The notes under the pieces: model-generated
Seen by the model: the letters and a program-made list of their open reading frames with translations, nothing else
Told to the model about the DNA's origin: nothing
The model's database searches: none
Made by a program: the position numbers and the translations under genes
In this document: positions 1 through 64,000 of the stretch, piece by piece
How the letters are laid out: each line of letters opens with the position of its first letter
Position numbering within the stretch: position 1 is the stretch's first letter
Source of the DNA: Selenomonas sp. AE3005
Lineage (GTDB): Bacteria > Bacillota > Negativicutes > Selenomonadales > Selenomonadaceae
Reading direction: 5' to 3'
Assembly (NCBI RefSeq): GCF_000686945.1
Contig: NZ_JMME01000001.1
Coordinates: forward strand, 124,001-188,000
DNA: 64,000 bases

Positions 1-2
1 CC

Positions 3-719
3 AAGGAAAATCCTGTGGGCAAAAATATCCGTATCAATAACCAGCCTTACAAGGTAATCGGCCTGTTGGAGTCGAAAGGTCAGTCCTCCGTGGGGCAGGA
101 CCAGGACGATGTGATTTACGTGCCGCTGACCACAGCACAGGAACGTATGCTTGGTATTACATACGTGCAGTCCATCAACATTCAGGTGACTAATCAGGAA
201 AAAATGGATCAGGTGCAGGCCGAAGTGGAAACGCTCCTGCGCAGCCGTCATCATATCCTGGCCGGCAAAGATGATGACTTTAATGTCAGAAATCTGACCA
301 GCTTGATGGAAACAGTCAATCAGTCCACCGCCATGCTGACATTGCTCCTGGGAGCTATTGCCGGCATATCGCTGATAGTAGGCGGCATTGGCATTATGAA
401 CATCATGATGGTGTCCGTTACGGAACGCACCCGGGAAATTGGTATTCGCAAGGCCTTGGGCGCGACCTTTATGAACATCATGACGCAGTTTTTGATAGAG
501 TCCATGGTTATCGGCATAATCGGTGGTATTATCGGTATCGGTATGGGCTGTATAGCCTCCAAGGTTATTGCCCAGCTGGGGGATTTTACTACGGTTATAA
601 CCATCACACCGATTGTGGTGTCCTTTATGTTTGCCGTGGGGATTGGTTTGTTTTTCGGCATTTACCCGGCCAGGAAAGCAGCCAAGCTCGACCCCATCGA
701 GGCATTGCGTTACGAATAA
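3..719 (+). CDS. MacB/FtsX-family ABC transporter permease, 3' part
   Basis: The reading frame is open from the window edge, so this is the C-terminal part of a longer gene and no start is visible. The protein carries the end of the periplasmic MacB-type core domain and then the FtsX permease domain. Three hydrophobic segments follow one another, and the cytoplasmic signature SVTERTREIGIRKALGAT lies after the first of them. The C-terminus ends in the usual ARKAAKLDPIEALRYE. In the family this subunit works with a MacB ATPase, and often a membrane fusion protein, to export peptides, macrolides or lipoproteins. Those partners would lie upstream of the window. A strong terminator follows within 30 bases, so this is the last gene of its operon. 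The substrate cannot be read from this fragment. Confidence 0.9.
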   Translation, partial: KENPVGKNIRINNQPYKVIGLLESKGQSSVGQDQDDVIYVPLTTAQERMLGITYVQSINIQVTNQEKMDQVQAEVETLLRSRHHILAGKDDDFNVRNLTSLMETVNQSTAMLTLLLGAIAGISLIVGGIGIMNIMMVSVTERTREIGIRKALGATFMNIMTQFLIESMVIGIIGGIIGIGMGCIASKVIAQLGDFTTVITITPIVVSFMFAVGIGLFFGIYPARKAAKLDPIEALRYE

Positions 720-746
720 ACAAGGGAGAGTTCCCTTATTACAGGA

Positions 747-787
747 AAAGGCCGTTGACTTTTTGGTCAACGGCCTTTGGGTTTTTA
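747..787 (+). terminator. Intrinsic terminator of the exporter operon
   Basis: A perfect 13-bp stem (747-759 with 766-778, loop TTTTTG) is followed by GGG and a T-rich run. It sits just after the stop codon of the permease gene. Confidence 0.9.
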
Positions 788-839
788 TTGTAGTTTGACA
801 GTCAATGCCTGCTTTGTTTTATTTGTTACAGCGCAGTCG

Positions 840-1032
840 GGTGGAGGTGGTAATACTTTTCGCTGTTTCACTAAATGTCCCACCAGCAAACGACTGGGCT
901 TTTTAGCGACTTTGCGCCGGGCAGGCCAGCGGCGCGATTATTCATCAAAGTATCCAGGAACTGTTGTTTGTGGGCCAGTCCTCACTGCGTTCGGACAGTC
1001 GTTCCACTGCGAAAAGCATCACCACCTCCGCC
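840..1032 (+). repeat. MITE-like inverted-repeat element A
   Basis: The 24-base ends 840-863 and 1009-1032 are inverted repeats with 21 of 24 positions matching. The shared core reads GGAGGTGGT, then CTTTTCGC. The middle holds a 22-base block (914-935) that recurs in inverted orientation with one mismatch in element B (1242-1263). There is no convincing protein-coding content. The open frames crossing it merely translate the repeat. I saw no clear target-site duplication. It is a non-autonomous mobile or palindromic repeat by structure only. Confidence 0.6.
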
Positions 1033-1148
1033 CTAAGTGACGTCCGTGTAAAATGATTATTTCGCAGTGACAGGTAACAAGCACATCGATGTTCTTGTAA
1101 CGGGAGCAACGGGATCGTGGCAATTGAATAGACTGTTGCTGGGGGCGA

Positions 1149-1330
1149 ACGGGGGAGTGATTTTTATGCGGGGAGCGACCGCCTGAGCGCAGCGAAGGCC
1201 GGCACACTGTAGGCACTCACTAAGCAACTACGCTGAAAGGAGCGCCGTTGGCCTGCCCGGCGCAGGTAACTGGACAGTGCTATTTTCCGAAGTGTGTCGT
1301 TTAGCGGAGGCAGAAAAATTACTCCCCCGT
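1149..1330 (-). repeat. MITE-like inverted-repeat element B, opposite orientation to A
   Basis: The ends 1149-1174 and 1305-1330 are inverted repeats sharing ACGGGGGAGT, then ATTTTT and TGC. The inner block 1242-1263 is the reverse complement of 914-935 in element A with one mismatch. Together A and B look like two diverged copies of one family in opposite orientation. No gene is supported between 788 and 1397. Confidence 0.55.
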
Positions 1331-1397
1331 GAACCCTGTGCACAGATTGACGGGATAATTTTAAGAACTCTTTTACTGTCAAAAAGCAATTTAATAT

Positions 1398-2015
1398 TTA
1401 ATTTACTTTTTCAAAATCTGAGGCCGGGTGTTTGCAGAGGGGGCAGATAAAGTCAGCCGGCAGTTCATCTCCTTCATATTCGTAGCCGCAGATTGTGCAG
1501 CGCCAGATGGTTTTGCCGGAGGTGTTTTGCACGGGCTGCGGTTTCGGTTTGATATTCTGATGATAGTAACTATAAGTGGCAGCCGGCGTGCTGCTCAGTA
1601 CATCCATATCCGTGACACTGGCAATAAAGAGGCTATGGGTGCCCAGGTCGATTTCCTGTGTAACATAAGCCGCGATATAGGCATTGGTGCCCTCTGTGAT
1701 GATACGGCAGCCATTAGCACCGCGCTGGGTGTCAAAAAAACCGGCAAATTTGTCAGTATCGCGCCCTGACTGGAATCCGAAACGTTTAAACAGTTCAAAA
1801 TTGGCCTCCTGACTGATGATGGAGGCGGTAAATTTTTTGCTGGCGGCAATCATATCCCTAGTGTAGTTGCTTTTGTTGACAGCAATGGTAATCTGATTGG
1901 GGTCGGAGGTAACCTGGGTGACAGTGTTAATGATACAGCCATTGTCCTTGCCATCGAGATTGGCTGTGAGGACGTAAAGACCGTAGGAAATATTAAACAT
2001 GGCCTTGGGATTCAT
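1398..2015 (-). CDS. Flavin reductase-rubredoxin fusion (Hrb-type high-molecular-weight rubredoxin)
   Basis: A 205-residue protein with two domains. Residues about 1-150 form a flavin-reductase-like FMN-binding domain (start MNPKAMFNISYGLYVLTA, then GCIINTVTQVTSDP). Residues about 165-205 form a rubredoxin with both iron-binding pairs, CTICGYEYEGDE and ICPLCKHP. I chose the ATG at 2015 because a full AAAGGAGG site lies 7 bases upstream. The longer open frame upstream has no such site. Proteins of this layout in anaerobes take electrons from NAD(P)H and pass them through rubredoxin to oxygen- or NO-scavenging flavodiiron proteins, so a role in oxidative or nitrosative stress is likely but inferred. 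It is transcribed alone, divergently from mnmA. Confidence 0.88.
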   Translation of the reverse strand: MNPKAMFNISYGLYVLTANLDGKDNGCIINTVTQVTSDPNQITIAVNKSNYTRDMIAASKKFTASIISQEANFELFKRFGFQSGRDTDKFAGFFDTQRGANGCRIITEGTNAYIAAYVTQEIDLGTHSLFIASVTDMDVLSSTPAATYSYYHQNIKPKPQPVQNTSGKTIWRCTICGYEYEGDELPADFICPLCKHPASDFEKVN

Positions 2016-2117
2016 AATTATGCCTCCTTTGGTGAAAGAAAATTTTACTATACGAATTATTATACAGTTTTTTTCTGCAAGAGTTCTGAAAAATCCTGCT
2101 AATGACGTCACAGGGTA

Positions 2118-2146
2118 TTGAGGAAAGTGCAAAAATAATATATAGT
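2118..2146 (+). promoter_or_regulatory. Sigma-A-type promoter for mnmA
   Basis: TTGAGG (2118-2123), 17-base spacer, TATAGT (2141-2146). It lies about 40 bases upstream of the mnmA start. Confidence 0.6.
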
Positions 2147-2187
2147 AAAATAGTAGGTTTTAAAAGAAAGCAGGGAAGGTGTATATA

Positions 2188-3270
2188 TTGAGTAAGAAAA
2201 TTGCAGCCGTGGCCATGAGCGGCGGTGTTGATAGTTCCTTGACGGCGGCATTGCTGCTCGAGCAGGGCTACGATGTTATCGGCATTACCATGCTGTTATC
2301 AGAAGAGGGGCGCGGCGGCGCTTTGGATTTGGCGGGCGGCGAACTGCCTGACAGTGTAATTGATGCCCACCGGGTGGCGGACAAACTCGGCATAAAACAT
2401 TATACGGTAGATTTCCGCAAAGAGTTTCAGGAAAATGTAATCGAGTATTTCCTCAGCGAATATGCTAAAGGACGGACGCCGAATCCCTGTGTTATGTGCA
2501 ATCCTTCCATGAAGTTCGGCTTATTGCTGGACAAGGCTTTAGAGCTGGGGGCAGATTATCTGGCTACCGGTCACTATGCCCAGGTGGAACAGTTGGAAAA
2601 TGGCCGCTATGTGGTGAAAAAGGGGCTCGACGAGCATAAGGACCAGTCTTATGCCCTGCATCGCCTGCCGCAAAAATCGCTGGCACATATTTTACTGCCC
2701 TTGGGAGGCATGACCAAGGAACACGTCCGCGAACTGGCGGAAAATATGGATTTGCCTGTGGCCCATAAAGCCGAAAGTCAGGAAATCTGCTTTGTGCCGC
2801 ATGATGATTACAAGGCCTTTTTGCGTGCGCACCGGCCGGAATGCCTGCACAAGGGCAATATTGTGGACGGCACGGGCAAGGTGCTGGGCCGTCATGAAGG
2901 TGTGCCGCTTTACACAATTGGCCAGCGCAAGGGGCTGGGCATTGCGGCCCCGGAGCCATTGTATGTGAATCGCCTTGATACGGAGCGCAATGAAGTTGTG
3001 GTAGGCGGCAATCAGGCCGTATTTGCCAAGGGGCTTTTAGCCAGCGACGCCAACTGGATTGCGATTAACGATGTGACGGACGGTCAGGTGCTCTGGGCCA
3101 AGATTCGTTACGGCAAACGTGAGGCCAAGGCAACCTTAACAAAACTGTCGGAGGGCATGCTGCAGGTGGACTTTGCTGAGCCACAGCGTGCCGTGACACC
3201 GGGACAGTTCGTAGTGTTCTACGACGGTGATGTTCTGGTGGGGGGCGCCAGAATTGAAAAGGCGCTCTGA
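2188..3270 (+). CDS. mnmA: tRNA-specific 2-thiouridylase MnmA
   Basis: MnmA activates U34 of tRNA-Lys, -Glu and -Gln with ATP and inserts sulfur to give 2-thiouridine. The 360-residue product has the family length. It shows the PP-loop SGGVDSS at residues 11-17, the catalytic cysteine region NPCVMCNPSMKFG near residue 100, the tRNA-contact stretch KDQSYAL, the second cysteine in SQEICFVPHDDY near residue 200, and GQRKGLGI. The start is taken as TTG 2188 because AGGGAAGG ends 8 bases before it. The GTG at 2179 overlaps that ribosome site. The common CNRxxKFG wording appears here as CNPSMKFG, a conservative variant of this motif. It appears to be a single-gene unit. Confidence 0.95.
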   Translation: MSKKIAAVAMSGGVDSSLTAALLLEQGYDVIGITMLLSEEGRGGALDLAGGELPDSVIDAHRVADKLGIKHYTVDFRKEFQENVIEYFLSEYAKGRTPNPCVMCNPSMKFGLLLDKALELGADYLATGHYAQVEQLENGRYVVKKGLDEHKDQSYALHRLPQKSLAHILLPLGGMTKEHVRELAENMDLPVAHKAESQEICFVPHDDYKAFLRAHRPECLHKGNIVDGTGKVLGRHEGVPLYTIGQRKGLGIAAPEPLYVNRLDTERNEVVVGGNQAVFAKGLLASDANWIAINDVTDGQVLWAKIRYGKREAKATLTKLSEGMLQVDFAEPQRAVTPGQFVVFYDGDVLVGGARIEKAL

Positions 3271-3278
3271 GATTTTCC

Positions 3279-3307
3279 TTGCCTTTTGGCCTATGACGCG
3301 CTATAAT
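3279..3307 (+). promoter_or_regulatory. Candidate promoter just after mnmA
   Basis: TTGCCT (3279-3284), 17-base spacer, perfect TATAAT (3302-3307). Transcription would begin near 3313 and run into the terminator at 3438-3475 with no open reading frame between. Confidence 0.55.
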
Positions 3308-3312
3308 AACTA

Positions 3313-3475
3313 ACAAAGCAGACGAGAGCTGCTCAAGGACAAGCAAATACATTGCCTTTTTAAAATGCGTACCGCGATACGCATAAGAGGAGCCTGTTAG
3401 TTTTATACCTGGCATAGCTGTAAGTTTAAGTAAACTGGAGCTTTCTTATGCATACGCATAGGAAAGCTCTTTTTT
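3313..3475 (+). ncRNA. Candidate small RNA or orphan leader between mnmA and pyrB
   Basis: About 160 bases lie between a good promoter and a strong terminator and hold no gene. Visible stems are AGCAG/CTGCT (3317-3333), ATGCGTA/TACGCAT with loop CCGCGA (3365-3384), and AGTTTA/TAAACT (3423-3436). A possible closing stem AACTAACA (3308-3315) with TGTTAGTT (3395-3402) would need a transcript starting upstream, for example read-through from mnmA. Bases 3378-3387 can pair with 3445-3454, the 5' arm of the terminator, at nine of ten positions, so an antiterminated form is conceivable. I could not match it to a known riboswitch, to a PyrR-binding loop or to 6S RNA. Confidence 0.4.
3438..3475 (+). 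terminator. Intrinsic terminator upstream of pyrB
   Basis: GAGCTTTC pairs with GAAAGCTC, with an inner TATGC/GCATA stem and loop ATAC, followed by six T. It ends either the candidate RNA above or an attenuated leader. Confidence 0.85.
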
Positions 3476-3514
3476 GGTATATGCAAGGTTTTTTAAAAGA
3501 CAATGGATTTCTCC

Positions 3515-3544
3515 TTGAATGTTTATGCGAGATTAGTGTATAAT
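3515..3544 (+). promoter_or_regulatory. Promoter of the pyrimidine operon
   Basis: TTGAAT (3515-3520), 18-base spacer, TATAAT (3539-3544), 32 bases before the pyrB start. It lies downstream of the terminator, so the operon need not depend on the upstream leader. Confidence 0.65.
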
Positions 3545-3576
3545 TATTACTGTTAATCTGTTAAGGAGTGAATGAC

Positions 3577-4524
3577 TTGGAGAAAAACACTTTATCCCTG
3601 CGTGGGAAGAATGTTTTGGGACTGGAGGATTTCAGCCCTGAGGAAATTCGGCTGGTGCTCGAAACGGCCAAGGAAATGAAGAACATCATCCATCGGGATA
3701 TCAAGAAGGTGCCTGCCCTCCGGGGAAAATCCATTGTCACCCTGTTTTACGAACCCAGCACGCGCACGCGTACGTCCTTTGAGCTGGCCGGTAAGTATCT
3801 GGGGGCCGATGTGGTAAACATCACCGCTGGTTCGAGCAGTATCGTCAAGGGCGAAAGCCTGCGTGATACGCTCTACACGATTGAGGCCATGGGTGTGGAC
3901 GCCATCGTTATGCGCCACAAGGCCGAAGGGGCAGCCGAGTACGCCAGCCGGGTAGTAAGTCCGGTTATCCTCAATGCCGGTGACGGTGCCCATGCACACC
4001 CGTCCCAGGGACTCCTTAACCTGTTCACCATTCAGGAACATAAGGGGCATTTAGAAGGCTTGAAGGTCGCTATCATCGGTGATGTACTCCATAGCCGCGT
4101 AGCCCGTTCCGATATCTACGGCATGCGCAAGATGGGCATGGAAGTGCATATCGCCGGCCCCAAGACCTTGCTGCCGCGATTCCTGTACGAAGAACCGGGC
4201 ATTGTGGTGCACGAGCGCATTGAGGACGCCATCGCCAATGCTGATGTCATCGAAGTCCTGCGTATTCAGCTCGAACGCATGAAGGGCGGCCTGTTCCCGA
4301 CCACCAGAGAATATGCGCGGATTTTCGGCCTGAATGACAAGCGGCTGCAGCTGGCCAAGGACGATGTGCTGATTCTCCACCCGGGCCCCATGAATAAAGG
4401 CTGGGAAATCTCTCCGTTTACGGCCTATGGCAAGAACTCAGCCATTCAGGAAGAAGTACAGAATGGTGTGGCCGTGCGCATGGCGCTCTTTACCTTGGTG
4501 CTGACGGGAGGAAAACAGGCATGA
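3577..4524 (+). CDS. pyrB: Aspartate carbamoyltransferase catalytic subunit
   Basis: PyrB condenses carbamoyl phosphate with aspartate to N-carbamoyl-aspartate, the committed step of pyrimidine synthesis. The 315-residue product has the carbamoyl-phosphate loop PSTRTRTSFE near residue 50, the HPSQGLLNLFT block, and the C-terminal aspartate-site motif HPGPMNKGWEI. TTG 3577 is preferred since AAGGAG ends 8 bases upstream. The GTG at 3568 overlaps that site. No regulatory subunit gene pyrI follows, so it is likely an unregulated trimer of the Bacillus type. It shares an ATGA overlap with pyrC and heads the eight-gene pyr operon. Confidence 0.97.
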   Translation: MEKNTLSLRGKNVLGLEDFSPEEIRLVLETAKEMKNIIHRDIKKVPALRGKSIVTLFYEPSTRTRTSFELAGKYLGADVVNITAGSSSIVKGESLRDTLYTIEAMGVDAIVMRHKAEGAAEYASRVVSPVILNAGDGAHAHPSQGLLNLFTIQEHKGHLEGLKVAIIGDVLHSRVARSDIYGMRKMGMEVHIAGPKTLLPRFLYEEPGIVVHERIEDAIANADVIEVLRIQLERMKGGLFPTTREYARIFGLNDKRLQLAKDDVLILHPGPMNKGWEISPFTAYGKNSAIQEEVQNGVAVRMALFTLVLTGGKQA

Positions 4525-5816
4525 AACTTTTAATTAAAGGCGGCCGCGTAATCAATCCGGCTGCAAATTTTGATGAAACCGCTGATGTGCTCATTGAAGA
4601 TGGGAAAATTATAAAAATCGCTAAAGGAATCCAGGACAAGGCTGACGAAGTTTATGAGGCGGACGGTAAAGTAGTGGCCCCGGGGCTTGTCGATATTCAC
4701 GTACACCTGCGTGAGCCGGGGCAGGAGGCCAAAGAAGATTTTGCCAGTGGTACGCAGGCAGCGGCAGCCGGCGGTTTTACGACCATCTGCACCATGCCGA
4801 ACACCAAACCGGTTGTGGATACGGCAGCTTTGGTGCGCAGCCTCAAACAGCGTGCTGCTGACGTGGGCGTAGTCAATGTGGAAATTATCGGCGCTGTGAC
4901 CAAGGAACAGGCCGGTGCGGAACTGGCTGAAATGGGCGATATGATTGACGCTGGTGCTGTAGCTTTCTCTGACGACGGCCATTTTGACAGCAATGCCAAG
5001 GTGCTGTTGAATGCTTATGACTACCTGCACACTTTCGACAAGGTCATTATCAATCATGAGGAAGAGCCGACACTGGTGGAAGATGGTGTGATGAACGAAG
5101 GCCACCGCAGTGCCATGCTGGGCCTTAAGGGCCGTCCGTCAGTCGCAGAAGATATTGCGGTGGCCCGTGATATCCTGCTGGCTGAGTACGCTGACGCCCG
5201 GGTGCATGTGGCCCATATCAGTACGGCCCGTTCTGTAGACCTGGTACGTCAGGCCAAGAAACGCGGTGTCAAGGTGACGGCTGAGGCTACGCCGCAGCAC
5301 CTGACCATGACGGAAGAGTGCGTGAACCTTTTTGACACGTCAACGAAAATCAATCCGCCCCTGCGTGCCCAGGCGGATTGTGAGGCGATTCTGGCAGGGC
5401 TGAAGGACGGCACTATCGATGCCATCGTCACTGACCACAGCCCCCATGCCCAGGAAGAAAAGGACAGGGAGTACATTTACGCTCCGAGCGGATTCCCCGG
5501 GCTGGAAACGTCTTTGGGCGTTATGCTGACGGATTTATATCATGCCGGCAAGCTGGAACTTTCTACTATTATCTCCAAGATGAGCTATGAACCGGCCAAG
5601 GTGCTGGGCCTGACCGCCGGCACGCTGACAGAAGGTGCCGCTGCCGATGTGACGGTTATTGACCCGGAACTCGAGTGGCAGGTCGATGAAAAGAAATTTT
5701 ATACGAAAGGCAGTCACAGTCCTTTTGCCGGGCGCAAACTCAAAGGCAAGGCTGTACTGACTGTGGTGAAGGGCCAAATCGTCATGCAGGACGGCGAAGT
5801 TTTGACCAACGACTAA
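4521..5816 (+). CDS. pyrC: Dihydroorotase, class I
   Basis: PyrC cyclises carbamoyl-aspartate to dihydroorotate in the cytoplasm. The 431-residue protein shows the amidohydrolase metal motif DIHVHLREPG near residue 58, the substrate segment TMPNTKP, the flexible-loop aspartate region SDDGHF, the histidine in TPQHL, and the catalytic aspartate in TDHSPHA near residue 305. Length and motifs fit the class I form, which often pairs with PyrB. The ATG overlaps the pyrB stop by four bases, so the two are probably translationally coupled. carA follows after 20 bases with a GAGGTG ribosome site. Confidence 0.97.
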   Translation: MKLLIKGGRVINPAANFDETADVLIEDGKIIKIAKGIQDKADEVYEADGKVVAPGLVDIHVHLREPGQEAKEDFASGTQAAAAGGFTTICTMPNTKPVVDTAALVRSLKQRAADVGVVNVEIIGAVTKEQAGAELAEMGDMIDAGAVAFSDDGHFDSNAKVLLNAYDYLHTFDKVIINHEEEPTLVEDGVMNEGHRSAMLGLKGRPSVAEDIAVARDILLAEYADARVHVAHISTARSVDLVRQAKKRGVKVTAEATPQHLTMTEECVNLFDTSTKINPPLRAQADCEAILAGLKDGTIDAIVTDHSPHAQEEKDREYIYAPSGFPGLETSLGVMLTDLYHAGKLELSTIISKMSYEPAKVLGLTAGTLTEGAAADVTVIDPELEWQVDEKKFYTKGSHSPFAGRKLKGKAVLTVVKGQIVMQDGEVLTND

Positions 5817-5836
5817 TAGACTAATGAGGTGTTTAC

Positions 5837-6910
5837 ATGAAGGGTAAATTGATCCTAGAGGACGGCAGTGTTTTTTACGGCCAGCTGTTAAATGACAGCC
5901 GTGCCACTGGCGAAGTTGTCTTTAATACCAGTATGACAGGTTATCAGGAGAGTCTTACGGACCCCTCGTACTGCCGCCAGATACTGACGCTAACTTATCC
6001 CTTGGTGGGCAACTACGGCATTGCTGATATTTTCATGCAGTCCCGTAAGGCCTTTGTGGGCGGTTTCGTCATCGGCGAGCTGTGCACTGAGGGCAGCAAC
6101 TGGCATTATGAGGAAAGTCTGGCCGAGTTTTTGACCCGTCAGAATATCCCCTGCCTCTATGATGTGGATACCCGGGCTGTAACCCAGAAAATTCGCTCCG
6201 CCGGCACCATGAAGGGCATTATTGTTCCTGAGGATGCCAGTCAGGCGGAAATTGATAAACTGCTGGCTGTGCCCATCAAAACCGATGTGGTTATGGAAGT
6301 TACCACGCCGGAGACCTACACCATGGAATCCGAGAGCGAAAATGCGCCACTGGTTGTGGCCATGGATTTTGGCGTCAAGCAGAATATCCTGAACTCCCTG
6401 CACAATCTGGGCTGCAGACTGCAGGTGGTGCCGGCAGCGACCAAGGCCGAGGACATTTTGGCGATGAATCCGGACGGGATTTTCCTCTCCAACGGCCCCG
6501 GCGACCCGGCCGATGTACCGGAAATCGTGGCGGAAATCAAAAAGCTCATCGGCAAAAAGCCCATCTTTGGCATTTGCCTGGGCCATCAGCTCATTGCCCG
6601 GGCTTTGGGGGCAAAAACCTACAAGCTGAAATTTGGCCATCGCGGTTCCAACCAGCCCGTGAAGAATCTCTTAACCGGCAAGGTACAGATTTCCTCGCAG
6701 AACCACGGTTATGCGGTAGATGAGGAATCCCTGCAGGGCCTGCCGCTCGAAGTTACCCATGTAAACGTCAATGACGGTACGGTGGAGGGCATGCGCCATA
6801 AAGAATTGCCGCTGTTCTCCGTGCAGTATCATCCTGAGGCCTCACCGGGACCGGATGATAATATGTACCTGTTTGATGAATTTTGGACGATGTTGAAGGG
6901 AGAAAAATAA
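5837..6910 (+). CDS. carA: Carbamoyl-phosphate synthase small (glutaminase) subunit
   Basis: CarA releases ammonia from glutamine and feeds it to CarB. The 357-residue protein has the N-terminal small-subunit domain ([11 protein letters not shown]) and a C-terminal class I glutamine amidotransferase domain with NGPGDP, the nucleophile cysteine in GICLGHQL near residue 243, and the catalytic HPEASPGP near residue 335. Its stop codon overlaps the carB start by one base (TAATG). Lying inside the pyr operon, this carAB pair is likely the pyrimidine-dedicated one. An arginine-linked copy, if any, would be elsewhere. Confidence 0.97.
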
Positions 6911-9900
6911 TGCCCAAGAAGGAAAATCTCAAAAAAGTAATGGTCATTGGTTCGGGCCCTATCATCATCGGCCAGGCGGCAGAGTTTGACTATGCCGGTT
7001 CCCAGGCCTGCCGTGCTTTAAAAGAAGAGGGGCTGGAAGTTGTACTGGTAAACTCCAACCCGGCTACCATTATGACAGACACGCACATTGCTGACCGGGT
7101 ATATATCGAGCCGCTTACCCCGGAATTTTTGGAAGAAATCATCGCCAAGGAGCGCCCGGACGGCCTGCTGGCCACTCTGGGCGGCCAGGCCGGCCTTAAC
7201 CTGGCCGTGCAGCTCGCTGAGCGCGGTGTGCTGGAAAAATATAATGTAGAACTCTTAGGTACGCCGTTAAAGGCTATCGAACAGGCCGAGGACCGGGAAC
7301 TTTTCAAGGAAACCATGGAAAAACTCGGTGAACCCATCCCCGAAAGCACCATTGTGGAAGATGTGCCCAGCGCCGTGGATTTTGCCAATGAAATCGGCTA
7401 CCCCGTAATTGTGCGCCCGGCCTACACCATGGGCGGCACCGGCGGCGGTATCGCTGAGAATGAAGAAGAACTCATTGATATCGTCATCAAGGGGCTTAAT
7501 TACTCCCTGATTGGCCAGGTGCTTATCGAGCGCAGCGTGGCCGGCTGGAAGGAAATCGAATACGAAGTTATGCGCGACGGCAATGATAACTGTATCACCG
7601 TCTGCAACATGGAAAACTTCGACCCTGTCGGCGTGCACACCGGTGACTCCATCGTTGTGGCACCGTCCCAGACCTTGACTGACCATGAGTATCAAATGCT
7701 CAGAAGTGCCTCCTTGCGAATAATCCGCGAACTAGGCATTGAAGGCGGCTGCAACGCGCAGTATGCTCTCGACCCCAAGAGCAATAAATACTATGTTATC
7801 GAAGTAAATCCCCGTGTGAGCCGTTCTTCGGCACTGGCCTCGAAGGCTACAGGTTATCCCATCGCCAAGGTATCGGCCAAAATCGCCATCGGCTATACGC
7901 TGGATGAAATCACCAATGCTGTTACCCAAAAGACCAAAGCCTGCTTTGAACCGGCCCTGGACTACTGCGTGGTGAAATTCCCGCGCTGGCCCTTTGATAA
8001 GTTTGTCTATGCCGATAAGACTTTGGGTACGCAGATGAAGGCCACCGGTGAGGTTATGAGCATTGACCGTCACTTTGAAGGGGCGCTTTTAAAAGCCCTG
8101 CGTTCGCTCGAAATCGGCGTTAACCGCCTGCACATGGGCAAGATGGACGCCTGGGATGACGCACGCATTAAGAAAAATCTCCAGCGTATCAACGATGAAC
8201 GCATTTTCGTCATGGCTGAGGCCCTGCGCCGCGGCGTCGCTACGGTGGACGAAATCCATGCTATTACCAAAGTTGACAAGTGGTTTATCAACAAGCTCAA
8301 AAACATTACCGACATTGAAAACAAGCTGGCACAGGAACCGTTGACGCCGAGCCTGATGCAGAATGCTAAACGTGTGGGCCTGTCCGATGTGTCCATTGCC
8401 GAAATCACCGGCAAGAGCATGGACGAAATCCGCACCACGCGCAAGAGCATGGGCATTATGCCCTGCTACAAGATGGTAGATACCTGCGCGGCTGAGTTTG
8501 AGGCAGCTACGCCGTACTACTATTCGACCTTCCGTGCCCAGCAGGATGAGGTACAGGTATCCAATAAGCGCAAGGTTATTGTCCTCGGTTCCGGTCCTAT
8601 CCGTATCGGGCAGGGCGTGGAATTTGACTACTGTTCGGTACATTCCGTCTGGGCGTTGAAGGAAATGGGCATTGAGGCCATCATCATCAACAATAACCCG
8701 GAAACTGTATCCACAGACTTTGACATCTCCGACAGACTCTATTTCGAGCCACTGACTACGGAAGATGTACTCAACATTATCGACAAGGAAAAGCCCGAAG
8801 GCGTTATCGTCCAGTTTGGCGGCCAGACCGCTATCAACCTGGCTGCGTCCCTGCAAAAAGCCGGAGTAAAAGTATTCGGCACCTCGGTTGACGATATCGA
8901 CAGGGCCGAGGACAGGGAACGCTTTGACGAAGTACTGACGCAGACGCAGATTCCCCGGCCGCGCGGCCTCAGCGTCACCAACCTCGAAGACGCCATCAGC
9001 GGTGCGGCAGACATCGGCTATCCGGTCATGGTGCGCCCCTCCTACGTACTGGGCGGCCGGGCCATGGAAATTGTCTACAATGAGGCCGAGCTGCGTGACT
9101 ATATGAGCCGGGCGGTAAAGGTTACGCCTGACCATCCGGTACTGGTGGACCGTTACATGCAGGGCACGGAAGTGGAAGTTGATGCTATCTCCGATGGCAT
9201 GGACGTGCTGATTCCTGGCATTATGGAACACGTAGAGCGCGCTGGCGTGCATTCTGGTGACAGTATCGCCGTGTATCCGCCGCAGACGCTGCCCTCCAAG
9301 GTGCTCTATACCATTATTGATTACACCAAGCGCCTGGCTGTGGCTCTTCATGTCAAAGGCCTGCTGAACATTCAGTTCGTAGTGGTTAACGATGAAGTTT
9401 ATATCATCGAAGTGAACCCCCGCTCCAGCCGTACGGTGCCGTTCCTGTCCAAGGTTACGGACACCAAGATGGTGAACCTGGCCACCCGGATTGCCCTCGG
9501 CGCGTCGCTCAAAGAAGTCAGCGACCGCACGGGGCTCGTACCGCCGAAACCATATGTGGCTGTTAAGGCGCCGGTATTCTCCTTCGCCAAAATGACCGAT
9601 GTGGATATCGCCCTCGGCCCCGAAATGAAGTCCACGGGCGAAGTCATGGGCATTGACTATCACTATGCCCGCGCCCTGTACAAGGCCATTGTCGGCTCCG
9701 GTATCAACGTGCCCACTAAGGGCTGCGTCCTCTTTACGGTAGCCGATAAGGACAAAGAAGAAATGAAACAGCTGGCCAAGGCTTTTGCCGAACTTGACTT
9801 TAACATCGCTGCTACGGAAGGTACGGCCAAGGCTATTGCCTCCATGGGTATCGATGTGGAAGTAGTGGGCAAGGTGCATGAGCGCAGCTCCGATATCATC

Positions 9901-10137
9901 GAAAAGATTAAAACCGGGAAGATTCACATGGTTATCAACACCCTGACGCAGGGCAAGCACTCCATGAAGGACGGTTTCAAGATTCGCCGGGCGACTGTGG
10001 AACACGGCATTGCCTGCCTGACGTCTCTCGATACTGCCTGGGAGGTTATGCGCGTCCTGTCCTTCATGCGCGAGCGCCGTCTGGTATATTCCCTCGCTAT
10101 TCAGGACTATGTGGGCGGAGGTGACGACCTTGCCTAA
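6910..10137 (+). CDS. carB: Carbamoyl-phosphate synthase large subunit
   Basis: CarB makes carbamoyl phosphate from bicarbonate, ammonia and two ATP. The 1075-residue product has the family length and the internal duplication: each half begins with a matching nucleotide loop ([11 protein letters not shown] near residue 15, [11 protein letters not shown] near residue 560) and carries an ATP-grasp domain with EVNPR. The last 140 residues form the MGS-like allosteric domain ([11 protein letters not shown]), the usual binding site of UMP/IMP/ornithine effectors. The ATG at 6910 has GGGAG just upstream and gives the standard N-terminus. pyrK begins inside its last codons. Confidence 0.98.
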
Positions 10138-10897
10138 GGTGGACGCTGCAGGCGTTATCATCACCCAGCAGGAACTAATCAAAGACGTATGGCGTATGGA
10201 AGTCGAGGCCCGGGAAATTGCCCGGGAGGCAGAGCCGGGGCAGTTCGTTCAGCTGCAAGTGCCGGATGGGGCCTTTACCCTGCGCCGTCCGGTGGGCATT
10301 GCGGAAGTGAACCTGCAAACCGGCAGCGTGGCCTTTATCTACCGTGTAGTAGGCAAGGGGACAAAAAAACTCTCCAGCCTGCAGCCCGGAGAGGAGATAA
10401 ATGTCCTCGGCCCGCTCGGACACGGTTTTAGCCTGCAGGCCAAAAGGCCGCTGCTCGTGGGCGGCGGCATGGGGCTTTCGCCACTGCTGTTCTGTGCCGC
10501 GGCCTTTGCCGGCAAAGCTGACGTCCTGATGGGCGGCCGCACGCAGCGTGAACTGTTTTGGGAAGATATTTATGCACCACATGTACAGAGTGTATATTGC
10601 ACGACAGACGATGGCTCATACGGTGAGAAGGGTTTTGTCACGACGGTTCTGCCCAAGCTGCTGCAGGCAAATGACTATGATTTAGTTCTGGTCTGCGGCC
10701 CGGAAGTCATGATGAAAGCCGTGGCAAAAATAGCCAGTGACCATAACATTCCCTGTCAGGTGTCACTTGAAAAGCGCATGGGCTGCGGCCTGGGAGCCTG
10801 CTTGTCCTGTTCTATTGATACTACCAGTGGCCAGCGGAAAAAAGTCTGTAAGGACGGCCCCGTGTTTTGGGCGGAGGAGGTGTTTGACCTGTCATGA
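10130..10897 (+). CDS. pyrK: Dihydroorotate dehydrogenase electron-transfer subunit
   Basis: PyrK carries electrons from PyrD to NAD+ through a [2Fe-2S] cluster and FAD. The 255-residue protein has a ferredoxin-reductase fold with the FAD motif RRPVGIA, the glycine-rich GGGMGLSPL, and a C-terminal cysteine cluster beginning CGLGACLSC and closing with the cysteine of [13 protein letters not shown] 10130 is chosen since GGAGGTGA lies about 7 bases upstream. It overlaps carB by eight bases. The ATG at 10109 would need a longer overlap and has no site. It overlaps pyrD by ATGA. Confidence 0.95.
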
Positions 10898-11826
10898 GTA
10901 AGGATATTGACATGCAGGATAAGCGCCTGCACACCTCCATTGCCGGGATATATATGAATACGCCGGTACTTACCGCCTCCGGCACCTTCGGTTTTGGTGA
11001 AGAATTTGCCGACTTTGTTGACTTGTCACGCCTCGGCGGTGTGATGGTCAAAGGCACTACCTTAAAACCACGCCGGGGCAACGACGGCGTGCGTATTACG
11101 GAAACACCTAAGGGCATGCTTAACTGTATCGGTCTGGAAAATCCCGGCGTGGAAATTTTCTTGCAGGAAACACTCCCCCGTATCGCGAAATATGACATGA
11201 ATGTAATTGTCAACATCTCCGGCAGTACGGTGGAAGAGTACGGTATATTGGCAGAAATGCTTGATGTGCCGGAAGTGGCGGCCATTGAACTTAATGTGTC
11301 CTGCCCCAATGTCAAAGAGGGCGGCATTGTCTTTGGCACGGACCCCAAGGCTGCGGCAGCGGTGGTCAGAGAGGCCAAGGCGCATACGCAAAAGCCCGTT
11401 ATTTTGAAGCTTTCGCCCAATGTGACGGATATCGTCACCATGGCCAAAGCCGTAGAGGCGGCAGGTGCTGATGTGATATCTCTCATCAACACCCTGCTGG
11501 GCATGGAAATAAACATCCATAGCCGCAAGCCAACCCTGGGCAACATTACCGGCGGCCTGTCCGGCCCCTGCATAAAGCCCGTGGCTTTGCGGATGGTGTA
11601 CCAGGTGGCCAAGGCTGTACAGGTGCCCATCATTGGCATGGGCGGTATCAGTACCTGGGAAGATGCGGCGGAGTTCCTGCTGGCTGGTGCCAGTGCGGTG
11701 GCCGTAGGCACGGCGAATTTCACCGACCCGGCCGTGACCATGAAGATTTGCGATGGGCTCAATGATTATCTGGCCCGGCAGCACATCGAAAGTGTACAGG
11801 AGATTGTTGGCGCCGTAGAAATTTAA
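10894..11826 (+). CDS. pyrD: Dihydroorotate dehydrogenase catalytic subunit, class 1B
   Basis: PyrD oxidises dihydroorotate to orotate using FMN. The 310-residue product has the TIM-barrel start [16 protein letters not shown], the active-site cysteine region [13 protein letters not shown], the KLSPNVTD strand, and the phosphate-binding GMGGISTW with the final [12 protein letters not shown]. With PyrK next door this is the NAD-linked class 1B enzyme, suited to anaerobic growth because it needs no quinone. A GGAGGAGGTG site precedes the ATG. A second in-frame ATG lies 18 bases further on. Confidence 0.97.
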
Positions 11827-11862
11827 CCAATTATATTTACAACAGACTTAGGAGGCCCGGTT

Positions 11863-12579
11863 ATGGCAGACGAACGGTTAATAGCAGCTCTGGATTTTCA
11901 TACCATGGAGGACGTGCAAAAACTGGTAGCAGAATTAGGGGACAGCGTGTCCTATTACAAAGTAGGTATGGAATTATTCTATAGTGTCGGAGCGCCTGTA
12001 GTAACCTGGCTGCGGCAGCAGGGCAAGGATGTCTTTCTGGACTTAAAACTCCATGACATACCCAATACTGCGGCCGGTGGTATCTGCTCCTTAATGCGTC
12101 TGGGCGCGACTATGCTCAACGTCCATGCCAGCGGCGGCTATACCATGATGAAAACCGCGGTGGACAGAATGCATGCAGAGGCTGATAAAATGGGCATAAA
12201 ATGTCCTAAACTCATCGCTGTAACAGTCTTGACCAGTATCAATCAGGAGGATTGGGAAGGTCTGGGGCAGGCCATACAGATTAAGAGTGCGGTGGTGCGC
12301 TATGCCAAACTGGCCAAGAAAGCCGGACTCGATGGGGTAGTGGCCTCAGCGCAGGAAGCTGCCCTGATTCGTGAGGCCTGCGGTGATGATTTCCTCATCG
12401 TCACTCCGGGAATCCGACCAGCTGGCAGTGATACCAACGACCAAAGCCGGGTAGTAACCCCGGCTGAGGCTCTCAGCAACGGTGCCAGCCACTTGGTGGT
12501 AGGGCGTCCCATTTACGCCGCAGACAATCCTGTACTGGCTGCTGAAAATATTATCAAAGAAATGGAGAATGTAAAATAA
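11863..12579 (+). CDS. pyrF: Orotidine 5'-phosphate decarboxylase
   Basis: PyrF decarboxylates OMP to UMP. The 238-residue protein begins ERLIAALDFHTMEDV and has the catalytic charged network in LDLKLHDIPNT near residue 60 (Asp-x-Lys-x-x-Asp). The phosphate-binding end is TPGIRPAGSDTNDQ, then ASHLVVGRPIY. It belongs to the short bacterial group. An AGGAGG ribosome site lies 9 bases before the ATG. The 36-base gap after pyrD is the widest within the operon. Confidence 0.97.
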   Translation: MADERLIAALDFHTMEDVQKLVAELGDSVSYYKVGMELFYSVGAPVVTWLRQQGKDVFLDLKLHDIPNTAAGGICSLMRLGATMLNVHASGGYTMMKTAVDRMHAEADKMGIKCPKLIAVTVLTSINQEDWEGLGQAIQIKSAVVRYAKLAKKAGLDGVVASAQEAALIREACGDDFLIVTPGIRPAGSDTNDQSRVVTPAEALSNGASHLVVGRPIYAADNPVLAAENIIKEMENVK

Positions 12580-12581
12580 AG

Positions 12582-13160
12582 ATGACTGAACAAGAAGTAA
12601 AAGAATTACTGATTGAAACCGGGGCGATTATGGATGGTCATTTCCTTCTGACTTCAGGCTTGCACAGCCCCCACTATGTGGAAAAGTTCAATGTCCTGCA
12701 GCAGCCGAAGTACACGGAAAAACTCTGCCAGGCCATGGCCGAAAAATTTAAGGACGCCAACATTGAAACCGTAGTGGGCCCCGTGACCGGCGGCATACTG
12801 CTGGCCCATGAAACCGGCAAGGCCCTGGGCACCAGAGCCATATTTACCGAACGCGTTGATGGCAAAATGACCTTCCGCCGCGGCTTTTCCCTGCATGAAG
12901 GTGAACGCTGCCTGATTGTGGAAGATATTGTCACTACTGGCGGCTCCATTAAGGAAGTCATTGAAGTAGTAAAAGCCCACGGCGGTATCCCCGTAGCTGT
13001 CAGTATGTTCGTAGACCGTAGCGGCGGCAAAGCAAACTTCGGTGACGTCCCCTGTACCGTCCTCCTGCACATGGACGTAGAAACCTACAAACCGGATGAA
13101 TGCCCCTTGTGCAAGCAGGGAATCCCCATGACCAAGCGCGGCAGCACGGGCAAGAAATAA
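12582..13160 (+). CDS. pyrE: Orotate phosphoribosyltransferase
   Basis: PyrE joins orotate and PRPP to give OMP, the step before PyrF. The 192-residue protein shows the PRPP-binding loop RCLIVEDIVTTGGS near residue 110 and the substrate segment SGLHSPHYVEKFNVLQ. The C-terminal tail has a Cys-x2-Cys pair (DECPLCKQG). It starts two bases after the pyrF stop and is the last gene of the operon. The order pyrF-pyrE reverses the order of the reactions but is common. Confidence 0.95.
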   Translation: MTEQEVKELLIETGAIMDGHFLLTSGLHSPHYVEKFNVLQQPKYTEKLCQAMAEKFKDANIETVVGPVTGGILLAHETGKALGTRAIFTERVDGKMTFRRGFSLHEGERCLIVEDIVTTGGSIKEVIEVVKAHGGIPVAVSMFVDRSGGKANFGDVPCTVLLHMDVETYKPDECPLCKQGIPMTKRGSTGKK

Positions 13161-13176
13161 GATAAGGACTATGTAA

Positions 13177-13218
13177 GACTGTGAAGAATCCCAAATGATT
13201 CTTCGCAGTCTTTTTTTT
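13177..13218 (+). terminator. Terminator of the pyr operon
   Basis: GACTG-GAAGAATC pairs with GATTCTTC-CAGTC (13177-13190 with 13197-13210, one internal mismatch), followed by eight T. Confidence 0.92.
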
Positions 13219-13219
13219 G

Positions 13220-13269
13220 GCCTTCCATAGTAGCAATTCTAAAACGTAGCTACATGGAAGGCTATTTTT
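13220..13269 (+). terminator. Second hairpin with T-run
   Basis: GCCTTCCAT and GTAGC pair with GCTAC and ATGGAAGGC (13220-13234 with about 13248-13262), followed by TATTTTTT. It stands right behind the first terminator, so it may be a backup terminator or part of a leader for the polysaccharide genes. Confidence 0.6.
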
Positions 13270-13566
13270 TGAATGAATGCAAAATACATTATATACTTAT
13301 TAAAATATATAAGTGTAATAGACATTGCAAAACTAGTGTGCTAAAATATAGGTTGTTTGTTGGGGACAAGCACGACCTGACAGACATAAAAATGTATAAA
13401 AGTAGCAAACATAGGGTATGCCACTGCATCAGTTAGAATAATTCAAAAAAGTTGCATAGCTGAAAAGATACCAAAAGATATCTGTTACTAATTTGGTATT
13501 ACACTGCTGTAAGTATGCAATGAGGAAAATGAAGACTGAATAATAATAGAAAAGGATGTAAGTACT
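13270..13566 (+). other. AT-rich non-coding leader of the polysaccharide island
   Basis: No gene is supported here; the short open frame at 13254-13436 has no ribosome site or family look. A stem ATACCAAA/TTTGGTAT (13468-13475 with 13492-13499) is visible about 70 bases before the next start. A weak TTGCAA/TATAGG pair near 13325-13350 could be a promoter. The stretch probably holds the promoter and leader of the island. Confidence 0.4.
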
Positions 13567-15396
13567 GTGAGTTTTTTTCAAGCGTATCGCGAAAAGTTCA
13601 AATTGATATTGATAGATGCAATTATTTTGGCAATAGCGCCTATATTTGCCTTGCTTTTGCGATTCGAAGGCAGCTTACCTGTGGCAGAACTGACGACAGT
13701 ACAAGATTGCATGCCATGGATATTACTTATAAGCCTAGCGATATTCTACTTTTATGGCATGTATCATCGTATCTGGCATTATGCTCGTTTGCGTGATTTA
13801 GTGGCGCTTATCGGTGCAGTAACTCTTTCACAGGCGTTGGTATTTACCATTGCAGTAATGAAAGGTAACTCTATGCCAAGCAGCATTGCTATCCTTACAT
13901 GGATTTTTACCTTGGGAGGGATTGGTACCAGCCGATTGATGTTCAAAGTAAACATTGATCTAGTCACTGAATCCAAAGGTGACCGTAATAACGTGCTTAT
14001 TGTCGGTGCTGGTGATGCCGGGGCTATGCTGGTGCGAGAGCTTGAGCAGAATGCCACAGCCACCACGAATATCATCGGCTTTGTCGATGATGATGAAAAG
14101 AAAAGAAATGGTAGACTGGCAGGTTTTCCTATTCTGGGGACGGTTAACGAACTGCCGCAGGTAGTAAAAGCCAATAAGGTGGATGAAATCGTCATCGCCA
14201 TCCCTTCGGCAGACGGTGACACCATTCGTCATATAGATGGCAAATGCCGTCAGACCGGGGCGAAAGTTAGCATTATGCCTGGCATATACGAAATGGTTTC
14301 CAATGAAGTTGGCATGGGGGAAATGCGCGAAATCCGCCTCGAAGACCTGTTGCGCCGCAAACCTATTCATTTGGATTTTGCCAAGATTACCAATTACATT
14401 GCCGGGAAAACCGTGCTGATTACCGGTGCTGGTGGCAGCATCGGCTCGGAAATAGCAAGACAAATCAGCCGTGTTGGTGCCAAGGAGATAATTCTTTTAG
14501 GCCGCGGCGAAAACAGCATTTACGAAATCCATCAGGAATTAAAGCGTAAATTCCCGGAACAGGCCTATCACACGGTCATCGCCAATATCACTGACAAAGA
14601 GCGTATGGCCAAAGTATTTAAACTGTTCCACCCACAGGTGGTATTCCACGCCGCAGCCCATAAACACGTACCGCTAATGGAAATCCAGCCGGATGAAGCC
14701 ATCCGTAATAACGTATTCGGCACACAAAATGTAGCGGAATTAGCAGATAAAAACCATGCTGAAATTTTTGTGCTGATTTCCACCGACAAAGCCGTAAATC
14801 CCACCAGTGTCATGGGCGCAACCAAGCGCACGGCAGAACTTGTCCTGCAGGAAATCAATCAGCGCAGCAACACCAAGTTTGTCACCGTAAGATTTGGCAA
14901 TGTTCTCGGCAGCCGCGGCAGTGTAGTACCGCTCTTTGAAAAGCAGATAGCCGCCGGCGGCCCGGTAACCGTCACCGACAAAGAAATGACACGTTTCTTT
15001 ATGACCATTCCCGAGGCAGTACAGCTAGTCCTCCAGGCCGGCAGCCAGGCCGAAGGCGGCGAAGTATTCCTCTTTGATATGGGCAAGCCGGTAAAAATCA
15101 AGGACATGGCCGAAGACCTTATAAGACTCCATGGCCTGACACCTGATAAAGACATAAAAATCGTCTATACTGGCCTGCGCCCTGGCGAAAAGCTCTACGA
15201 AGAACTCTTGACCAGTGAAGAAGGAACAACCAGTACCAAACACAAGAAAATCTTCAAGGCGCAGATTCAACCTTTGGACGAAAACGACCTGCAGCAAAGC
15301 CTGCAGATACTCAAAGATACAAATGACAAACAGGTAATCCTAAAGACGTTGAAACACATGATTCCAACCTACAAAAGCAAGCAGTTGGAAAGCTGA
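13567..15396 (+). CDS. Membrane-bound UDP-sugar 4,6-dehydratase (PglF/CapD/WbpM type)
   Basis: A 609-residue protein with the classic layout. About four membrane helices (residues 10-110) come first, then an N-terminal Rossmann domain (VLIVGAGDAGAMLVREL near residue 145), and a catalytic SDR domain (VLITGAGGSIGSEIARQI near residue 285) with AAAHKHVPLME and the active-site STDKAVNPTSVMGATK. Family members convert UDP-GlcNAc to the 4-keto-6-deoxy sugar, the first step to bacillosamine- or FucNAc-type residues. GTG 13567 has AAGGATG upstream. The aminotransferase and initiating transferase that follow make a PglF-E-C-like trio, so the product is probably the first amino-deoxy sugar of the polymer. 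Confidence 0.92.
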   Translation: MSFFQAYREKFKLILIDAIILAIAPIFALLLRFEGSLPVAELTTVQDCMPWILLISLAIFYFYGMYHRIWHYARLRDLVALIGAVTLSQALVFTIAVMKGNSMPSSIAILTWIFTLGGIGTSRLMFKVNIDLVTESKGDRNNVLIVGAGDAGAMLVRELEQNATATTNIIGFVDDDEKKRNGRLAGFPILGTVNELPQVVKANKVDEIVIAIPSADGDTIRHIDGKCRQTGAKVSIMPGIYEMVSNEVGMGEMREIRLEDLLRRKPIHLDFAKITNYIAGKTVLITGAGGSIGSEIARQISRVGAKEIILLGRGENSIYEIHQELKRKFPEQAYHTVIANITDKERMAKVFKLFHPQVVFHAAAHKHVPLMEIQPDEAIRNNVFGTQNVAELADKNHAEIFVLISTDKAVNPTSVMGATKRTAELVLQEINQRSNTKFVTVRFGNVLGSRGSVVPLFEKQIAAGGPVTVTDKEMTRFFMTIPEAVQLVLQAGSQAEGGEVFLFDMGKPVKIKDMAEDLIRLHGLTPDKDIKIVYTGLRPGEKLYEELLTSEEGTTSTKHKKIFKAQIQPLDENDLQQSLQILKDTNDKQVILKTLKHMIPTYKSKQLES

Positions 15397-15418
15397 AACG
15401 AAAGAAGGCTATAATACC

Positions 15419-16633
15419 ATGAAATCCCGTCAAATAAGTTTCTCTCCGCCAGATATAACGGAACAGGAAATCGAGGAAGTAGCTAATGCCCTGCGTTCCG
15501 GGTGGATAACCACTGGCCCGAGAACGAAAAAACTCGAAAGTGAAATTGCCGAATACTGTCATACCAGCAAAGCCGTATGCCTGAATTCCGCTACGGCTGC
15601 ACTGGAACTGACACTCAGAGTTTTAGGTATTGGCGCAGGTGATGAAGTAATCACCAGTGCTTACACATACACGGCATCTGCCAGTGTAATCGATCATGTA
15701 GGGGCAAAGATTGTCCTAGTCGATACGGCGAAAAATTCCTTTGAAATGGACTACGATGCTTTAGCCAATGCTATTACGGAGAAAACGAAAGCAATCATAC
15801 CTGTAGACTTAGGCGGTGTGCCTTGTGACTATGCAAAGTTAAAAAGCATTGTAGAGGCAAAGAAAAACTTATTCCAGCCAAGCAATGAAATTCAGAAAGC
15901 AATGGGCAGAATTGCCATTACTGCCGACGCCGCACATGCATTCGGAGCAAGCTGGAATGGCCAGCCTGTTGGTTCGGTTGCTGACTTCACAAGTTTTTCC
16001 TTTCATGCGGTGAAGAACTTCACCACTGCCGAAGGCGGTGCTGTTGTTTGGAATGACATTGATGGCATTGATAATGAAGAACTATATCATCAGTACCAGT
16101 TGTTGAGTCTGCATGGTCAGTCCAAGGACGCTTTGGCTAAAACAAAACTTGGCGCCTGGGAATACGATATCAAAGGGCCATGGTACAAATGCAACATGAC
16201 TGACATTATGGCGGCCATCGGCCTTGTACAGATGAAACGCTATCCGGCAATGCTAAAGCGTCGCAAAGAAATTATTGGCAGATATAACGCAGCCTTCAAA
16301 GACCTAAATGTGCAGGTGCTTGATCATTACACAGCAGACCATGAGAGTAGCGGCCATCTTTATATCCTGCGTCTGTTGGGTAAAGATGAAATCACAAGAA
16401 ATGACTTCATCACCAAAATGGCAGAACGTGGCATTGCAACGAATGTTCACTACAAACCGTTGCCCATGCACACGGCTTATAAAAATTTAGGCTTTGACAT
16501 CAAAGATTATTCGAATGCCTATGAACAGTATAAGAACGAAGTAACCATGCCGCTGCATACCAAGTTGACTGATGAAGATGTAGATTACATTATTGAGAAT
16601 TTTAAGGAAGTTTATCAGGAAGTGAATGCATGA
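15419..16633 (+). CDS. DegT/DnrJ/EryC1-family nucleotide-sugar aminotransferase
   Basis: A 404-residue PLP enzyme. The start SFSPPDITEQEIEEVANALRS-like region, GSGW-type SGWITTGP, the aspartate region TADAAHAFGA, and the PLP lysine in FHAVKNFTTAEGG near residue 200 are all typical. The family transaminates 4-keto sugars with glutamate. Next to a 4,6-dehydratase it likely makes a UDP-4-amino-4,6-dideoxy sugar (PglE/PseC-like role). The exact sugar cannot be told. It overlaps the next gene by ATGA. Confidence 0.92.
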   Translation: MKSRQISFSPPDITEQEIEEVANALRSGWITTGPRTKKLESEIAEYCHTSKAVCLNSATAALELTLRVLGIGAGDEVITSAYTYTASASVIDHVGAKIVLVDTAKNSFEMDYDALANAITEKTKAIIPVDLGGVPCDYAKLKSIVEAKKNLFQPSNEIQKAMGRIAITADAAHAFGASWNGQPVGSVADFTSFSFHAVKNFTTAEGGAVVWNDIDGIDNEELYHQYQLLSLHGQSKDALAKTKLGAWEYDIKGPWYKCNMTDIMAAIGLVQMKRYPAMLKRRKEIIGRYNAAFKDLNVQVLDHYTADHESSGHLYILRLLGKDEITRNDFITKMAERGIATNVHYKPLPMHTAYKNLGFDIKDYSNAYEQYKNEVTMPLHTKLTDEDVDYIIENFKEVYQEVNA

Positions 16634-17313
16634 TTCTGTGCAAATGGGAAGACCTGCCCCCAGAAATGCAAAATGAGCAGGTGCGTCCCTACTATAATTA
16701 TCTTGTCCAAAAAAAAATGACTTTAGCTATAAAATTCCTGTTGGATAAAATACTGGCAGTAATTCTCCTGTTGATTTTATCTCCAGTATTTATAGCTGTA
16801 GCCATTTGGATAAAATGCGATTCGACTGGGGAAGTGTTCTTCCGTCAGGAACGCGTAACCCGCTATGGAAAGAAGTTCCGTATTTATAAATTCCGTACCA
16901 TGGTAAAAAATGCGGAGTCTCTAGGCAGTCAAGTAACGACAAATGCGGATATGCGGGTAACTAAAGTCGGAAAAAAAATAAGGGCCTGTCGTTTGGATGA
17001 AATTCCCCAGCTTATCAATATTCTCAAAGGTGAGATGAGTTTTGTGGGTACGCGTCCGGAAGTGCCAAGATATGTGGCACACTATACCGAGGAAATGTAT
17101 GCGACATTGCTATTGCCGGCAGGTGTAACCAATGAAGCCAGTATCGAGTATAAAGATGAAGAACGACTTTTAGCTGAGGCAGATAATGCAGATGAAGTTT
17201 ACATTAGTAAGGTATTACCGGAGAAGATGCGATGGAATTATAAAGGACTCACAAAACAAGGCGTGCTTGAAGACATGAAAATAATGCTTCAAACATTGGG
17301 AGCCGTGGCTTAA
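16630..17313 (+). CDS. Initiating sugar-phosphate transferase (PglC/WcaJ-like)
   Basis: A 227-residue polyprenol-phosphate sugar transferase. It has one hydrophobic hairpin (residues about 37-62), then the catalytic block FRQERVTRYGKKFRIYKFRTM, and the signature ACRLDEIPQLINILKGEM with SFVGTRPEVPRY. The family places the first sugar-1-phosphate on undecaprenyl phosphate at the inner membrane. It stands directly after the dehydratase and aminotransferase with a four-base overlap, so it probably uses their amino sugar as the first residue. Confidence 0.92.
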   Translation: MILCKWEDLPPEMQNEQVRPYYNYLVQKKMTLAIKFLLDKILAVILLLILSPVFIAVAIWIKCDSTGEVFFRQERVTRYGKKFRIYKFRTMVKNAESLGSQVTTNADMRVTKVGKKIRACRLDEIPQLINILKGEMSFVGTRPEVPRYVAHYTEEMYATLLLPAGVTNEASIEYKDEERLLAEADNADEVYISKVLPEKMRWNYKGLTKQGVLEDMKIMLQTLGAVA

Positions 17314-17352
17314 AAAAATGATAATTTCTAGTAAAAGGATAGATGTATTTAG

Positions 17353-18108
17353 ATGTATGTAAAAGGATTAGTTTCAATTATTACACCAACATATAACTGC
17401 GGTAAGTTTATTGGAGACACAATTGAATCAGTACAGCAGCAAACATATACGGATTGGGAAATGATAATTGTAGATGATTGTTCTACTGATGATACAAAAA
17501 ATGTAGTTGCAAAGTATCAGAAACAGGATGAAAGAATAAAATATCATTGTTTAACAGAAAACAGTGGGGCTGCTGTTGCCAGAACTAAGGCAATGGATTT
17601 AGCTACAGGGCAATATATGGCTTTTCTTGATAGTGATGACTTATGGATGCCGGATAAGCTGGAAAAGCAAATGGAGTTTATGCAGAAAAATAATTATGCA
17701 TTTACAAGTACATCCTATCAACATATGACAGAAGATGGGAAAATGATGCCTAAAGTACTCAATGCGGTTCCCAAAACAGATTATAACCGGTTACTCCTTG
17801 ATTGTCCTGTGGGAAATTCTACGGTTATGTATGATGTTAGTAAAATGGGGAAATTTCAAGTTCCTAATATTCGCAAGCGTAATGATGATGCCCTTTGGTT
17901 AGCTATGCTGAAAAGAGAACAGTATATACATGGATTGGATAGAATTTTAATGAAGTATAGACTTCGTAATAATTCTATATCGAGCAATAAGTGGTCTTTG
18001 GTGAAATATACTTGGCAATTGTATCGTGATATTGAGCATTTGTCGGTAATTACATCAATATGGCATATATGTTGGTGGGGTTGTATAAAGGTGTTCCATT
18101 TAAAATAA
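17353..18108 (+). CDS. Glycosyltransferase, family 2
   Basis: A 251-residue GT-A enzyme beginning VSIITPTYNCGKFIGDTI, with the nucleotide-binding DDCSTDDTKNV near residue 40 and the DxD-type metal motif FLDSDDLWMPDKLEKQ near residue 93. The length is typical of the short EpsE/RfaG-like members. From here the DNA turns clearly AT-rich compared with the genes before it, which marks the start of the strain-variable part. Donor and linkage are unknown. The 194 bases after the stop hold no clear gene. Confidence 0.9.
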   Translation: MYVKGLVSIITPTYNCGKFIGDTIESVQQQTYTDWEMIIVDDCSTDDTKNVVAKYQKQDERIKYHCLTENSGAAVARTKAMDLATGQYMAFLDSDDLWMPDKLEKQMEFMQKNNYAFTSTSYQHMTEDGKMMPKVLNAVPKTDYNRLLLDCPVGNSTVMYDVSKMGKFQVPNIRKRNDDALWLAMLKREQYIHGLDRILMKYRLRNNSISSNKWSLVKYTWQLYRDIEHLSVITSIWHICWWGCIKVFHLK

Positions 18109-18302
18109 GAAAAGATACGTTCTACGATGAAGTTAGGTGCATATAAACCAGCTACAGCATTCTGTCGGGCTTCTTGGCTAATATGTAGATTGAGAGTATC
18201 TGTTTTCTCTGTGATGGAAATATCTCATTAATAATTTTTATATCGTAATGTAAATATATCGAAAAATCAATGAATATAATTGTCTGGAAGGGGCGTAGTA
18301 TT

Positions 18303-19469
18303 TTGAAAATCGCAATTGCTGGTACAGGTTATGTGGGGCTGTCCAATGGTGTTTTGCTGGCGCAGCATAATGAAGTGGTAGCCTTGGATATTGTGCCCCA
18401 AAAAGTGAACATGCTTAATAAAGGAATTTCTCCTATTGTGGATAGGGATATCTCTGATTTTTTTGTTCATCGTGAACTGAATTTTCGGGCGACCATGGAT
18501 GCGCAGGAAGCGTTTGGTGATGCAGATTTTGTGATTATCTCCACACCGACTAATTATGATCCAGAAAAGAACTTCTTTGATACATCATCTGTAGAAGCAG
18601 TAATTAGGAAAGTAATTAAAATCAATCAAAGGGCAGTGATGGTGATTAAGTCTACTGTACCTGTGGGGTATACTGAGCAGATTAAGAAACAGTTCAAGAC
18701 GGATAATATTATCTTTTCGCCAGAATTCCTGCGTGAAGGTAAAGCTTTGCATGATAATCTCTATCCATCACGGATTATTGTGGGGGAACGGTCAGAACGT
18801 GCAAAAATGTTTGCTGAACTTTTGTTGGAAGGTGCAGTAAAGACGGATATCCCTACGTTGTTCACTGGTTCAACAGAAGCTGAGGCGATTAAACTTTTTG
18901 CAAATACTTACCTTGCTTTGCGGGTGGCTTATTTCAATGAACTGGATTCTTATGCAGAATCTCGTGGGCTGGACACGAGGGAGATTATCCATGGCGTCAG
19001 TCTTGATCCGCGTATTGGTGATTTTTACAATAATCCTTCTTTTGGTTATGGCGGTTACTGTTTGCCTAAGGATACGAAACAATTGTTAGCTAATTATCGT
19101 GATGTACCGCAGAATTTGATTGGGGCAGTAGTGGAAGCGAATCGGACAAGAAAAGATTTTATTGCGGCAGCTATAATTGCAAAAAAACCGCAAGTGGTAG
19201 GAATTTATAGGTTGACCATGAAAATGTCGTCAGATAATTTTCGTGCTAGTGCTATACAAGGAATAATGAAACGTATCAAAGCTAAGGGGATTTCATGTAT
19301 TGTTTACGAACCGTCATTGAACAAAGATGATTTTTTTCGCTCTGAGGTTGTTGCGGACTTGGCGGAGTTTAAAAGACGCAGTGATGTTATTGTTACTAAT
19401 CGATGGAGTGATGAATTGGACGATGTAGTAGATAAGGTCTTTACTAGGGATCTGTTTAGTAGAGATTAA
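18303..19469 (+). CDS. ugd: UDP-glucose 6-dehydrogenase
   Basis: Ugd oxidises UDP-glucose to UDP-glucuronate with two NAD+. The protein starts [21 protein letters not shown] at TTG 18303, which has GGAAGGGG about 9 bases before it. The 388-residue length matches the E. coli-type enzyme. Visible motifs are the NAD loop [17 protein letters not shown], the dimer helix [15 protein letters not shown], and the catalytic cysteine in [11 protein letters not shown] near residue 255. In this setting it supplies a uronic acid for the polymer. Confidence 0.94.
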
Positions 19470-19490
19470 ATACGGAGTGATTTGTTATAT

Positions 19491-20735
19491 ATGAACGAAA
19501 AAGTGCATATTTATGATGATAGAATAATAATATCTTTATGTATATATATAATGTTTTTGCTGTGTTTTAATCCGTTTATATCCTTATATGTACCTAAAGA
19601 ACTGCTGAGAAGTATATATATTATCCCAATGATATATATATTCTTTCGAAGCGCAAGAAAAAGAAGAATCATTGCGACTGATTATGAATTACTTATAATT
19701 GTGTATTTGATTTTTTCGTTCTTAAGATTTTGTTGTCAGATTATAGATGAGGGATTTCAAGTTATATCAATAGTAGGTTTTTTTCAGTTGTTTATGCCTG
19801 TATGGATGTTTTTTTTGGCAAAAAATATTTCATCTATTGGAAGTGCGAAAATTGAAAAGTATTTTATAATATTTGCATCGATAAGTTCCTGCTTAGGATT
19901 ATTAGATATGTTCATGCATTTTTTGCCTGAGTTTGCATCTGATGATGTATATGCTGCAATTGGAAATGGAACATTTATCGTAAGAGGATATTCCTTGGCA
20001 GGCGGTCCGCTGACAACAGGATTTATCTGTGGTGTTGGGGTGTATTTTTTATTTTGGGGCTTATGTGTATATAAATATTCTAAAATCTTTTGTTTGGTAG
20101 CAGGTGGTCCTTTAGTTATTGGTTTAGTGGTTAGCTTATCAAGAGGGGCAATGTTTATGTTGCTTATAGCTTGCTTGTTTTGTGGTATATTGTCATTATT
20201 GCGAAGAAAAATGGTGTTTGATTTAAAGAAAATTATTTTGGCATTTATAATTGTAATGTTTATGATTTCTTTTACGGCAGTTTATCAAACTGAGATAGAA
20301 AATACAATGCTGTATGGCAGAATGATTAATGCAGGATTAGATATGAGCGAAGGAAGTAATAGCGCTCGATTGAATTTTTGGCAGAATGCAATAAAAGCTT
20401 TATCGGATGATATTGTATTTGGACGTGGCTTCGGTTATGTGGGATATAATGCTGCATCGTTAGAGAATATAAATGCAATAAATACAGAAAGCTATTTGTT
20501 GTCATTATTGGCAAATGGTGGCATATTGTTGTTGGGATTGTATGTTTTTATAATGGTTGCAAAACTTGTAGTAATTATACAATATGGCAAAAAAAATCAA
20601 TACAAGTATTATTCTTTGGCGTTTGGTATTTTTTGCTGGAGCATAGTATATATTGTTTTGGATAGCGATTTGACAGGCATGGTTTTTTGGTACTGTCTAG
20701 GAAAAAGCTGTTTTAGTGATGAGGTGCATTTGTGA
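19491..20735 (+). CDS. Wzy-like O-antigen/polysaccharide polymerase
   Basis: A very hydrophobic protein of about 414 residues with roughly ten membrane segments. A periplasmic loop near residues 265-320 contains SEGSNSARLNFWQNAI and GRGFGYVGYNA, the pattern of the Wzy_C/O-antigen ligase group. It probably polymerises lipid-linked repeat units on the periplasmic face. A TTG nine bases upstream in frame is an alternative start, but GGAG lies only four bases before it. Wzy proteins vary so much that the assignment rests on topology and neighbours. Confidence 0.72.
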   Translation: MNEKVHIYDDRIIISLCIYIMFLLCFNPFISLYVPKELLRSIYIIPMIYIFFRSARKRRIIATDYELLIIVYLIFSFLRFCCQIIDEGFQVISIVGFFQLFMPVWMFFLAKNISSIGSAKIEKYFIIFASISSCLGLLDMFMHFLPEFASDDVYAAIGNGTFIVRGYSLAGGPLTTGFICGVGVYFLFWGLCVYKYSKIFCLVAGGPLVIGLVVSLSRGAMFMLLIACLFCGILSLLRRKMVFDLKKIILAFIIVMFMISFTAVYQTEIENTMLYGRMINAGLDMSEGSNSARLNFWQNAIKALSDDIVFGRGFGYVGYNAASLENINAINTESYLLSLLANGGILLLGLYVFIMVAKLVVIIQYGKKNQYKYYSLAFGIFCWSIVYIVLDSDLTGMVFWYCLGKSCFSDEVHL

Positions 20736-20736
20736 C

Positions 20737-21807
20737 ATGAGTAAAATTTTATATTGTATGCATGTGGGGTGGAATTGGATAAAACAAAGGCCTCATTTTA
20801 TAGCAGAAGAACTGTCTAATGATCATGAAGTCTTTGTAATAAGTGATTATAGTTATAGAATGAGTAAATCTAGTAATAGCTATAATAATGCTAATTTGAG
20901 AGTAAGTAATTTTTATAAAATCCCATTTTTTGACCATTTTGAATGCACGGCAAAAATAAATTTTTATTTAAGAAGAATAGTATATAGATATCATTATAAG
21001 CATATTGACCCAGATTACATATATGTTATGTCTCCAAATGTTATAGAGTATTTGCCAAGGTATCGTTCTGGTGTAAAACTAATTTACGATTGTATGGATG
21101 ATATGATTTCTTTTACCAGTAGTGAAGAAAAAAAGAAAAAAATAATAGATAGAGAACGCCGATTGATAAATAAAGCTGATGTTGTTATTGCAAGTAGTAA
21201 TAATTTGAAAGAGAAATTAGTTAATAGATACGGTGTTAAAAAAATAACTGTGGTACGCAATGCATATAATGGTGAATTGGTTTGTGATGAATCTGATTAT
21301 ATCGGTTATAAAAGTAGTTATAATTTATGCTATTTTGGAACGATAGCATCCTGGATAAACTTTGATTATGTAATTAAGGCTTTAAATGAAATCGATGGGT
21401 TGGAGTTTACGTTTATTGGACCTAAACACTCAGGAATAGACATTCCGTCACATAAACGGTTAAAATATATAGGCGCAGTTCAACATGATTTGTTGATAGA
21501 GAAAGTTAAAAATGTAGATGCATTTGTTATGCCATTTGTTGTAAATGAATTAATAGAGTCTGTAGATCCAGTTAAACTCTATGAGTATATTAATTTTGAT
21601 AAAAATATTTTATGTGTAAAATATGATGAGGTATTACGTTTTGATGATTTTGTATATTTTTATTCAACATATGAAGAATTTAAGGAAAAGATTATATATA
21701 TGATGAGCAATAGAGGTAAAAAGTATAGTCACCATAAGCGTGCTGAATTTTTGAATTCTAACACGTGGAAATGTAGGGCTGAGATGATTTGTAAGTATTT
21801 AAAATAA
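20737..21807 (+). CDS. Glycosyltransferase, GT4/GT-B-like
   Basis: A 356-residue protein starting MSKILYCMHVGWNWIKQRPHF. It shows the two-domain GT-B outline: KLIYDCMDDM and DVVIASSNNLKEKL in the N-terminal half, then LCYFGTIASWINFDY, TFIGPK and the donor-site region VDPVKLYEYINFDKNILC in the C-terminal half. The nearest family pattern is the group of WecB/TuaH-like glycosyltransferases found in capsule clusters. ATG 20737 has GAGGTG upstream. The gene starts two bases after the polymerase stop, and its DNA is strongly AT-rich. Sugar specificity is unknown. Confidence 0.8.
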   Translation: MSKILYCMHVGWNWIKQRPHFIAEELSNDHEVFVISDYSYRMSKSSNSYNNANLRVSNFYKIPFFDHFECTAKINFYLRRIVYRYHYKHIDPDYIYVMSPNVIEYLPRYRSGVKLIYDCMDDMISFTSSEEKKKKIIDRERRLINKADVVIASSNNLKEKLVNRYGVKKITVVRNAYNGELVCDESDYIGYKSSYNLCYFGTIASWINFDYVIKALNEIDGLEFTFIGPKHSGIDIPSHKRLKYIGAVQHDLLIEKVKNVDAFVMPFVVNELIESVDPVKLYEYINFDKNILCVKYDEVLRFDDFVYFYSTYEEFKEKIIYMMSNRGKKYSHHKRAEFLNSNTWKCRAEMICKYLK

Positions 21808-21818
21808 TAGGTGAGTAA

Positions 21819-22733
21819 ATGTGTTCTATATGTATATTACTATCGACATATAATGGTGATAGATTTTTGCGACAACAACTTGATAGCTTGGTGAAACAAA
21901 AATTTGTTGATATGAAAATATTAGTGAGGGACGACGGTTCGACTGATGGAACCATAGAAATATTAGAAGAATTCAAAAAAAATAACCCTAATATGTTTTA
22001 TTATATAGGCAAAAATATTGGGGTAAATAAATCCTTTTTGGATTTGATGATAAATGCAGATGATGCTGATTACTATGCGTTTTGTGATCAAGATGATGTT
22101 TGGGATAATGATAAACTATATTGTGCAATAAAAAAAATGAAAGATTTAAGTATCAATAAACCTAATTTATATTATTCGAATCTTAGAGTTGTTGACGAAG
22201 ATTTAAATTTTTTAAGAAATTCACATCTTGATAAACACTATCAAGATAATATTTATTCTGCATTGGTTGAACCAATGGCAACTGGCTGTACAGTTGTATT
22301 TAATAAATGTGCATTAGAATATGTAAAGAATCATGTACCTAAATATTATTCTAGTCATGATGCGTGGATGTATATGTTATGCAAACTGTTAGGTAATGTC
22401 ATATATGATTTTTATCCACATATCAGCTATAGGCAACATGGAGGTAATGTTGTAGGAACATACATGAAACGCGCAACTATAAAAGATTATTTTTGTAGAA
22501 TTGCAAAAAGAATAGATAAAAATAAACATGTTAGATATAAGAATGTTTGTGAATTTAAAAACCTCTATGCATCTATTATTAATGGGGATGCTGCTAAAAA
22601 AATTAATAAAATTGTTAAATATAATAGCAGTTTTATGAATAGAATGCATTTATTGCTTGACCCTAGTATTCATACAACGAATTGGAGAAGAGAGCTTTTG
22701 TATAGATTTTTAATTGTTGTAGGACGACTGTAA
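21819..22733 (+). CDS. Glycosyltransferase, family 2 (rhamnosyltransferase-like)
   Basis: A 304-residue GT-A enzyme. It begins CILLSTYNGDRFLRQQLDSL, has the nucleotide site VRDDGSTDGT near residue 35 and the metal site FCDQDDVWDNDKL near residue 88, the wording usual in WbbL/RfbF-type rhamnosyltransferases. With rfbACB in the same island a rhamnose donor is plausible, though rfbD is not in the window. An AGGTGA site precedes the ATG. Confidence 0.88.
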   Translation: MCSICILLSTYNGDRFLRQQLDSLVKQKFVDMKILVRDDGSTDGTIEILEEFKKNNPNMFYYIGKNIGVNKSFLDLMINADDADYYAFCDQDDVWDNDKLYCAIKKMKDLSINKPNLYYSNLRVVDEDLNFLRNSHLDKHYQDNIYSALVEPMATGCTVVFNKCALEYVKNHVPKYYSSHDAWMYMLCKLLGNVIYDFYPHISYRQHGGNVVGTYMKRATIKDYFCRIAKRIDKNKHVRYKNVCEFKNLYASIINGDAAKKINKIVKYNSSFMNRMHLLLDPSIHTTNWRRELLYRFLIVVGRL

Positions 22734-22794
22734 TTATTGAAAATACATAGAACGGAGAGTATCTTCCAGAAAATTAGAGAGATAGGAGTCATCA

Positions 22795-22833
22795 CACTTT
22801 TGGAAAGAAAGTACTTTGTATTTTCCAAAAGTG
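22795..22833. repeat. Perfect 12-bp inverted repeat in an intergenic gap
   Basis: CACTTTTGGAAA (22795-22806) and its exact complement TTTCCAAAAGTG (22822-22833) enclose 15 bases. No T-run follows on either strand, so it is not an ordinary terminator. It lies 66 bases before the pyruvyl transferase gene. Confidence 0.7.
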
Positions 22834-22899
22834 CAGCAATAGCATTATTATCTTGACTATGTTGAAGTAATTTATTTCTGAATTTATAGGAGTGTAGTA

Positions 22900-23997
22900 A
22901 TGAAGGTCGCTATATTTACGATAATAGGGAGAGGTCCAGGAACAAAACTACAAAATTATGCGTTACAGACGTATTTGGAAAATGTTTTTGATGCGGAAGT
23001 TAAAACTATTCGCAGAAGAGGATATTACTATTACCCTCTAACATTTAGAAATTCCATTAGGAATTTTTCCATAAAAGATTTTGTAAGATATATTATAAAA
23101 AAATCATTCCGAATAGGTGTGGAGGATGAAAAAAGAATTCAAGGTAATTGGCTTGATTTTGATTATAATATCAATTATACAGATTATATTTATAAAAGAA
23201 ATTCTGGAGCAATAGATGCTAAACTTAATAATAAATTTGACTATTTTATTGTAGGTAGTGACCAAGTATGGAATTGTAATTGGTATCCGGATATTAATTA
23301 CTTTAAACATATTGATTCAAAAAAATGTCTTTCTTATGCTGCAAGTTTTGGTGTCTATGATATTAATCAAGAACAGGCTGATAATGCTCGTGAGGCTTTA
23401 AATCATTTGAAAGGTATAAGTGTTCGTGAAGATGCTGGTGTGAAGATTGCTGAGCAATTGACGAATAAGCCTGTAGTAAGAAACATTGATCCGACGTTCC
23501 TTCTAGATAGAGAAAATTGGAAAAAAGTTGCTAAGAAACCTAAAAATGATATTGATAAGAATTATATCGTAGCTTTCTTCTTGGGGAATATTTCCAAGGA
23601 ACGTCATGACAGAATTGAAAAGCTGGCAAAGGAAAATGATTGTGAAGTGATGTGGATAATGCGAAAGGAATATCCGCTTTGGGAAGATTTTGGCCCTGCG
23701 GAATTTTTGTACAGCATTTCACATGCTAAAGGTGTGGTTACGGATTCTTTCCATGGAACAGTATTTTCGATTATTTTTCGTAAACCCTTCTATTCTTTAA
23801 ATCGTGATCAGAATTTGCAAAATATGAATTCGCGTTTAGATACGGTTTTAAATTTGTTCAGTCTACAAGACAGACATGTATTGGATGAGAATATGTCTGC
23901 TAATGATTTCTTGTTTACGTATTCAGCTTCAATAGATAATGTGATTAAAAAAGAAAGAGAAAGTGCAAAAAAATATTTTGAACGCATGTTTCGCTAG
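22900..23997 (+). CDS. Polysaccharide pyruvyl transferase family protein
   Basis: A 365-residue member of the CsaB/WcaK-type pyruvyl transferase family. Hallmarks are the N-terminal GTKLQNYALQTYL, the central FIVGSDQVWN near residue 120, SYAASFG, and the C-terminal VVTDSFHGTVFSIIFRKPF near residue 285. The family adds pyruvate ketals (from PEP) to sugars, giving the polymer negative charge. AGGAGTG lies upstream of the ATG. A second, frameshifted relative lies at 26389-27479. Confidence 0.9.
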   Translation: MKVAIFTIIGRGPGTKLQNYALQTYLENVFDAEVKTIRRRGYYYYPLTFRNSIRNFSIKDFVRYIIKKSFRIGVEDEKRIQGNWLDFDYNINYTDYIYKRNSGAIDAKLNNKFDYFIVGSDQVWNCNWYPDINYFKHIDSKKCLSYAASFGVYDINQEQADNAREALNHLKGISVREDAGVKIAEQLTNKPVVRNIDPTFLLDRENWKKVAKKPKNDIDKNYIVAFFLGNISKERHDRIEKLAKENDCEVMWIMRKEYPLWEDFGPAEFLYSISHAKGVVTDSFHGTVFSIIFRKPFYSLNRDQNLQNMNSRLDTVLNLFSLQDRHVLDENMSANDFLFTYSASIDNVIKKERESAKKYFERMFR

Positions 23998-24008
23998 GGA
24001 GTGAAGAG

Positions 24009-25022
24009 ATGCATATATATGTTGCTTGGTCTGTATTATTTGCTTTGTATGTATTGTACAAACTGCTTTTTAGAAATAGATTTTTATGCGAAGAGGCAGG
24101 TGTTTCTAGAATATATACTGATTCGATTAAGGCGTTGGCGATTATTGGTATAATGCTTGCTCATGTAGCCGTACAGTACCATGGACCGAATTATATTGGA
24201 CCATTAAGATCGTTAATCGTTGGCTTAGGGGCGTTTGGGGTTCAAGTTTTCTTTTTTTTGAGTGGCTTTGGAACTTATTATTCCATACAAAAAACGAAAG
24301 GATATCTGTCTTGGGGGGGGCGACATGCTTTACGGTTAATATGCTCTTTTATGATTTGTTATGTGATTACATGTTTAATTTATTTATTGTTTGATAAAAA
24401 TGTATTTGATATTCATGACTTTTTATTTCTGTTGATGCCATATTGTACGACGTGGTATTTGAAAATACAGATATTGTTTTATTTCTTTTTGGTTTTAGCG
24501 GTCATAATTTTTAGACGTTATAACCATAATGCGAATATGGTAGCTGTCTATGTGTTTATATTATCCTTAGGATGTACGTTGTTTTTACAGTATTTTGGTT
24601 TTGAAGATTGGTGGTGGAAAAGCAACCTATGTTTTGCCTTGGGGATAGGCGTAGCTATAAACATTGAGAAAATAAAATTGATAATTAATGGGTCTAATAG
24701 ACAGGTTCTAATACTGACATTTGCGGCAATATGCACATATATCGTATGTATAAAATTTGATTGTCATCTTATACTGGGACCTCTATTATCAATGATAAGA
24801 ATGTTTGTAGTTTTTTGCTGGTTTTATGCAATACGGTATCATACAAGGATAAAGATTATTTCAAAATATACATTAGAAATTTATCTGATACATATAGGTT
24901 TGATTAGGTTATTTATAAATGAGGTTGATGATTCTGGGGCAGTAGTGGCGTTCCTGTTATTTACTGTGCTTGCTTCATTGTTGTCAAATAAAATTGTCTC
25001 GAGAGTAACGAGTTTGATTTAA
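24009..25022 (+). CDS. Acyltransferase 3 family membrane protein
   Basis: A 337-residue integral membrane protein with about ten helices. The motif SIKALAIIGIMLAHVAVQ near residue 45 carries the conserved histidine of acyltransferase-3 proteins, and FGVQVFFFLSGFGTYYS follows. Such enzymes O-acetylate or O-succinylate exopolysaccharides. It starts 11 bases after the pyruvyl transferase and probably decorates the same repeat unit. Its N-terminus is echoed by the relic at 25191-25286. Confidence 0.88.
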   Translation: MHIYVAWSVLFALYVLYKLLFRNRFLCEEAGVSRIYTDSIKALAIIGIMLAHVAVQYHGPNYIGPLRSLIVGLGAFGVQVFFFLSGFGTYYSIQKTKGYLSWGGRHALRLICSFMICYVITCLIYLLFDKNVFDIHDFLFLLMPYCTTWYLKIQILFYFFLVLAVIIFRRYNHNANMVAVYVFILSLGCTLFLQYFGFEDWWWKSNLCFALGIGVAINIEKIKLIINGSNRQVLILTFAAICTYIVCIKFDCHLILGPLLSMIRMFVVFCWFYAIRYHTRIKIISKYTLEIYLIHIGLIRLFINEVDDSGAVVAFLLFTVLASLLSNKIVSRVTSLI

Positions 25023-25045
25023 AATTCTGTTTTGAGGTTGAGAAA

Positions 25046-25195
25046 TTGATTAGCATTAATAGAAAAGAAGATTGTTGCGGATGCAATGCCTGTGGCGATA
25101 TTTGTTCTAAAGGGGCGATATATTTTGCTAAGGATAACAAAGGTTTTTGGTATCCGCAGGTTGATCAGTCAAAATGTGTAGAGTGTGGCTTATAA
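25046..25195 (+). pseudogene. Truncated ferredoxin-domain stub (F420H2-dehydrogenase beta-subunit-like)
   Basis: A 49-residue reading frame from TTG 25046 with GAGG upstream. It shows a full [4Fe-4S] signature CCGCNACGDICSKGAI, and a second one cut off after CVECGL by a stop. Proteins with this N-terminus (two ferredoxin clusters, then a large domain) are common beside pyruvyl transferases in polysaccharide clusters. Everything after the second cluster is gone, and the frame runs straight into the acyltransferase relic. It is probably a deletion product and not a working ferredoxin. Confidence 0.65.
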
Positions 25196-25286
25196 TGCCT
25201 GGTCTATAACGCTTGCATTGTATGTAGGGTATAAATTGTTTTTTAGAGGTAAGTATATACGTGAAGAGACAGATTTTCCAAGAAGG
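25191..25286 (+). pseudogene. Relic of an acyltransferase N-terminus
   Basis: Translation from 25191 gives YNAWSITLALYVGYKLFFRG, then KYIREETDFPRR. This lines up residue by residue with the N-terminus of the intact acyltransferase at 24009 (VAWSVLFALYVLYKLLFRNR, then FLCEEAGVSR). There is no start codon; it joins the ferredoxin stub directly. It is best read as the leftover of a second, diverged acyltransferase gene. From 25287 to 25448 I see nothing that can be named. Confidence 0.6.
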
Positions 25287-25448
25287 AATCCAGCATGGCA
25301 TTTAGTTATTTTTCAAGGAAAAGCCATTTTTCCGTGATCATGGATAAAAGCTTTTTCAAAACCATAATCAGCGCATCCATGTACTGTAAATCCTTAAGCT
25401 TTGACGCTTACGATTGTAGTGGATATTTGGAGTCGAAGATTATTTGAA

Positions 25449-25519
25449 GAGCTGAATGCTGGAAAACCGCACGTTCAGTTCTGTGAGGGGCGAATGTGAA
25501 AGCATATCGTCTACTTGAC
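25449..25519 (+). mobile_element. 3' end of a group II intron (domains V and VI)
   Basis: Bases 25449-25481 fold as intron domain V: GAGCTGAA at the 5' side pairs with the closing TTCAGTTC, with an inner stem capped by an A-rich loop and an ACG bulge region. TGTGAGGGGCGA follows as linker and domain VI, and the segment ends CTACTTGAC, the usual 3' end of bacterial IIC-type introns. No reverse transcriptase gene or 5' end is present, so it is a fragment. It abuts the terminator of the fic gene on the other strand; IIC introns favour terminator hairpins as targets. Confidence 0.6.
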
Positions 25520-25522
25520 AGT

Positions 25523-25555
25523 AAAAAAACAGCCAGCCGTTTTATGATTGGCTGG
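25523..25555 (-). terminator. Terminator of the fic gene
   Basis: On the minus strand CCAGCC pairs with GGCTGG (25550-25555 with 25533-25538), followed by CTG and seven T. Confidence 0.85.
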
Positions 25556-25566
25556 GATAAGGCTTG

Positions 25567-26307
25567 TTAATGGAAATCTTTTACCAGATGCTTGCAATAA
25601 GCGGTGTATTTATCCTGGGCTGACAGGCAGGTGTCTGTCAGGTAGCCGGGTTCACGGTAAAATTCGCGCAGGCCACGGTAGTAAAACTGCTTGTGGTCAT
25701 TGTCGATGATGAAGGGGATGATGTGATGGTTAAGGCATTCCTTGAATAATATCAGCCTGCCGACGCGGCCGTTGCCGTCCTGGAATGGATGAATGGCCTC
25801 AAAATCCACGTGAAACTTCAGTAGTGCATGGAAGTCGTGGTTGGATAGCTGCAGATATGAATTGATTAGTTTGCTGATTTCCGCAGCTACTTTTTCTGGT
25901 GGGCAGGTTTCTTTATCACCAATGGTGTTGGCCAGGGCTTTGTACTCGCCGACATTAAACCAATCCTGGTCGGCGTCGGTAGTATTGGTTTTGAGAATTC
26001 TATGTAAGTGTTTGATGAAATCCTCGTTAAGTGGCTGGGCGTAGTTTTGCAGGATAAAGTCAAATGCCCGGAAATGATTCATCGTTTCAATTATATCGTT
26101 GCTGTCGATTACTTCATCGCCGTTGCTGAGTATTGTGTGTGTATTAAACAAATTGATTGTATGTTCATGGCTGAGTTTGCTGCCTTCAATGCGGTTACTG
26201 TTGTAGGCAAGGCTGGTTTGAGTGAAATGATATATTCCCTTTTTATATTTTGCAGCTTTTTCAGATATCAGCTGCTTAATGAGTTTATCGACATTGTTGG
26301 TATCCAT
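25567..26307 (-). CDS. Fic-family adenylyltransferase with N-terminal inhibitory motif
   Basis: A 246-residue Fic protein. The catalytic motif HPFQDGNGRVGR lies near residue 170. Near residue 35 the segment NSNRIEGS fits the inhibitory-helix signature (S/T-x-x-x-E-G/N), so this is a self-inhibited class II type that needs no separate antitoxin. Fic proteins transfer AMP from ATP to hydroxyl groups of target proteins; the target is unknown. An AAAGGAGG site precedes the ATG. It is a single gene on the opposite strand in the middle of the polysaccharide island, with its own terminator, and looks like an insertion. Confidence 0.92.
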   Translation of the reverse strand: MDTNNVDKLIKQLISEKAAKYKKGIYHFTQTSLAYNSNRIEGSKLSHEHTINLFNTHTILSNGDEVIDSNDIIETMNHFRAFDFILQNYAQPLNEDFIKHLHRILKTNTTDADQDWFNVGEYKALANTIGDKETCPPEKVAAEISKLINSYLQLSNHDFHALLKFHVDFEAIHPFQDGNGRVGRLILFKECLNHHIIPFIIDNDHKQFYYRGLREFYREPGYLTDTCLSAQDKYTAYCKHLVKDFH

Positions 26308-26388
26308 ATTATCCTCCTTTGATATAAAATATCTACTTATATTTTATCATAAATTGATTGCATTTAGGGATAAAAGGAGCGTTTTATT

Positions 26389-27479
26389 TTGAAAATTGGT
26401 AAATTAACATTAGATGGCTACTTTAACTATGGTAATGTCCTGCAAAACTATGCTTTGCGGCAGGTGCTTTTACGTTATGCGGGGGGAGTGGATAGTCTTT
26501 GGCATGAACTGGAAAGGTTTATGGTACGGATATGGTATAAATGGTCTTGTAGAGAGCTAATAAAAGTTATCATCAACTGGCGAGGTTTTCGTAGTATTCT
26601 TTTTTCAGATTTCCATGGTATGGAAATGGTTCGTCAGGGACGTATCAAGGAATGGTGTGATAGATATATTGGAATTAAGCATGTTGGTGATTTAGAAAAG
26701 ATTGCTAACGACTATGATTTTTTGTGGTTGGCAGTGACCAGGTATGGAATCCGTATTTTTCTGATTTACAGCATTGTTTTTTGACCTTTGCACCGAAAGA
26801 AAAGCGAATTGCTTATGCAGCAAGTATTTTCTGTCCGGATATTCCGGAAAAGGATAAGCCGTTATTCAAGCAAGGGCTGACGGAAATGGCGCATATTTCC
26901 ATGCGTGAGCAGGCTGGGGCAGATATGGTAAAGGCATTTTCTGGCAGGGAGGTACCAGTAGTCGTAGATCCGACACTGCTGTTAACGGCAGATGAATGGC
27001 GAAAAGTCAGCCGTCAGCCGGCATGGTACCACGGCGGTGATTATATTCTGACATACTTTTTGGGGGAACGTCCTGCGGTGGTCAATAAACTTTCTGAGGA
27101 AAATGGACTGCCGGTAGTTAATATTTTGGACAAGGATGTTTATGAACATTATGTGACATCGCCAGACGAATTCCTATGGGCGATTGAACATGCCAAGCTG
27201 ATGTACACGGATTCCTTTCATGGGACGGTGTTTTCCATCCTGTTCCGCACACCGTTTGTGGTTTGTAATCGTATTGGCAGTGCAGTGGAGGAAAAGATGG
27301 GGTCACGGATAGATACGCTTTTGGGTTATTTTGGGCTGGACAGCCGTCGCGGGACATTGGTCAATGACTATTTCGTTGAAAATCCACTGGCTGCTCCAGA
27401 TTGGTCAAATGTTGATCGTGTATTAGAGCGAGAGCGTAGACGGGCTGATGAATATCTGAGGCAGGCATTAAAGCTGTAA
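26389..27479 (+). pseudogene. Polysaccharide pyruvyl transferase, frameshifted
   Basis: Two frames make one family protein. Frame 1 (26389-26723, TTG start with AAAGGAG) has GYFNYGNVLQNYALRQVL and ends ...DYDF. Frame 2 (from 26724) continues VGSDQVWNPYF, AYAASIF, and TDSFHGTVFSILFRTPFVV to the normal C-terminus. The break falls exactly at a run of six T (26718-26723). Seven T would restore DFFVVGSDQVWN. So it is either a one-base deletion, phase-variable slippage, or a sequencing error in a homopolymer. Intact, it would be a second pyruvyl transferase of about 363 residues. Confidence 0.88.
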
Positions 27480-27496
27480 GGAGGCGGCAGAGCGTA

Positions 27497-28960
27497 ATGT
27501 TAGACAGGTACTTGGCAAAGTACAATGCTATGCCGATTCAGGTCAGGGCATCACTTTGGTTTTTTATTTGCAGTTTTTTGCAAAAAGGTATTGCAACAAT
27601 AACTACCCCGATATTTACCCGTCTGCTGACTGCAGATGAGTATGGGCAGTACAGTGTATTCAATTCCTGGCTGGGGATTGTGACTGTGTTTGTATCGCTG
27701 AATCTTTATTATGGCGTATACAATCAGGGGTTGGTGAAGTTTTCCAAGGACAGGCCGGTATTTTCATCTTCATTGCAGGGCCTGACGTTTACGTTGGTAT
27801 GTGGCTGGACGTTAATCTATGCTTTGATGAGCGATTTTTGGAATGCGCTTTTCCATCTGACTACTGTACAGATGTTATGCATGATGGCTTTGATTTGGCT
27901 GTCAGCGGTGTATAATTTTTGGTCATCGGAGCAGCGTGTTGAGTTCCAGTATCGGCGGATTGTGCAGATTACTCTGACCGGTAGTGTTTTAACGCCGATA
28001 TTGGGTATATATATGGTGCTGCATGCGGAAGATAAGGTAACGGCTCGGATTTTAAGCACAGTCATTGTTAATGCTGTGCTGTACAGTGGTCTGTTTATTT
28101 GGCATATGCGCAGGGGAAAGACTATATATTCTACACATTACTGGCGTTATGCATTGGGGTTTAATTTGCCTTTGATTCCACATTATTTGTCGGGAACTTT
28201 GCTGAGTAGTGCAGACCGCATCATGATTCAGAACATGGTAAGTGCCTCGGCGGCGGGGATATACAGTTTAGGTTATAGTGTGTCACAGGTTATGACGATT
28301 TTCAATACTGCAATGCAGCAGACATTGGAACCATGGCGTTATAAGAAGATTCATGATGGACGGGCTGCGGACATCGCAGGAATGGCTTATCCTACACTTA
28401 TGCTCATTGCTGGTGTGAATTTATTGCTGATGGTGTTTGCCCCTGAGCTGGTTGCCTTATTTGCACCACCAGCTTATTATGATGCTATTTGGATTATTCC
28501 ACCGGTAAGTATGAGTGTGTATTTTATCTTTTCTTATGGTTATTTTGCCGTCTTTGAGTTTTACTTTGCCAAGACTCGTTTCATTGCCGTGTCTACCATG
28601 GCAGGCGCAGTGATGAATATTGTTTTGAATTATATATTCATTGGCTGGTTTGGCTATTACGCAGCTGGTTACACTACGTTATTGTGTTACATGATTTATG
28701 CTGGCTGTCATTATCACTTTATGCAGAGGATATGCCGGGAGAATCTCAAGGGCCAGAAAATATATGATCGGTCAAAGCTTATCAAAATATCACTAGGATT
28801 CATGGTTATAGGTTTTTTGATTATGGCGACATATCCGTATCTTTATTTGCGCTATGGTTTGCTAGGCATAATGTTGTTAGCAGGATTGATTAAACGTCGA
28901 TGGCTTATAGAGACGATTCGTTCAGTTATTGAGGCCAAGAAAATTGGTAAAAATAAATAA
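27497..28960 (+). CDS. Wzx-like lipid-linked oligosaccharide flippase
   Basis: A 487-residue membrane protein with about 12-14 hydrophobic segments, of the MATE/polysaccharide transporter superfamily. The N-terminal stretch FLQKGIATITTPIFTRLLTA and LTADEYGQYSVFNSW is typical of Wzx/RfbX proteins. It would flip undecaprenyl-linked repeat units to the periplasmic face for the Wzy-like polymerase. An AAGGAGG site precedes the ATG. It lies 17 bases after the pyruvyl transferase. Confidence 0.88.
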   Translation: MLDRYLAKYNAMPIQVRASLWFFICSFLQKGIATITTPIFTRLLTADEYGQYSVFNSWLGIVTVFVSLNLYYGVYNQGLVKFSKDRPVFSSSLQGLTFTLVCGWTLIYALMSDFWNALFHLTTVQMLCMMALIWLSAVYNFWSSEQRVEFQYRRIVQITLTGSVLTPILGIYMVLHAEDKVTARILSTVIVNAVLYSGLFIWHMRRGKTIYSTHYWRYALGFNLPLIPHYLSGTLLSSADRIMIQNMVSASAAGIYSLGYSVSQVMTIFNTAMQQTLEPWRYKKIHDGRAADIAGMAYPTLMLIAGVNLLLMVFAPELVALFAPPAYYDAIWIIPPVSMSVYFIFSYGYFAVFEFYFAKTRFIAVSTMAGAVMNIVLNYIFIGWFGYYAAGYTTLLCYMIYAGCHYHFMQRICRENLKGQKIYDRSKLIKISLGFMVIGFLIMATYPYLYLRYGLLGIMLLAGLIKRRWLIETIRSVIEAKKIGKNK

Positions 28961-28984
28961 GATCCAGGAAAGGAAGACAATGAA

Positions 28985-30751
28985 ATGAAAGAATATAAAT
29001 ATTCAGCGGAGAAGAATGTACAGATATTGATTGATTTGTTAAAAAAACATAATATTAGAAAATGCGTCTGCTCACCAGGGGCTACAAATATGAATTTCGT
29101 AGCCAGTATGCAATATGATGGAAATTTTGAGTTGTACTCCGCGGTAGATGAACGTGGTGCAGCTTATATGGCAACTGGTCTTGCCTTTGAAAGTGGGGAA
29201 CCCGTAGTTATCACCTGTACCGGAGCTACAGCATCTCGGAATTATTTTCCGGGGCTGACGGAAGCGTTTCATCGGAAATTGCCGATTCTAGCCGTTACGG
29301 CAACACAGGATATGGTTAATCGTGGTAATTTGTCTCCGCAATTTATTGACCGTTCTGAAATTGGTTCAGAAGTGGTCAAATTGAGTGTAGATTTACCTTG
29401 GGTGGATAATGCAGACGATGAATGGCGCGCCAATCTGGATGTGAACCGGGCACTGTTGGAACTGAGGCGTCATGGTGGCGGTCCGGTACATATCAACCTG
29501 ACTACCCATTATAATAATGATACGGTGGATACGATTCCGGAGCAACGGGTTATCCGTCGCTATACCATGTCTGATGCAGAAGTTTGGCCAGAAATTCCTG
29601 CGGGGCGTATTGCAATTACTGTAGGTGCACATAAGATTTGGGATGAGAAACTTACGCAGGTTGTTGATGAATTCTGTGCTGCTTATGATGCCGTGGTCTT
29701 TACGGATCATTCCAGTGGCTATCATGGCAAGTATAAAGTTCATGCTACTTTGCCAGCTTCGCAGGAGCAATATAAATCTTCTATATTTGATATTGATCTT
29801 CTAATTCATATTGGAGAGCATTCTGGAGATTATTATGTCTATGACGCTTTGCATGGAAAAAATGTGAAGAACGTCTGGCGGGTTAGTGAAGATGGAGAAG
29901 TCCGGGATACCTTCCATAAACTGACAAATGTATTTGAGATGTCGGAAGTTGCATTTTTCCAACATTACGCTGATAAAGCAGAGCATAAGGATAAGGATTC
30001 TTATTATAAAACCTGTCGGGATGAGATTGAAAGCTTTAATGCTGCGGTGCCGGAACTGGCCTTTTCTAATATCTATTTAGCTCATGAAATTATTCCATGT
30101 TTGCCAGAAAATTCCTTTGTGCATTTTGGTGTCAGCAATACAATGCGTTCCTGGACTTTCTTTGAACTGCCAGAAACGGTACAGTCCATTGCTAATATTG
30201 GCTGTCGAGGGATAGATGGTTCCTTGTCCACCGTGCTGGGGATGTCGCAAGCCGACAGGGGAAAGATTCACTTTGCTGTATTGGGGGATTTGACGTTCTT
30301 CTATAATATCAATGCGCTAGGGAATCGTCATGTGAGCAATAATTTACGCATTTTGCTTGTGAATAATGGCCGTGGTACGGAATTCCGGATTTATCAGCAT
30401 CGTGCGCAGAAGCTTTTGGGTGATAATGCTGATGCATACGTAGCTGCTAAGGGGCATAATGGCAGAAAATCACAGTCACTGATTAAGCATTTTGCGCAGG
30501 ATTTGGGCTATGAATATATGACGGCTTCGAACAAGGATGAGTTGCAGAAGGTTATGAAGCGGTTTTTGTCCCCTGAATTAACGGAATGTCCTATGTTGTT
30601 GGAAGTCTTTACAGATAGTCAGGATGAAAGTGATGCACTGTATGCCATTCGCAATATACGCCATGATGCCAAAAGTGTTGGCAAAAACATGGTACGCAAT
30701 GTGTTGGGAGAAAAGGGCGTTAGTGCAATGAAAAAATTCATGGGGAGATAA
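28985..30751 (+). CDS. MenD-like thiamine-diphosphate enzyme of unknown substrate
   Basis: A 588-residue ThDP-dependent enzyme. The N-terminal domain has CSPGATNMNF and SAVDERGAAYMATGLAFESG near residue 50; the glutamate of DERG matches the ThDP-activating glutamate of MenD. GTGTxxxNY-type CTGATASRNYFPGLTEA follows. The C-terminal cofactor domain has GDLTFFYNINALG, ending in LVNN, the GD...NN Mg-ThDP motif, near residue 440. The overall pattern is closest to MenD, yet no menaquinone genes are here. Between a flippase and an SDR, it more likely acts on a sugar or keto-acid building block. Function is otherwise unknown. A two-codon ATG-AAA-TGA frame overlaps the start, probably by chance. Confidence 0.75.
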   Translation: MKEYKYSAEKNVQILIDLLKKHNIRKCVCSPGATNMNFVASMQYDGNFELYSAVDERGAAYMATGLAFESGEPVVITCTGATASRNYFPGLTEAFHRKLPILAVTATQDMVNRGNLSPQFIDRSEIGSEVVKLSVDLPWVDNADDEWRANLDVNRALLELRRHGGGPVHINLTTHYNNDTVDTIPEQRVIRRYTMSDAEVWPEIPAGRIAITVGAHKIWDEKLTQVVDEFCAAYDAVVFTDHSSGYHGKYKVHATLPASQEQYKSSIFDIDLLIHIGEHSGDYYVYDALHGKNVKNVWRVSEDGEVRDTFHKLTNVFEMSEVAFFQHYADKAEHKDKDSYYKTCRDEIESFNAAVPELAFSNIYLAHEIIPCLPENSFVHFGVSNTMRSWTFFELPETVQSIANIGCRGIDGSLSTVLGMSQADRGKIHFAVLGDLTFFYNINALGNRHVSNNLRILLVNNGRGTEFRIYQHRAQKLLGDNADAYVAAKGHNGRKSQSLIKHFAQDLGYEYMTASNKDELQKVMKRFLSPELTECPMLLEVFTDSQDESDALYAIRNIRHDAKSVGKNMVRNVLGEKGVSAMKKFMGR

Positions 30752-30753
30752 GC

Positions 30754-31881
30754 GTGGCGAAACAGATTTTGGTGCTTGGTGGTACCGGTGCAATGGGGAA
30801 ACCTTTGGTTGAAAAGCTGGTGGGCATGGGTCATGAAGTTACCGTAACCACCCGTAGTAATCATCCAGATACAGAACGGCTGCATTATCGGCAAGGTAGT
30901 GCACGGGAGGAGGTGTTTCTATATCCCTTGTTAGAGGAAGTGAAATGGGATGCAGTGGTGGATTTTATGGTCTATAATACCAGTGAATTTGCGGGACGGG
31001 CAGAAAAAATATTGTCGTTGGTAAAGCAGTATATATTTATCAGTTCAGCTCGGGTCTATGCCCAATCAGATAATCCCATTACGGAAGAAACACCACGACT
31101 TTTAGATACTAGTAGAGATGAGGAATATCTGCGTACTGATGAATACGCACTGACTAAAGCAAGGCAGGAAAATATCCTGATAAATTCCAGATATAAAAAT
31201 TGGACCATTATCCGGCCTAGTATTACATATAATGACTACCGTCTGCAATTAGGTGTGTTGGAAAAGGAAAATTGGCTTTACCGTGCGTTGCATGGCAGAA
31301 GTATTGTTTTCTCACAGGATATAGCTGATAAAATAACTACCATGACCTGGGGGCAGGATGTGGCTGATGGCATTGCATCTGTGGTGGCTAAGCTCACAGC
31401 CTGTGGGGAAATATACCATGTAACAGAGCAACATTCCGAGCGCTGGCAGGAAGTCCTGACAATTTATCTCAATACAATACAGCAGATAACTGGCAAGCGC
31501 CCTAACGTGATTATGACGAAGAAAAGTGATTGCTTTGTTTTTCCAGGTCGTAAATATCAGATTATATACTGTCGTTATTTCAATCGTCACTTTGACAGCA
31601 GCAAGATTGGTCATTTTACGAATGTGGAAGGATTCAAGCGGGCAGAGGCTGGTCTTGCAGAATGTCTGCGGAACTTCCTGCAGAATCCTGTATTTCGAAA
31701 TATTGACTGGTGTCTGGAGGGGGTTCTTGACCGGTCAAGCAAAGAAGTTACGCCATTGTCAGAAATAGATGGTGTAAAAAACAAATTGAAATATCTGATG
31801 TACAGGTATCAGGTGCCAGGGATAATCGGTCTGTATAAAATAGCTGTAAAAGGGTACAAACGCATTAAGATAGTTGTCTAA
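30754..31881 (+). CDS. SDR-family NAD-dependent epimerase/dehydratase-like protein
   Basis: A 375-residue Rossmann protein starting QILVLGGTGAMGKPLVEKL, with SSARVYAQSD near residue 92 and a YxxxK-type YALTKARQENIL near residue 130. It belongs to the atypical/extended SDR group. It starts two bases after the ThDP-enzyme stop (GTG start, GGGGAG upstream), so the two are co-expressed and probably act in one short pathway. The last 100 residues have no family pattern that I recognise. Substrate unknown. Confidence 0.78.
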   Translation: MAKQILVLGGTGAMGKPLVEKLVGMGHEVTVTTRSNHPDTERLHYRQGSAREEVFLYPLLEEVKWDAVVDFMVYNTSEFAGRAEKILSLVKQYIFISSARVYAQSDNPITEETPRLLDTSRDEEYLRTDEYALTKARQENILINSRYKNWTIIRPSITYNDYRLQLGVLEKENWLYRALHGRSIVFSQDIADKITTMTWGQDVADGIASVVAKLTACGEIYHVTEQHSERWQEVLTIYLNTIQQITGKRPNVIMTKKSDCFVFPGRKYQIIYCRYFNRHFDSSKIGHFTNVEGFKRAEAGLAECLRNFLQNPVFRNIDWCLEGVLDRSSKEVTPLSEIDGVKNKLKYLMYRYQVPGIIGLYKIAVKGYKRIKIVV

Positions 31882-32202
31882 TAATACTTAGTAAGCTGCG
31901 AAATATAATATTTTAGCATTAAACCTAACTGTATAATCCACGAAGTGTTCTATTTGTTTAAACCTCAAATTTTACAGTTGTGAAACCATCCAATAAATTA
32001 AGGGCGGTTTTACACTTGCGAAGTTTGGTGTGCCAGTTCGGCGTGAGTAGTATAGTTCAGTAAAATTCCTAATCCGATAAAACCTAACAAGGAGTCGGTA
32101 CTTAGCTTTTGATTAAAGCAGTTAAGAATGAGGGGGCTTCTTTCAGTGGTTTGTTGATTCTTATGTGTTTGGCAACGCTAACTGCTGGTCGGGTTTTGAA
32201 AC
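31882..32202. other. Non-coding stretch before the IS66-type element
   Basis: No open frame of note, no clear terminator and no known element. The phrase AAACCTAAC occurs twice (near 31920 and 32083), which may be chance. Confidence 0.4.
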
Positions 32203-32280
32203 GTAAGCACTCTATGAGAAGGTGTATGTAATTGACTCCGTTCATATGAGATAATGTAGAGAACCAAGTGGAATTGTAGT

Positions 32281-32318
32281 TTTTGGAGTTTTTGTATTGT
32301 AGTACAAAAACTCCAAAA
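32281..32318 (+). repeat. Perfect 16-bp stem-loop upstream of tnpA
   Basis: TTTTGGAGTTTTTGTA (32281-32296) pairs fully with TACAAAAACTCCAAAA (32303-32318) around a six-base loop, ten bases before the AGGAGG of tnpA. In some IS elements such a hairpin shields the transposase ribosome site from transcripts entering from outside; that role here is inference. Confidence 0.75.
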
Positions 32319-32346
32319 GTTGATTTGTAGGAGGTTCGCTATTATC

Positions 32347-32733
32347 ATGAAAGTTATTACCCGTAAATATAAGCTGGAAAAATGGAAGGCTATCATTACC
32401 AATCAAATGGCCAGCGGCCTAACTGCTGCGGAATACTGCCGTCAAGAAGATTTGCCAATATCCACATTCTTTTACTGGAAAAGGACAATCAGGCAGGAGT
32501 TAATTGCTCAAATGGAAACACAGTTTTCTAAGCCTGCTATTGTTGAAGTACCACTCACGGTATCGGAGACTCCTCTCGAATAAGCGCCGCCGGCATCGCC
32601 AACAACGTCAATTGAACAGAATAAGCTTACACTTAAATGGGCTTCGGTAACGCTGGAGGTATATCCGGATACTTCTCAAAAGCTGCTGCGTGAAACGCTG
32701 CAAACGCTACGGGAGGTCTTCCAATGCTTGTAA
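32347..32733 (+). pseudogene. IS66 tnpA (OrfA), nonsense-mutated
   Basis: The first 78 residues carry the HTH accessory protein of IS66 (WKAIITNQMASGLTAAEYCR, then ISTFFYWKRTIRQE). An in-frame TAA at 32581-32583 stops it, but the same frame goes on to LTLKWASVTLEVYPDTSQ and KLLRETLQTLREVFQCL, the normal C-terminus. The true stop overlaps the tnpB ATG in the usual IS66 manner. Confidence 0.8.
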
Positions 32734-33098
32734 ATCAGGTTTTGGCTGACCGGGTATTCATCATCTGTGGCAAAACAGACATGTGTAAAGCAATCAACGG
32801 ACTGGCTGAGATTGTGCATAATCAATATAATCTAAATCCTTACGAATCCGCAGCATTTCTTTTCTGTGGCCGTAAGGCTGACAGGATGAAATGCTTGTAC
32901 TGGGATGGCAATGGATTTTTGCTGTTGTACAAACGGCTGGAAAATGGTCAGTATCAATGGCCTAAGACAGCCAATGAGGTTCGGAGTATCTCAGAATAGC
33001 AGCTCAGATGGCTCCTGGAAGGGCTGGCCATCGACCAGCCCAAAGCGGTTCGGGAAGTTCATCTAACACGAGTCAATTTAATTTGTCATTCTAGGTAA
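32724..33098 (+). pseudogene. IS66 tnpB (OrfB), nonsense-mutated
   Basis: The product starts VNQVLADRVFIICGKTDMCK and has FLFCGRKADRMKCLYWDGNG, the IS66 OrfB signature. A TAG at 32997-32999 interrupts the frame. Translation beyond it gives QLRWLLEGLAIDQPKAVREV, the expected C-terminus, before a natural stop at 33096. Confidence 0.8.
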
Positions 33099-33181
33099 AA
33101 GTGCCAAGAAGCCTTATATTTACTGGCTTTACGGCACTTTTTGTGGTATAATAATTCAGTATAGATTTTTAATGAAAAGCG

Positions 33182-33457
33182 GTGAAATTCTTGGGCGAAA
33201 AAATTACGGAATCGCATTAACAAAATAAAGATTGGGAACGTGCTTACCATTTGTTGGAAAAAGATTATCAGGCTCTTTCTGAGCGTTACGAGACACTTTG
33301 TAAAATGGCTTTTGGCGTGCATTCCGAGAAGAACAAGACTATTTTAATCCAGATCAGACGCTGCTCTTTAATGAAGCAGAACTGGCTGCCGGCGGTCACC
33401 GTATCGAAGATGAAACGGTTGAGATTGCTGCACATAAACTGAATATACCGGGCCAAA
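33182..33457 (+). pseudogene. IS66 tnpC, N-terminal remnant
   Basis: The coiled-coil start of the IS66 transposase is visible (LLEKDYQALSERYETLCKMA, FGVHSEKNK). It has a TAA at 33218-33220 and a frameshift near 33338, after which another frame gives FNPDQTLLFNEAELAAGG. It ends at the ISL3 insertion. The catalytic DDE domain is absent. A hairpin with T-run (33098-33145) separates tnpB from tnpC. Confidence 0.7.
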
Positions 33458-35206
33458 GGGCTCTTCCGCACAAAACCGTAATGTATACACTTCCTGGCCA
33501 CTATCGTATGTTATAATATAGTAAATGACTAATTTTTTTAGCGGGAGGTGCATTACGATGAAGCCCACGAAAACAGCTCTGGATTTACATGAGTTTTTTC
33601 CTGTTGCTTTGGAGATTTATGATATCGTTAGTGATGAAAATCAAATTACGATATACATGAAATCTAAGAGTAAAGAATGCATTTGCCCCGCATGCGGTAC
33701 AATTTCCCAAAAACATCACGGAACGTATCATCGCCGTGTGCAAGATTTACCGATTTTTGGGAAGTCTTTCTGGCTAGATATCAATGCTTATGAATATCAA
33801 TGTGAAAATCCAGACTGTTTAAATATGTCAAATGTTGAGACTTTCCAAGGATTTCTTCAATATAGAAGACGAATGACGGATCGGTGTGCATTCTTCATCT
33901 GTGCTCTAGCACTCGAAACCAGTTGCGAAACTACTGCTGACATATGCAATGCTATGGGAGTTCAAGTCAGTGGAGATACTGTAATTCGAATGCTGTTATC
34001 AAGAGCTGAGGATTGCCCTGCGGAAGTTGTTGGTGACTTGGTTGGAGTGGATGACTTTGCAAATAAGAAAGGTCGCACATATTGTACCGTACTGGTAAAC
34101 GGAGAAAGCCATCGGATTATTGACATTTTTGAGGGACGCGATTCTGACACATTGAAGGCTTGGCTGCAGGAGAATCGACATGTTCATCGTTTTACCAGCG
34201 ACCGTGCCAGTAGTTATGCAAAAGCAATTGCTTAAGTTCTGCCAAATGCTATGCAGATTGCAGACAGGTTCCATTTGCATCAAAACTTACTGGATTGTAT
34301 AAAATCAATCCTTGATAACGAACTACCTGCTAGAATTAAAATACCAAAGGAAACGGCAGCGCCGGAGCAACAGATCCCTTTAGCACGAGAGTCCGAATCA
34401 AAAAAAATGTGGAACCATGCAAACCAAGAAAATCCGAACGTAATCGACAAATTGTCTATCAATCCATCCGTGACATGCTGAATGCACATTATAGCTATCG
34501 ACAAATTGTCGCGATCTTGAAAGTATCAAAAAAACCATTGCTAAAGTTTCCAGCGGAAATATAGAAAATCTTTGTCAGACCAGCTGTCAATCAATTTGGG
34601 ATCCATACAGTAATGAAATGTTGGATGGAATACGGGCAGTCAAAACTGGAAAAGAAATATATATTGAATTAGAAAATCGCTACAAAACCATTGGGAAGTT
34701 GACCTCGTTTTACAATTACATTGTACAACTGGCCAAAGACGCTGGTCTAAAACTGGAACGGTATCACCATCGCCCCATGCCTTTACCCGATGGAACTATT
34801 CCTAAAAAAGATTTTGATTGCATAAAGCGAAACGGTGTCCTTCAATACCTATGGAATGGTTTAGAAATAAGTCAGCTACATTTAGATTATCTATATCGCG
34901 AATATCCAATTATCCCCTTGCTAAGAAAACGGATATTGGAGTTTCGAGAAATTTTCCGGTGGAAAAATCCATACTTGCTATTCCTGTTCATAGATAATTG
35001 CAAAGAGGGGGACAATGTGAAATTATCGAGATTCGCAGATGGTTTAAATCAAGGCCTAGAAGCTGTACTGAATGCAGTAGTAAGCGATTTGAGTAACGGC
35101 TTTGTTGAAGGAATCAATAATAAGATTAAGATGGTAAAGCGGGTGATGTATGGTCGCTGTAAATTACCACTTTTGAAGGCAAAGCTCATTGTTTGCGGAT
35201 GAGCCC
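33458..35206 (+). mobile_element. ISL3-family insertion sequence, inactive
   Basis: Terminal repeats GGGCTCTTCCGCA (33458-33470) and, inverted, GGGCTCATCCGCA (35194-35206) match at 12 of 13 positions. They have the GGCTCTT-type end of ISL3 elements. One transposase gene fills the element. A direct 8-bp duplication is not visible. Confidence 0.75.
33558..35202 (+). pseudogene. ISL3-family transposase, several inactivating mutations
   Basis: ATG 33558 has GGAGGTG upstream. The zinc-binding N-terminus (ECICPACGTISQKHHGTYHR, ENPDCLN) and the DDE start (VGVDDFANKKGRTY, TSDRASSYAKAIA) are clear. A TAA at 34233-34235 interrupts IADRFHLHQNLLD. A one-base loss near 34440 and another in an A-run at 34528-34534 shift the frame before the last part, SNGFVEGINNKIKMVKRVMY. 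The stop lies inside the right terminal repeat. Confidence 0.88.
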
Positions 35207-35354
35207 CATTCACCGGACAGGCGGGGATATGTGCCCCGATATATTCATGCTGGTCAGGTTCTTTTCGTATATAGGATACACCGAATGATTTTCCGCTTAC
35301 GTTAGTGTAGCGATGGAGAAGTGCTTTTAGTATGCAATATCTAATCTAGTAGAA

Positions 35355-35387
35355 CAAAAATGAGCCTGACCAATTTTCGGTCAGGCT
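35355..35387 (-). terminator. Terminator of the antitoxin gene
   Basis: AGCCTGACC pairs with GGTCAGGCT (35363-35371 with 35379-35387). On the minus strand it is followed by CA and five T. Confidence 0.8.
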
Positions 35388-35432
35388 AAAGATTTATACG
35401 AGCAGTTATGTTTTTAGCGTAGTTGAACTAAA

Positions 35433-35660
35433 TTATGCTGCTGTTTGGTAGTCAATTACAGCAACATCCTGCATAAGTTGCGTAGCGAGCTCAATGATAT
35501 GATCAATTTTTAGCATAACTTCATGAGAAATTTCGATTTCGCCACATTGATCACATTCTTCGCAAGGTACATTTTTGATGACTATTACTGTATTGCCAAT
35601 CTGGGCAGTATATACTGTGGTGCTAGGAATGATATCACCTTTGCAATAAAAGCAAGACAT
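35433..35660 (-). CDS. YgiT-type zinc-finger antitoxin-like protein
   Basis: A 75-residue protein with two Cys-x2-Cys pairs (SCFYCKGD at the start, CEECDQCGEIE near residue 35) that form the YgiT/MqsA-type zinc finger. In the family this N-terminal domain binds the partner toxin; here the DNA-binding HTH of full MqsA is missing, as in the short forms paired with DUF4258 toxins. GGAGG lies upstream. The toxin gene just before it on the same strand is a deletion remnant, so this antitoxin is probably an orphan. Confidence 0.85.
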   Translation of the reverse strand: MSCFYCKGDIIPSTTVYTAQIGNTVIVIKNVPCEECDQCGEIEISHEVMLKIDHIIELATQLMQDVAVIDYQTAA

Positions 35661-35662
35661 GA

Positions 35663-35769
35663 TTATTTCCTCCTTGTCTTTAAATCAGGTTCAAATTTTT
35701 CAAGGTTAGGATTGACCATTTTATCTTGCCTTCATGGCAACTAGTCTGCACATCTTGAATAGAAAACAT
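35663..35769 (-). pseudogene. DUF4258-type toxin gene with internal deletion
   Basis: From ATG 35769 the frame gives MFSIQDVQTSCHEGKIKWS, a typical DUF4258 N-terminus. It is then out of register, and in another frame NPNLEKFEPDLKTRRK ends at 35663, the usual C-terminus of these proteins. The middle, about 60 residues with the catalytic part, is missing. The gene's end holds the antitoxin ribosome site, the normal arrangement of this pair. Confidence 0.7.
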
Positions 35770-35797
35770 AAAAATCCCTTCAATGTCATTTTCTTAT

Positions 35798-35826
35798 ATT
35801 ATATTGTAGCTTTTGCTAAAAAACAA
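35798..35826 (-). promoter_or_regulatory. Promoter of the toxin-antitoxin remnant
   Basis: On the minus strand TTGTTT (35826-35821), 17-base spacer, TATAAT (35803-35798), about 30 bases before the toxin start. Confidence 0.65.
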
Positions 35827-35852
35827 GTATAAAAGAGCAGGGGTGATGATTA

Positions 35853-35936
35853 GTGATAAAAACAGCAGTTTTTACTGGCCTTACGGGATTATTAGGTACT
35901 GCATTAGTCAAGACTCTGGCTGTGTTTGCCGTGTAA
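35853..35936 (+). pseudogene. N-terminal stub of an SDR/epimerase-like gene
   Basis: A 27-residue frame from GTG 35853 reads IKTAVFTGLTGLLGTALVKT, a Rossmann-type start (TGxxGxxG), and stops soon after. GGGGTGATG lies upstream. It may be the left-over of a nucleotide-sugar epimerase cut by the rearrangement that brought rfbACB next to the IS remnants. A real small peptide cannot be excluded. Confidence 0.4.
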
Positions 35937-36005
35937 ACTTATGTGGACATTCGTGATGCGGTTGACAAGAAATCTAGCTTAAGTTTACTTTTATTAGTAT
36001 AGATT

Positions 36006-36034
36006 TTGCTTATATCTCGACACTGTAGTATAAT
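36006..36034 (+). promoter_or_regulatory. Promoter of rfbACB
   Basis: TTGCTT (36006-36011), 17-base spacer, TATAAT (36029-36034), about 28 bases before the rfbA start. Confidence 0.65.
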
Positions 36035-36061
36035 AGAAAAAGATTTTGTCAAAAGGGGAGA

Positions 36062-36940
36062 ATGGCCTTGATAAAAAAAGGAATTATATTGGCAGGCGGT
36101 TCGGGGACGCGGCTTTATCCGCTGACGAAGGTGGTTTCTAAGCAGCTGATGCCTGTATATGATAAGCCGATGATTTATTATCCGCTTAGTACGTTGATGC
36201 TGGCCGGGATTAAGGATATTCTTATCATCACGACGCCGCAGGATAATGATTTGTTTAAGGCGCTGCTGGGGGACGGCAGCCAGTTGGGGCTTAGTATTTC
36301 CTATGCAGTGCAGCCCAGTCCTGACGGTCTGGCGCAGGCTTTTTTGATTGGTGAAGATTTTATCGGTGGCGATGGCTGTGCTTTGGTACTCGGGGATAAT
36401 ATCTATTACGGTTCGGATTTGGCGCAGTCGGTGCAAAGGGCAGCGGCGCAGGAGTCCGGGGCGACGGTGTTTGCTTATTATGTATCTGACCCGGAGCGGT
36501 ACGGCGTGGTGGCGTTTGATGAACATGGCCATGCTTTGAGCCTTGAGGAAAAACCGGCGCAGCCCAAGTCGAATTACGCTGTGACAGGCCTGTATTTCTA
36601 TGACCATGACATTGTGGACGTGGCTAAGTCCATCAAGCCGTCAGCGCGCGGCGAACTGGAAATCACTGACGTTAACAAGGTTTATTTGGCGCGTAATAAG
36701 CTGCAGGTGGAAAAGATGCGCCGTGGTTATGCGTGGCTTGATACGGGGACGCATGAGTCCCTGCTCGATGCAGCGGCTTTTGTGCGCACGATTCAGGCGC
36801 GGCAGGGACTTAAGATTGCCTGTATCGAGGAAATTGCCTATCGCATGGGATATATCGATGCGGCGCAGGTGGAAAAACTGGCGCAGCCATTACTGAAGAA
36901 CGAGTATGGCCAATATCTTATCCGCATGATTGAGGAATAA
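36062..36940 (+). CDS. rfbA: Glucose-1-phosphate thymidylyltransferase
   Basis: RfbA makes dTDP-glucose from dTTP and glucose-1-phosphate. The 292-residue protein has the nucleotidyltransferase start [16 protein letters not shown], the [17 protein letters not shown] block, and VLGDNIYYG with the metal aspartate near residue 110. ATG 36062 lies only one base after GGGGAG. TTG 36068, seven bases after it, is as likely a start and would give [11 protein letters not shown]. It is followed by rfbC and rfbB. Confidence 0.96.
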
Positions 36941-36956
36941 GGAGTTTTTTGCTGGT

Positions 36957-37532
36957 ATGAAAGTAATTGAAACGAGTATCGCTGGTGTGCTGATTGTCGA
37001 GACGGATGTGTTCGGTGACCATCGTGGGTATTTTACGGAAACGTATAATAAGCCGAAGTATGAGGCCTTGGGCATTACGAATGATTTTGTGCAGGATAAT
37101 ATGAGTTTTTCAGCACAGAAGGGGACTTTGCGGGGGCTGCACTGGCAGAATCCGCCTTATGCCCAGGCCAAGCTGGTTTCCTGCTCCAAGGGCAAAGTTA
37201 TTGACGTAGCTGTGGATATCCGCAAGGGGAGTCCGACTTTTGGCAAGTGGGTTTCTGTGGAGCTCAGTGCAGAAAATCATCGGCAGTTTTATATTCCGCG
37301 CGGCTTTGCACATGGTTTCCTGACTTTGACTGATGATGTGGAATTCCGCTATAAATGTGATAATGTCTACAACAAGGCAGCGGAAGGCGGCATGCGTTAT
37401 GATGCGCCGGAAGTAAATGTCAACTGGGGAACTTTGCTGGCAGGCATAGAACCCGTGCTCAGTGAAAAGGATACGACGGGCCCGACTTTAGCCGACAGTA
37501 ATAATCAGTTTGTATATGGGGAGAATTGCTAA
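36957..37532 (+). CDS. rfbC: dTDP-4-dehydrorhamnose 3,5-epimerase
   Basis: RfbC epimerises C3 and C5 of dTDP-4-keto-6-deoxyglucose. The 191-residue cupin protein starts MKVIETSIAGVLIVETDVFG and has GYFTETYN, the active-site histidine region LRGLHWQNPP near residue 60, and IPRGFAHGFLTL near residue 115. The ATG at 36957 gives the standard N-terminus; AAGGAG lies 12 bases upstream. Its stop touches the rfbB start. Confidence 0.96.
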   Translation: MKVIETSIAGVLIVETDVFGDHRGYFTETYNKPKYEALGITNDFVQDNMSFSAQKGTLRGLHWQNPPYAQAKLVSCSKGKVIDVAVDIRKGSPTFGKWVSVELSAENHRQFYIPRGFAHGFLTLTDDVEFRYKCDNVYNKAAEGGMRYDAPEVNVNWGTLLAGIEPVLSEKDTTGPTLADSNNQFVYGENC

Positions 37533-38576
37533 ATGAATATAATTGTTACCGGTGGTGCCGGTTTTATCGGGGCCAATTTCGTTTACTATATGCTTAAAAA
37601 GCGGCCGGCGGATAAGATTATCTGCTTTGACAAGCTGACCTATGCCGGCAATATGGAAACACTCAGCAAGGCCATGGAAAATGATAAGTTTAAGTTCATC
37701 CGTGGGGATATTGCTGACCGCAAGGCTGTTTACAGATTGTTTGAGACGGAAAAGCCGGACGTAATTGTGAACTTTGCGGCGGAGTCCCATGTTGACCGGT
37801 CAATTGAAAATCCGGAGATTTTCCTGCAGACCAATGTTATCGGCACGAGCGTTTTGCTCGACGCCTGCCGTAAGTACGGTATTGACCGTTATCACCAGGT
37901 GTCTACGGATGAAGTATACGGCGACCTGCCGCTTGACAGGCCGGATTTGTTCTTTACGGAGACCACCAACCTGCATACTTCCAGCCCTTATTCGGCGTCC
38001 AAGGCGTCGGCGGATTTGCTGGTGATGGCTTATAATCGCACATATAAAGTGCCGGTGACTATTTCCCGGTGCTCCAATAACTACGGCCCGTTCCACTTCC
38101 CGGAAAAGCTGATTCCCCTGATGATTATCAACGCTCTGGCCGATAAGAAACTGCCGGTGTACGGTGACGGCCTCAATGTGCGCGACTGGCTGTACGTGGA
38201 AGACCACTGCGCGGCTATCAATCTCATTTTGGAGAAGGGTAAAGTCGGCGAAGTATATAATATCGGCGGCCATAATGAACGGGCCAATATCGATGTGGTA
38301 AAGACCATTCTGCAGCAGCTGGGCAAGGGCGAAGAACTTATTGAATACGTGGGTGACCGCAAAGGCCATGACCGCCGTTATGCTATTGACCCCACAAAGA
38401 TTCATGAGGAGCTGGGCTGGCTGCCGGCAACGAAGTTTGAGGACGGCATTAAGGCGACGATTCAGTGGTATCTGGATAACCGCCAGTGGTGGGAAAACAT
38501 CATCAGTGGTGAGTATCAGGATTACTATGACCGCATGTACACGCAGAAATCCTCGCTGGAGTATGCCAGAGTTTGA
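37533..38576 (+). CDS. rfbB: dTDP-glucose 4,6-dehydratase
   Basis: RfbB dehydrates dTDP-glucose to dTDP-4-keto-6-deoxyglucose. The 347-residue extended SDR has the NAD loop GGAGFIGANFV, the catalytic QVSTDEVYGDL and SPYSASKASADLL (Tyr-x-x-x-Lys) near residue 150, and SNNYGPFHFPEKLIPL. The gene order A-C-B is complete up to the 4-keto-rhamnose stage. The final reductase rfbD is not in the window and the next feature is a terminator. Confidence 0.97.
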   Translation: MNIIVTGGAGFIGANFVYYMLKKRPADKIICFDKLTYAGNMETLSKAMENDKFKFIRGDIADRKAVYRLFETEKPDVIVNFAAESHVDRSIENPEIFLQTNVIGTSVLLDACRKYGIDRYHQVSTDEVYGDLPLDRPDLFFTETTNLHTSSPYSASKASADLLVMAYNRTYKVPVTISRCSNNYGPFHFPEKLIPLMIINALADKKLPVYGDGLNVRDWLYVEDHCAAINLILEKGKVGEVYNIGGHNERANIDVVKTILQQLGKGEELIEYVGDRKGHDRRYAIDPTKIHEELGWLPATKFEDGIKATIQWYLDNRQWWENIISGEYQDYYDRMYTQKSSLEYARV

Positions 38577-38595
38577 CAAGTCAATAGGTATTTTA

Positions 38596-38637
38596 CAGGC
38601 TGACAGGTCAAATTTGACTGGTCAGCCTGTTGTTTTT
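38596..38637 (+). terminator. Terminator of rfbACB
   Basis: CAGGCTGAC pairs with GTCAGCCTG (38596-38604 with 38621-38629), with an inner GTCAAA/TTTGAC stem, followed by a T-rich tail. Confidence 0.9.
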
Positions 38638-38691
38638 CGTGCTATACTAGATAAGTTATGAGGAACCTTTTTTAGCGGAGTGACTAGCTGT

Positions 38692-39294
38692 ATGATTGGA
38701 TTTTTACGGGGCCAGGTAATGGCGTTAAAGACAGATTACTGTTTGCTGGATGTAAACGGCGTGGGGTACCGGGTATTTGTGGCCGGTTCCACGCGTAATA
38801 AACTGCGGCTGAAGGACGAGGCCAGCCTTTATACTTATATGAATGTGTACCAGGACGGTATTACCCTGTATGGTTTTGCCACGGAGGAAGAATACGATGT
38901 GTTCCAGCTCCTGATTGGTGTGTCAGGCATTGGCCCCAAGGTGGCCCTGGGGATTCTTTCCGGCATTACGGTGGAAGGACTTTGCAAGGCCATTCAAAAT
39001 AAGCAGGCGACGGTGCTGACCAAATTGCCGGGGATTGGCAAGAAGTCGGCAGAAAGGCTGATTCTGGAGCTTAAGGACAAGGTGGGCTTTGCGGCTGGTG
39101 CCGGCACAGAGGAAATGCTGACACTGGATATGGAAGGTCCTGTGGGTGACGATATCGTCAGCGAGGCTCAGGCAGCACTTATAGCGTTGGGCTACAGTCA
39201 GGCCGAGATTGCGCCGGTGCTGAAAAAAGCTGTAAAGTGCAAGACAACGGAAGAAATTATCAAGCTGGCATTAAAAGAGCTGAACAGATTTTAA
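38692..39294 (+). CDS. ruvA: Holliday junction DNA helicase subunit RuvA
   Basis: RuvA binds Holliday junctions and loads RuvB. The 200-residue protein starts MIGFLRGQVMALKTDY (OB-fold domain). It has helix-hairpin-helix motifs around GVSGIGPKVALGIL and LPGIGKKSAERLI near residues 70-120, and a C-terminal RuvB-contact domain after a flexible linker. ATG 38692 gives the family N-terminus. GGAG lies about 13 bases upstream. ruvB follows after 13 bases. Confidence 0.96.
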   Translation: MIGFLRGQVMALKTDYCLLDVNGVGYRVFVAGSTRNKLRLKDEASLYTYMNVYQDGITLYGFATEEEYDVFQLLIGVSGIGPKVALGILSGITVEGLCKAIQNKQATVLTKLPGIGKKSAERLILELKDKVGFAAGAGTEEMLTLDMEGPVGDDIVSEAQAALIALGYSQAEIAPVLKKAVKCKTTEEIIKLALKELNRF

Positions 39295-39307
39295 GGAGGG
39301 CTGAGGC

Positions 39308-40336
39308 TTGGCTGAGGAAGATTTTTACGACATGGATATAGACGATGGCCGCATTGTGGCCATGGATGAACAGCGGGCCGATGACTGGCAGTACAGCCTG
39401 CGCCCCCGGAAATTAAATGAGTACATTGGTCAGGACAAGGCCAAACAGAATCTGGAGATTTTCATTCAGGCGGCCATGAACCGCGGCGACGCGCTGGACC
39501 ATGTGCTGCTTTATGGTCCGCCGGGACTTGGGAAAACCACGCTGGCCGGGATTATCGCCAACGAAATGGGCGTAAATTTCCGGCAGACTTCGGGCCCGGC
39601 CATTGAACGTCAGGGTGACCTGGCGGCCCTGCTCACCAACCTGCAGGAGCACGATGTGCTGTTTATCGATGAGATTCACCGCCTGTCCCGGAGTGTGGAG
39701 GAAGTTTTATACTCCGCTATGGAGGATTTTGCGCTTGATATCATCATCGGCAAGGGGCCCAGTGCCCGGTCTATTCGCCTGGATATTGCGCCGTTCACGC
39801 TGATTGGGGCTACTACCAAGGCCGGGGCCCTGGCGGCGCCGCTGCGTGACCGTTTTGGTATTATCTCGCGGCTCGAATATTACACGCCGGAGGCGCTGGT
39901 GACGATTATCAAACGGGCGGCAGAGATTTTGGAAATACCCATTGAGGAGCGCGGCGCGCAGGAAATTGCCCGCCGTTCCCGGGGGACGCCGCGTATTGCC
40001 AACCGCCTGCTTAAACGTGTGCGTGATGTGGCTCAGTATGAGGGTAAAGATGTTATCACCGACGAAATTGCTGATAAGGCTTTGTCCTTGCTGGAAGTTG
40101 ATAAGGCTGGCCTTGACCATACGGACAGAAGGATGCTGCTGACCATGGTTAAGAAGTTTGGCGGCGGCCCCGTGGGGCTTGATACGCTGGCGGCGGCTAT
40201 CAGCGAAAGCACGGATACTGTGGAAGATGTGTTTGAGCCGTTCCTGATTCAGCTGGGCTTTATCAACCGCACGCCGCGCGGACGTGTCGTAACCAAGGCC
40301 GGTTATGAACATTTGGGGATTCCCTATCCCGAATAA
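39308..40336 (+). CDS. ruvB: Holliday junction branch-migration ATPase RuvB
   Basis: RuvB is the hexameric motor of branch migration. The 342-residue AAA+ protein has Walker [10 protein letters not shown] near residue 65, Walker B FIDEIHRL near residue 118, the sensor region [20 protein letters not shown], and the C-terminal winged helix ([16 protein letters not shown]). It starts at TTG 39308 behind AAGGAGGG. ruvC is not adjacent in this window. Confidence 0.97.
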
Positions 40337-40389
40337 TTAAAGCATAGCGTTATTGATGTGTATATATATTTGCGGCAGGGGAGTAAATT

Positions 40390-41013
40390 ATGAAGTTGCT
40401 ATTACATATGTGCTGCGGCCCTTGTTCCTGTTATCCGGTTAAAAAGCTGCGGGCAGATGGGATTGAGCCGGTGGGATATTTTTTTAATCCCAATATTCAT
40501 CCCTACAAGGAATGGGAGGCGCGGCTGAATACAGCCCGGGAGTTTGCGCAAAAGGTCAATATGGATTTTATGGCTGATGAAAATTACCGTCTGCGTGATT
40601 TTTTGAAACGGGCGCTGCCGGCGGAGGCCCTGCCTAACGGCCGCTGTACGATGTGTTATACCTGGCGGCTGGAGGAGGCAGCGCGGATTGCGGCTGAACA
40701 TGGTTTTGACGCGTTTACCTCCACGCTGTTTTACAGCATCTACCAGCAGCATGATTTGATGAAACGCACGGCGGAAAGGTTTGCGGCGCAGTACGGCGTA
40801 AATTTTTATTATGAGGATTTCCGCCCCGGCTGGCAGGAGGGCATAGATATCAGCCAGGAGCTGGAGCTCTACCGTCAGCCCTATTGCGGCTGTATATTCA
40901 GCGAGGAAGAGCGCTACAGCAAGGCTATTCGCAAACAGCGTAAAAAGGACAATAAGGCGAAAAAACGTGCCCGGCTCGAGGCTGAGGCCAAAGCGCGGGC
41001 AGGGGAGGCATGA
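40390..41013 (+). CDS. queH: Epoxyqueuosine reductase QueH
   Basis: QueH reduces epoxyqueuosine in tRNA to queuosine, the last step of the pathway, and replaces cobalamin-dependent QueG. The 207-residue protein (former DUF208) begins KLLLHMCCGPCSCYP with the adjacent cysteines that bind the iron-sulfur cluster, then PNIHPYKEWEARL, the CTMCYTWRLEEAA pair, and the C-terminal YCGCIFSEEERY. The Lys/Arg-rich tail likely contacts tRNA. queA, the preceding enzyme, lies two genes downstream, so this is a queuosine cluster. Confidence 0.92.
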   Translation: MKLLLHMCCGPCSCYPVKKLRADGIEPVGYFFNPNIHPYKEWEARLNTAREFAQKVNMDFMADENYRLRDFLKRALPAEALPNGRCTMCYTWRLEEAARIAAEHGFDAFTSTLFYSIYQQHDLMKRTAERFAAQYGVNFYYEDFRPGWQEGIDISQELELYRQPYCGCIFSEEERYSKAIRKQRKKDNKAKKRARLEAEAKARAGEA

Positions 41014-41014
41014 C

Positions 41015-42187
41015 ATGAAAAGACTGTTGCTAACTGGATTGTGTCTGTTGGCTGTGTCCCTGTACCCGGCAGGTTTGGCCCAGGCGGCCTGGCAGCCGGA
41101 GCTTTTGGTGTCCTTAAAGCAGAGTACCGATTCGGTGCGCCTGTCGGGCAATATGCCCGTGGTTTTGCGACGCCTGGATAACAAAAAAGTCCTTTGGGAG
41201 GGCAAGGCCAGGGAAAATGCTGTGCTGACTTTTGGTGCCAAGGGGTGGGAGCTTAATGGCAGGAAACTAGCCAAGGCTGATTCGGTGGCTTTGGAACTCG
41301 TGACGTCTGATGAAAAACAGCTGACTAAGCAGGTCAGTACACTTGACTATAAGTCTTACCGCGGCGCCTTGCGCCTGCTGCCGCGTAAAGGAAAAATACA
41401 AGTGCTGAACCGGGTGCCGGTGGAGGAGTATCTGCGCGGTGTGGTGCCGGAGGAAATGCCGGCCGAATGGAATGTGGAGGCTGTTAAGGCGCAGGCGGTG
41501 GCGGCTCGTACCTATGCTTTGGGGCACCGCAAGCGCCATGGGCAGGAAGGTTTTGATATTTGTACGACCACGCACTGCCAGCAATACAGCGGCACTGCTG
41601 CCGAACGTTCCGCGGCCAATAAGGCCATTGACGCTACCTATGGTGAGGTTTTGCATGGCGGCGGCAATCTTATAGATGCCGTATTTCACACGGACTCTGG
41701 CGGTATGACGGAGAACAGTGAAGATGTCTGGGGCAGCCGGATATCTTATCTGCGCGCAGCCAGGGAACTGCGGCAGGGGACTTATCCCTGGGAAAAGAAT
41801 GTGTCTGCCGTGGAACTGACGGGACTCTTAGCCCGCCGGGGGAAAAATATCGGTGAACTGCAAAAGATTGAGCTGTCGCCCCTAAAGTTTGGCCAGGCCG
41901 GCAGGGACAGGACGGTGTCCGGCCGGGTGAAGAACGTCACCTTTATCGGCAAGAACGGCCGGGCCAGCATGAGCGGCAATGACCTCAGAAGTCTGCTGGG
42001 ACTGAAAAGCACCGTGTTTTCCATGAGCCTTAACCGCAATGTGGTGTTTATCAATGGTTACGGCTGGGGACATGGGCTGGGCCTTTCCCAGTATGGCGCC
42101 AAGGCCTATGCTGACAGCAAACATTGGGACTATAAAAAGATACTAGCCCATTATTATAATGGTGCAGAACTGAAGAAATTATATTGA
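41015..42187 (+). CDS. SpoIID/LytB-domain peptidoglycan hydrolase-like protein
   Basis: A 390-residue exported protein. An N-terminal signal peptide (MKRLLLTGLCLLAVSLYPAG, then LAQA) is followed by a beta-rich region and a SpoIID/LytB domain with the catalytic EYLRGVVPEEMPAEW, VEAVKAQAVAARTYAL near residue 155, and HTDSGGMTENSEDVWG. The C-terminus has GYGWGHGLGLSQYGA. In spore formers SpoIID is a lytic transglycosylase for engulfment. In Negativicutes relatives it may serve general envelope remodelling. GGGGAGG precedes the ATG. It starts one base after the queH stop. Confidence 0.9.
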   Translation: MKRLLLTGLCLLAVSLYPAGLAQAAWQPELLVSLKQSTDSVRLSGNMPVVLRRLDNKKVLWEGKARENAVLTFGAKGWELNGRKLAKADSVALELVTSDEKQLTKQVSTLDYKSYRGALRLLPRKGKIQVLNRVPVEEYLRGVVPEEMPAEWNVEAVKAQAVAARTYALGHRKRHGQEGFDICTTTHCQQYSGTAAERSAANKAIDATYGEVLHGGGNLIDAVFHTDSGGMTENSEDVWGSRISYLRAARELRQGTYPWEKNVSAVELTGLLARRGKNIGELQKIELSPLKFGQAGRDRTVSGRVKNVTFIGKNGRASMSGNDLRSLLGLKSTVFSMSLNRNVVFINGYGWGHGLGLSQYGAKAYADSKHWDYKKILAHYYNGAELKKLY

Positions 42188-42204
42188 TATAGAAGGATTG
42201 AAAC

Positions 42205-43293
42205 ATGTTATTACTGTCTGATTTTGATTATGAACTGCCGGAAGAACGGATTGCCCAGGTACCCATTGAACCGCGAAATGCCTCGCGGCTGATGGTGTTG
42301 AATCCGGAGGATAAGACGATTGAACATCGCCATTTTTATGACCTCAAGGAATATGTTGAACCGGGTGATACCCTGATTTTTAATGATACCCGGGTTATGC
42401 CGGCACGGCTTATCGGACACCGTGACCAGACTGGCGGCAAGGTGGAAGTGTTCCTGCTGCGGCGCATTGACAGCACGCATTGGGAAACGCTCGTGAAACC
42501 GGGCAAGAAAGCCAAGCCGGGCTATAAGATTAACTTCAGCGATGAGCTCAGCTGTACGGTTACGGACCATACCGATTTTGGCGGCCGGATTGTGGAATTT
42601 GCCTATGAGGGAATTTTTGAGGAAATCCTCGACCGCTTAGGGGAAACACCGCTGCCGCCGTACATTCATGAAAAGCTGGAAGATAAGGAACGCTATCAGA
42701 CGGTGTATAACCGTGAAGAAGGCTCGGCGGCAGCACCGACGGCCGGCCTGCATTTTACCAAGGAGCAGATGCAGGAACTGAAGGATATGGGCGTCAACCT
42801 GGGGTTTGTCACCCTGCATGTAGGGCTCGGTACATTCCGTCCCGTTAATGTGGAAGATATCCAAAAGCATGATATGCACAAGGAATTTTATAATGTGCCG
42901 GAGGAAACGGCTAAACTTATCATGGATACGAAGGCTGCCGGTCATCGCGTGATTGCCGTGGGTACTACGAGTATCCGCACTTTGGAATCGGCAGCGGACG
43001 GTATGGGCCAGATTAGCGCTAAAAGCGGCTGGACGCAGATTTTCATTTATCCTGGTTATGACTTCAAGATTGTTGATGCCATTATCACCAATTTCCACCT
43101 GCCAAAATCCACACTGATTATGCTTATCAGTGCTTTTGCCGGCCGGGAATTTGTCTTAGAGGCCTATAAGATGGCTGTGGAAATGAAGTACAGATTTTTC
43201 TCCTTTGGTGATGCCATGTTCTTAAAGACAAAACAGCCCAAAGCTGAACGGGATAAGGAACTGCAGGCCCTGGAGGAAACTCACCGCCAGTAA
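42205..43293 (+). CDS. queA: S-adenosylmethionine:tRNA ribosyltransferase-isomerase
   Basis: QueA transfers the ribosyl part of SAM to 7-aminomethyl-7-deazaguanine in tRNA, giving epoxyqueuosine. The 362-residue protein has [19 protein letters not shown] at the start, [15 protein letters not shown] near residue 60, [13 protein letters not shown] near residue 175, [10 protein letters not shown], and [11 protein letters not shown]. It has a good AGAAGG site. modA follows with almost no gap, so the queuosine and molybdate genes are probably co-transcribed. Confidence 0.97.
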
Positions 43294-43306
43294 AATGGGG
43301 GCATTT

Positions 43307-44092
43307 ATGAGCATGCTAATGCGGAAGTTTTTGGTGGGGCTGCTTTGCGGCTTGTGCCTGCTGGGGGCAGGCTGTGCCGGCACAGAAAAAAAGTCCGCTG
43401 CCGATAAAGTTGAACTGCATGTGGCAGCGGCTGCCAGCCTTACCGATGTACTGCAGGAAACTGCTGCCGCCTATGAGGCTGAACACCCGCAGGTAAAACT
43501 TGTCTTTAATTTTGGCAGTTCCGGCGCTTTACAGCAGGCCATCGAAAACGGCGGTCAGGCAGATGTGTTTTTATCGGCGGCAGCCGGGCAGATGGACAGG
43601 CTCGAACAGGCCGGTCTGCTGCTCGCAGGCAGCCGCCGTGACCTGCTGGAAAATGAACTGGTGCTGATTGTGCCACGCCAGGATACAAGCGGCCTAGCTG
43701 ATTTTACGCAGCTGGCTGATAAGAGCGTGCCGCAGGTAGCTCTGGGAGAACCGCGCAGTGTTCCTGTGGGGCAGTATGCGGAAGAAGTTTTGCGCAATCT
43801 GGGCCTGTGGGAACAGGTGCAAGGCAAGGCTATTTTCGGTACAGATGTGCGGCAGGTGCTGGCCTGGGTGGAATCCGGCAATGCAGGCTGTGGTATTGTC
43901 TATGCGACAGACGCGGCGCATTCGGACAAGGTGCAGGTTGCCGCGAAGGCTCCGGCTGGTTCACATAAGCCCATTGTTTACCCGGCAGCTGTTTTACAGG
44001 AGAGCCGGCATAAGCAGGAGGCGCAGGCGTTTTTAGCGTATCTGGCGCAGCGCCGGGATATTTTTACACGCTATGGTTTTGGCGTCAAATAA
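43307..44092 (+). CDS. modA: Molybdate ABC transporter substrate-binding lipoprotein ModA
   Basis: ModA captures molybdate (or tungstate) outside the inner membrane. The protein has a lipoprotein signal with lipobox LLGAGC, then the ModA start VAAAASLTDVLQETAAAYEA, the oxyanion loop FGSSGALQQAIENGGQADVF, and SAAAGQMDRL. The C-terminal GIVYATDAA region closes the cleft. Several in-frame ATGs lie at 43295, 43307 and 43316, and the ribosome site is weak. I took 43307, which has GGGGG five bases ahead. The start is uncertain by up to seven codons. Confidence 0.92.
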   Translation: MSMLMRKFLVGLLCGLCLLGAGCAGTEKKSAADKVELHVAAAASLTDVLQETAAAYEAEHPQVKLVFNFGSSGALQQAIENGGQADVFLSAAAGQMDRLEQAGLLLAGSRRDLLENELVLIVPRQDTSGLADFTQLADKSVPQVALGEPRSVPVGQYAEEVLRNLGLWEQVQGKAIFGTDVRQVLAWVESGNAGCGIVYATDAAHSDKVQVAAKAPAGSHKPIVYPAAVLQESRHKQEAQAFLAYLAQRRDIFTRYGFGVK

Positions 44093-44104
44093 GAGGATGA
44101 AACT

Positions 44105-44776
44105 ATGGAACTGACACCACTGGTTATATCCCTGCAAACCGCAGGTCTGGCAACGGTGATAACGTTCTTTAGCGGCATTGGCCTGGCCCTGTTGGTATTG
44201 CGGATGAACCGCTGGCAGGGGCTGGCTGATGCCCTTATTACATTGCCGCTGGTTTTGCCGCCCACGGTGGTGGGCTTTTTCCTGCTGCTGTTTTGCGGCC
44301 GGCGCAGTGCTTTGGGAACTTTTCTGCTGCAGTTTGATATCAGTCTGGTATTTACCTGGAAGGCGGCGGTTATAGCGGCCGTGGCAGTTTCCCTGCCGCT
44401 GATGTACCGTACGGCGCGGGGGGCGTTTGAGCAGCTTGACGGCAATATCTTAAATGCCGCCCGTACTTTGGGAGTATCGGAATGGCGGCTTATCTGGCAT
44501 GTGCTGCTGCCCAATGCCCGGAGCGGCATTCTGGCCGGCGTGGTCCTGTCTTTTACCAGAGCGTTGGGGGAATTTGGCGCTACCATTATGTTTGCCGGGA
44601 ATATCCCCGGGGTTACGCAGACCATGAGCACGGCGATTTATGCGGCGGTACAGGCCAATGATTATGCGCTGGCCTGGCGGTGGACTGTTATTATCGGCTG
44701 CTTTTCCCTGGTATTTGTCCTGCTGCTGAACTGGTGGCAAAGCCGCCAGCCACGGGGGAGGGGCTTATGGAACTGA
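44105..44776 (+). CDS. modB: Molybdate ABC transporter permease ModB
   Basis: A 223-residue inner-membrane protein with five to six helices. The N-terminal part has DALITLPLVLPPTVVGFFLL, typical of ModB, and the coupling EAA loop AARTLGVSEWRLIWHVLLP near residue 120, followed by FTRALGEFGATIMFAGNIPG. It forms the channel with ModC. It overlaps modC by ten bases. Confidence 0.95.
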   Translation: MELTPLVISLQTAGLATVITFFSGIGLALLVLRMNRWQGLADALITLPLVLPPTVVGFFLLLFCGRRSALGTFLLQFDISLVFTWKAAVIAAVAVSLPLMYRTARGAFEQLDGNILNAARTLGVSEWRLIWHVLLPNARSGILAGVVLSFTRALGEFGATIMFAGNIPGVTQTMSTAIYAAVQANDYALAWRWTVIIGCFSLVFVLLLNWWQSRQPRGRGLWN

Positions 44777-45807
44777 CGGTTCAGATAGTGAAGAAACTGC
44801 GCGATTTTACCCTGCGGGCTGATTTTTCGCTGCACGATGAGGTGATGGCTGTATTAGGCGCCTCCGGCAGCGGCAAGAGCATGACGCTTAAATGTATTGC
44901 CGGCATCGAAACGCCGGACGAGGGGCGCATTGTCTTAAACGGGCGTACTTTATTTGACAGCACCCAGGGGATAAATGTCAGGATTCAGGACCGCCGTGTG
45001 GGTTATTTGTTTCAGGATTATGCCCTGTTTCCCAATATGAGCGTGGCGGAAAATATTGCCTTTGTGACACCGGGCGGTGCGGCAGAAAAAGCGCAAAAAG
45101 TACAGGAACACCTGCATCGGTTTAAGCTGGCGGACGTAAAAGCTGCTTATCCCCGGGAACTATCCGGCGGGCAGCAGCAGCGTGCTGCCTTGGCGCGGCT
45201 GCTGGCCGCGGAGCCGGAACTGGTGCTGCTCGATGAGCCGCTGTCCGCGCTGGACACTTACCTTAGATGGCAGTTGGAGCAGGTGCTCCGCGAAACACTG
45301 GCCGGACGCAGTGCTATACTGGTGACGCATGACCGCGGCGAGGCTTATCGTCTGGCTGGGAAAATTGCGGTACTGGCGCAGGGGCAGCTGCAACAGCCGC
45401 GCTGCCGGGAAAACTTGTTTCAAAATCCTGATACCTTGGCTGCGGCCCTGCTCACGGGCTGTAAGAATGTATCTGCCGCGCAGAAAATTGACAGTCAAAA
45501 AATAATGGCGCTGGACTGGCAGCTGCCCCTGACGGTGCAAAGTCCGGTGCCTGACAAGATAAAATATGTGGGCATAAGGGCACATTATATGGAACTGGGA
45601 CAGGCAGGACAGGCAAACACCTTTACCATGGAGGTAGTCCAGGTGGTGGAAGACGTGTTTTCCTATCTGGTGATGTTGCGCGTGCCGCATACTACGGGAG
45701 TGGCGCTGCGCTGGGAACTGCCCAAGCCTGTATGGGAGAAAATGGGCAGGCCGTCACTGGTTGAAGTATATTTTCCCCCCAATAAGCTAATGATAATGGA
45801 GGAGTAG
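44767..45807 (+). CDS. modC: Molybdate ABC transporter ATP-binding protein ModC
   Basis: A 346-residue ABC ATPase that powers molybdate uptake. Walker A is GASGSGKSMT near residue 35, the Q-loop is in YLFQDYALFPNMSV, the signature LSGGQQQRAALARLL near residue 135, and Walker B VLLLDEPLSALD. The last 120 residues are a regulatory molybdate-binding-type extension, fairly diverged. The ATG at 44767 has GGGGAGGGG upstream, inside modB. Confidence 0.94.
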   Translation: MELTVQIVKKLRDFTLRADFSLHDEVMAVLGASGSGKSMTLKCIAGIETPDEGRIVLNGRTLFDSTQGINVRIQDRRVGYLFQDYALFPNMSVAENIAFVTPGGAAEKAQKVQEHLHRFKLADVKAAYPRELSGGQQQRAALARLLAAEPELVLLDEPLSALDTYLRWQLEQVLRETLAGRSAILVTHDRGEAYRLAGKIAVLAQGQLQQPRCRENLFQNPDTLAAALLTGCKNVSAAQKIDSQKIMALDWQLPLTVQSPVPDKIKYVGIRAHYMELGQAGQANTFTMEVVQVVEDVFSYLVMLRVPHTTGVALRWELPKPVWEKMGRPSLVEVYFPPNKLMIMEE

Positions 45808-45809
45808 CT

Positions 45810-46598
45810 GTGTTTAAAAATATCTTGCATCACAAGGCGGCGTCCTGCACGGACTGTGCCAAGCTTTGCTGCACGAAAATCGAAAACTTCACGGTGACAG
45901 CCGGCAATATGACTATTTTTGCCGATGTTAATATTCACCTGCATTGTGGACAGCTGACGGCCTTGATTGGCCCTAATGGTGCCGGCAAAAGCACACTGCT
46001 GAAAGCCATTTTGGGGGAGGTGCCCCATAAAGGACAGCTGCATTATGCTGATGCCGAAGGGCGGCGCAGCGGCCAGCCGATTATCGGCTATGTGCCCCAG
46101 TATCTGCGGTTTGACGTCAGTGCGCCTATCAGTGTCATGGATATATTCTTGGCCTGTCTGACGGACAAGCCGGTGTGGCTGACTTCGGGGCGGAAAATGC
46201 GGCCCCGGGTGCTGAAAAATCTGGCACGTGTGCATGCCGAACATTTAATTGACCGGCGCTTGGGGGCATTATCAGGCGGCGAGCTGCAGCGTGTACTGCT
46301 GGCGCTGGCCCTGGACCCCCTGCCGGACTTGCTGCTGCTTGATGAGCCGGTGTCCGGGGTCGACCAAAACGGCCTGGAACTGTTCTATGAGATTTTGGCT
46401 GAACTGCGTGAGAAAGAAGACATGGCTATTTTACTGATTTCCCATGACCTCAACATGGTGGCTAAACATGCTGACCAGGTGGTACTGCTGAATAAAGGTG
46501 TTATCACCAGCGGCACGCCGGAGGAAGTTTTTGCGGACGAGCGGACGCAGAAGACCTTTGGCCTGCTGGCCGGCACGGTGATGGGAGGACAGAGCTAA
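45810..46598 (+). CDS. ZnuC-like metal ABC transporter ATP-binding protein
   Basis: A 262-residue ABC ATPase of the manganese/zinc/iron family. Walker A GPNGAGKSTLL near residue 55, signature LSGGELQRVLLALAL near residue 150, Walker B LLLLDEPVSGVD, and the switch histidine in LLISHDLNMV are intact. The unusual part is a cysteine-rich N-terminal extension, CTDCAKLCCTK at residues 13-23, before the normal domain start. It may bind metal and sense it, which is inference. GTG start with GGAGGAG upstream. It lies directly behind modC, and the permease gene follows with a one-base overlap. Confidence 0.88.
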   Translation: MFKNILHHKAASCTDCAKLCCTKIENFTVTAGNMTIFADVNIHLHCGQLTALIGPNGAGKSTLLKAILGEVPHKGQLHYADAEGRRSGQPIIGYVPQYLRFDVSAPISVMDIFLACLTDKPVWLTSGRKMRPRVLKNLARVHAEHLIDRRLGALSGGELQRVLLALALDPLPDLLLLDEPVSGVDQNGLELFYEILAELREKEDMAILLISHDLNMVAKHADQVVLLNKGVITSGTPEEVFADERTQKTFGLLAGTVMGGQS

Positions 46599-47440
46599 TG
46601 ATGGAACTATATAGCATTATGGATATGCTCCTGCCCTTTGACTGGGCCAGGTATACATTTATGAAACATGCCTTCCTGGCAATTCTTTTGGTAACGCCTT
46701 TGTTTGGCCTGCTCAGTACCATGGTGGTGAGCAACCGCATGGCGTTCTTTTCGGACTCTTTGGGACATGGCGCTTTTACAGGTATTGCCATTGGCGTATT
46801 GCTCGGTGCTGTATCACCGCTCGTGTCGCTTGTGCTGTTCTCGGTGGCGTTTGCTGTCTTTATTACCTATATAAAGAACAAAAGCACGGCCTCTACCGAT
46901 ACCATTATCGGTGTGTTTTCCTCCACAGCTATTGCCCTGGGCCTGATGATTATGAGTCATGGCGGCGGCTTTAATAAGTTTTCTTCCTATCTAATCGGTG
47001 ATGTATTGAGCATTACGGCAGAGGACTTACAGGCCCTGCTGCTGGTGGTGTTAGTAGTGCTCGGAGGATGGGCTCTGCTCTTTAACCGCTTGCTGGTACT
47101 GTCTTTAAACTCCGCCTTTGCTCGCAGCCGGGGGATAAATACCTTTTGGGTGGAGAGCCTGTTTGCTGCCATTCTGGCGGTGGTGGTGGCCATCAGTATT
47201 CAATGGGTAGGTATTCTGATTATCAATGCCCTGCTGGTACTGCCGGCAGCCGCAGCGCGTAATGTGACCAATAATGTCAAAGCCTATCAGCTGCTGTCGG
47301 TACTTATTGCCTTGGGAGCAGGATTGATGGGACTATTGCTGGCCTATTATTGGAATATGGCCGCCGGGGCCACGATTGTGGTGATTTCAGCAGGGGTGTT
47401 CTTTATTACACTGGCATTAAAATCACGTTTCCGCCGTTAA
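46598..47440 (+). CDS. ZnuB-like metal ABC transporter permease
   Basis: A 280-residue membrane protein of the ABC-3 (ZnuB/TroC/MntB) family with about eight helices. Markers are FFSDSLGHGAFTGIAIG near residue 50, DTIIGVFSSTAIALGLMIMS, and WVGILIINALLVLPAAAARN near residue 205. It would import Zn, Mn or Fe with the ATPase before it. No periplasmic binding protein gene is beside them, which is unusual. The start may be either of two ATGs in ATGATG. Confidence 0.9.
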   Translation: MMELYSIMDMLLPFDWARYTFMKHAFLAILLVTPLFGLLSTMVVSNRMAFFSDSLGHGAFTGIAIGVLLGAVSPLVSLVLFSVAFAVFITYIKNKSTASTDTIIGVFSSTAIALGLMIMSHGGGFNKFSSYLIGDVLSITAEDLQALLLVVLVVLGGWALLFNRLLVLSLNSAFARSRGINTFWVESLFAAILAVVVAISIQWVGILIINALLVLPAAAARNVTNNVKAYQLLSVLIALGAGLMGLLLAYYWNMAAGATIVVISAGVFFITLALKSRFRR

Positions 47441-47442
47441 AT

Positions 47443-47553
47443 AAAAAAAGCGATGCGGCTGTGGCCGCATCGCATGCAGAAGGGGAACGCGAGCGTCTTT
47501 CGGTCTAACTGCATAAAGGGGAAGACCGGTGGAGGACGCGCGTTGATTGGTAA
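47443..47553 (-). ncRNA. Candidate C-rich trans-acting small RNA
   Basis: On the minus strand a TATAAT box (47565-47560, -35 weak) precedes about 110 bases with no gene and then a perfect GCGATGCGGC/GCCGCATCGC stem (47473-47450) followed by seven T, a proper terminator for this strand only. The RNA would contain three C-rich stretches, GTCCTCC, CTTCCCC and TTCCCCTT, partly in loops. Such motifs are complementary to Shine-Dalgarno sites and typical of regulatory RNAs of the RsaE/RoxS kind. ATGCAG and CTGCAT can pair around one of them. The plus-strand gene before it and the aldolase after it have their own limits. Confidence 0.45.
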
Positions 47554-47611
47554 CCTGAGATTATATATTCTTCATGGACGGATAAAATTCCTTCTTTTTC
47601 CCTGTTATGTA

Positions 47612-47651
47612 AAAAAGACTTCCTGAAACCGAAGTTTCAGGAAGTCTTTTT
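47612..47651. terminator. Bidirectional terminator after the aldolase gene
   Basis: A perfect 18-bp stem (47612-47629 with 47634-47651, loop CGAA) has A5 on one side and T5 on the other, so it works for fba on the minus strand and also on the plus strand. Confidence 0.92.
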
Positions 47652-47668
47652 GGCGTTTAATCAAGCAA

Positions 47669-48664
47669 TTATTTTGCGTTGATGAGAGCCATGATTTCAG
47701 GAGCACGGCCATCGGAACCGAGAACGTCCTTAATCTTGTGCTCAACGAGTTCCTTAATGTAGGAACGGCCATCAGCAACATACTGACGCGGGTCGAAGTG
47801 TTCCGGATGAGCCATGAAGTGCTCACGGATACCAGCCGTAAGAGCCAGACGCAGGTCAGAGTCGATGTTGATTTTGCAAACTGCGGATTTAGCAGCTTTG
47901 CGGAGCTGGTCTTCAGGAATACCAACAGCATCGTCCAGCTTGCCGCCGTTAGCGTTGATGATCTGAACGTACTTCGGAATAACGGAAGAAGCACCATGGA
48001 GAACGATCGGGAACTCAGGGATCTTCTTCTCGATTTCAGCCAGAATATCGAAACGGAGTTCAGGCGGTACGAGTACGCCATCAGCATTGCGAGTGCACTG
48101 TTCCGGCTTGAATTTGAATGCGCCATGGGAAGTACCGATAGCGATAGCCAGGGAGTCTACGCCAGTTTCTTTGACGAATTCCTCAACTTCTTCCGGCTGC
48201 GTGTAAGCTGCTTCATGAGCAGCAACCTTAACGTCATCTTCGATACCAGCCAGTTTGCCGAGCTCAGCTTCTACGCAAACACCATGTTCATGTGCGTAAG
48301 CAACAACTTCCTGAGTGCGTTTGATGTTCTCTTTGAAGTCATAATGAGAACCATCGAACATTACGGAAGTGAAACCGTCATCGATGCAAGCTTTGCAGGT
48401 TTCGAAATCTGCGCCATGGTCGAGGTGCAGAGCAACGGGAATATCGTTAACTTCCAGAGCAGCCTCAACGAGGTGACGGAGATACGGGCCCTTTGCATAT
48501 TTACGAGCACCGGCAGATGCCTGCAGGATAACCGGGGAGTTCAGCTCAGCAGCTGCTTCCGTGATACCCTGTACGATTTCCATGTTGTTGACGTTGAAAG
48601 CACCGATAGCGTAGCCGCCTTCGTAAGCTTTCTTGAACATTTCTTTAGTTCCAACTAATGGCAT
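47669..48664 (-). CDS. fba: Fructose-bisphosphate aldolase, class II
   Basis: Fba splits fructose-1,6-bisphosphate into dihydroxyacetone phosphate and glyceraldehyde-3-phosphate with a zinc ion. The 331-residue protein starts MPLVGTKEMFKKAYEGGYAI and has the zinc-site LHLDHGADFETCKACIDDGF near residue 80, FDGSHYDFKENI, the glutamate region CVEAELGKLAG, and the phosphate-binding VLHGASSV near residue 225. AGGGGGT lies upstream. A TATAAT box at 48722-48717 and a GTTCAA/TTGAAC stem precede the gene. It is a monocistronic, GC-balanced housekeeping gene. Confidence 0.96.
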   Translation of the reverse strand: MPLVGTKEMFKKAYEGGYAIGAFNVNNMEIVQGITEAAAELNSPVILQASAGARKYAKGPYLRHLVEAALEVNDIPVALHLDHGADFETCKACIDDGFTSVMFDGSHYDFKENIKRTQEVVAYAHEHGVCVEAELGKLAGIEDDVKVAAHEAAYTQPEEVEEFVKETGVDSLAIAIGTSHGAFKFKPEQCTRNADGVLVPPELRFDILAEIEKKIPEFPIVLHGASSVIPKYVQIINANGGKLDDAVGIPEDQLRKAAKSAVCKINIDSDLRLALTAGIREHFMAHPEHFDPRQYVADGRSYIKELVEHKIKDVLGSDGRAPEIMALINAK

Positions 48665-48783
48665 TTTTCATTACCCCCTAATGAATCTTGTTCAAAATTT
48701 TTGTTGAACCTCATTTATTATATCATAGAAAATACTTCTGGTGTATAGGCAGGGCGAAAAATTTTCCAAATAATAGCAAGGCT

Positions 48784-49662
48784 TTATAAAGACGATACAA
48801 TTCGATGTAAATCTGGTGGCAGTGGGGCCTCGATATCAATGTTTTCGCCGGTTATCGGATGAATGAAGTGCAAGCGATAAGCGTGCAGCGCCTGGCGCTG
48901 CAGCAGGTCCAGACTGCCGCCGTATAAATCATCACCGAGTAATGGGCAGCCTAAGTGCGCCATGTGGACACGGATTTGATGTGTACGGCCTGTTTCTAAG
49001 GTCAGCTCGATTAAGGAAAGCTCGCCATTGCTTTTGACCGTGCGGTAATGCGTACGGGCAGGCTTGCCCTCAGGGGAAACCTTGCGCAGAATGATGCTGG
49101 GCAGCGCCCGGGCAATGGGGGCGTCAACCGTGCCGGCGGCCGGGGAAAGGGTCCCGGCAATAAGCGCCAGATACTGACGGGTAAACTTTTTCGCACCTTT
49201 GGGGGAGAGCAGGTATTGTACCTGCGGCTCCTTGGCAATGAGCACGAGTCCGCTGGTATCTCTGTCCAGCCGATGAACGGGGTGGAAGGCGTGGGTTTCC
49301 CCGTGTTTTAGATACCGGTGCAGGACGGCGTTGCCGAGCGTGCCACTGTTTTCCTTGGGCACGGGATGAACAAGCTGTCCGGCCGGCTTGTTAACTATAA
49401 GAAGATATTCATCTTCGTACAATACTTCAAGGGGAATATCTTCGGGGATTACATCACTGGGGCGCAGAATATCATAAGTTATGATGTCGCCGGTTTTGAC
49501 TGTTGCCCGGGCAGCGATGCAGATTTCTCCGTTGATGGCAAATGTGCCGGAATTTTTTATTCGTTTCCAAATGGTATTGGAAATGCCTTGCTGCGCCTTT
49601 AAAAACGCCTTGACGGGCATTGTCGTCAAGGCGTTGTCAAGCGTTACTGTTATGCGTGTCAT
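48784..49662 (-). CDS. RluA/RluD-family RNA pseudouridine synthase
   Basis: A 292-residue pseudouridine synthase. An N-terminal S4-like RNA-binding part (residues about 15-75) is followed by the catalytic domain with the active-site aspartate in HPVHRLDRDTSGLVLIAK near residue 135, then GRTHQIRVHMAHLGCPLLGD near residue 230. It modifies uridine in rRNA or tRNA; which site cannot be told. The start codon overlaps the uraA stop by four bases, so it is the second gene of a uraA operon. Confidence 0.92.
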   Translation of the reverse strand: MTRITVTLDNALTTMPVKAFLKAQQGISNTIWKRIKNSGTFAINGEICIAARATVKTGDIITYDILRPSDVIPEDIPLEVLYEDEYLLIVNKPAGQLVHPVPKENSGTLGNAVLHRYLKHGETHAFHPVHRLDRDTSGLVLIAKEPQVQYLLSPKGAKKFTRQYLALIAGTLSPAAGTVDAPIARALPSIILRKVSPEGKPARTHYRTVKSNGELSLIELTLETGRTHQIRVHMAHLGCPLLGDDLYGGSLDLLQRQALHAYRLHFIHPITGENIDIEAPLPPDLHRIVSSL

Positions 49663-50936
49663 GCGTTGCGCGGGTCATCATCAGCTAAGTCGTTTTCTAC
49701 GGGCTGATGAATTTTGCCGACTAACTGGAAGGCCAGGGACAGGATGATGGCAACCACCGTGGCCAGGGACATGCCCTTCAGGGTAACAGTGCCCAGCGTG
49801 ACACTGGCGGTGGAAACACCGAGGCCCAGTACGATAGCTGTGAGCATCAGGTTGATGGGATTGTTGTAATCAATGTTGCTTTCAGCCAGCACTCGGATAC
49901 CGGAGGCGGCGATAACGCCGAAGAGCAGCAGGGAAACGCCGCCCATAACCGGTGTGGGAATGCTCTGAATCAGGGCAGCCAGTTTGCCCAGGCAGGACAG
50001 AACGATGGCAAAGACAGCAGCACCGCCGATAACCCAGGTGGAAAATACCTTGGTGATAGCGAGCACGCCGATGTTTTCACCGTAGGTAGTGTTAGGTGTT
50101 GAACCGAAGAAACCGGAAATGATGGTAGAGATACCATTGCCGAGAATGGAGCGGTCAAGGCCCGGGTCCTTGGTCAGGTCACTGCCGACGATATTACCGG
50201 TGACAATAAGATGGCCGACGTGTTCGGCGATAACCACCAGGGCTGCCGGCAGAATAATCATGAGGGCGTCGAAATTAAATTCCGGGCTGTAAAAGGTAGG
50301 CAGGGCAAACCAGGGGGCACTTTCCACAGTTGACAGGTCAACCAGCCCACAGAAAGCGGCGATGATATAACCGCCAACCACACCAAGCAGAATGGGGATA
50401 ATGGCCAGGAAACCGCGGCAGGCGACAGAGGCGAAAATCGTAATTGCCAGTGTGGCCAGCGAAACGAAAATGGTCGTGTTGTCACCCTTGCCCGTCAGGC
50501 CGGCCATGTCGGCGGCCGTGGGCATGAGCTCCAGACCGATAACAGCTACAATGGCGCCCATCGCTGCCGGCGGGAAGAGGACGTCAATCCAATGCGTGCC
50601 AACCAGCTTTACGATAAGGCCAACCAGGCAGAATACGATACCTACGGCGATAAAACCACCTAAGGCCGCCTCGTAGCTGTATTTTTCCAAAACCAGAAAT
50701 ACAGGGGAAAGAAAAGCAAAACTGGAACCGAGATAAGCGGGGATTTTGCCTTTGCACAGCGTCAGGTAAAGCAGGGTGCCGATACCATTAAAAAGCAGAA
50801 CGGTGGCCGGATTCACATGAAAGAGAATAGGCACCAGCACCGTCGAGCCGAACATGGCAAACAGATGCTGCAGGGATAAGGGCAGGGTGGAGAGCAGCGG
50901 CAGGCGCTCACTGACGCCAATGGTACGATTTTGCAA
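49659..50936 (-). CDS. uraA: Uracil permease (NCS2 family)
   Basis: A 425-residue nucleobase transporter with about 14 membrane segments. It begins LPLSLQHLFAMFGSTVLVP, the standard NCS2 opening, and has the substrate-site glutamates in VVIAEHVGHLIVTGNIVG near residue 235 and GFFGSTPNTTYGENIGVLA near residue 285. The start is TTG 50936 with AAGGAGTG seven bases upstream. The longer ATG frame begins upstream of this site. It salvages uracil and so complements the pyr operon in the same window. No PyrR-type leader is visible. Confidence 0.95.
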   Translation of the reverse strand: MQNRTIGVSERLPLLSTLPLSLQHLFAMFGSTVLVPILFHVNPATVLLFNGIGTLLYLTLCKGKIPAYLGSSFAFLSPVFLVLEKYSYEAALGGFIAVGIVFCLVGLIVKLVGTHWIDVLFPPAAMGAIVAVIGLELMPTAADMAGLTGKGDNTTIFVSLATLAITIFASVACRGFLAIIPILLGVVGGYIIAAFCGLVDLSTVESAPWFALPTFYSPEFNFDALMIILPAALVVIAEHVGHLIVTGNIVGSDLTKDPGLDRSILGNGISTIISGFFGSTPNTTYGENIGVLAITKVFSTWVIGGAAVFAIVLSCLGKLAALIQSIPTPVMGGVSLLLFGVIAASGIRVLAESNIDYNNPINLMLTAIVLGLGVSTASVTLGTVTLKGMSLATVVAIILSLAFQLVGKIHQPVENDLADDDPRNA

Positions 50937-50981
50937 AATGATACACTCCTTATAAATGAATGGGTAAAACATATCTGTAAT

Positions 50982-51010
50982 AATATAGCACAAAAGGGAC
51001 GTATGTCCAA
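50982..51010 (-). promoter_or_regulatory. Promoter of the uraA operon
   Basis: On the minus strand TTGGAC (51010-51005), 17-base spacer, TATATT (50987-50982). The leader is only about 40 bases, too short for a riboswitch. Confidence 0.65.
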
Positions 51011-51151
51011 TAATTAGTTGGTTACAATCGATGTCGGCTGGTTTTTATCATTTTGTATACAAAAATGCTGTAATATAAGCAAAGTTGTAATGTAATAATC
51101 ACGATGTGTTTGTTGTAAATGAACAATTTTACATAAAACGGCGAAAATTTA

Positions 51152-51180
51152 TAGACAACCGTCTTTTTTTACGCTATAAT
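51152..51180 (+). promoter_or_regulatory. Promoter of lysC
   Basis: TAGACA (51152-51157), 17-base spacer, TATAAT (51175-51180). It leaves a leader of about 100 bases, in which I see no lysine riboswitch. The rest of 51011-51151 is AT-rich and without a gene. Confidence 0.65.
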
Positions 51181-51290
51181 ATGTTACGATTAAACAGTCA
51201 AAACATGGTAAAAATGCAAACCTTCATTATGTAATGGAGTCGTTTTGGCAAAGCGGACTTATGTTTTGCTGATATTTTAGGGGGAGAGTC

Positions 51291-52520
51291 ATGGCACTTA
51301 TTGTAAAAAAATTCGGTGGCAGCTCCGTAGCGACCACGGAAAAAATCATGAATATTGCCAAGCGTGTGCTGGGCGAAAAACGGCCAGAGGATAAAGTAGT
51401 TTTGGTAGTATCCGCCATGGGTGATACTACGGATGACTTAATTGCCCTGGCAGAAGGTATTAACAAAAATCCGTATCAGTATACCCGGGAAATGGATATG
51501 CTCCTGACCACGGGTGAGCAGCAGTCAGCAGCGCTGATGGCTATGGCCTTTAATACGCTGGGACAGCCGGCGGTATCCCTGACGGGGCCGATGGCAGGCA
51601 TGAAGACTAATGATGTCCATACCAAGGGACGGATTGTCGATATTACGCCGGAACGTGTGCATAAGGAACTGGACAAAGGACAGGTTGTTGTGGTAACCGG
51701 TTTCCAGGGAGCTGATGAAACTGGTGACTATGTAACGCTGGGCCGCGGCGGTTCTGATACTTCGGCAGTGGCTTTGGCTGGTGCCCTGAAAGCGGATTCC
51801 TGCGAGATTTTTACCGACGTGGATGGCGTGTATTCCGCTGACCCGCGTATCGTGCCGGGCGCACGCAAAATGAACGAGATTACCTATCATGAAATGCTGG
51901 AAATGGCCCGTCTGGGTGCCGGCGTTATGCAGCCTCGTTCTGTGGAAATGGGTGAATACTTTGGTATTCCTATCCATGTGCGTTCTACGTTTACAACTGA
52001 AGCCGGTACGTTTATAAGGGAGGATTATACGATGGAAGATAAAGATTTTGTGATTCGTGGCGTAGCCCATGATGAAAAAGTAGCGAAGATTGCCGTGCTG
52101 GGTATTCCTAACACGCCGGGCATTGCCCATGAGATTTTCTCTGCTCTGGCTGATGCCAATATCGATGTGGATATGATTGTACAGAGTATCCGCAATATCG
52201 AAAAGAATGTTACGGATATGGTATTTACCGTAGCTGCCGGTGACCTGGCCCAGGCCAAAAAGGTGGTTGACGGTGTAGCTGACAAGCTCAGTGCCGTGGC
52301 CGTACTGATTGAAGAAGATGTGGCCAAGGTATCCATCGTTGGTGCCGGCATGCTGGGGAATCCTGGTACAGCAGCCCGTATGTTTGGTGCACTGTCTGCC
52401 AAGGGTATCAATATTGACATCATCAGCACTTCGGAAATCAGCATTTCCTGCCTGATTAAGGGCGCACAGCTTAAAGAGGCTGTAAATGCTATTCATGATG
52501 AGTTTTTTCCTAAAAAATAA
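51291..52520 (+). CDS. lysC: Aspartokinase
   Basis: LysC phosphorylates aspartate, the entry to lysine, methionine and threonine synthesis. The 409-residue protein has KKFGGSSVATTEKI at the start, TTGEQQSAALMAMA near residue 70, GRGGSDTSAVALAGAL near residue 150, FTDVDGVYSADPRIVPGA, and two C-terminal ACT domains (KIAVLGIPNTPGIAHEIFSA, then KVSIVGAGMLGNPGTAARMF) for feedback control. AGGGGGAG precedes the ATG. It is monocistronic, with its own promoter and terminator. Confidence 0.97.
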   Translation: MALIVKKFGGSSVATTEKIMNIAKRVLGEKRPEDKVVLVVSAMGDTTDDLIALAEGINKNPYQYTREMDMLLTTGEQQSAALMAMAFNTLGQPAVSLTGPMAGMKTNDVHTKGRIVDITPERVHKELDKGQVVVVTGFQGADETGDYVTLGRGGSDTSAVALAGALKADSCEIFTDVDGVYSADPRIVPGARKMNEITYHEMLEMARLGAGVMQPRSVEMGEYFGIPIHVRSTFTTEAGTFIREDYTMEDKDFVIRGVAHDEKVAKIAVLGIPNTPGIAHEIFSALADANIDVDMIVQSIRNIEKNVTDMVFTVAAGDLAQAKKVVDGVADKLSAVAVLIEEDVAKVSIVGAGMLGNPGTAARMFGALSAKGINIDIISTSEISISCLIKGAQLKEAVNAIHDEFFPKK

Positions 52521-52531
52521 ATGACTAATGG

Positions 52532-52560
52532 CAAGCCGTCCGTGGGGACGGCTTGTTTTG
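52532..52560 (+). terminator. Terminator of lysC
   Basis: CAAGCCGTCC pairs with GGACGGCTTG (52532-52541 with 52546-52555, loop GTGG), followed by TTTTG. Confidence 0.9.
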
Positions 52561-52614
52561 TCACAGTTTAATATACATTTTAGAAAAAATATTGTATACA
52601 TACAGCTGTACGGG

Positions 52615-52643
52615 TAGACAGGACAATAATAAACAGTTATGAT
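52615..52643 (+). promoter_or_regulatory. Promoter of the aminotransferase gene
   Basis: TAGACA (52615-52620), 17-base spacer, TATGAT (52638-52643), about 65 bases before the start. Confidence 0.55.
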
Positions 52644-52709
52644 ATTATCTGTGAAAAGAATTACCTAAGTAGTGAATGAGTTTTGTACATCAGAGGGGAG
52701 CGCTTGCTT

Positions 52710-53951
52710 ATGACAATGGCAGCCAGCCACGGAGCAACTAAGAAATTACGGGATGCGATTTTTGGAGCCACGGCGGCCTGCAACAAAGCGGCAGAGAAAT
52801 ATGGCCTGGATAAAGTGACCAATGCCACCATCGGTATGATGATGGACGATGCCGGCAAAATTGCCGTATTGCCTACGGTGGAAAAAGTTTTCCGCAGCCT
52901 CAGCGCGGAGGATTACTTCCGTTATGCACCGATTGCCGGTGTGCCGGAATACCTGGCGGAAGTAGAAAAGCTGGTCTTTGCTGACAATCGCCCGGAAGGT
53001 TTCATCGCATCATGCGCTACGTCAGGCGGTACCGGGGCCATTCATCATGCTGTAGCCAACTATGTGGAACGCGGCACGAAGGTACTGACGTCTGACTGGT
53101 TCTGGGGTACTTATAACGTAATCTGTAATGAATGCGGCTGCAAATTAGTAAATTACAAACTCTTTGATGAGGCTAATAACTTCAATATCGCCGCTTATGC
53201 TAACAAGGTAGCGGAGATTTACAAGGAGCAGGACAGCCTGCTGGTTATCATCAATACGCCGGCTCATAATCCAACAGGTTTCAGCCTGACGGAAGAGGAT
53301 TGGGACCAGGTGCTGGCTCTGGCCAAGAAATACGCCGCCCAAGGCAAGAAGATGAGCATTTTGGTGGACATTGCTTACATTGACTTTGCCGGGGAGAAGA
53401 ATGAAACTCGCCGCTTTATGAAAAAGTTCAGCAACCTGCCGGAAAATGTGCTCGTAATGTTCTCCTTCTCCATGTCCAAGGGGTACACGGCTTATGGTCA
53501 GCGTACCGGTGCACTGGTGGCGGTTTCTGCCAGTGAAAAAGTTATTACGGAATTCCAGGATATCAATAAATACACGAGCCGTGCTACCTGGTCCAATATC
53601 AACCGTGGTGCTATGCTGACGCTGGTGAAGATTCAGCAGGATGAAGAACTGCGCCGTCAGTATGAGGCTGAGCGCGACAGTTTCTATCAGACCATCAGAA
53701 AGCGCGCCCAGGTGTTCATGACGGAGGCCAAGGCCTGCGGGCTGCCGGCGCTGCCCTATAATGGCGGTTTCTTCCTGTCGGTACCGGCGGCTGACCCTCA
53801 GGCTGTCTGCAACAAACTGCATGATGATTTGATTTTTGCTGTGCCTTTAAAGGCTGGTGTGCGCGTGGCCGCCTGCTGCGTGCCGGAGGCCAAGATGCAC
53901 GGTGTAGCGGAAAAAGTTCTCAAAGCCCTGCAGGCAGTAGAAAACTGGTAA
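52710..53951 (+). CDS. Class I/II aminotransferase (aspartate/aromatic type)
   Basis: A 413-residue PLP-dependent aminotransferase. Visible are the N-terminal AIFGATAACNKAAEKYG, TSGGTGAIHHAVANYV near residue 110, NTPAHNPTGFSLTEEDW near residue 190, and the PLP lysine in FSFSMSKGYTAYGQRTGALV near residue 255. The pattern is that of the aromatic/aspartate aminotransferase group in Clostridia and Negativicutes. GGGGAG lies 9 bases before the ATG at 52710. Neighbouring lysC suggests amino-acid synthesis but it is a separate transcript. Substrate is not certain. Confidence 0.88.
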   Translation: MTMAASHGATKKLRDAIFGATAACNKAAEKYGLDKVTNATIGMMMDDAGKIAVLPTVEKVFRSLSAEDYFRYAPIAGVPEYLAEVEKLVFADNRPEGFIASCATSGGTGAIHHAVANYVERGTKVLTSDWFWGTYNVICNECGCKLVNYKLFDEANNFNIAAYANKVAEIYKEQDSLLVIINTPAHNPTGFSLTEEDWDQVLALAKKYAAQGKKMSILVDIAYIDFAGEKNETRRFMKKFSNLPENVLVMFSFSMSKGYTAYGQRTGALVAVSASEKVITEFQDINKYTSRATWSNINRGAMLTLVKIQQDEELRRQYEAERDSFYQTIRKRAQVFMTEAKACGLPALPYNGGFFLSVPAADPQAVCNKLHDDLIFAVPLKAGVRVAACCVPEAKMHGVAEKVLKALQAVENW

Positions 53952-53965
53952 TATAGTTTACTATG

Positions 53966-54009
53966 GGAGCCAATTCTTCTATTTATTAGAAAGGATTGGT
54001 TCCTTTTTT
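53966..54009 (+). terminator. Terminator of the aminotransferase gene
   Basis: GGAGCCAAT pairs with ATTGGTTCC with an inner TTCT/AGAA stem, followed by six T. Confidence 0.85.
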
Positions 54010-54105
54010 CACGTGCTTTAAAATTTGCGGTTGAACAGGTATAGAAATGATGTTATAGTAAAATTGTGTGTATGTGATATTTCTTTCGGGAGGACGCAAA
54101 ACAAT

Positions 54106-54732
54106 ATGTTTAAATTCAAGAAGAAAGACAGTGAGTTCTTTGACCTGTTTGTGGACAGTGCCAGATACTTTTATAAAGGCGCGCTGATGATGGACGAGGT
54201 TATGCTTGACTATAGCAAGGCCACGGACAAGGTAAAGGAAATCATGGATTTGGAGCATGAAGCCGATAGAATCAATGATGCAATTATCGATAAGCTTAAT
54301 ATGACATTTATTACCCCGATTGACCGGGAAGATATCTATGCACTGGCTAATGGCCTTGATGATGGCGTGGATTACCTGCAAGGGACGTTACAGCGCATTG
54401 TTATGTATCGCACTGGCAAGGCTATGACCGGGGCAGTGTCCCTGACCAAGCTGCTGATTGAAGCTACGGAAGAAATTATTCGCGCTTTCTCCTTGTTAAA
54501 GGATATTCGTAAAAATCAGGCGCAGATACTCGATGCCACTCATAAAATTGCCCAGCTGGAAAGTGAAGGCGACCGCGTGTACCGCCATGAAGTGGCTTAT
54601 TTATTCGAGAAGGAAAAAGACCCCATTGAACTTATCAAATGGAAGGATATACTGGAAAAGCTGGAAGACACACTGGATCATTGTGAGAAGATATCTGACA
54701 TGATTCGAGGAGTGGTAATGAAGTATGCATGA
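54106..54732 (+). CDS. DUF47/PhoU-like accessory protein of the phosphate transporter
   Basis: A 208-residue helical protein of the DUF47 (TIGR00153) family related to PhoU. It starts MFKFKKKDSEFFDLFVDSAR and has EHEADRINDAIIDKLN and FITPIDREDIYALANGLDD near residue 65, the metal-binding E-x-x-x-D type repeats of PhoU folds. It commonly sits upstream of Pit-type transporters and is thought to modulate them. GGAGG lies about ten bases before the ATG. It overlaps the pit gene by eight bases. Confidence 0.92.
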   Translation: MFKFKKKDSEFFDLFVDSARYFYKGALMMDEVMLDYSKATDKVKEIMDLEHEADRINDAIIDKLNMTFITPIDREDIYALANGLDDGVDYLQGTLQRIVMYRTGKAMTGAVSLTKLLIEATEEIIRAFSLLKDIRKNQAQILDATHKIAQLESEGDRVYRHEVAYLFEKEKDPIELIKWKDILEKLEDTLDHCEKISDMIRGVVMKYA

Positions 54733-55720
54733 GTTACAGCTGTTAATATTCACGGTTATTGCCCTGGCTCTGCTCTTTGACTTCATCAATGGCTTTCATG
54801 ATACGGCTAATGCTATTGCTACGGCAGTATCTACCCGGGCTATTCATCCCAGCTATGCCATCATGATGGCGGCAGTGCTGAACTTTTTAGGGGCTATGTA
54901 TAGTACCGGCGTGGCTAAGACCATCGGCGCAGATATCGTCAGTTCCGCTAAGATGGTTGATGAGCATGTATTGATTGCCGCTTTGGCCGGTTCCATTATT
55001 TGGAATATCCTGACCTGGTGGTTTGCTGTGCCCTCCAGTTCTTCCCATGCTTTGGTGGGCGGCATTATCGGTGCTGTCATGGTGTCTGTAGGTGAGCAGG
55101 GACTGAACTTCTGGGGCATAGGCAAGATTGTTATCTCGCTTATTGGTTCGCCGATACTGGCAATTTGTACGGGTTGTATCGTAATGCTGCTGCTGTTCCG
55201 GATATTCGGCGGCTTTAGTCCCTCGGCGGTCAATCATAAGTTTAAAAAGATGCAGATTCTTTCGGCTGCGATGATGGCCTTTTCCCACGGTTCCAACGAT
55301 GCCCAGAAATCCATGGGTATCATTACCCTGGCACTCGTAGCCGGCGGCTATATTGGTGCGTTTGAGGTTCCCACCTATGTTAAGGTTCTTTGTGCTACGG
55401 CTATGGCACTCGGTACGGCCATGGGCGGACGACGTATCATCAAAACCATCGGCGGTAAGATTTTTAAGCTGGAGCCGATTTCCGGCTTTGCCGCAGATTT
55501 GAATTCTTCGATTGTTATCTTCGGTGCTACGTTGCTGCATTTACCGGTCAGCACCACCCACGTGGTATCCGGTTCCATTATGGGCGTGGGTACTGCCAAG
55601 CGCCTTAATGCTGTGCGCTGGGGCGTGGCTCAGCAGATGGTCATGGCCTGGGTGCTTACCATTCCCTGTACGGCACTGATGGGGGCCGGTATTTACAAAC
55701 TTGTATGCTTGTTTATGTAA
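54725..55720 (+). CDS. pit: Low-affinity inorganic phosphate transporter, Pit family
   Basis: A 331-residue membrane protein with about ten helices. The PiT signature appears twice: FDFINGFHDTANAIATAVST near residue 20 and FSHGSNDAQKSMGIITLALV near residue 185. LPVSTTHVVSGSIMGVG is near the end. It takes up metal-phosphate with protons or sodium. It is coupled with the DUF47 gene. Confidence 0.95.
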   Translation: MHELQLLIFTVIALALLFDFINGFHDTANAIATAVSTRAIHPSYAIMMAAVLNFLGAMYSTGVAKTIGADIVSSAKMVDEHVLIAALAGSIIWNILTWWFAVPSSSSHALVGGIIGAVMVSVGEQGLNFWGIGKIVISLIGSPILAICTGCIVMLLLFRIFGGFSPSAVNHKFKKMQILSAAMMAFSHGSNDAQKSMGIITLALVAGGYIGAFEVPTYVKVLCATAMALGTAMGGRRIIKTIGGKIFKLEPISGFAADLNSSIVIFGATLLHLPVSTTHVVSGSIMGVGTAKRLNAVRWGVAQQMVMAWVLTIPCTALMGAGIYKLVCLFM

Positions 55721-55756
55721 ACGCAAAATTTTCACACAATTATATAGCAAAAACAG

Positions 55757-55797
55757 GACTCAAGTGTTACAATAGTAGTAATACTTGAGTCTTTTTT
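55757..55797 (+). terminator. Terminator of the phosphate operon
   Basis: GACTCAAGT pairs with ACTTGAGTC (55757-55765 with 55783-55791), followed by six T. Confidence 0.88.
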
Positions 55798-55831
55798 GTG
55801 CAAGGACTCCCACATAAGGAGGTGTTGGACC

Positions 55832-57454
55832 ATGGCGAAGATGGTTGAATTAAAGGAATTAGCGCAGGCAGCACAAAGGGATTATGACAGTGAAATTGTG
55901 GCCGGTCTGGTCAACAACGAAATCCGCGATTTACAGAGTGAAGTAGATGCGGACAGTGTTATTTCGTTTATCGAGATGAACAGCTCCTGGGGCTGGCGGA
56001 TATATCGCCGGACCTTGCTCTTTATCATGTTTGCGGCGGTGCATGAGCTATATCCGTCAGCGGAAGTGGTGGCAAAGTTCAGTGCCAACAAGGGACTGTT
56101 TTGTGAACTGTTGCATTTTAACGGCGGTCTGAACGAATACGAACTCGGACGTATAGAAACGCGTATGCGTGAGATAATCAGCGAGGATAAGGCCATTGTC
56201 AAAATGAAGATGAGCAGGGAACAGGCCGTGCGTATTTTCAAGAACAACCGTCAGATTGAAAAAGCCAATCTGATTGCCTCCTTGCAGATGGACAAGGTCA
56301 GTCTGTACCAGTGCGGTGATTTTTATGATTATCTTTATGGTGTAATGATAGGCCATACGGGCAGCGTGGACAGATTCGCCCTGGATTTTGAGGCCGGTGG
56401 CATCCTGCTGCGCATTCCCGATATGGATACTGAGGGGCAGGTCAGGGAACGACTGCCACAGCCCAAACTCAGTCAGATACTGGCAGAGTCCAAGGAATGG
56501 GCGGCGGCTGTGCAGTGCAATTTTGTACCGGATTTAAACCGTATCAACCGGCATGGGGATATCAGTGAGCTTATCCGCGTGTCCGAGGCCTTGCAGGAAA
56601 AACGTATTTCCCAGATTGCTGATCATATAGCTGACAATAAGGGCAATTTGCGGCTGATTTTGATTGCCGGGCCATCTTCTTCCGGCAAGACTTCTTTTGC
56701 CCAGCGTTTACGGGTACAGCTGCGGGCAAACAGGCTGGTGCCGGTGTCCATATCATTGGATGATTATTATGTGGACCGGGAAAAAACGCCAAAAAAGGCA
56801 AATGGTGAGTATGATTTTGAGGCCTTGGAGGCCATTGACCTCGAACTCTTTAACCAGCACCTGTTGGCTTTGCTGGCTGGCGAGGAAATAATTATACCGC
56901 GGTACAACTTCCTCACCGGGCTGCGGGAATGGGATGAGTCACGGCATATGTCAGTGACCAGGAATCAGCCTATCATTGTGGAGGGCATTCATGGCCTGAA
57001 TGAGCGCCTCAGTGAGTACGTTCCGCATAGCCGGAAGTTTAAGATTTATATCAGTGCGCTGACGCAGCTGAATATTGACGCGCATAACCGTATTTCCACG
57101 ACAGATGCCAGATTGATTCGGCGTATGGTCCGGGATTATCAGTTCCGGGGATTTGGCGCGTTAAAAACATTAAAACAGTGGGCCTCGGTACGGGAAGGGG
57201 AGGAAAAAAACATTTTCCCCTATCAGGAAGAAGCAAATGTGATGTTTAATTCCGCCCTGATTTATGAACTGGGGATATTAAAGCATTATGCCCAGCCGCT
57301 TTTGCAGTCGATACCGCAGGATATTCCCGAACATGCTAATGCCAAGCGGCTGTTGGATATTTTGCAGTATTTTGATGATATTACGGCGGAAGATGATATC
57401 CCTAATAACTCAATTTTACGGGAGTTTATCGGTAAGTCGGTATTCTTTAAATGA
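55832..57454 (+). CDS. Uridine kinase-like nucleoside kinase
   Basis: A 540-residue protein whose C-terminal half is a phosphoribulokinase/uridine-kinase P-loop domain. Walker A GPSSSGKTSFAQRL lies near residue 285, ISLDDYYVDRE near residue 310, IPRYNFLTG, and VEGIHGLNERLSEYVP. The N-terminal half (about 250 residues) resembles the threonyl-tRNA-synthetase-like editing region found in this family of large bacterial nucleoside kinases. It probably phosphorylates a nucleoside such as uridine, matching the pyrimidine theme, but the substrate is inferred. AAGGAGGTG gives ATG 55832. Confidence 0.85.
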   Translation: MAKMVELKELAQAAQRDYDSEIVAGLVNNEIRDLQSEVDADSVISFIEMNSSWGWRIYRRTLLFIMFAAVHELYPSAEVVAKFSANKGLFCELLHFNGGLNEYELGRIETRMREIISEDKAIVKMKMSREQAVRIFKNNRQIEKANLIASLQMDKVSLYQCGDFYDYLYGVMIGHTGSVDRFALDFEAGGILLRIPDMDTEGQVRERLPQPKLSQILAESKEWAAAVQCNFVPDLNRINRHGDISELIRVSEALQEKRISQIADHIADNKGNLRLILIAGPSSSGKTSFAQRLRVQLRANRLVPVSISLDDYYVDREKTPKKANGEYDFEALEAIDLELFNQHLLALLAGEEIIIPRYNFLTGLREWDESRHMSVTRNQPIIVEGIHGLNERLSEYVPHSRKFKIYISALTQLNIDAHNRISTTDARLIRRMVRDYQFRGFGALKTLKQWASVREGEEKNIFPYQEEANVMFNSALIYELGILKHYAQPLLQSIPQDIPEHANAKRLLDILQYFDDITAEDDIPNNSILREFIGKSVFFK

Positions 57455-57476
57455 TTTTATTAAGGATGGATGATAG

Positions 57477-58862
57477 TTGGCCAAGAAGAAAAAATCGGTA
57501 TTTGTCTGTCAGGACTGCGGTTATGAATCAGCAAAATGGATGGGGAAATGCCCGGGCTGCGGAGCCTGGAATACCATGGTGGAAGAGGTAATAGCACCGG
57601 AAAATAATGCCGGCGGGGCTGGCGGCCTGCGGCTGGGCCTGTCTGACAGTCAAAAGCCCCAGCCGATTGCAGAGGTAGCGATTGAGGATTTGCCGCGTTT
57701 TGCCACGGGCTCAGGTGAGCTTGACCGGGTACTGGGCGGCGGTGTAATTCCCGGTTCCATGGTACTGATTGTCGGTGACCCGGGGGTGGGCAAGTCCAGT
57801 CTGACATTGCGTGTCTGTGCTGACGTGGCCAGGGCCGGGCGCAAGGTTTTGTATGTTACCGGCGAAGAAAGCACCCGGCAGGTACGTATGCGCGGTGACC
57901 GGCTGGGTGCCTTGGCTGATAAGCTGTATGTGGTCAGTGAAACCAACATGGAAACAATAGAGGCACATATAGAAAATACACAGCCGGAACTTTTGGTTAT
58001 CGACTCGATTCAGACGGTATTCAAGCCCGAGGTGCAAAGTGCCCCAGGCAGTGTTTCGCAGGTGCGCGAGTGTGCGGTGGACATTTTGCGGATAGCCAAA
58101 GGCAAAGGCATTGCGGCGTTTGTTATCGGCCATGTGACCAAAGACGGCAACTTAGCCGGCCCCCGGGTTTTGGAACACATTGTGGATACGGTGCTGTACT
58201 TTGAAGGGGAGCGCAATGCCGAGTACCGTGTTTTGCGTGCCGTGAAAAATCGTTTTGGCAGTACGAATGAACTGGGCCTGTTTGAAATGCGCGATGTAGG
58301 GCTCGTTGACGTGCCGGACGCCTCCAAGCTCTTCCTGTCTGACAGGGAGGGGGACAGTGGTACGGTTATTATCCCTACCGTGGAAGGTACACGCCCCTTG
58401 CTGGTGGAACTGCAGGCTCTGGTGGCACCAACGCCTTACGTACCGCCTAGGCGCACCGCAGATTCTGTGGATATCAAGCGTATTCAGCTGCTCTTGGCGG
58501 TGCTGGAAAAGCGTGTGCATTTACAGGTTGGCGCCTGTGACGTCTATGTGAAGGTAGCCGGAGGTATTAAGATTGATGAACCGGCTGCGGACCTGGGCAT
58601 TTGTGTGGCGATGGCCTCCAGCTTTGCTAACCGGCAGCTGCGCCCCAAGACTATTGTCTTTGGCGAGGTAGGTCTTTCCGGGGAGGTACGGGCTGTAGGA
58701 CAGGCCGATGTGCGTATCAATGAGGCCAAACGCCTGGGCTTTCAGCATGTGATTCTGCCCATGAAAAATTATCGTCAGCTGGGGGCGGAGATTAGCGGAA
58801 TTAAGCTGTACGGGGCGGAAACTGTCGGCGATGCCCTGCGGCTGGCTATGCCTAAAAACTGA
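57477..58862 (+). CDS. radA: DNA repair protein RadA
   Basis: RadA is a RecA-like helicase helping branch migration in recombinational repair. The 461-residue protein has an N-terminal C4 zinc finger (VCQDCGYESAKWMGKCPGCG), Walker A GDPGVGKSSLT near residue 103, the family-specific KNRFGSTNELGLFEM near residue 258, and a Lon-protease-like C-terminal domain (EPAADLGICVAMASS). It starts at TTG 57477, 22 bases after the kinase stop. Confidence 0.96.
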   Translation: MAKKKKSVFVCQDCGYESAKWMGKCPGCGAWNTMVEEVIAPENNAGGAGGLRLGLSDSQKPQPIAEVAIEDLPRFATGSGELDRVLGGGVIPGSMVLIVGDPGVGKSSLTLRVCADVARAGRKVLYVTGEESTRQVRMRGDRLGALADKLYVVSETNMETIEAHIENTQPELLVIDSIQTVFKPEVQSAPGSVSQVRECAVDILRIAKGKGIAAFVIGHVTKDGNLAGPRVLEHIVDTVLYFEGERNAEYRVLRAVKNRFGSTNELGLFEMRDVGLVDVPDASKLFLSDREGDSGTVIIPTVEGTRPLLVELQALVAPTPYVPPRRTADSVDIKRIQLLLAVLEKRVHLQVGACDVYVKVAGGIKIDEPAADLGICVAMASSFANRQLRPKTIVFGEVGLSGEVRAVGQADVRINEAKRLGFQHVILPMKNYRQLGAEISGIKLYGAETVGDALRLAMPKN

Positions 58863-58899
58863 ATAATAGCAGTGTAAAGGTAATGTCAAGCGCACTGTC

Positions 58900-58928
58900 T
58901 TGACTGCAATCAACATAACTGTTATCAT
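58900..58928 (+). promoter_or_regulatory. Promoter of the small unknown gene
   Basis: TTGACT (58900-58905), 17-base spacer, TATCAT (58923-58928), about 38 bases before the start. Confidence 0.6.
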
Positions 58929-58965
58929 AGAACATGTTGAATAAGTATTTGGAGGAATCTTTTTT

Positions 58966-59277
58966 TTGGAAGATTGCAGAGAACGGGTCAAGAAGATCAG
59001 CAATTCCTGGGAACCGGAATTGTGCCGTGTCTGTGCAGATATGGAGGAACGTGTCTGCATGGATATTTATCATGTCGGGGCTGCTGCCCCGGAACGTCAT
59101 AAGATGACGCTGCAACGGGCGGCCGAATACATCAGCAGCATGGCTGCGGTTATGGATATCAAGAGTATGCTGCGTGACTTGGACCACATTACCATTCGCA
59201 GACTTAAGGACAGCCGCTTGATTTATCGTTTGACAGCCCGGTATGGCTACGCAGAAGAAGAATTTAAGGCCATATAA
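58966..59277 (+). CDS. Conserved-looking small protein of unknown function
   Basis: A 103-residue, probably cytoplasmic and helical protein that I do not recognise. It starts at TTG 58966 behind GGAGG and has its own promoter. Two cysteines lie near each other in ELCRVCADMEERVC (three in all), which could bind a metal. The C-terminal half is basic (LDHITIRRLKDSRLIYRLTA). It is followed directly by a strongly structured non-coding region whose first stem overlaps the stop codon. Codon use resembles the neighbours, so the gene is probably real. Confidence 0.65.
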   Translation: MEDCRERVKKISNSWEPELCRVCADMEERVCMDIYHVGAAAPERHKMTLQRAAEYISSMAAVMDIKSMLRDLDHITIRRLKDSRLIYRLTARYGYAEEEFKAI

Positions 59278-59445
59278 CGAGGCAAGAAAATGTCCCCCAC
59301 CTCAGCAGGTGGGGGCACGAATACCAAAACAGGTGGCGATCATATCTCCCGCCTCGTTGAAACGCCAAGAGGAAGTTTTGCCTATGGCAAAACTGGAACA
59401 ACGGCGTTATAAGGAGAAAGCCTTCCTTTCGAGGAGGGCTTTTTC
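59276..59445 (+). ncRNA. Candidate structured RNA between the small gene and recG
   Basis: A chain of strong stems with no gene. CCCCCACC/GGTGGGGG (59294-59315). AACGCC/GGCGTT (59361-59366 with 59403-59408) encloses AGTTTTGCC/GGCAAAACT (59374-59394). AAAGCCTTCCT/AGGAGGGCTTT with TTCG loop (59417-59442) plus T5 works as a terminator. AACGAGGC (59276-59283) can close the first domain with GCCTCGTT (59351-59358), but AGGTGG (59331-59336) competes for CCGCCT (59349-59354). So two folds are possible, as in a switch. No known riboswitch class was recognised. Confidence 0.5.
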
Positions 59446-59517
59446 TGTATGTGCATGGCAGGAATAAAAATATTTTAAGAGAATAATTAGGCAGTATGAT
59501 ATTTTGGGTGTGATTTT

Positions 59518-61584
59518 TTGAAACTTACGGATTCATTGCAATATGTAAAAGGTGTGGGGCCAAAGAAACTGGCAGAGTTAAAACGGCTGGGACTGCAGTC
59601 TGTATATGACCTGCTTACTTATTTTCCCCGTACTTATGAGGACCAGAGTGTCCTGACACCGATAGCTGAGCTGCAGGCCGGTCAGCGGGCCACAGTGTCC
59701 GGCACCATTATGAACCTGATGGACAGGCAGGGCGGCCGTCGGGGCATGTCCATACTGACAGCGCTTATTGGTGATGGTACAGGCATGCTGCAGGTTACCT
59801 GGTTCAATCAAAAGTATCTGAAGGACAAGCTGAAGGTCGGACGCCGGGTGTTTGTCACGGGAAAGGCAGCCTATGCTTATGGCGGCCGGGGACAGTTTGC
59901 CATGAGCCAGTTAAGCGGCTTTCAGATTTTAGATGACGCTGAGGAGCCGGAACAGCTGACCGGGATTATGCCGGTTTATCATGCAACGGAAAAGATGAAT
60001 CAGAAATTTTTCCGCAAGCTGCTGGCAAATCTTCTGACCGCGGATTTGGAAATTGCAGAACTATTGCCTGCAGGTGTTGTGAGCCGTTATGACCTGCTGT
60101 CACGGGCCAAAGCCTTTAAGGGGATACATTTTCCAGCTGATTTTGCGGAGTTAAAACAGGCCAGACAGCGGCTGGCCTTTGAAGAACTCTATCTTATTCA
60201 GTGCGGTCTGCTCCTGCTTAAACGGCAGGCTCGGGAAAATAGTCAGGGGATTCGTCACCTGCTGAACAGTGAGCTGGTGCGAAAATTTCAGGACAGCCTG
60301 CCCTTTAAACTGACAAGCGACCAGGCGCGAACCTGGCAGGAAATCGCGCGGGATATGGAAAGTCCGCTGCCTATGCGGCGGCTCGTGCAGGGTGACGTGG
60401 GTTCGGGCAAGACTGTTATTGCCATGCTGGCGCTGGTAAAGACTGTGGAAAACGGCTATCAGGGAGCTATGATGGCGCCTACAGAAATTTTGGCCAGCCA
60501 GCATTACGAAGGCTTTGTCCGGCAGCTGGAACCGCTGGGCATACGCGTGGGCTTTTTAACGGGGCGCTTGACGAAAAAGAAACGGGAAGAAATGTATGCA
60601 GCCATTGCGGCGCAGGAAGTGGATATCGTCATCGGCACGCATGCGCTTATACAGGAAGGCGTACAATTTGCCAAACTGGGACTGGTGGTAACGGACGAAC
60701 AGCACCGTTTTGGCATTGCCCAACGGGCGGAACTGGAGAAGAAGGGCAGCCTGACACCTGATGTGCTGGTGATGACAGCTACTCCCATTCCGCGTACGAT
60801 GACGCTGACGGTTTACGGCGACCTTGATGTGTCGCTGATTCAGCAGCTGCCGCCGGGACGTCAGCCTATTGCTACTTTTGTACGCAAGCCGGACCGGCGT
60901 ACGCTTATTTACGACTTCGTGCATAAACAGCTCGAGGCCGGCCGTCAGGCCTATGTCGTCTGTCCGTTGATTGAGCTCAATGAGGAAAGCAATCTGCCGT
61001 CGGCAGAGGAAGTATATGATGAATTGGTGCATGGTATCTTCCGTGATATGCCCTGCGGTCTGGTGCATGGCCGCATGAAGGGGGCCGATAAGGAGCAGGT
61101 GATGCAGGACTTCTACGATAATAAGTTAAAGCTGCTGGTATCGACAACGGTTATCGAGGTCGGGGTAAATGTTCCCAATGCCAGTATTATGGTCGTCGAG
61201 AATGCCGAACGCTTTGGCCTGGCGCAGCTGCACCAGCTGCGGGGGCGTATTGGCCGTGGGCAGTATAAGTCCTACTGTATACTGGTGTCGGAAATGAAAA
61301 CGGAAAATGCCCGGGAACGGCTGAAAATCATGGCTGATACGACAGATGGATTCAAACTGGCTGAGGAAGACCTGCGCCTGCGCGGCCCAGGACAGTTCTT
61401 TGGCTCCATGCAGCATGGTCTGCCGGATTTGAAAATTGCCGATGTTTTAAACGATATGGATATTCTGCTGAAGGCTCGGCAGGCCGCACAGGAAACGGTG
61501 CAGGATGCGGCGGAACGTCACGATATTCTGCCGATTCTGGCCATGCAGTACAAAGAGCAGTTTGAAAATATCACGGATACCTAA
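59518..61584 (+). CDS. recG: ATP-dependent DNA helicase RecG
   Basis: RecG remodels stalled forks and Holliday junctions. The 688-residue protein has the N-terminal wedge/OB domain ([27 protein letters not shown]), Walker [15 protein letters not shown] near residue 295, the helicase box DEQHRFG near residue 395, TATPIPRTM, and the C-terminal [20 protein letters not shown] and QLRGRIGRG. It starts at TTG 59518. The tail motif [17 protein letters not shown] is the usual RecG end. Confidence 0.96.
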
Positions 61585-61605
61585 TGTGTTTTCCTTAAGA
61601 ACAAC

Positions 61606-61633
61606 TTGACATAATTGATAGACATAGTATACA
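61606..61633 (+). promoter_or_regulatory. Promoter of dapB-asd
   Basis: TTGACA (61606-61611), 16-base spacer, TATACA (61628-61633), about 38 bases before dapB. Confidence 0.7.
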
Positions 61634-61670
61634 ATAAATCTAGTTTTGATTGGCATAGGAGGCGTGCGTT

Positions 61671-62465
61671 TTGACAACAGTATTGGTTAATGGAGCCTGC
61701 GGCCGGATGGGGCGTGCAGTGCTCAAGGCTGTGGCTGAAGCAAAGGATTTGGAACTGGTGGGCGCCGTGGATATAACAGGCGGTGCTGATGCCGGCGAAC
61801 TGGCTGGTGTCGGGGCAAATGGCGTGAAGGTGGAAACGGACCTGAAAACTGCTTTGGCCCGTTTGCAGCCGGAGGTTATGATTGACTTCACCCGTCCAGA
61901 TGTGGTTTATGGTAATGTCATTACGGCTCTGCAGGCCAAGGTGTCGCCAGTGGTGGGGACAACGGGTCTCAGTGATGAACAGAAGGCTGATATCAGGAAA
62001 CTGGCAGAGGAAAATGATACGCCGGCCTTTATCGCGCCGAATTTTGCCATTGGGGCAGTATTGATGATGGTCATGGCCAAACAGGCAGCAAAGTATATGC
62101 CTGAGGTGGAAATCATCGAACTGCATCATGATAAGAAATTGGATGCTCCTTCCGGTACGGCGGTGCAGACGGCAGCGATGATTGCCGAAGTGCGTGCTGC
62201 CCACAAACAGGGCCATCCCGAGGAGAAGGAAAAGCTGTCTGGTGCCCGTGGCGCTGACTATGAAGGTATGCACATTCACAGTGTGCGCCTGCCGGGATAT
62301 GTTGCCCATCAGGAGGTTATCTTTGGCGGCCTGGGACAGACGCTGACCATTCGTCATGATTCACTGAATCGTGAATCCTTTATGCCCGGTGTGGTGCTGG
62401 CAGCAGAAAAGGTACGGAGCCTTAAGGGGCTCACCGTCGGTCTGGATAAGTTATTAGAGTTTTGA
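61671..62465 (+). CDS. dapB: 4-hydroxy-tetrahydrodipicolinate reductase
   Basis: DapB reduces hydroxy-tetrahydrodipicolinate to tetrahydrodipicolinate on the way to diaminopimelate and lysine. The 264-residue protein has the nucleotide loop VNGACGRMGRAVL at the start, VGTTGLSDEQ, APNFAIGAVLMM near residue 122, and the catalytic EIIELHHDKKLDAPSGTA near residue 145. It starts at TTG 61671 behind AGGAGG. asd follows after 17 bases. Confidence 0.96.
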   Translation: MTTVLVNGACGRMGRAVLKAVAEAKDLELVGAVDITGGADAGELAGVGANGVKVETDLKTALARLQPEVMIDFTRPDVVYGNVITALQAKVSPVVGTTGLSDEQKADIRKLAEENDTPAFIAPNFAIGAVLMMVMAKQAAKYMPEVEIIELHHDKKLDAPSGTAVQTAAMIAEVRAAHKQGHPEEKEKLSGARGADYEGMHIHSVRLPGYVAHQEVIFGGLGQTLTIRHDSLNRESFMPGVVLAAEKVRSLKGLTVGLDKLLEF

Positions 62466-62482
62466 GAGAGGATGAAACGTTG

Positions 62483-63514
62483 ATGAAAAAGTATAATGTG
62501 GCAATTCTGGGTGCAACGGGTGCTGTTGGACAGGAATTTTTAAATCTTATTGAAGAACGTAATTTCCCTTTTGCTGACCTCAAGATGCTGGCCTCCAAGC
62601 GCAGCGCCGGCAAGAAAATCCAGTTTATGGGCAAGGAGTACACGGTAGAGGAAGCCACCACGGAATCCTTTAAAGATGTGGATATCGCCCTGTTCGCCGG
62701 CGGCAGCGCCAGCAAGGAATTTGCTCCGGCAGCAGTTAAGGCTGGGGCCGTGGTTATTGATAACTCCAGCACCTTCCGTATGGACCCGGAAGTTCCGCTG
62801 GTAGTACCGGAAGTCAATCCCGAGGCGATTGCCCAGCATAAAGGTATCATTGCCAACCCGAACTGTTCCACTATCATCATGGTAATGGCGTTGAAACCTC
62901 TCTATGATATTGCTAAAATTAAACGCGTCGTTGTTTCGACCTATCAGGCTGTTTCCGGCGGCGGTAAAGAGGCTATGGCCGAACTGGAACAGCAGGTGCA
63001 GGATATTGTGGCCGGCAAGCCTGTAACGGCTAATATTCTGCCCGGTGCAGCTTTGAAGAAACATTATCAGATTGCCTTCAACCTGCTGCCGCAGATTGAC
63101 GTCTTCAAGGAAAACCTCTACACCAAAGAGGAAATGAAGATGATTGATGAAACGAAGAAAATCATGAGTGATAATGACATGCGCATTACCGCTACGACTA
63201 TCCGTGTGCCGGTGTACCGCAGCCATGCCGAATCCGTAAATATCGAATTCGTGGACGAGGTCAGTGAGGACGCAGCCCGTAAAGCGCTGGCTGCCTTCCC
63301 CGGTGTAGAAGTGGTGGATAATCCTGATGAACAGCTCTATCCGCAGCCACTGGAAACTTCCGGCAAGAACGATGTAGCTGTAGGCCGTCTGCGCAAGGAT
63401 TACTCTGTGGACCATGGTCTGAACCTTTGGGTTTGCGGCGACCAGATTCGCAAGGGTGCAGCCTTAAACGCTCTGCAGATTGCTGAGTACATGATTGAAA
63501 AGGATATGCTTTAA
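62483..63514 (+). CDS. asd: Aspartate-semialdehyde dehydrogenase
   Basis: Asd reduces aspartyl phosphate, the product of LysC, to aspartate semialdehyde. The 343-residue protein has the NADP loop LGATGAVGQEF, the catalytic cysteine in NPNCSTIIMVMAL near residue 130, and YQAVSGGGKEAM near residue 160. The active histidine is in RVPVYRSHAESV near residue 245. The ATG at 62483 has GAGAGGATG ahead. Paired with dapB in one operon; dapA is not in the window. Confidence 0.96.
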   Translation: MKKYNVAILGATGAVGQEFLNLIEERNFPFADLKMLASKRSAGKKIQFMGKEYTVEEATTESFKDVDIALFAGGSASKEFAPAAVKAGAVVIDNSSTFRMDPEVPLVVPEVNPEAIAQHKGIIANPNCSTIIMVMALKPLYDIAKIKRVVVSTYQAVSGGGKEAMAELEQQVQDIVAGKPVTANILPGAALKKHYQIAFNLLPQIDVFKENLYTKEEMKMIDETKKIMSDNDMRITATTIRVPVYRSHAESVNIEFVDEVSEDAARKALAAFPGVEVVDNPDEQLYPQPLETSGKNDVAVGRLRKDYSVDHGLNLWVCGDQIRKGAALNALQIAEYMIEKDML

Positions 63515-63548
63515 AACATAGTTTTGTTTAGTGGTCGACGTAATAGAA

Positions 63549-63594
63549 AAAAGACAGTTTGTGCAGTATTTGCTGTGCAGACTGTCTTTTTCTG
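63549..63594 (+). terminator. Terminator of dapB-asd
   Basis: AAAAGACAGT pairs with ACTGTCTTTT (63549-63558 with 63581-63590), with further T after it. It can serve both strands. Confidence 0.88.
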
Positions 63595-63683
63595 TTCAGA
63601 TAGTTTAACAACGGGTAATTAGCTTATGAAGGCAGGAATTATGCCGGTTTTAGCGAAATTCATAAGGATAAGAAGTAAGGATA

Positions 63684-63709
63684 CATAGATACGTTTCCAT
63701 GTATCTATG
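63684..63709. promoter_or_regulatory. Operator-like inverted repeat before the last gene
   Basis: CATAGATAC (63684-63692) and GTATCTATG (63701-63709) form a perfect 9-bp inverted repeat with an eight-base centre. It lies just upstream of a TATAAT-like box near 63720 and 45 bases before the start codon, the place of a repressor site. It has no T-run. Confidence 0.5.
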
Positions 63710-63753
63710 GGATAAAAATTATAATTCTTGACATTGGATAAGGGGGAATTATC

Positions 63754-64000
63754 ATGGACAAGCAAAAATATGTTCCTGACCAAACTATTTTGGAGATGTT
63801 CCTTACGGGAAAAAGCAGGTTGAATCGCTTGCGGTATTTTAAAAGAGTAATGGTTTTAGTGATTTTAATAAACCTGCTCAATTTACCTCTTGAATTTATG
63901 GGAATAGATGTTAATAATCCGCCCCTCGCTATTTGTGTATATGTGGTGATAAATTTTTCGCTGTTTCTGCTTATAGGATATCGTCTCGATGTACGGCGTC
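63754..64000 (+). CDS. Small membrane protein, 5' part only
   Basis: The reading frame from ATG 63754 (AGGGGG upstream) stays open to the window edge for 82 codons. After a basic N-terminal stretch (SRLNRLRYFKR) come two hydrophobic segments, VMVLVILINLLNLPLEF and ICVYVVINFSLFLLIGY. I do not recognise the family. The likely operator upstream suggests regulated expression. Confidence 0.6.
   Translation, partial: MDKQKYVPDQTILEMFLTGKSRLNRLRYFKRVMVLVILINLLNLPLEFMGIDVNNPPLAICVYVVINFSLFLLIGYRLDVRR

Follow-up and report, generated by a model that had tools for sequence, protein, structure and literature searches.

A predicted small RNA gene with conserved C-rich segments in the Selenomonas ruminantium group and its candidate Shine-Dalgarno targets

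Organisation of the predicted gene

The window, the 64,000-nucleotide stretch of Selenomonas sp. AE3005 DNA analysed here, almost certainly carries a real small RNA gene on its minus strand at 47443–47556, as judged from 11 homologous sequences and covariance model R1. The best explanation, which we regard as probable, is that the gene stands on its own and specifies a base-pairing small RNA of ~112 nt that would act in trans to block selected mRNAs. Action through the pairing of C-rich segments at ribosome sites is likewise considered probable.

The preliminary description of this locus had pointed to a TATAAT, about 110 gene-free bases and a terminator fitting only the minus strand, and all three are confirmed. 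The −10 box TATAAT (47565–47560, minus strand), identified from the sequence and the alignment of the copies, precedes the strong minus-only terminator by ~110 gene-free bases. The intrinsic terminator and its U tail (47443–47473), recovered by terminator search and reinforced by covariation, comprise 10 pairs, eight of them G-C, at 47473–47450, followed by seven T at 47449–47443. The segment 47440–47555 folds at −39.2 kcal/mol against −23.9 ± 2.9 kcal/mol in shuffled sequences (z −5.26), a value that beats all 200 of 200 dinucleotide shuffles. The 5′ end of the RNA is placed at 47553–47556 by its distance from the −10 box, giving a predicted length of ~111–114 nt, and AGGUUACC forms the tail at this 5′ end.

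The upstream region of the gene displays a constant organisation. Directly upstream of the −10 box lies a GAAGAA element (47568–47573, minus strand) that reads CGCGAA in 10 of the 11 copies when these are aligned by context, while the −35 region is occupied by GGAATTTT (47584–47591, minus strand), which conforms to GGAWTTTT in every copy. The first base of GGAWTTTT stands 18 bases ahead of the CGCGAA/GAAGAA element in all 11 copies, as counted by eye. The layout GGAWTTTT, 10 bases, CGCGAA (GAAGAA here) and an A/T-rich −10 box is kept at constant spacing behind four different upstream contexts. A strict sigma-70 scan of 46500–48500 returned no promoter, against a mean of 2.5 in shuffles, and no TTGACA was found there. 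This promoter-like arrangement of GGAWTTTT, N10, CGCGAA and an AT-rich box lacking TTGACA, which spans 47560–47591 on the minus strand and recurs in the homologues, could reflect an activator or a preferred sigma factor.

Conservation and secondary structure

The predicted RNA is composed of four parts. The 5′ tail AGGUUACCAAUC (47545–47556, minus strand) is invariant in the 11 copies and is predicted to be mostly unpaired. It is followed by a hairpin with covarying stems (47486–47544) that presents the C-rich loop CUUCCCCUU (47516–47524, with CTTCCCCTT at 47524–47516), by the invariant linker CCCCUUCUGCA (47475–47485), which is the predicted main seed, and by the terminator. Loop and linker were both delineated by their conservation and predicted openness. 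Invariant columns account for 12/12 positions of the 5′ tail, 11/11 of the linker CCCCTTCTGCA, 6/8 of the loop core and 8/9 of the T-run. In contrast, only 1/11 and 1/12 columns are invariant in the two arms of the upper stem, where the mean column identity is 0.48 and 0.45. The stems drift across the 11 copies yet keep their pairs.

The C-rich loop displays a predicted unpaired probability of 0.71–0.87 in 10 of the 11 copies and the linker one of 0.75–0.92, while the corresponding values in the copy L007 are 0.33 and 0.50, the predicted fold of this copy leaving neither segment open. The mean for the 5′ tail is 0.51–0.79, also predicted. The terminator is present in all 11 copies and its loop contains no C-run. 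Three C-rich stretches had been proposed originally as anti-Shine-Dalgarno segments, and all three are present in the sequence. The loop and the linker are conserved, the C-rich stretch TTCCCCTT lying at 47487–47480, but GTCCTCC (47531–47537, minus strand), the first of the three, is partly within a stem and occurs in one of the 11 copies only. The conserved C-rich motifs are found in the loop and in the single-stranded segment, predicted to be open in every copy except L007, and the pattern anticipated for a functional RNA, with the C-rich loop and linker and the terminator kept while the remainder drifts, is observed across the 11 copies.

Covariation was assessed on the 11 sequences, 10 of them distinct, as aligned by plain MAFFT. 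The structure named above pairs in 95.9% of 270 cells, compared with 85.7% in shuffles and 33–49% in slid versions, and its covariation score is 0.388 against 0.192 in shuffles. Changes on both sides affect 8 of the 27 pairs and 24 cells, where shuffles give 5.4 and 7.7; of these measures the count of doubly changed pairs is the weakest, as 25 of 500 shuffles reach it. The structure is favoured by its own test because it was drawn from these same 11 sequences. RNAalifold, run unaided, recovers 20 pairs corresponding to the lower hairpin stem and the terminator, five of them with double changes.

No reading frame is common to all 11 copies on either strand. A small-protein gene would be consistent with the short frames that occur in most copies, one of which is shared by some subsets, but the lack of a universal frame, the small number of frames with a ribosome-site-like sequence and the extension of the sense frames through the terminator render such a gene extremely unlikely. 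With 11 homologues in four upstream contexts and no common frame, the stand-alone non-coding unit originally proposed on this strand is upheld.

Phylogenetic distribution

When 60 related genomes were searched at the DNA level, 11 of the 22 belonging to the genus proved to contain the unit, the present one included. The covariance model recovered the same 11 copies, at 95.8–139.7 bits, among 189 genomes of the family, and two exact patterns applied to the 189 genomes again gave this set. No copy was found by covariance search in the 167 other genomes of the family, a search that scored 19 of the ~1000–1900 first-look candidates per genome shown and could miss diverged copies. A three-part pattern sought in 84,980 species, each represented by a single genome, produced 13 matches, namely eight in Selenomonas ruminantium and five in unrelated bacteria, the latter being taken as chance. 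The DNA matches outside the genus (G039 and G026) extend over 24–25 bases and, being short, were likewise taken as chance. The plasmid search gave no match, and the matches listed in a 14-base viral scan are as numerous as chance predicts and therefore uninformative.

In the present genome the covariance search gave one full match at E ≤ 10, with 150 of 1608 first-look candidates scored. A second match, at 18.4 bits, corresponds to the opposite strand of the terminator hairpin. A relocated copy in the RNA-free half of the genus was considered and rejected: in 10 genomes the sequence adjoining znuB is a different one, as read by eye, and these genomes display no match elsewhere. G006, whose assembly is 68% complete, gave a match neither to the RNA nor to znuB. 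In four loci of the RNA-free half (L038, L040, L044 and L045) the gene downstream of znuB looks, from its sequence, like a serine recombinase.

When 21 species are placed in a ZnuB tree, the 11 that carry the RNA occupy one side of a branch with support 99/99, a topology compatible with either one gain or one loss of the RNA gene. As far as the searches reach, the RNA appears confined to part of one genus, the S. ruminantium group. The covariance search of relatives envisaged in the preliminary description was productive within the genus (11/22) and gave no copy among the 167 other family genomes; since only half of one genus carries the RNA among 189 genomes, it would not be general to Negativicutes within this search reach.

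Genomic neighbourhood

All 11 copies are arranged tail-to-tail with a znuB-like gene, represented here by a ZnuB/AztB-like metal ABC transporter permease that scores under the NCBIfam cut-offs (46598–47440, plus strand). The RNA is not a leader, because the gene beyond it is convergent. Four kinds of upstream neighbour are found: the class II fructose-bisphosphate aldolase gene fba (47669–48664, minus strand) in the present genome only, a Gfo/Idh-like gene pointing away in five copies, another gene in two and a guaB-like gene in three, the names Gfo/Idh-like and guaB-like being read off translations. The small RNA does not belong to fba, because its upstream neighbours differ. The significance originally attached to the glycolytic gene is not sustained, as fba adjoins one of the 11 copies, and redox, metal or carbon control, suggested at the same time, gained no specific support beyond the position of the unit.

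The RNA might instead be a non-regulatory 3′ fragment or read-through product of fba, which lies upstream on the same strand in the present genome, and the consensus −35 is absent. This origin is very unlikely: a terminator-like hairpin with T-runs on both strands (47611–47651, read by eye) separates fba from the RNA gene, fba is the neighbour of a single copy, and the promoter-like layout is kept in all four contexts.

The constant neighbour raises another possibility, that the RNA works in cis with the metal-transporter operon: it would be antisense to the 3′ terminal part of znu read-through mRNA and would either tune the stability or termination of that mRNA or be mopped up by it. The tail-to-tail arrangement in all copies favours this relationship, as does the T-run of the RNA gene, which stops 3 bases short of the znuB end in the present genome. 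However, there is no overlap with the znuB coding region in this genome, inertia can preserve neighbours, and full antisense overlap needs neither open, invariant C-rich seeds nor covarying stems. A cis role is consequently considered quite unlikely, and a trans-acting RNA is preferred.

Candidate mRNA targets

In the favoured trans-acting mechanism, the putative promoter (GGAWTTTT, 10 bases, CGCGAA, A/T-rich −10) and the terminator would yield an RNA of ~112 nt, presenting an open 5′ tail, a hairpin with a CCCCUU loop, the single-stranded CCCCUUCUGCA linker and the terminator. The linker, perhaps aided by the loop, would pair in the cell with selected mRNAs at Shine-Dalgarno sequences of the GAAGGGGA type, and this pairing would repress them by blocking ribosome binding in an RsaE/LhrC-like manner. 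The best candidate target would be a PheP/AroP-like permease mRNA, the permease being one for amino acids.

The target screen covered three genomes (G000, G010 and G017) and looked for starts with AGAAGGGG or AAGGGGAA, two short patterns only, in front of them. The screen gave 229 pattern rows, with counts 1.6 to 2.9 times those of the reversed-pattern control (11, 14, 19 and 15, 27, 20 for G000, G010 and G017), an excess that ribosome sites in general would give. Leaving out one G000 row, 13 rows from G017 contigs C6 and C10 and frames shorter than 40 codons, 127 candidates formed six groups present in all three genomes and nine present in two, several candidates lying inside genes. The six groups comprise sigH, the amino-acid permease, a mannose-type PTS component, a nucleoside transporter, a KDO-transferase-like and an O-antigen-ligase-like gene; the name sigH comes from a scan, those of the last four from reading only. 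In addition, a DAHP-synthase-like gene, also named by reading, carries AGAAGGGGAUGG in two of the three screened genomes, the third having no pattern match. Two of the six groups, the permease and sigH, were compared between branches.

The permease scores best against PheP (559.6 bits) and AroP (546.1 bits), both under the cut-offs. Its start displays GAAGGGGA in 12/12 genomes of the RNA-bearing branch, including G006, which gave no match to the RNA and is placed there by its permease, versus GGAGAUGAA in 10/10 others. The linker-permease duplex is predicted at −17.1 to −21.5 kcal/mol in all 11 RNA-bearing species, while the 10 permease sites of the other branch, paired with the G010 RNA, give −7.9 to −14.5 kcal/mol. 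In full co-folding the G004 permease value, −10.9, falls within the range of the other branch (−3.4 to −14.8). A further permease in G015, a distant one (56% identical), has the start AAAGGGG. Ranked by energy, the permease is absent from the top 45 duplexes of the 127 candidates, many of which are intragenic.

At sigH, AAAGGGGAA is found in both branches and offers an equally good site, so that sigH was ruled out as a branch-specific target, there being no contrast in site or duplex. The only control genes with usable starts in both branches are znuB, sigH and a modA-like gene; none displays a switch of the permease type, and three genes are too few to set a base rate for start-site switches. 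The permease contrast could be due to chance, because it reflects one evolutionary event seen in one of the two genes followed. That the permease is a true target of the RNA is possible, though doubtful, on the basis of these duplex predictions and start sequences. Less probable still, and indeed unlikely, is a role for the RNA in the S. ruminantium branch as a regulator devoted to the supply of aromatic amino acids, the permease ribosome site having been rebuilt to match it; the AGAAGGGGAUGG of the DAHP-synthase-like gene would fit this reading too. If true, it would exemplify the joint evolution of a small RNA and a Shine-Dalgarno site, and the difference between the permease starts of the sister branches makes such co-evolution directly testable.

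A genome-wide excess of start sites that match the RNA, specific to the branch carrying it, was also considered and rejected. GAAGGGGAA starts number 138 in the 12 genomes of this branch (reversed control 52) versus 88 in the 10 others (control 14), these being raw pattern matches that may include non-starts, and when each count is set against its control, enrichment is lower in the RNA-bearing branch. These counts argue against any broad remodelling of start sites in that branch.

Two features of the leaders were noted by eye. An inverted repeat, GTACCTGCC / GGCAGGTAC, flanks the permease TATAAT in 7 of the 12 RNA-branch genomes (L303–L307, L309 and L313), within ~70 bases upstream of the start, and resembles a repressor site; one half is present in G003, G008 and G020, and neither in G004 and G013. 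In sigH, many of the 21 leaders (L282–L302), from both branches, carry a GAAAACNGGGG..GTTTTC-like stretch ahead of AAAGGGGAA; it possibly forms a hairpin of its own, and G000 is without it.

A real small RNA could also function through its invariant 5′ tail or through a bound protein, Hfq or another, the C-runs being structural or stabilising only. Such a role would account for the complete invariance of the tail (12/12 columns) and for the thin target evidence for the C-runs, and hfq is available, being found in 21 of the 22 genus genomes, the exception being the incomplete G006. Nevertheless, the linker CCCCUUCUGCA is just as invariant and is predicted to be open in 10 of 11 copies, and C-runs so placed are described as the pairing sites in LhrC (PMC4132741) and RoxS (PMC4409812). 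This explanation is held to be not very likely, and pairing through the C-rich segments is preferred.

Comparison with known C-rich small RNAs

Selenomonas-type bacteria are Firmicutes with an outer membrane. The combination of an outer membrane and hfq in Firmicutes provides a good setting in which to ask whether C-rich small RNAs of the Firmicute style use Hfq. Among the titles and abstract starts covered by a literature search, none dealt with regulatory small RNAs of Selenomonas, Veillonella or Negativicutes, which does not mean that no such study has been published.

RsaE/RoxS displays a hairpin-plus-terminator layout and a CCCCUUUG-type motif, both of which resemble the Selenomonas RNA. 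The original assignment of the unit to the RsaE/RoxS type stands as far as this layout is concerned, which recalls both RsaE/RoxS and LhrC, but there is no Rfam match at the cut-offs. The RsaE/RoxS model gave no match in the window at the gathering score, in 47400–47680 at E ≤ 10 or in the 11 loci at E ≤ 5. Of the Rfam models, LhrC (RF00616) alone covers the full length of the unit on the minus strand at E ≤ 10, and its score of 18.1 bits (E 2.2; cut-off 110 bits) does not amount to a significant match; in a larger Rfam search LhrC matched none of the 11 loci, the present one included. Other weak Rfam matches lie beside the unit or on the opposite strand, under the cut-offs, and were taken as chance. 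The only Rfam family above its cut-off in the window is a Group II catalytic intron at 25447–25519 on the plus strand (50.2 bits).

In RsaE of Staphylococcus aureus and RoxS of Bacillus subtilis, several C-rich regions are described as pairing with G-rich Shine-Dalgarno sites (PMC4409812), and the Selenomonas RNA similarly possesses C-rich regions, for which pairing with Shine-Dalgarno sites is predicted as a potential. In contrast to RsaE/RoxS, it is without an Rfam match and was found only in part of one genus. RoxS, FsrA and CsfG of B. subtilis are reported as C-rich RNAs with similar predicted structures, pairing of C-rich stretches with Shine-Dalgarno sites being described for RoxS/FsrA (PMC8216469). 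The Selenomonas RNA shares C-rich regions with FsrA and CsfG, while no Rfam match to these two, as far as Rfam models them, was obtained at the Selenomonas unit.

LhrC of Listeria monocytogenes is described as having a C/U-rich loop, a C/U-rich single strand between two hairpins and a terminator (PMC4132741), and the Selenomonas RNA has an identical order of parts. LhrC differs in being multicopy and in carrying a third motif in the terminator loop (PMC4132741), whereas the Selenomonas RNA gives one match per genome and has no C-run in that loop. The Selenomonas RNA is best seen as a new family within a known kind, the C-rich, Shine-Dalgarno-blocking small RNAs of Firmicutes.
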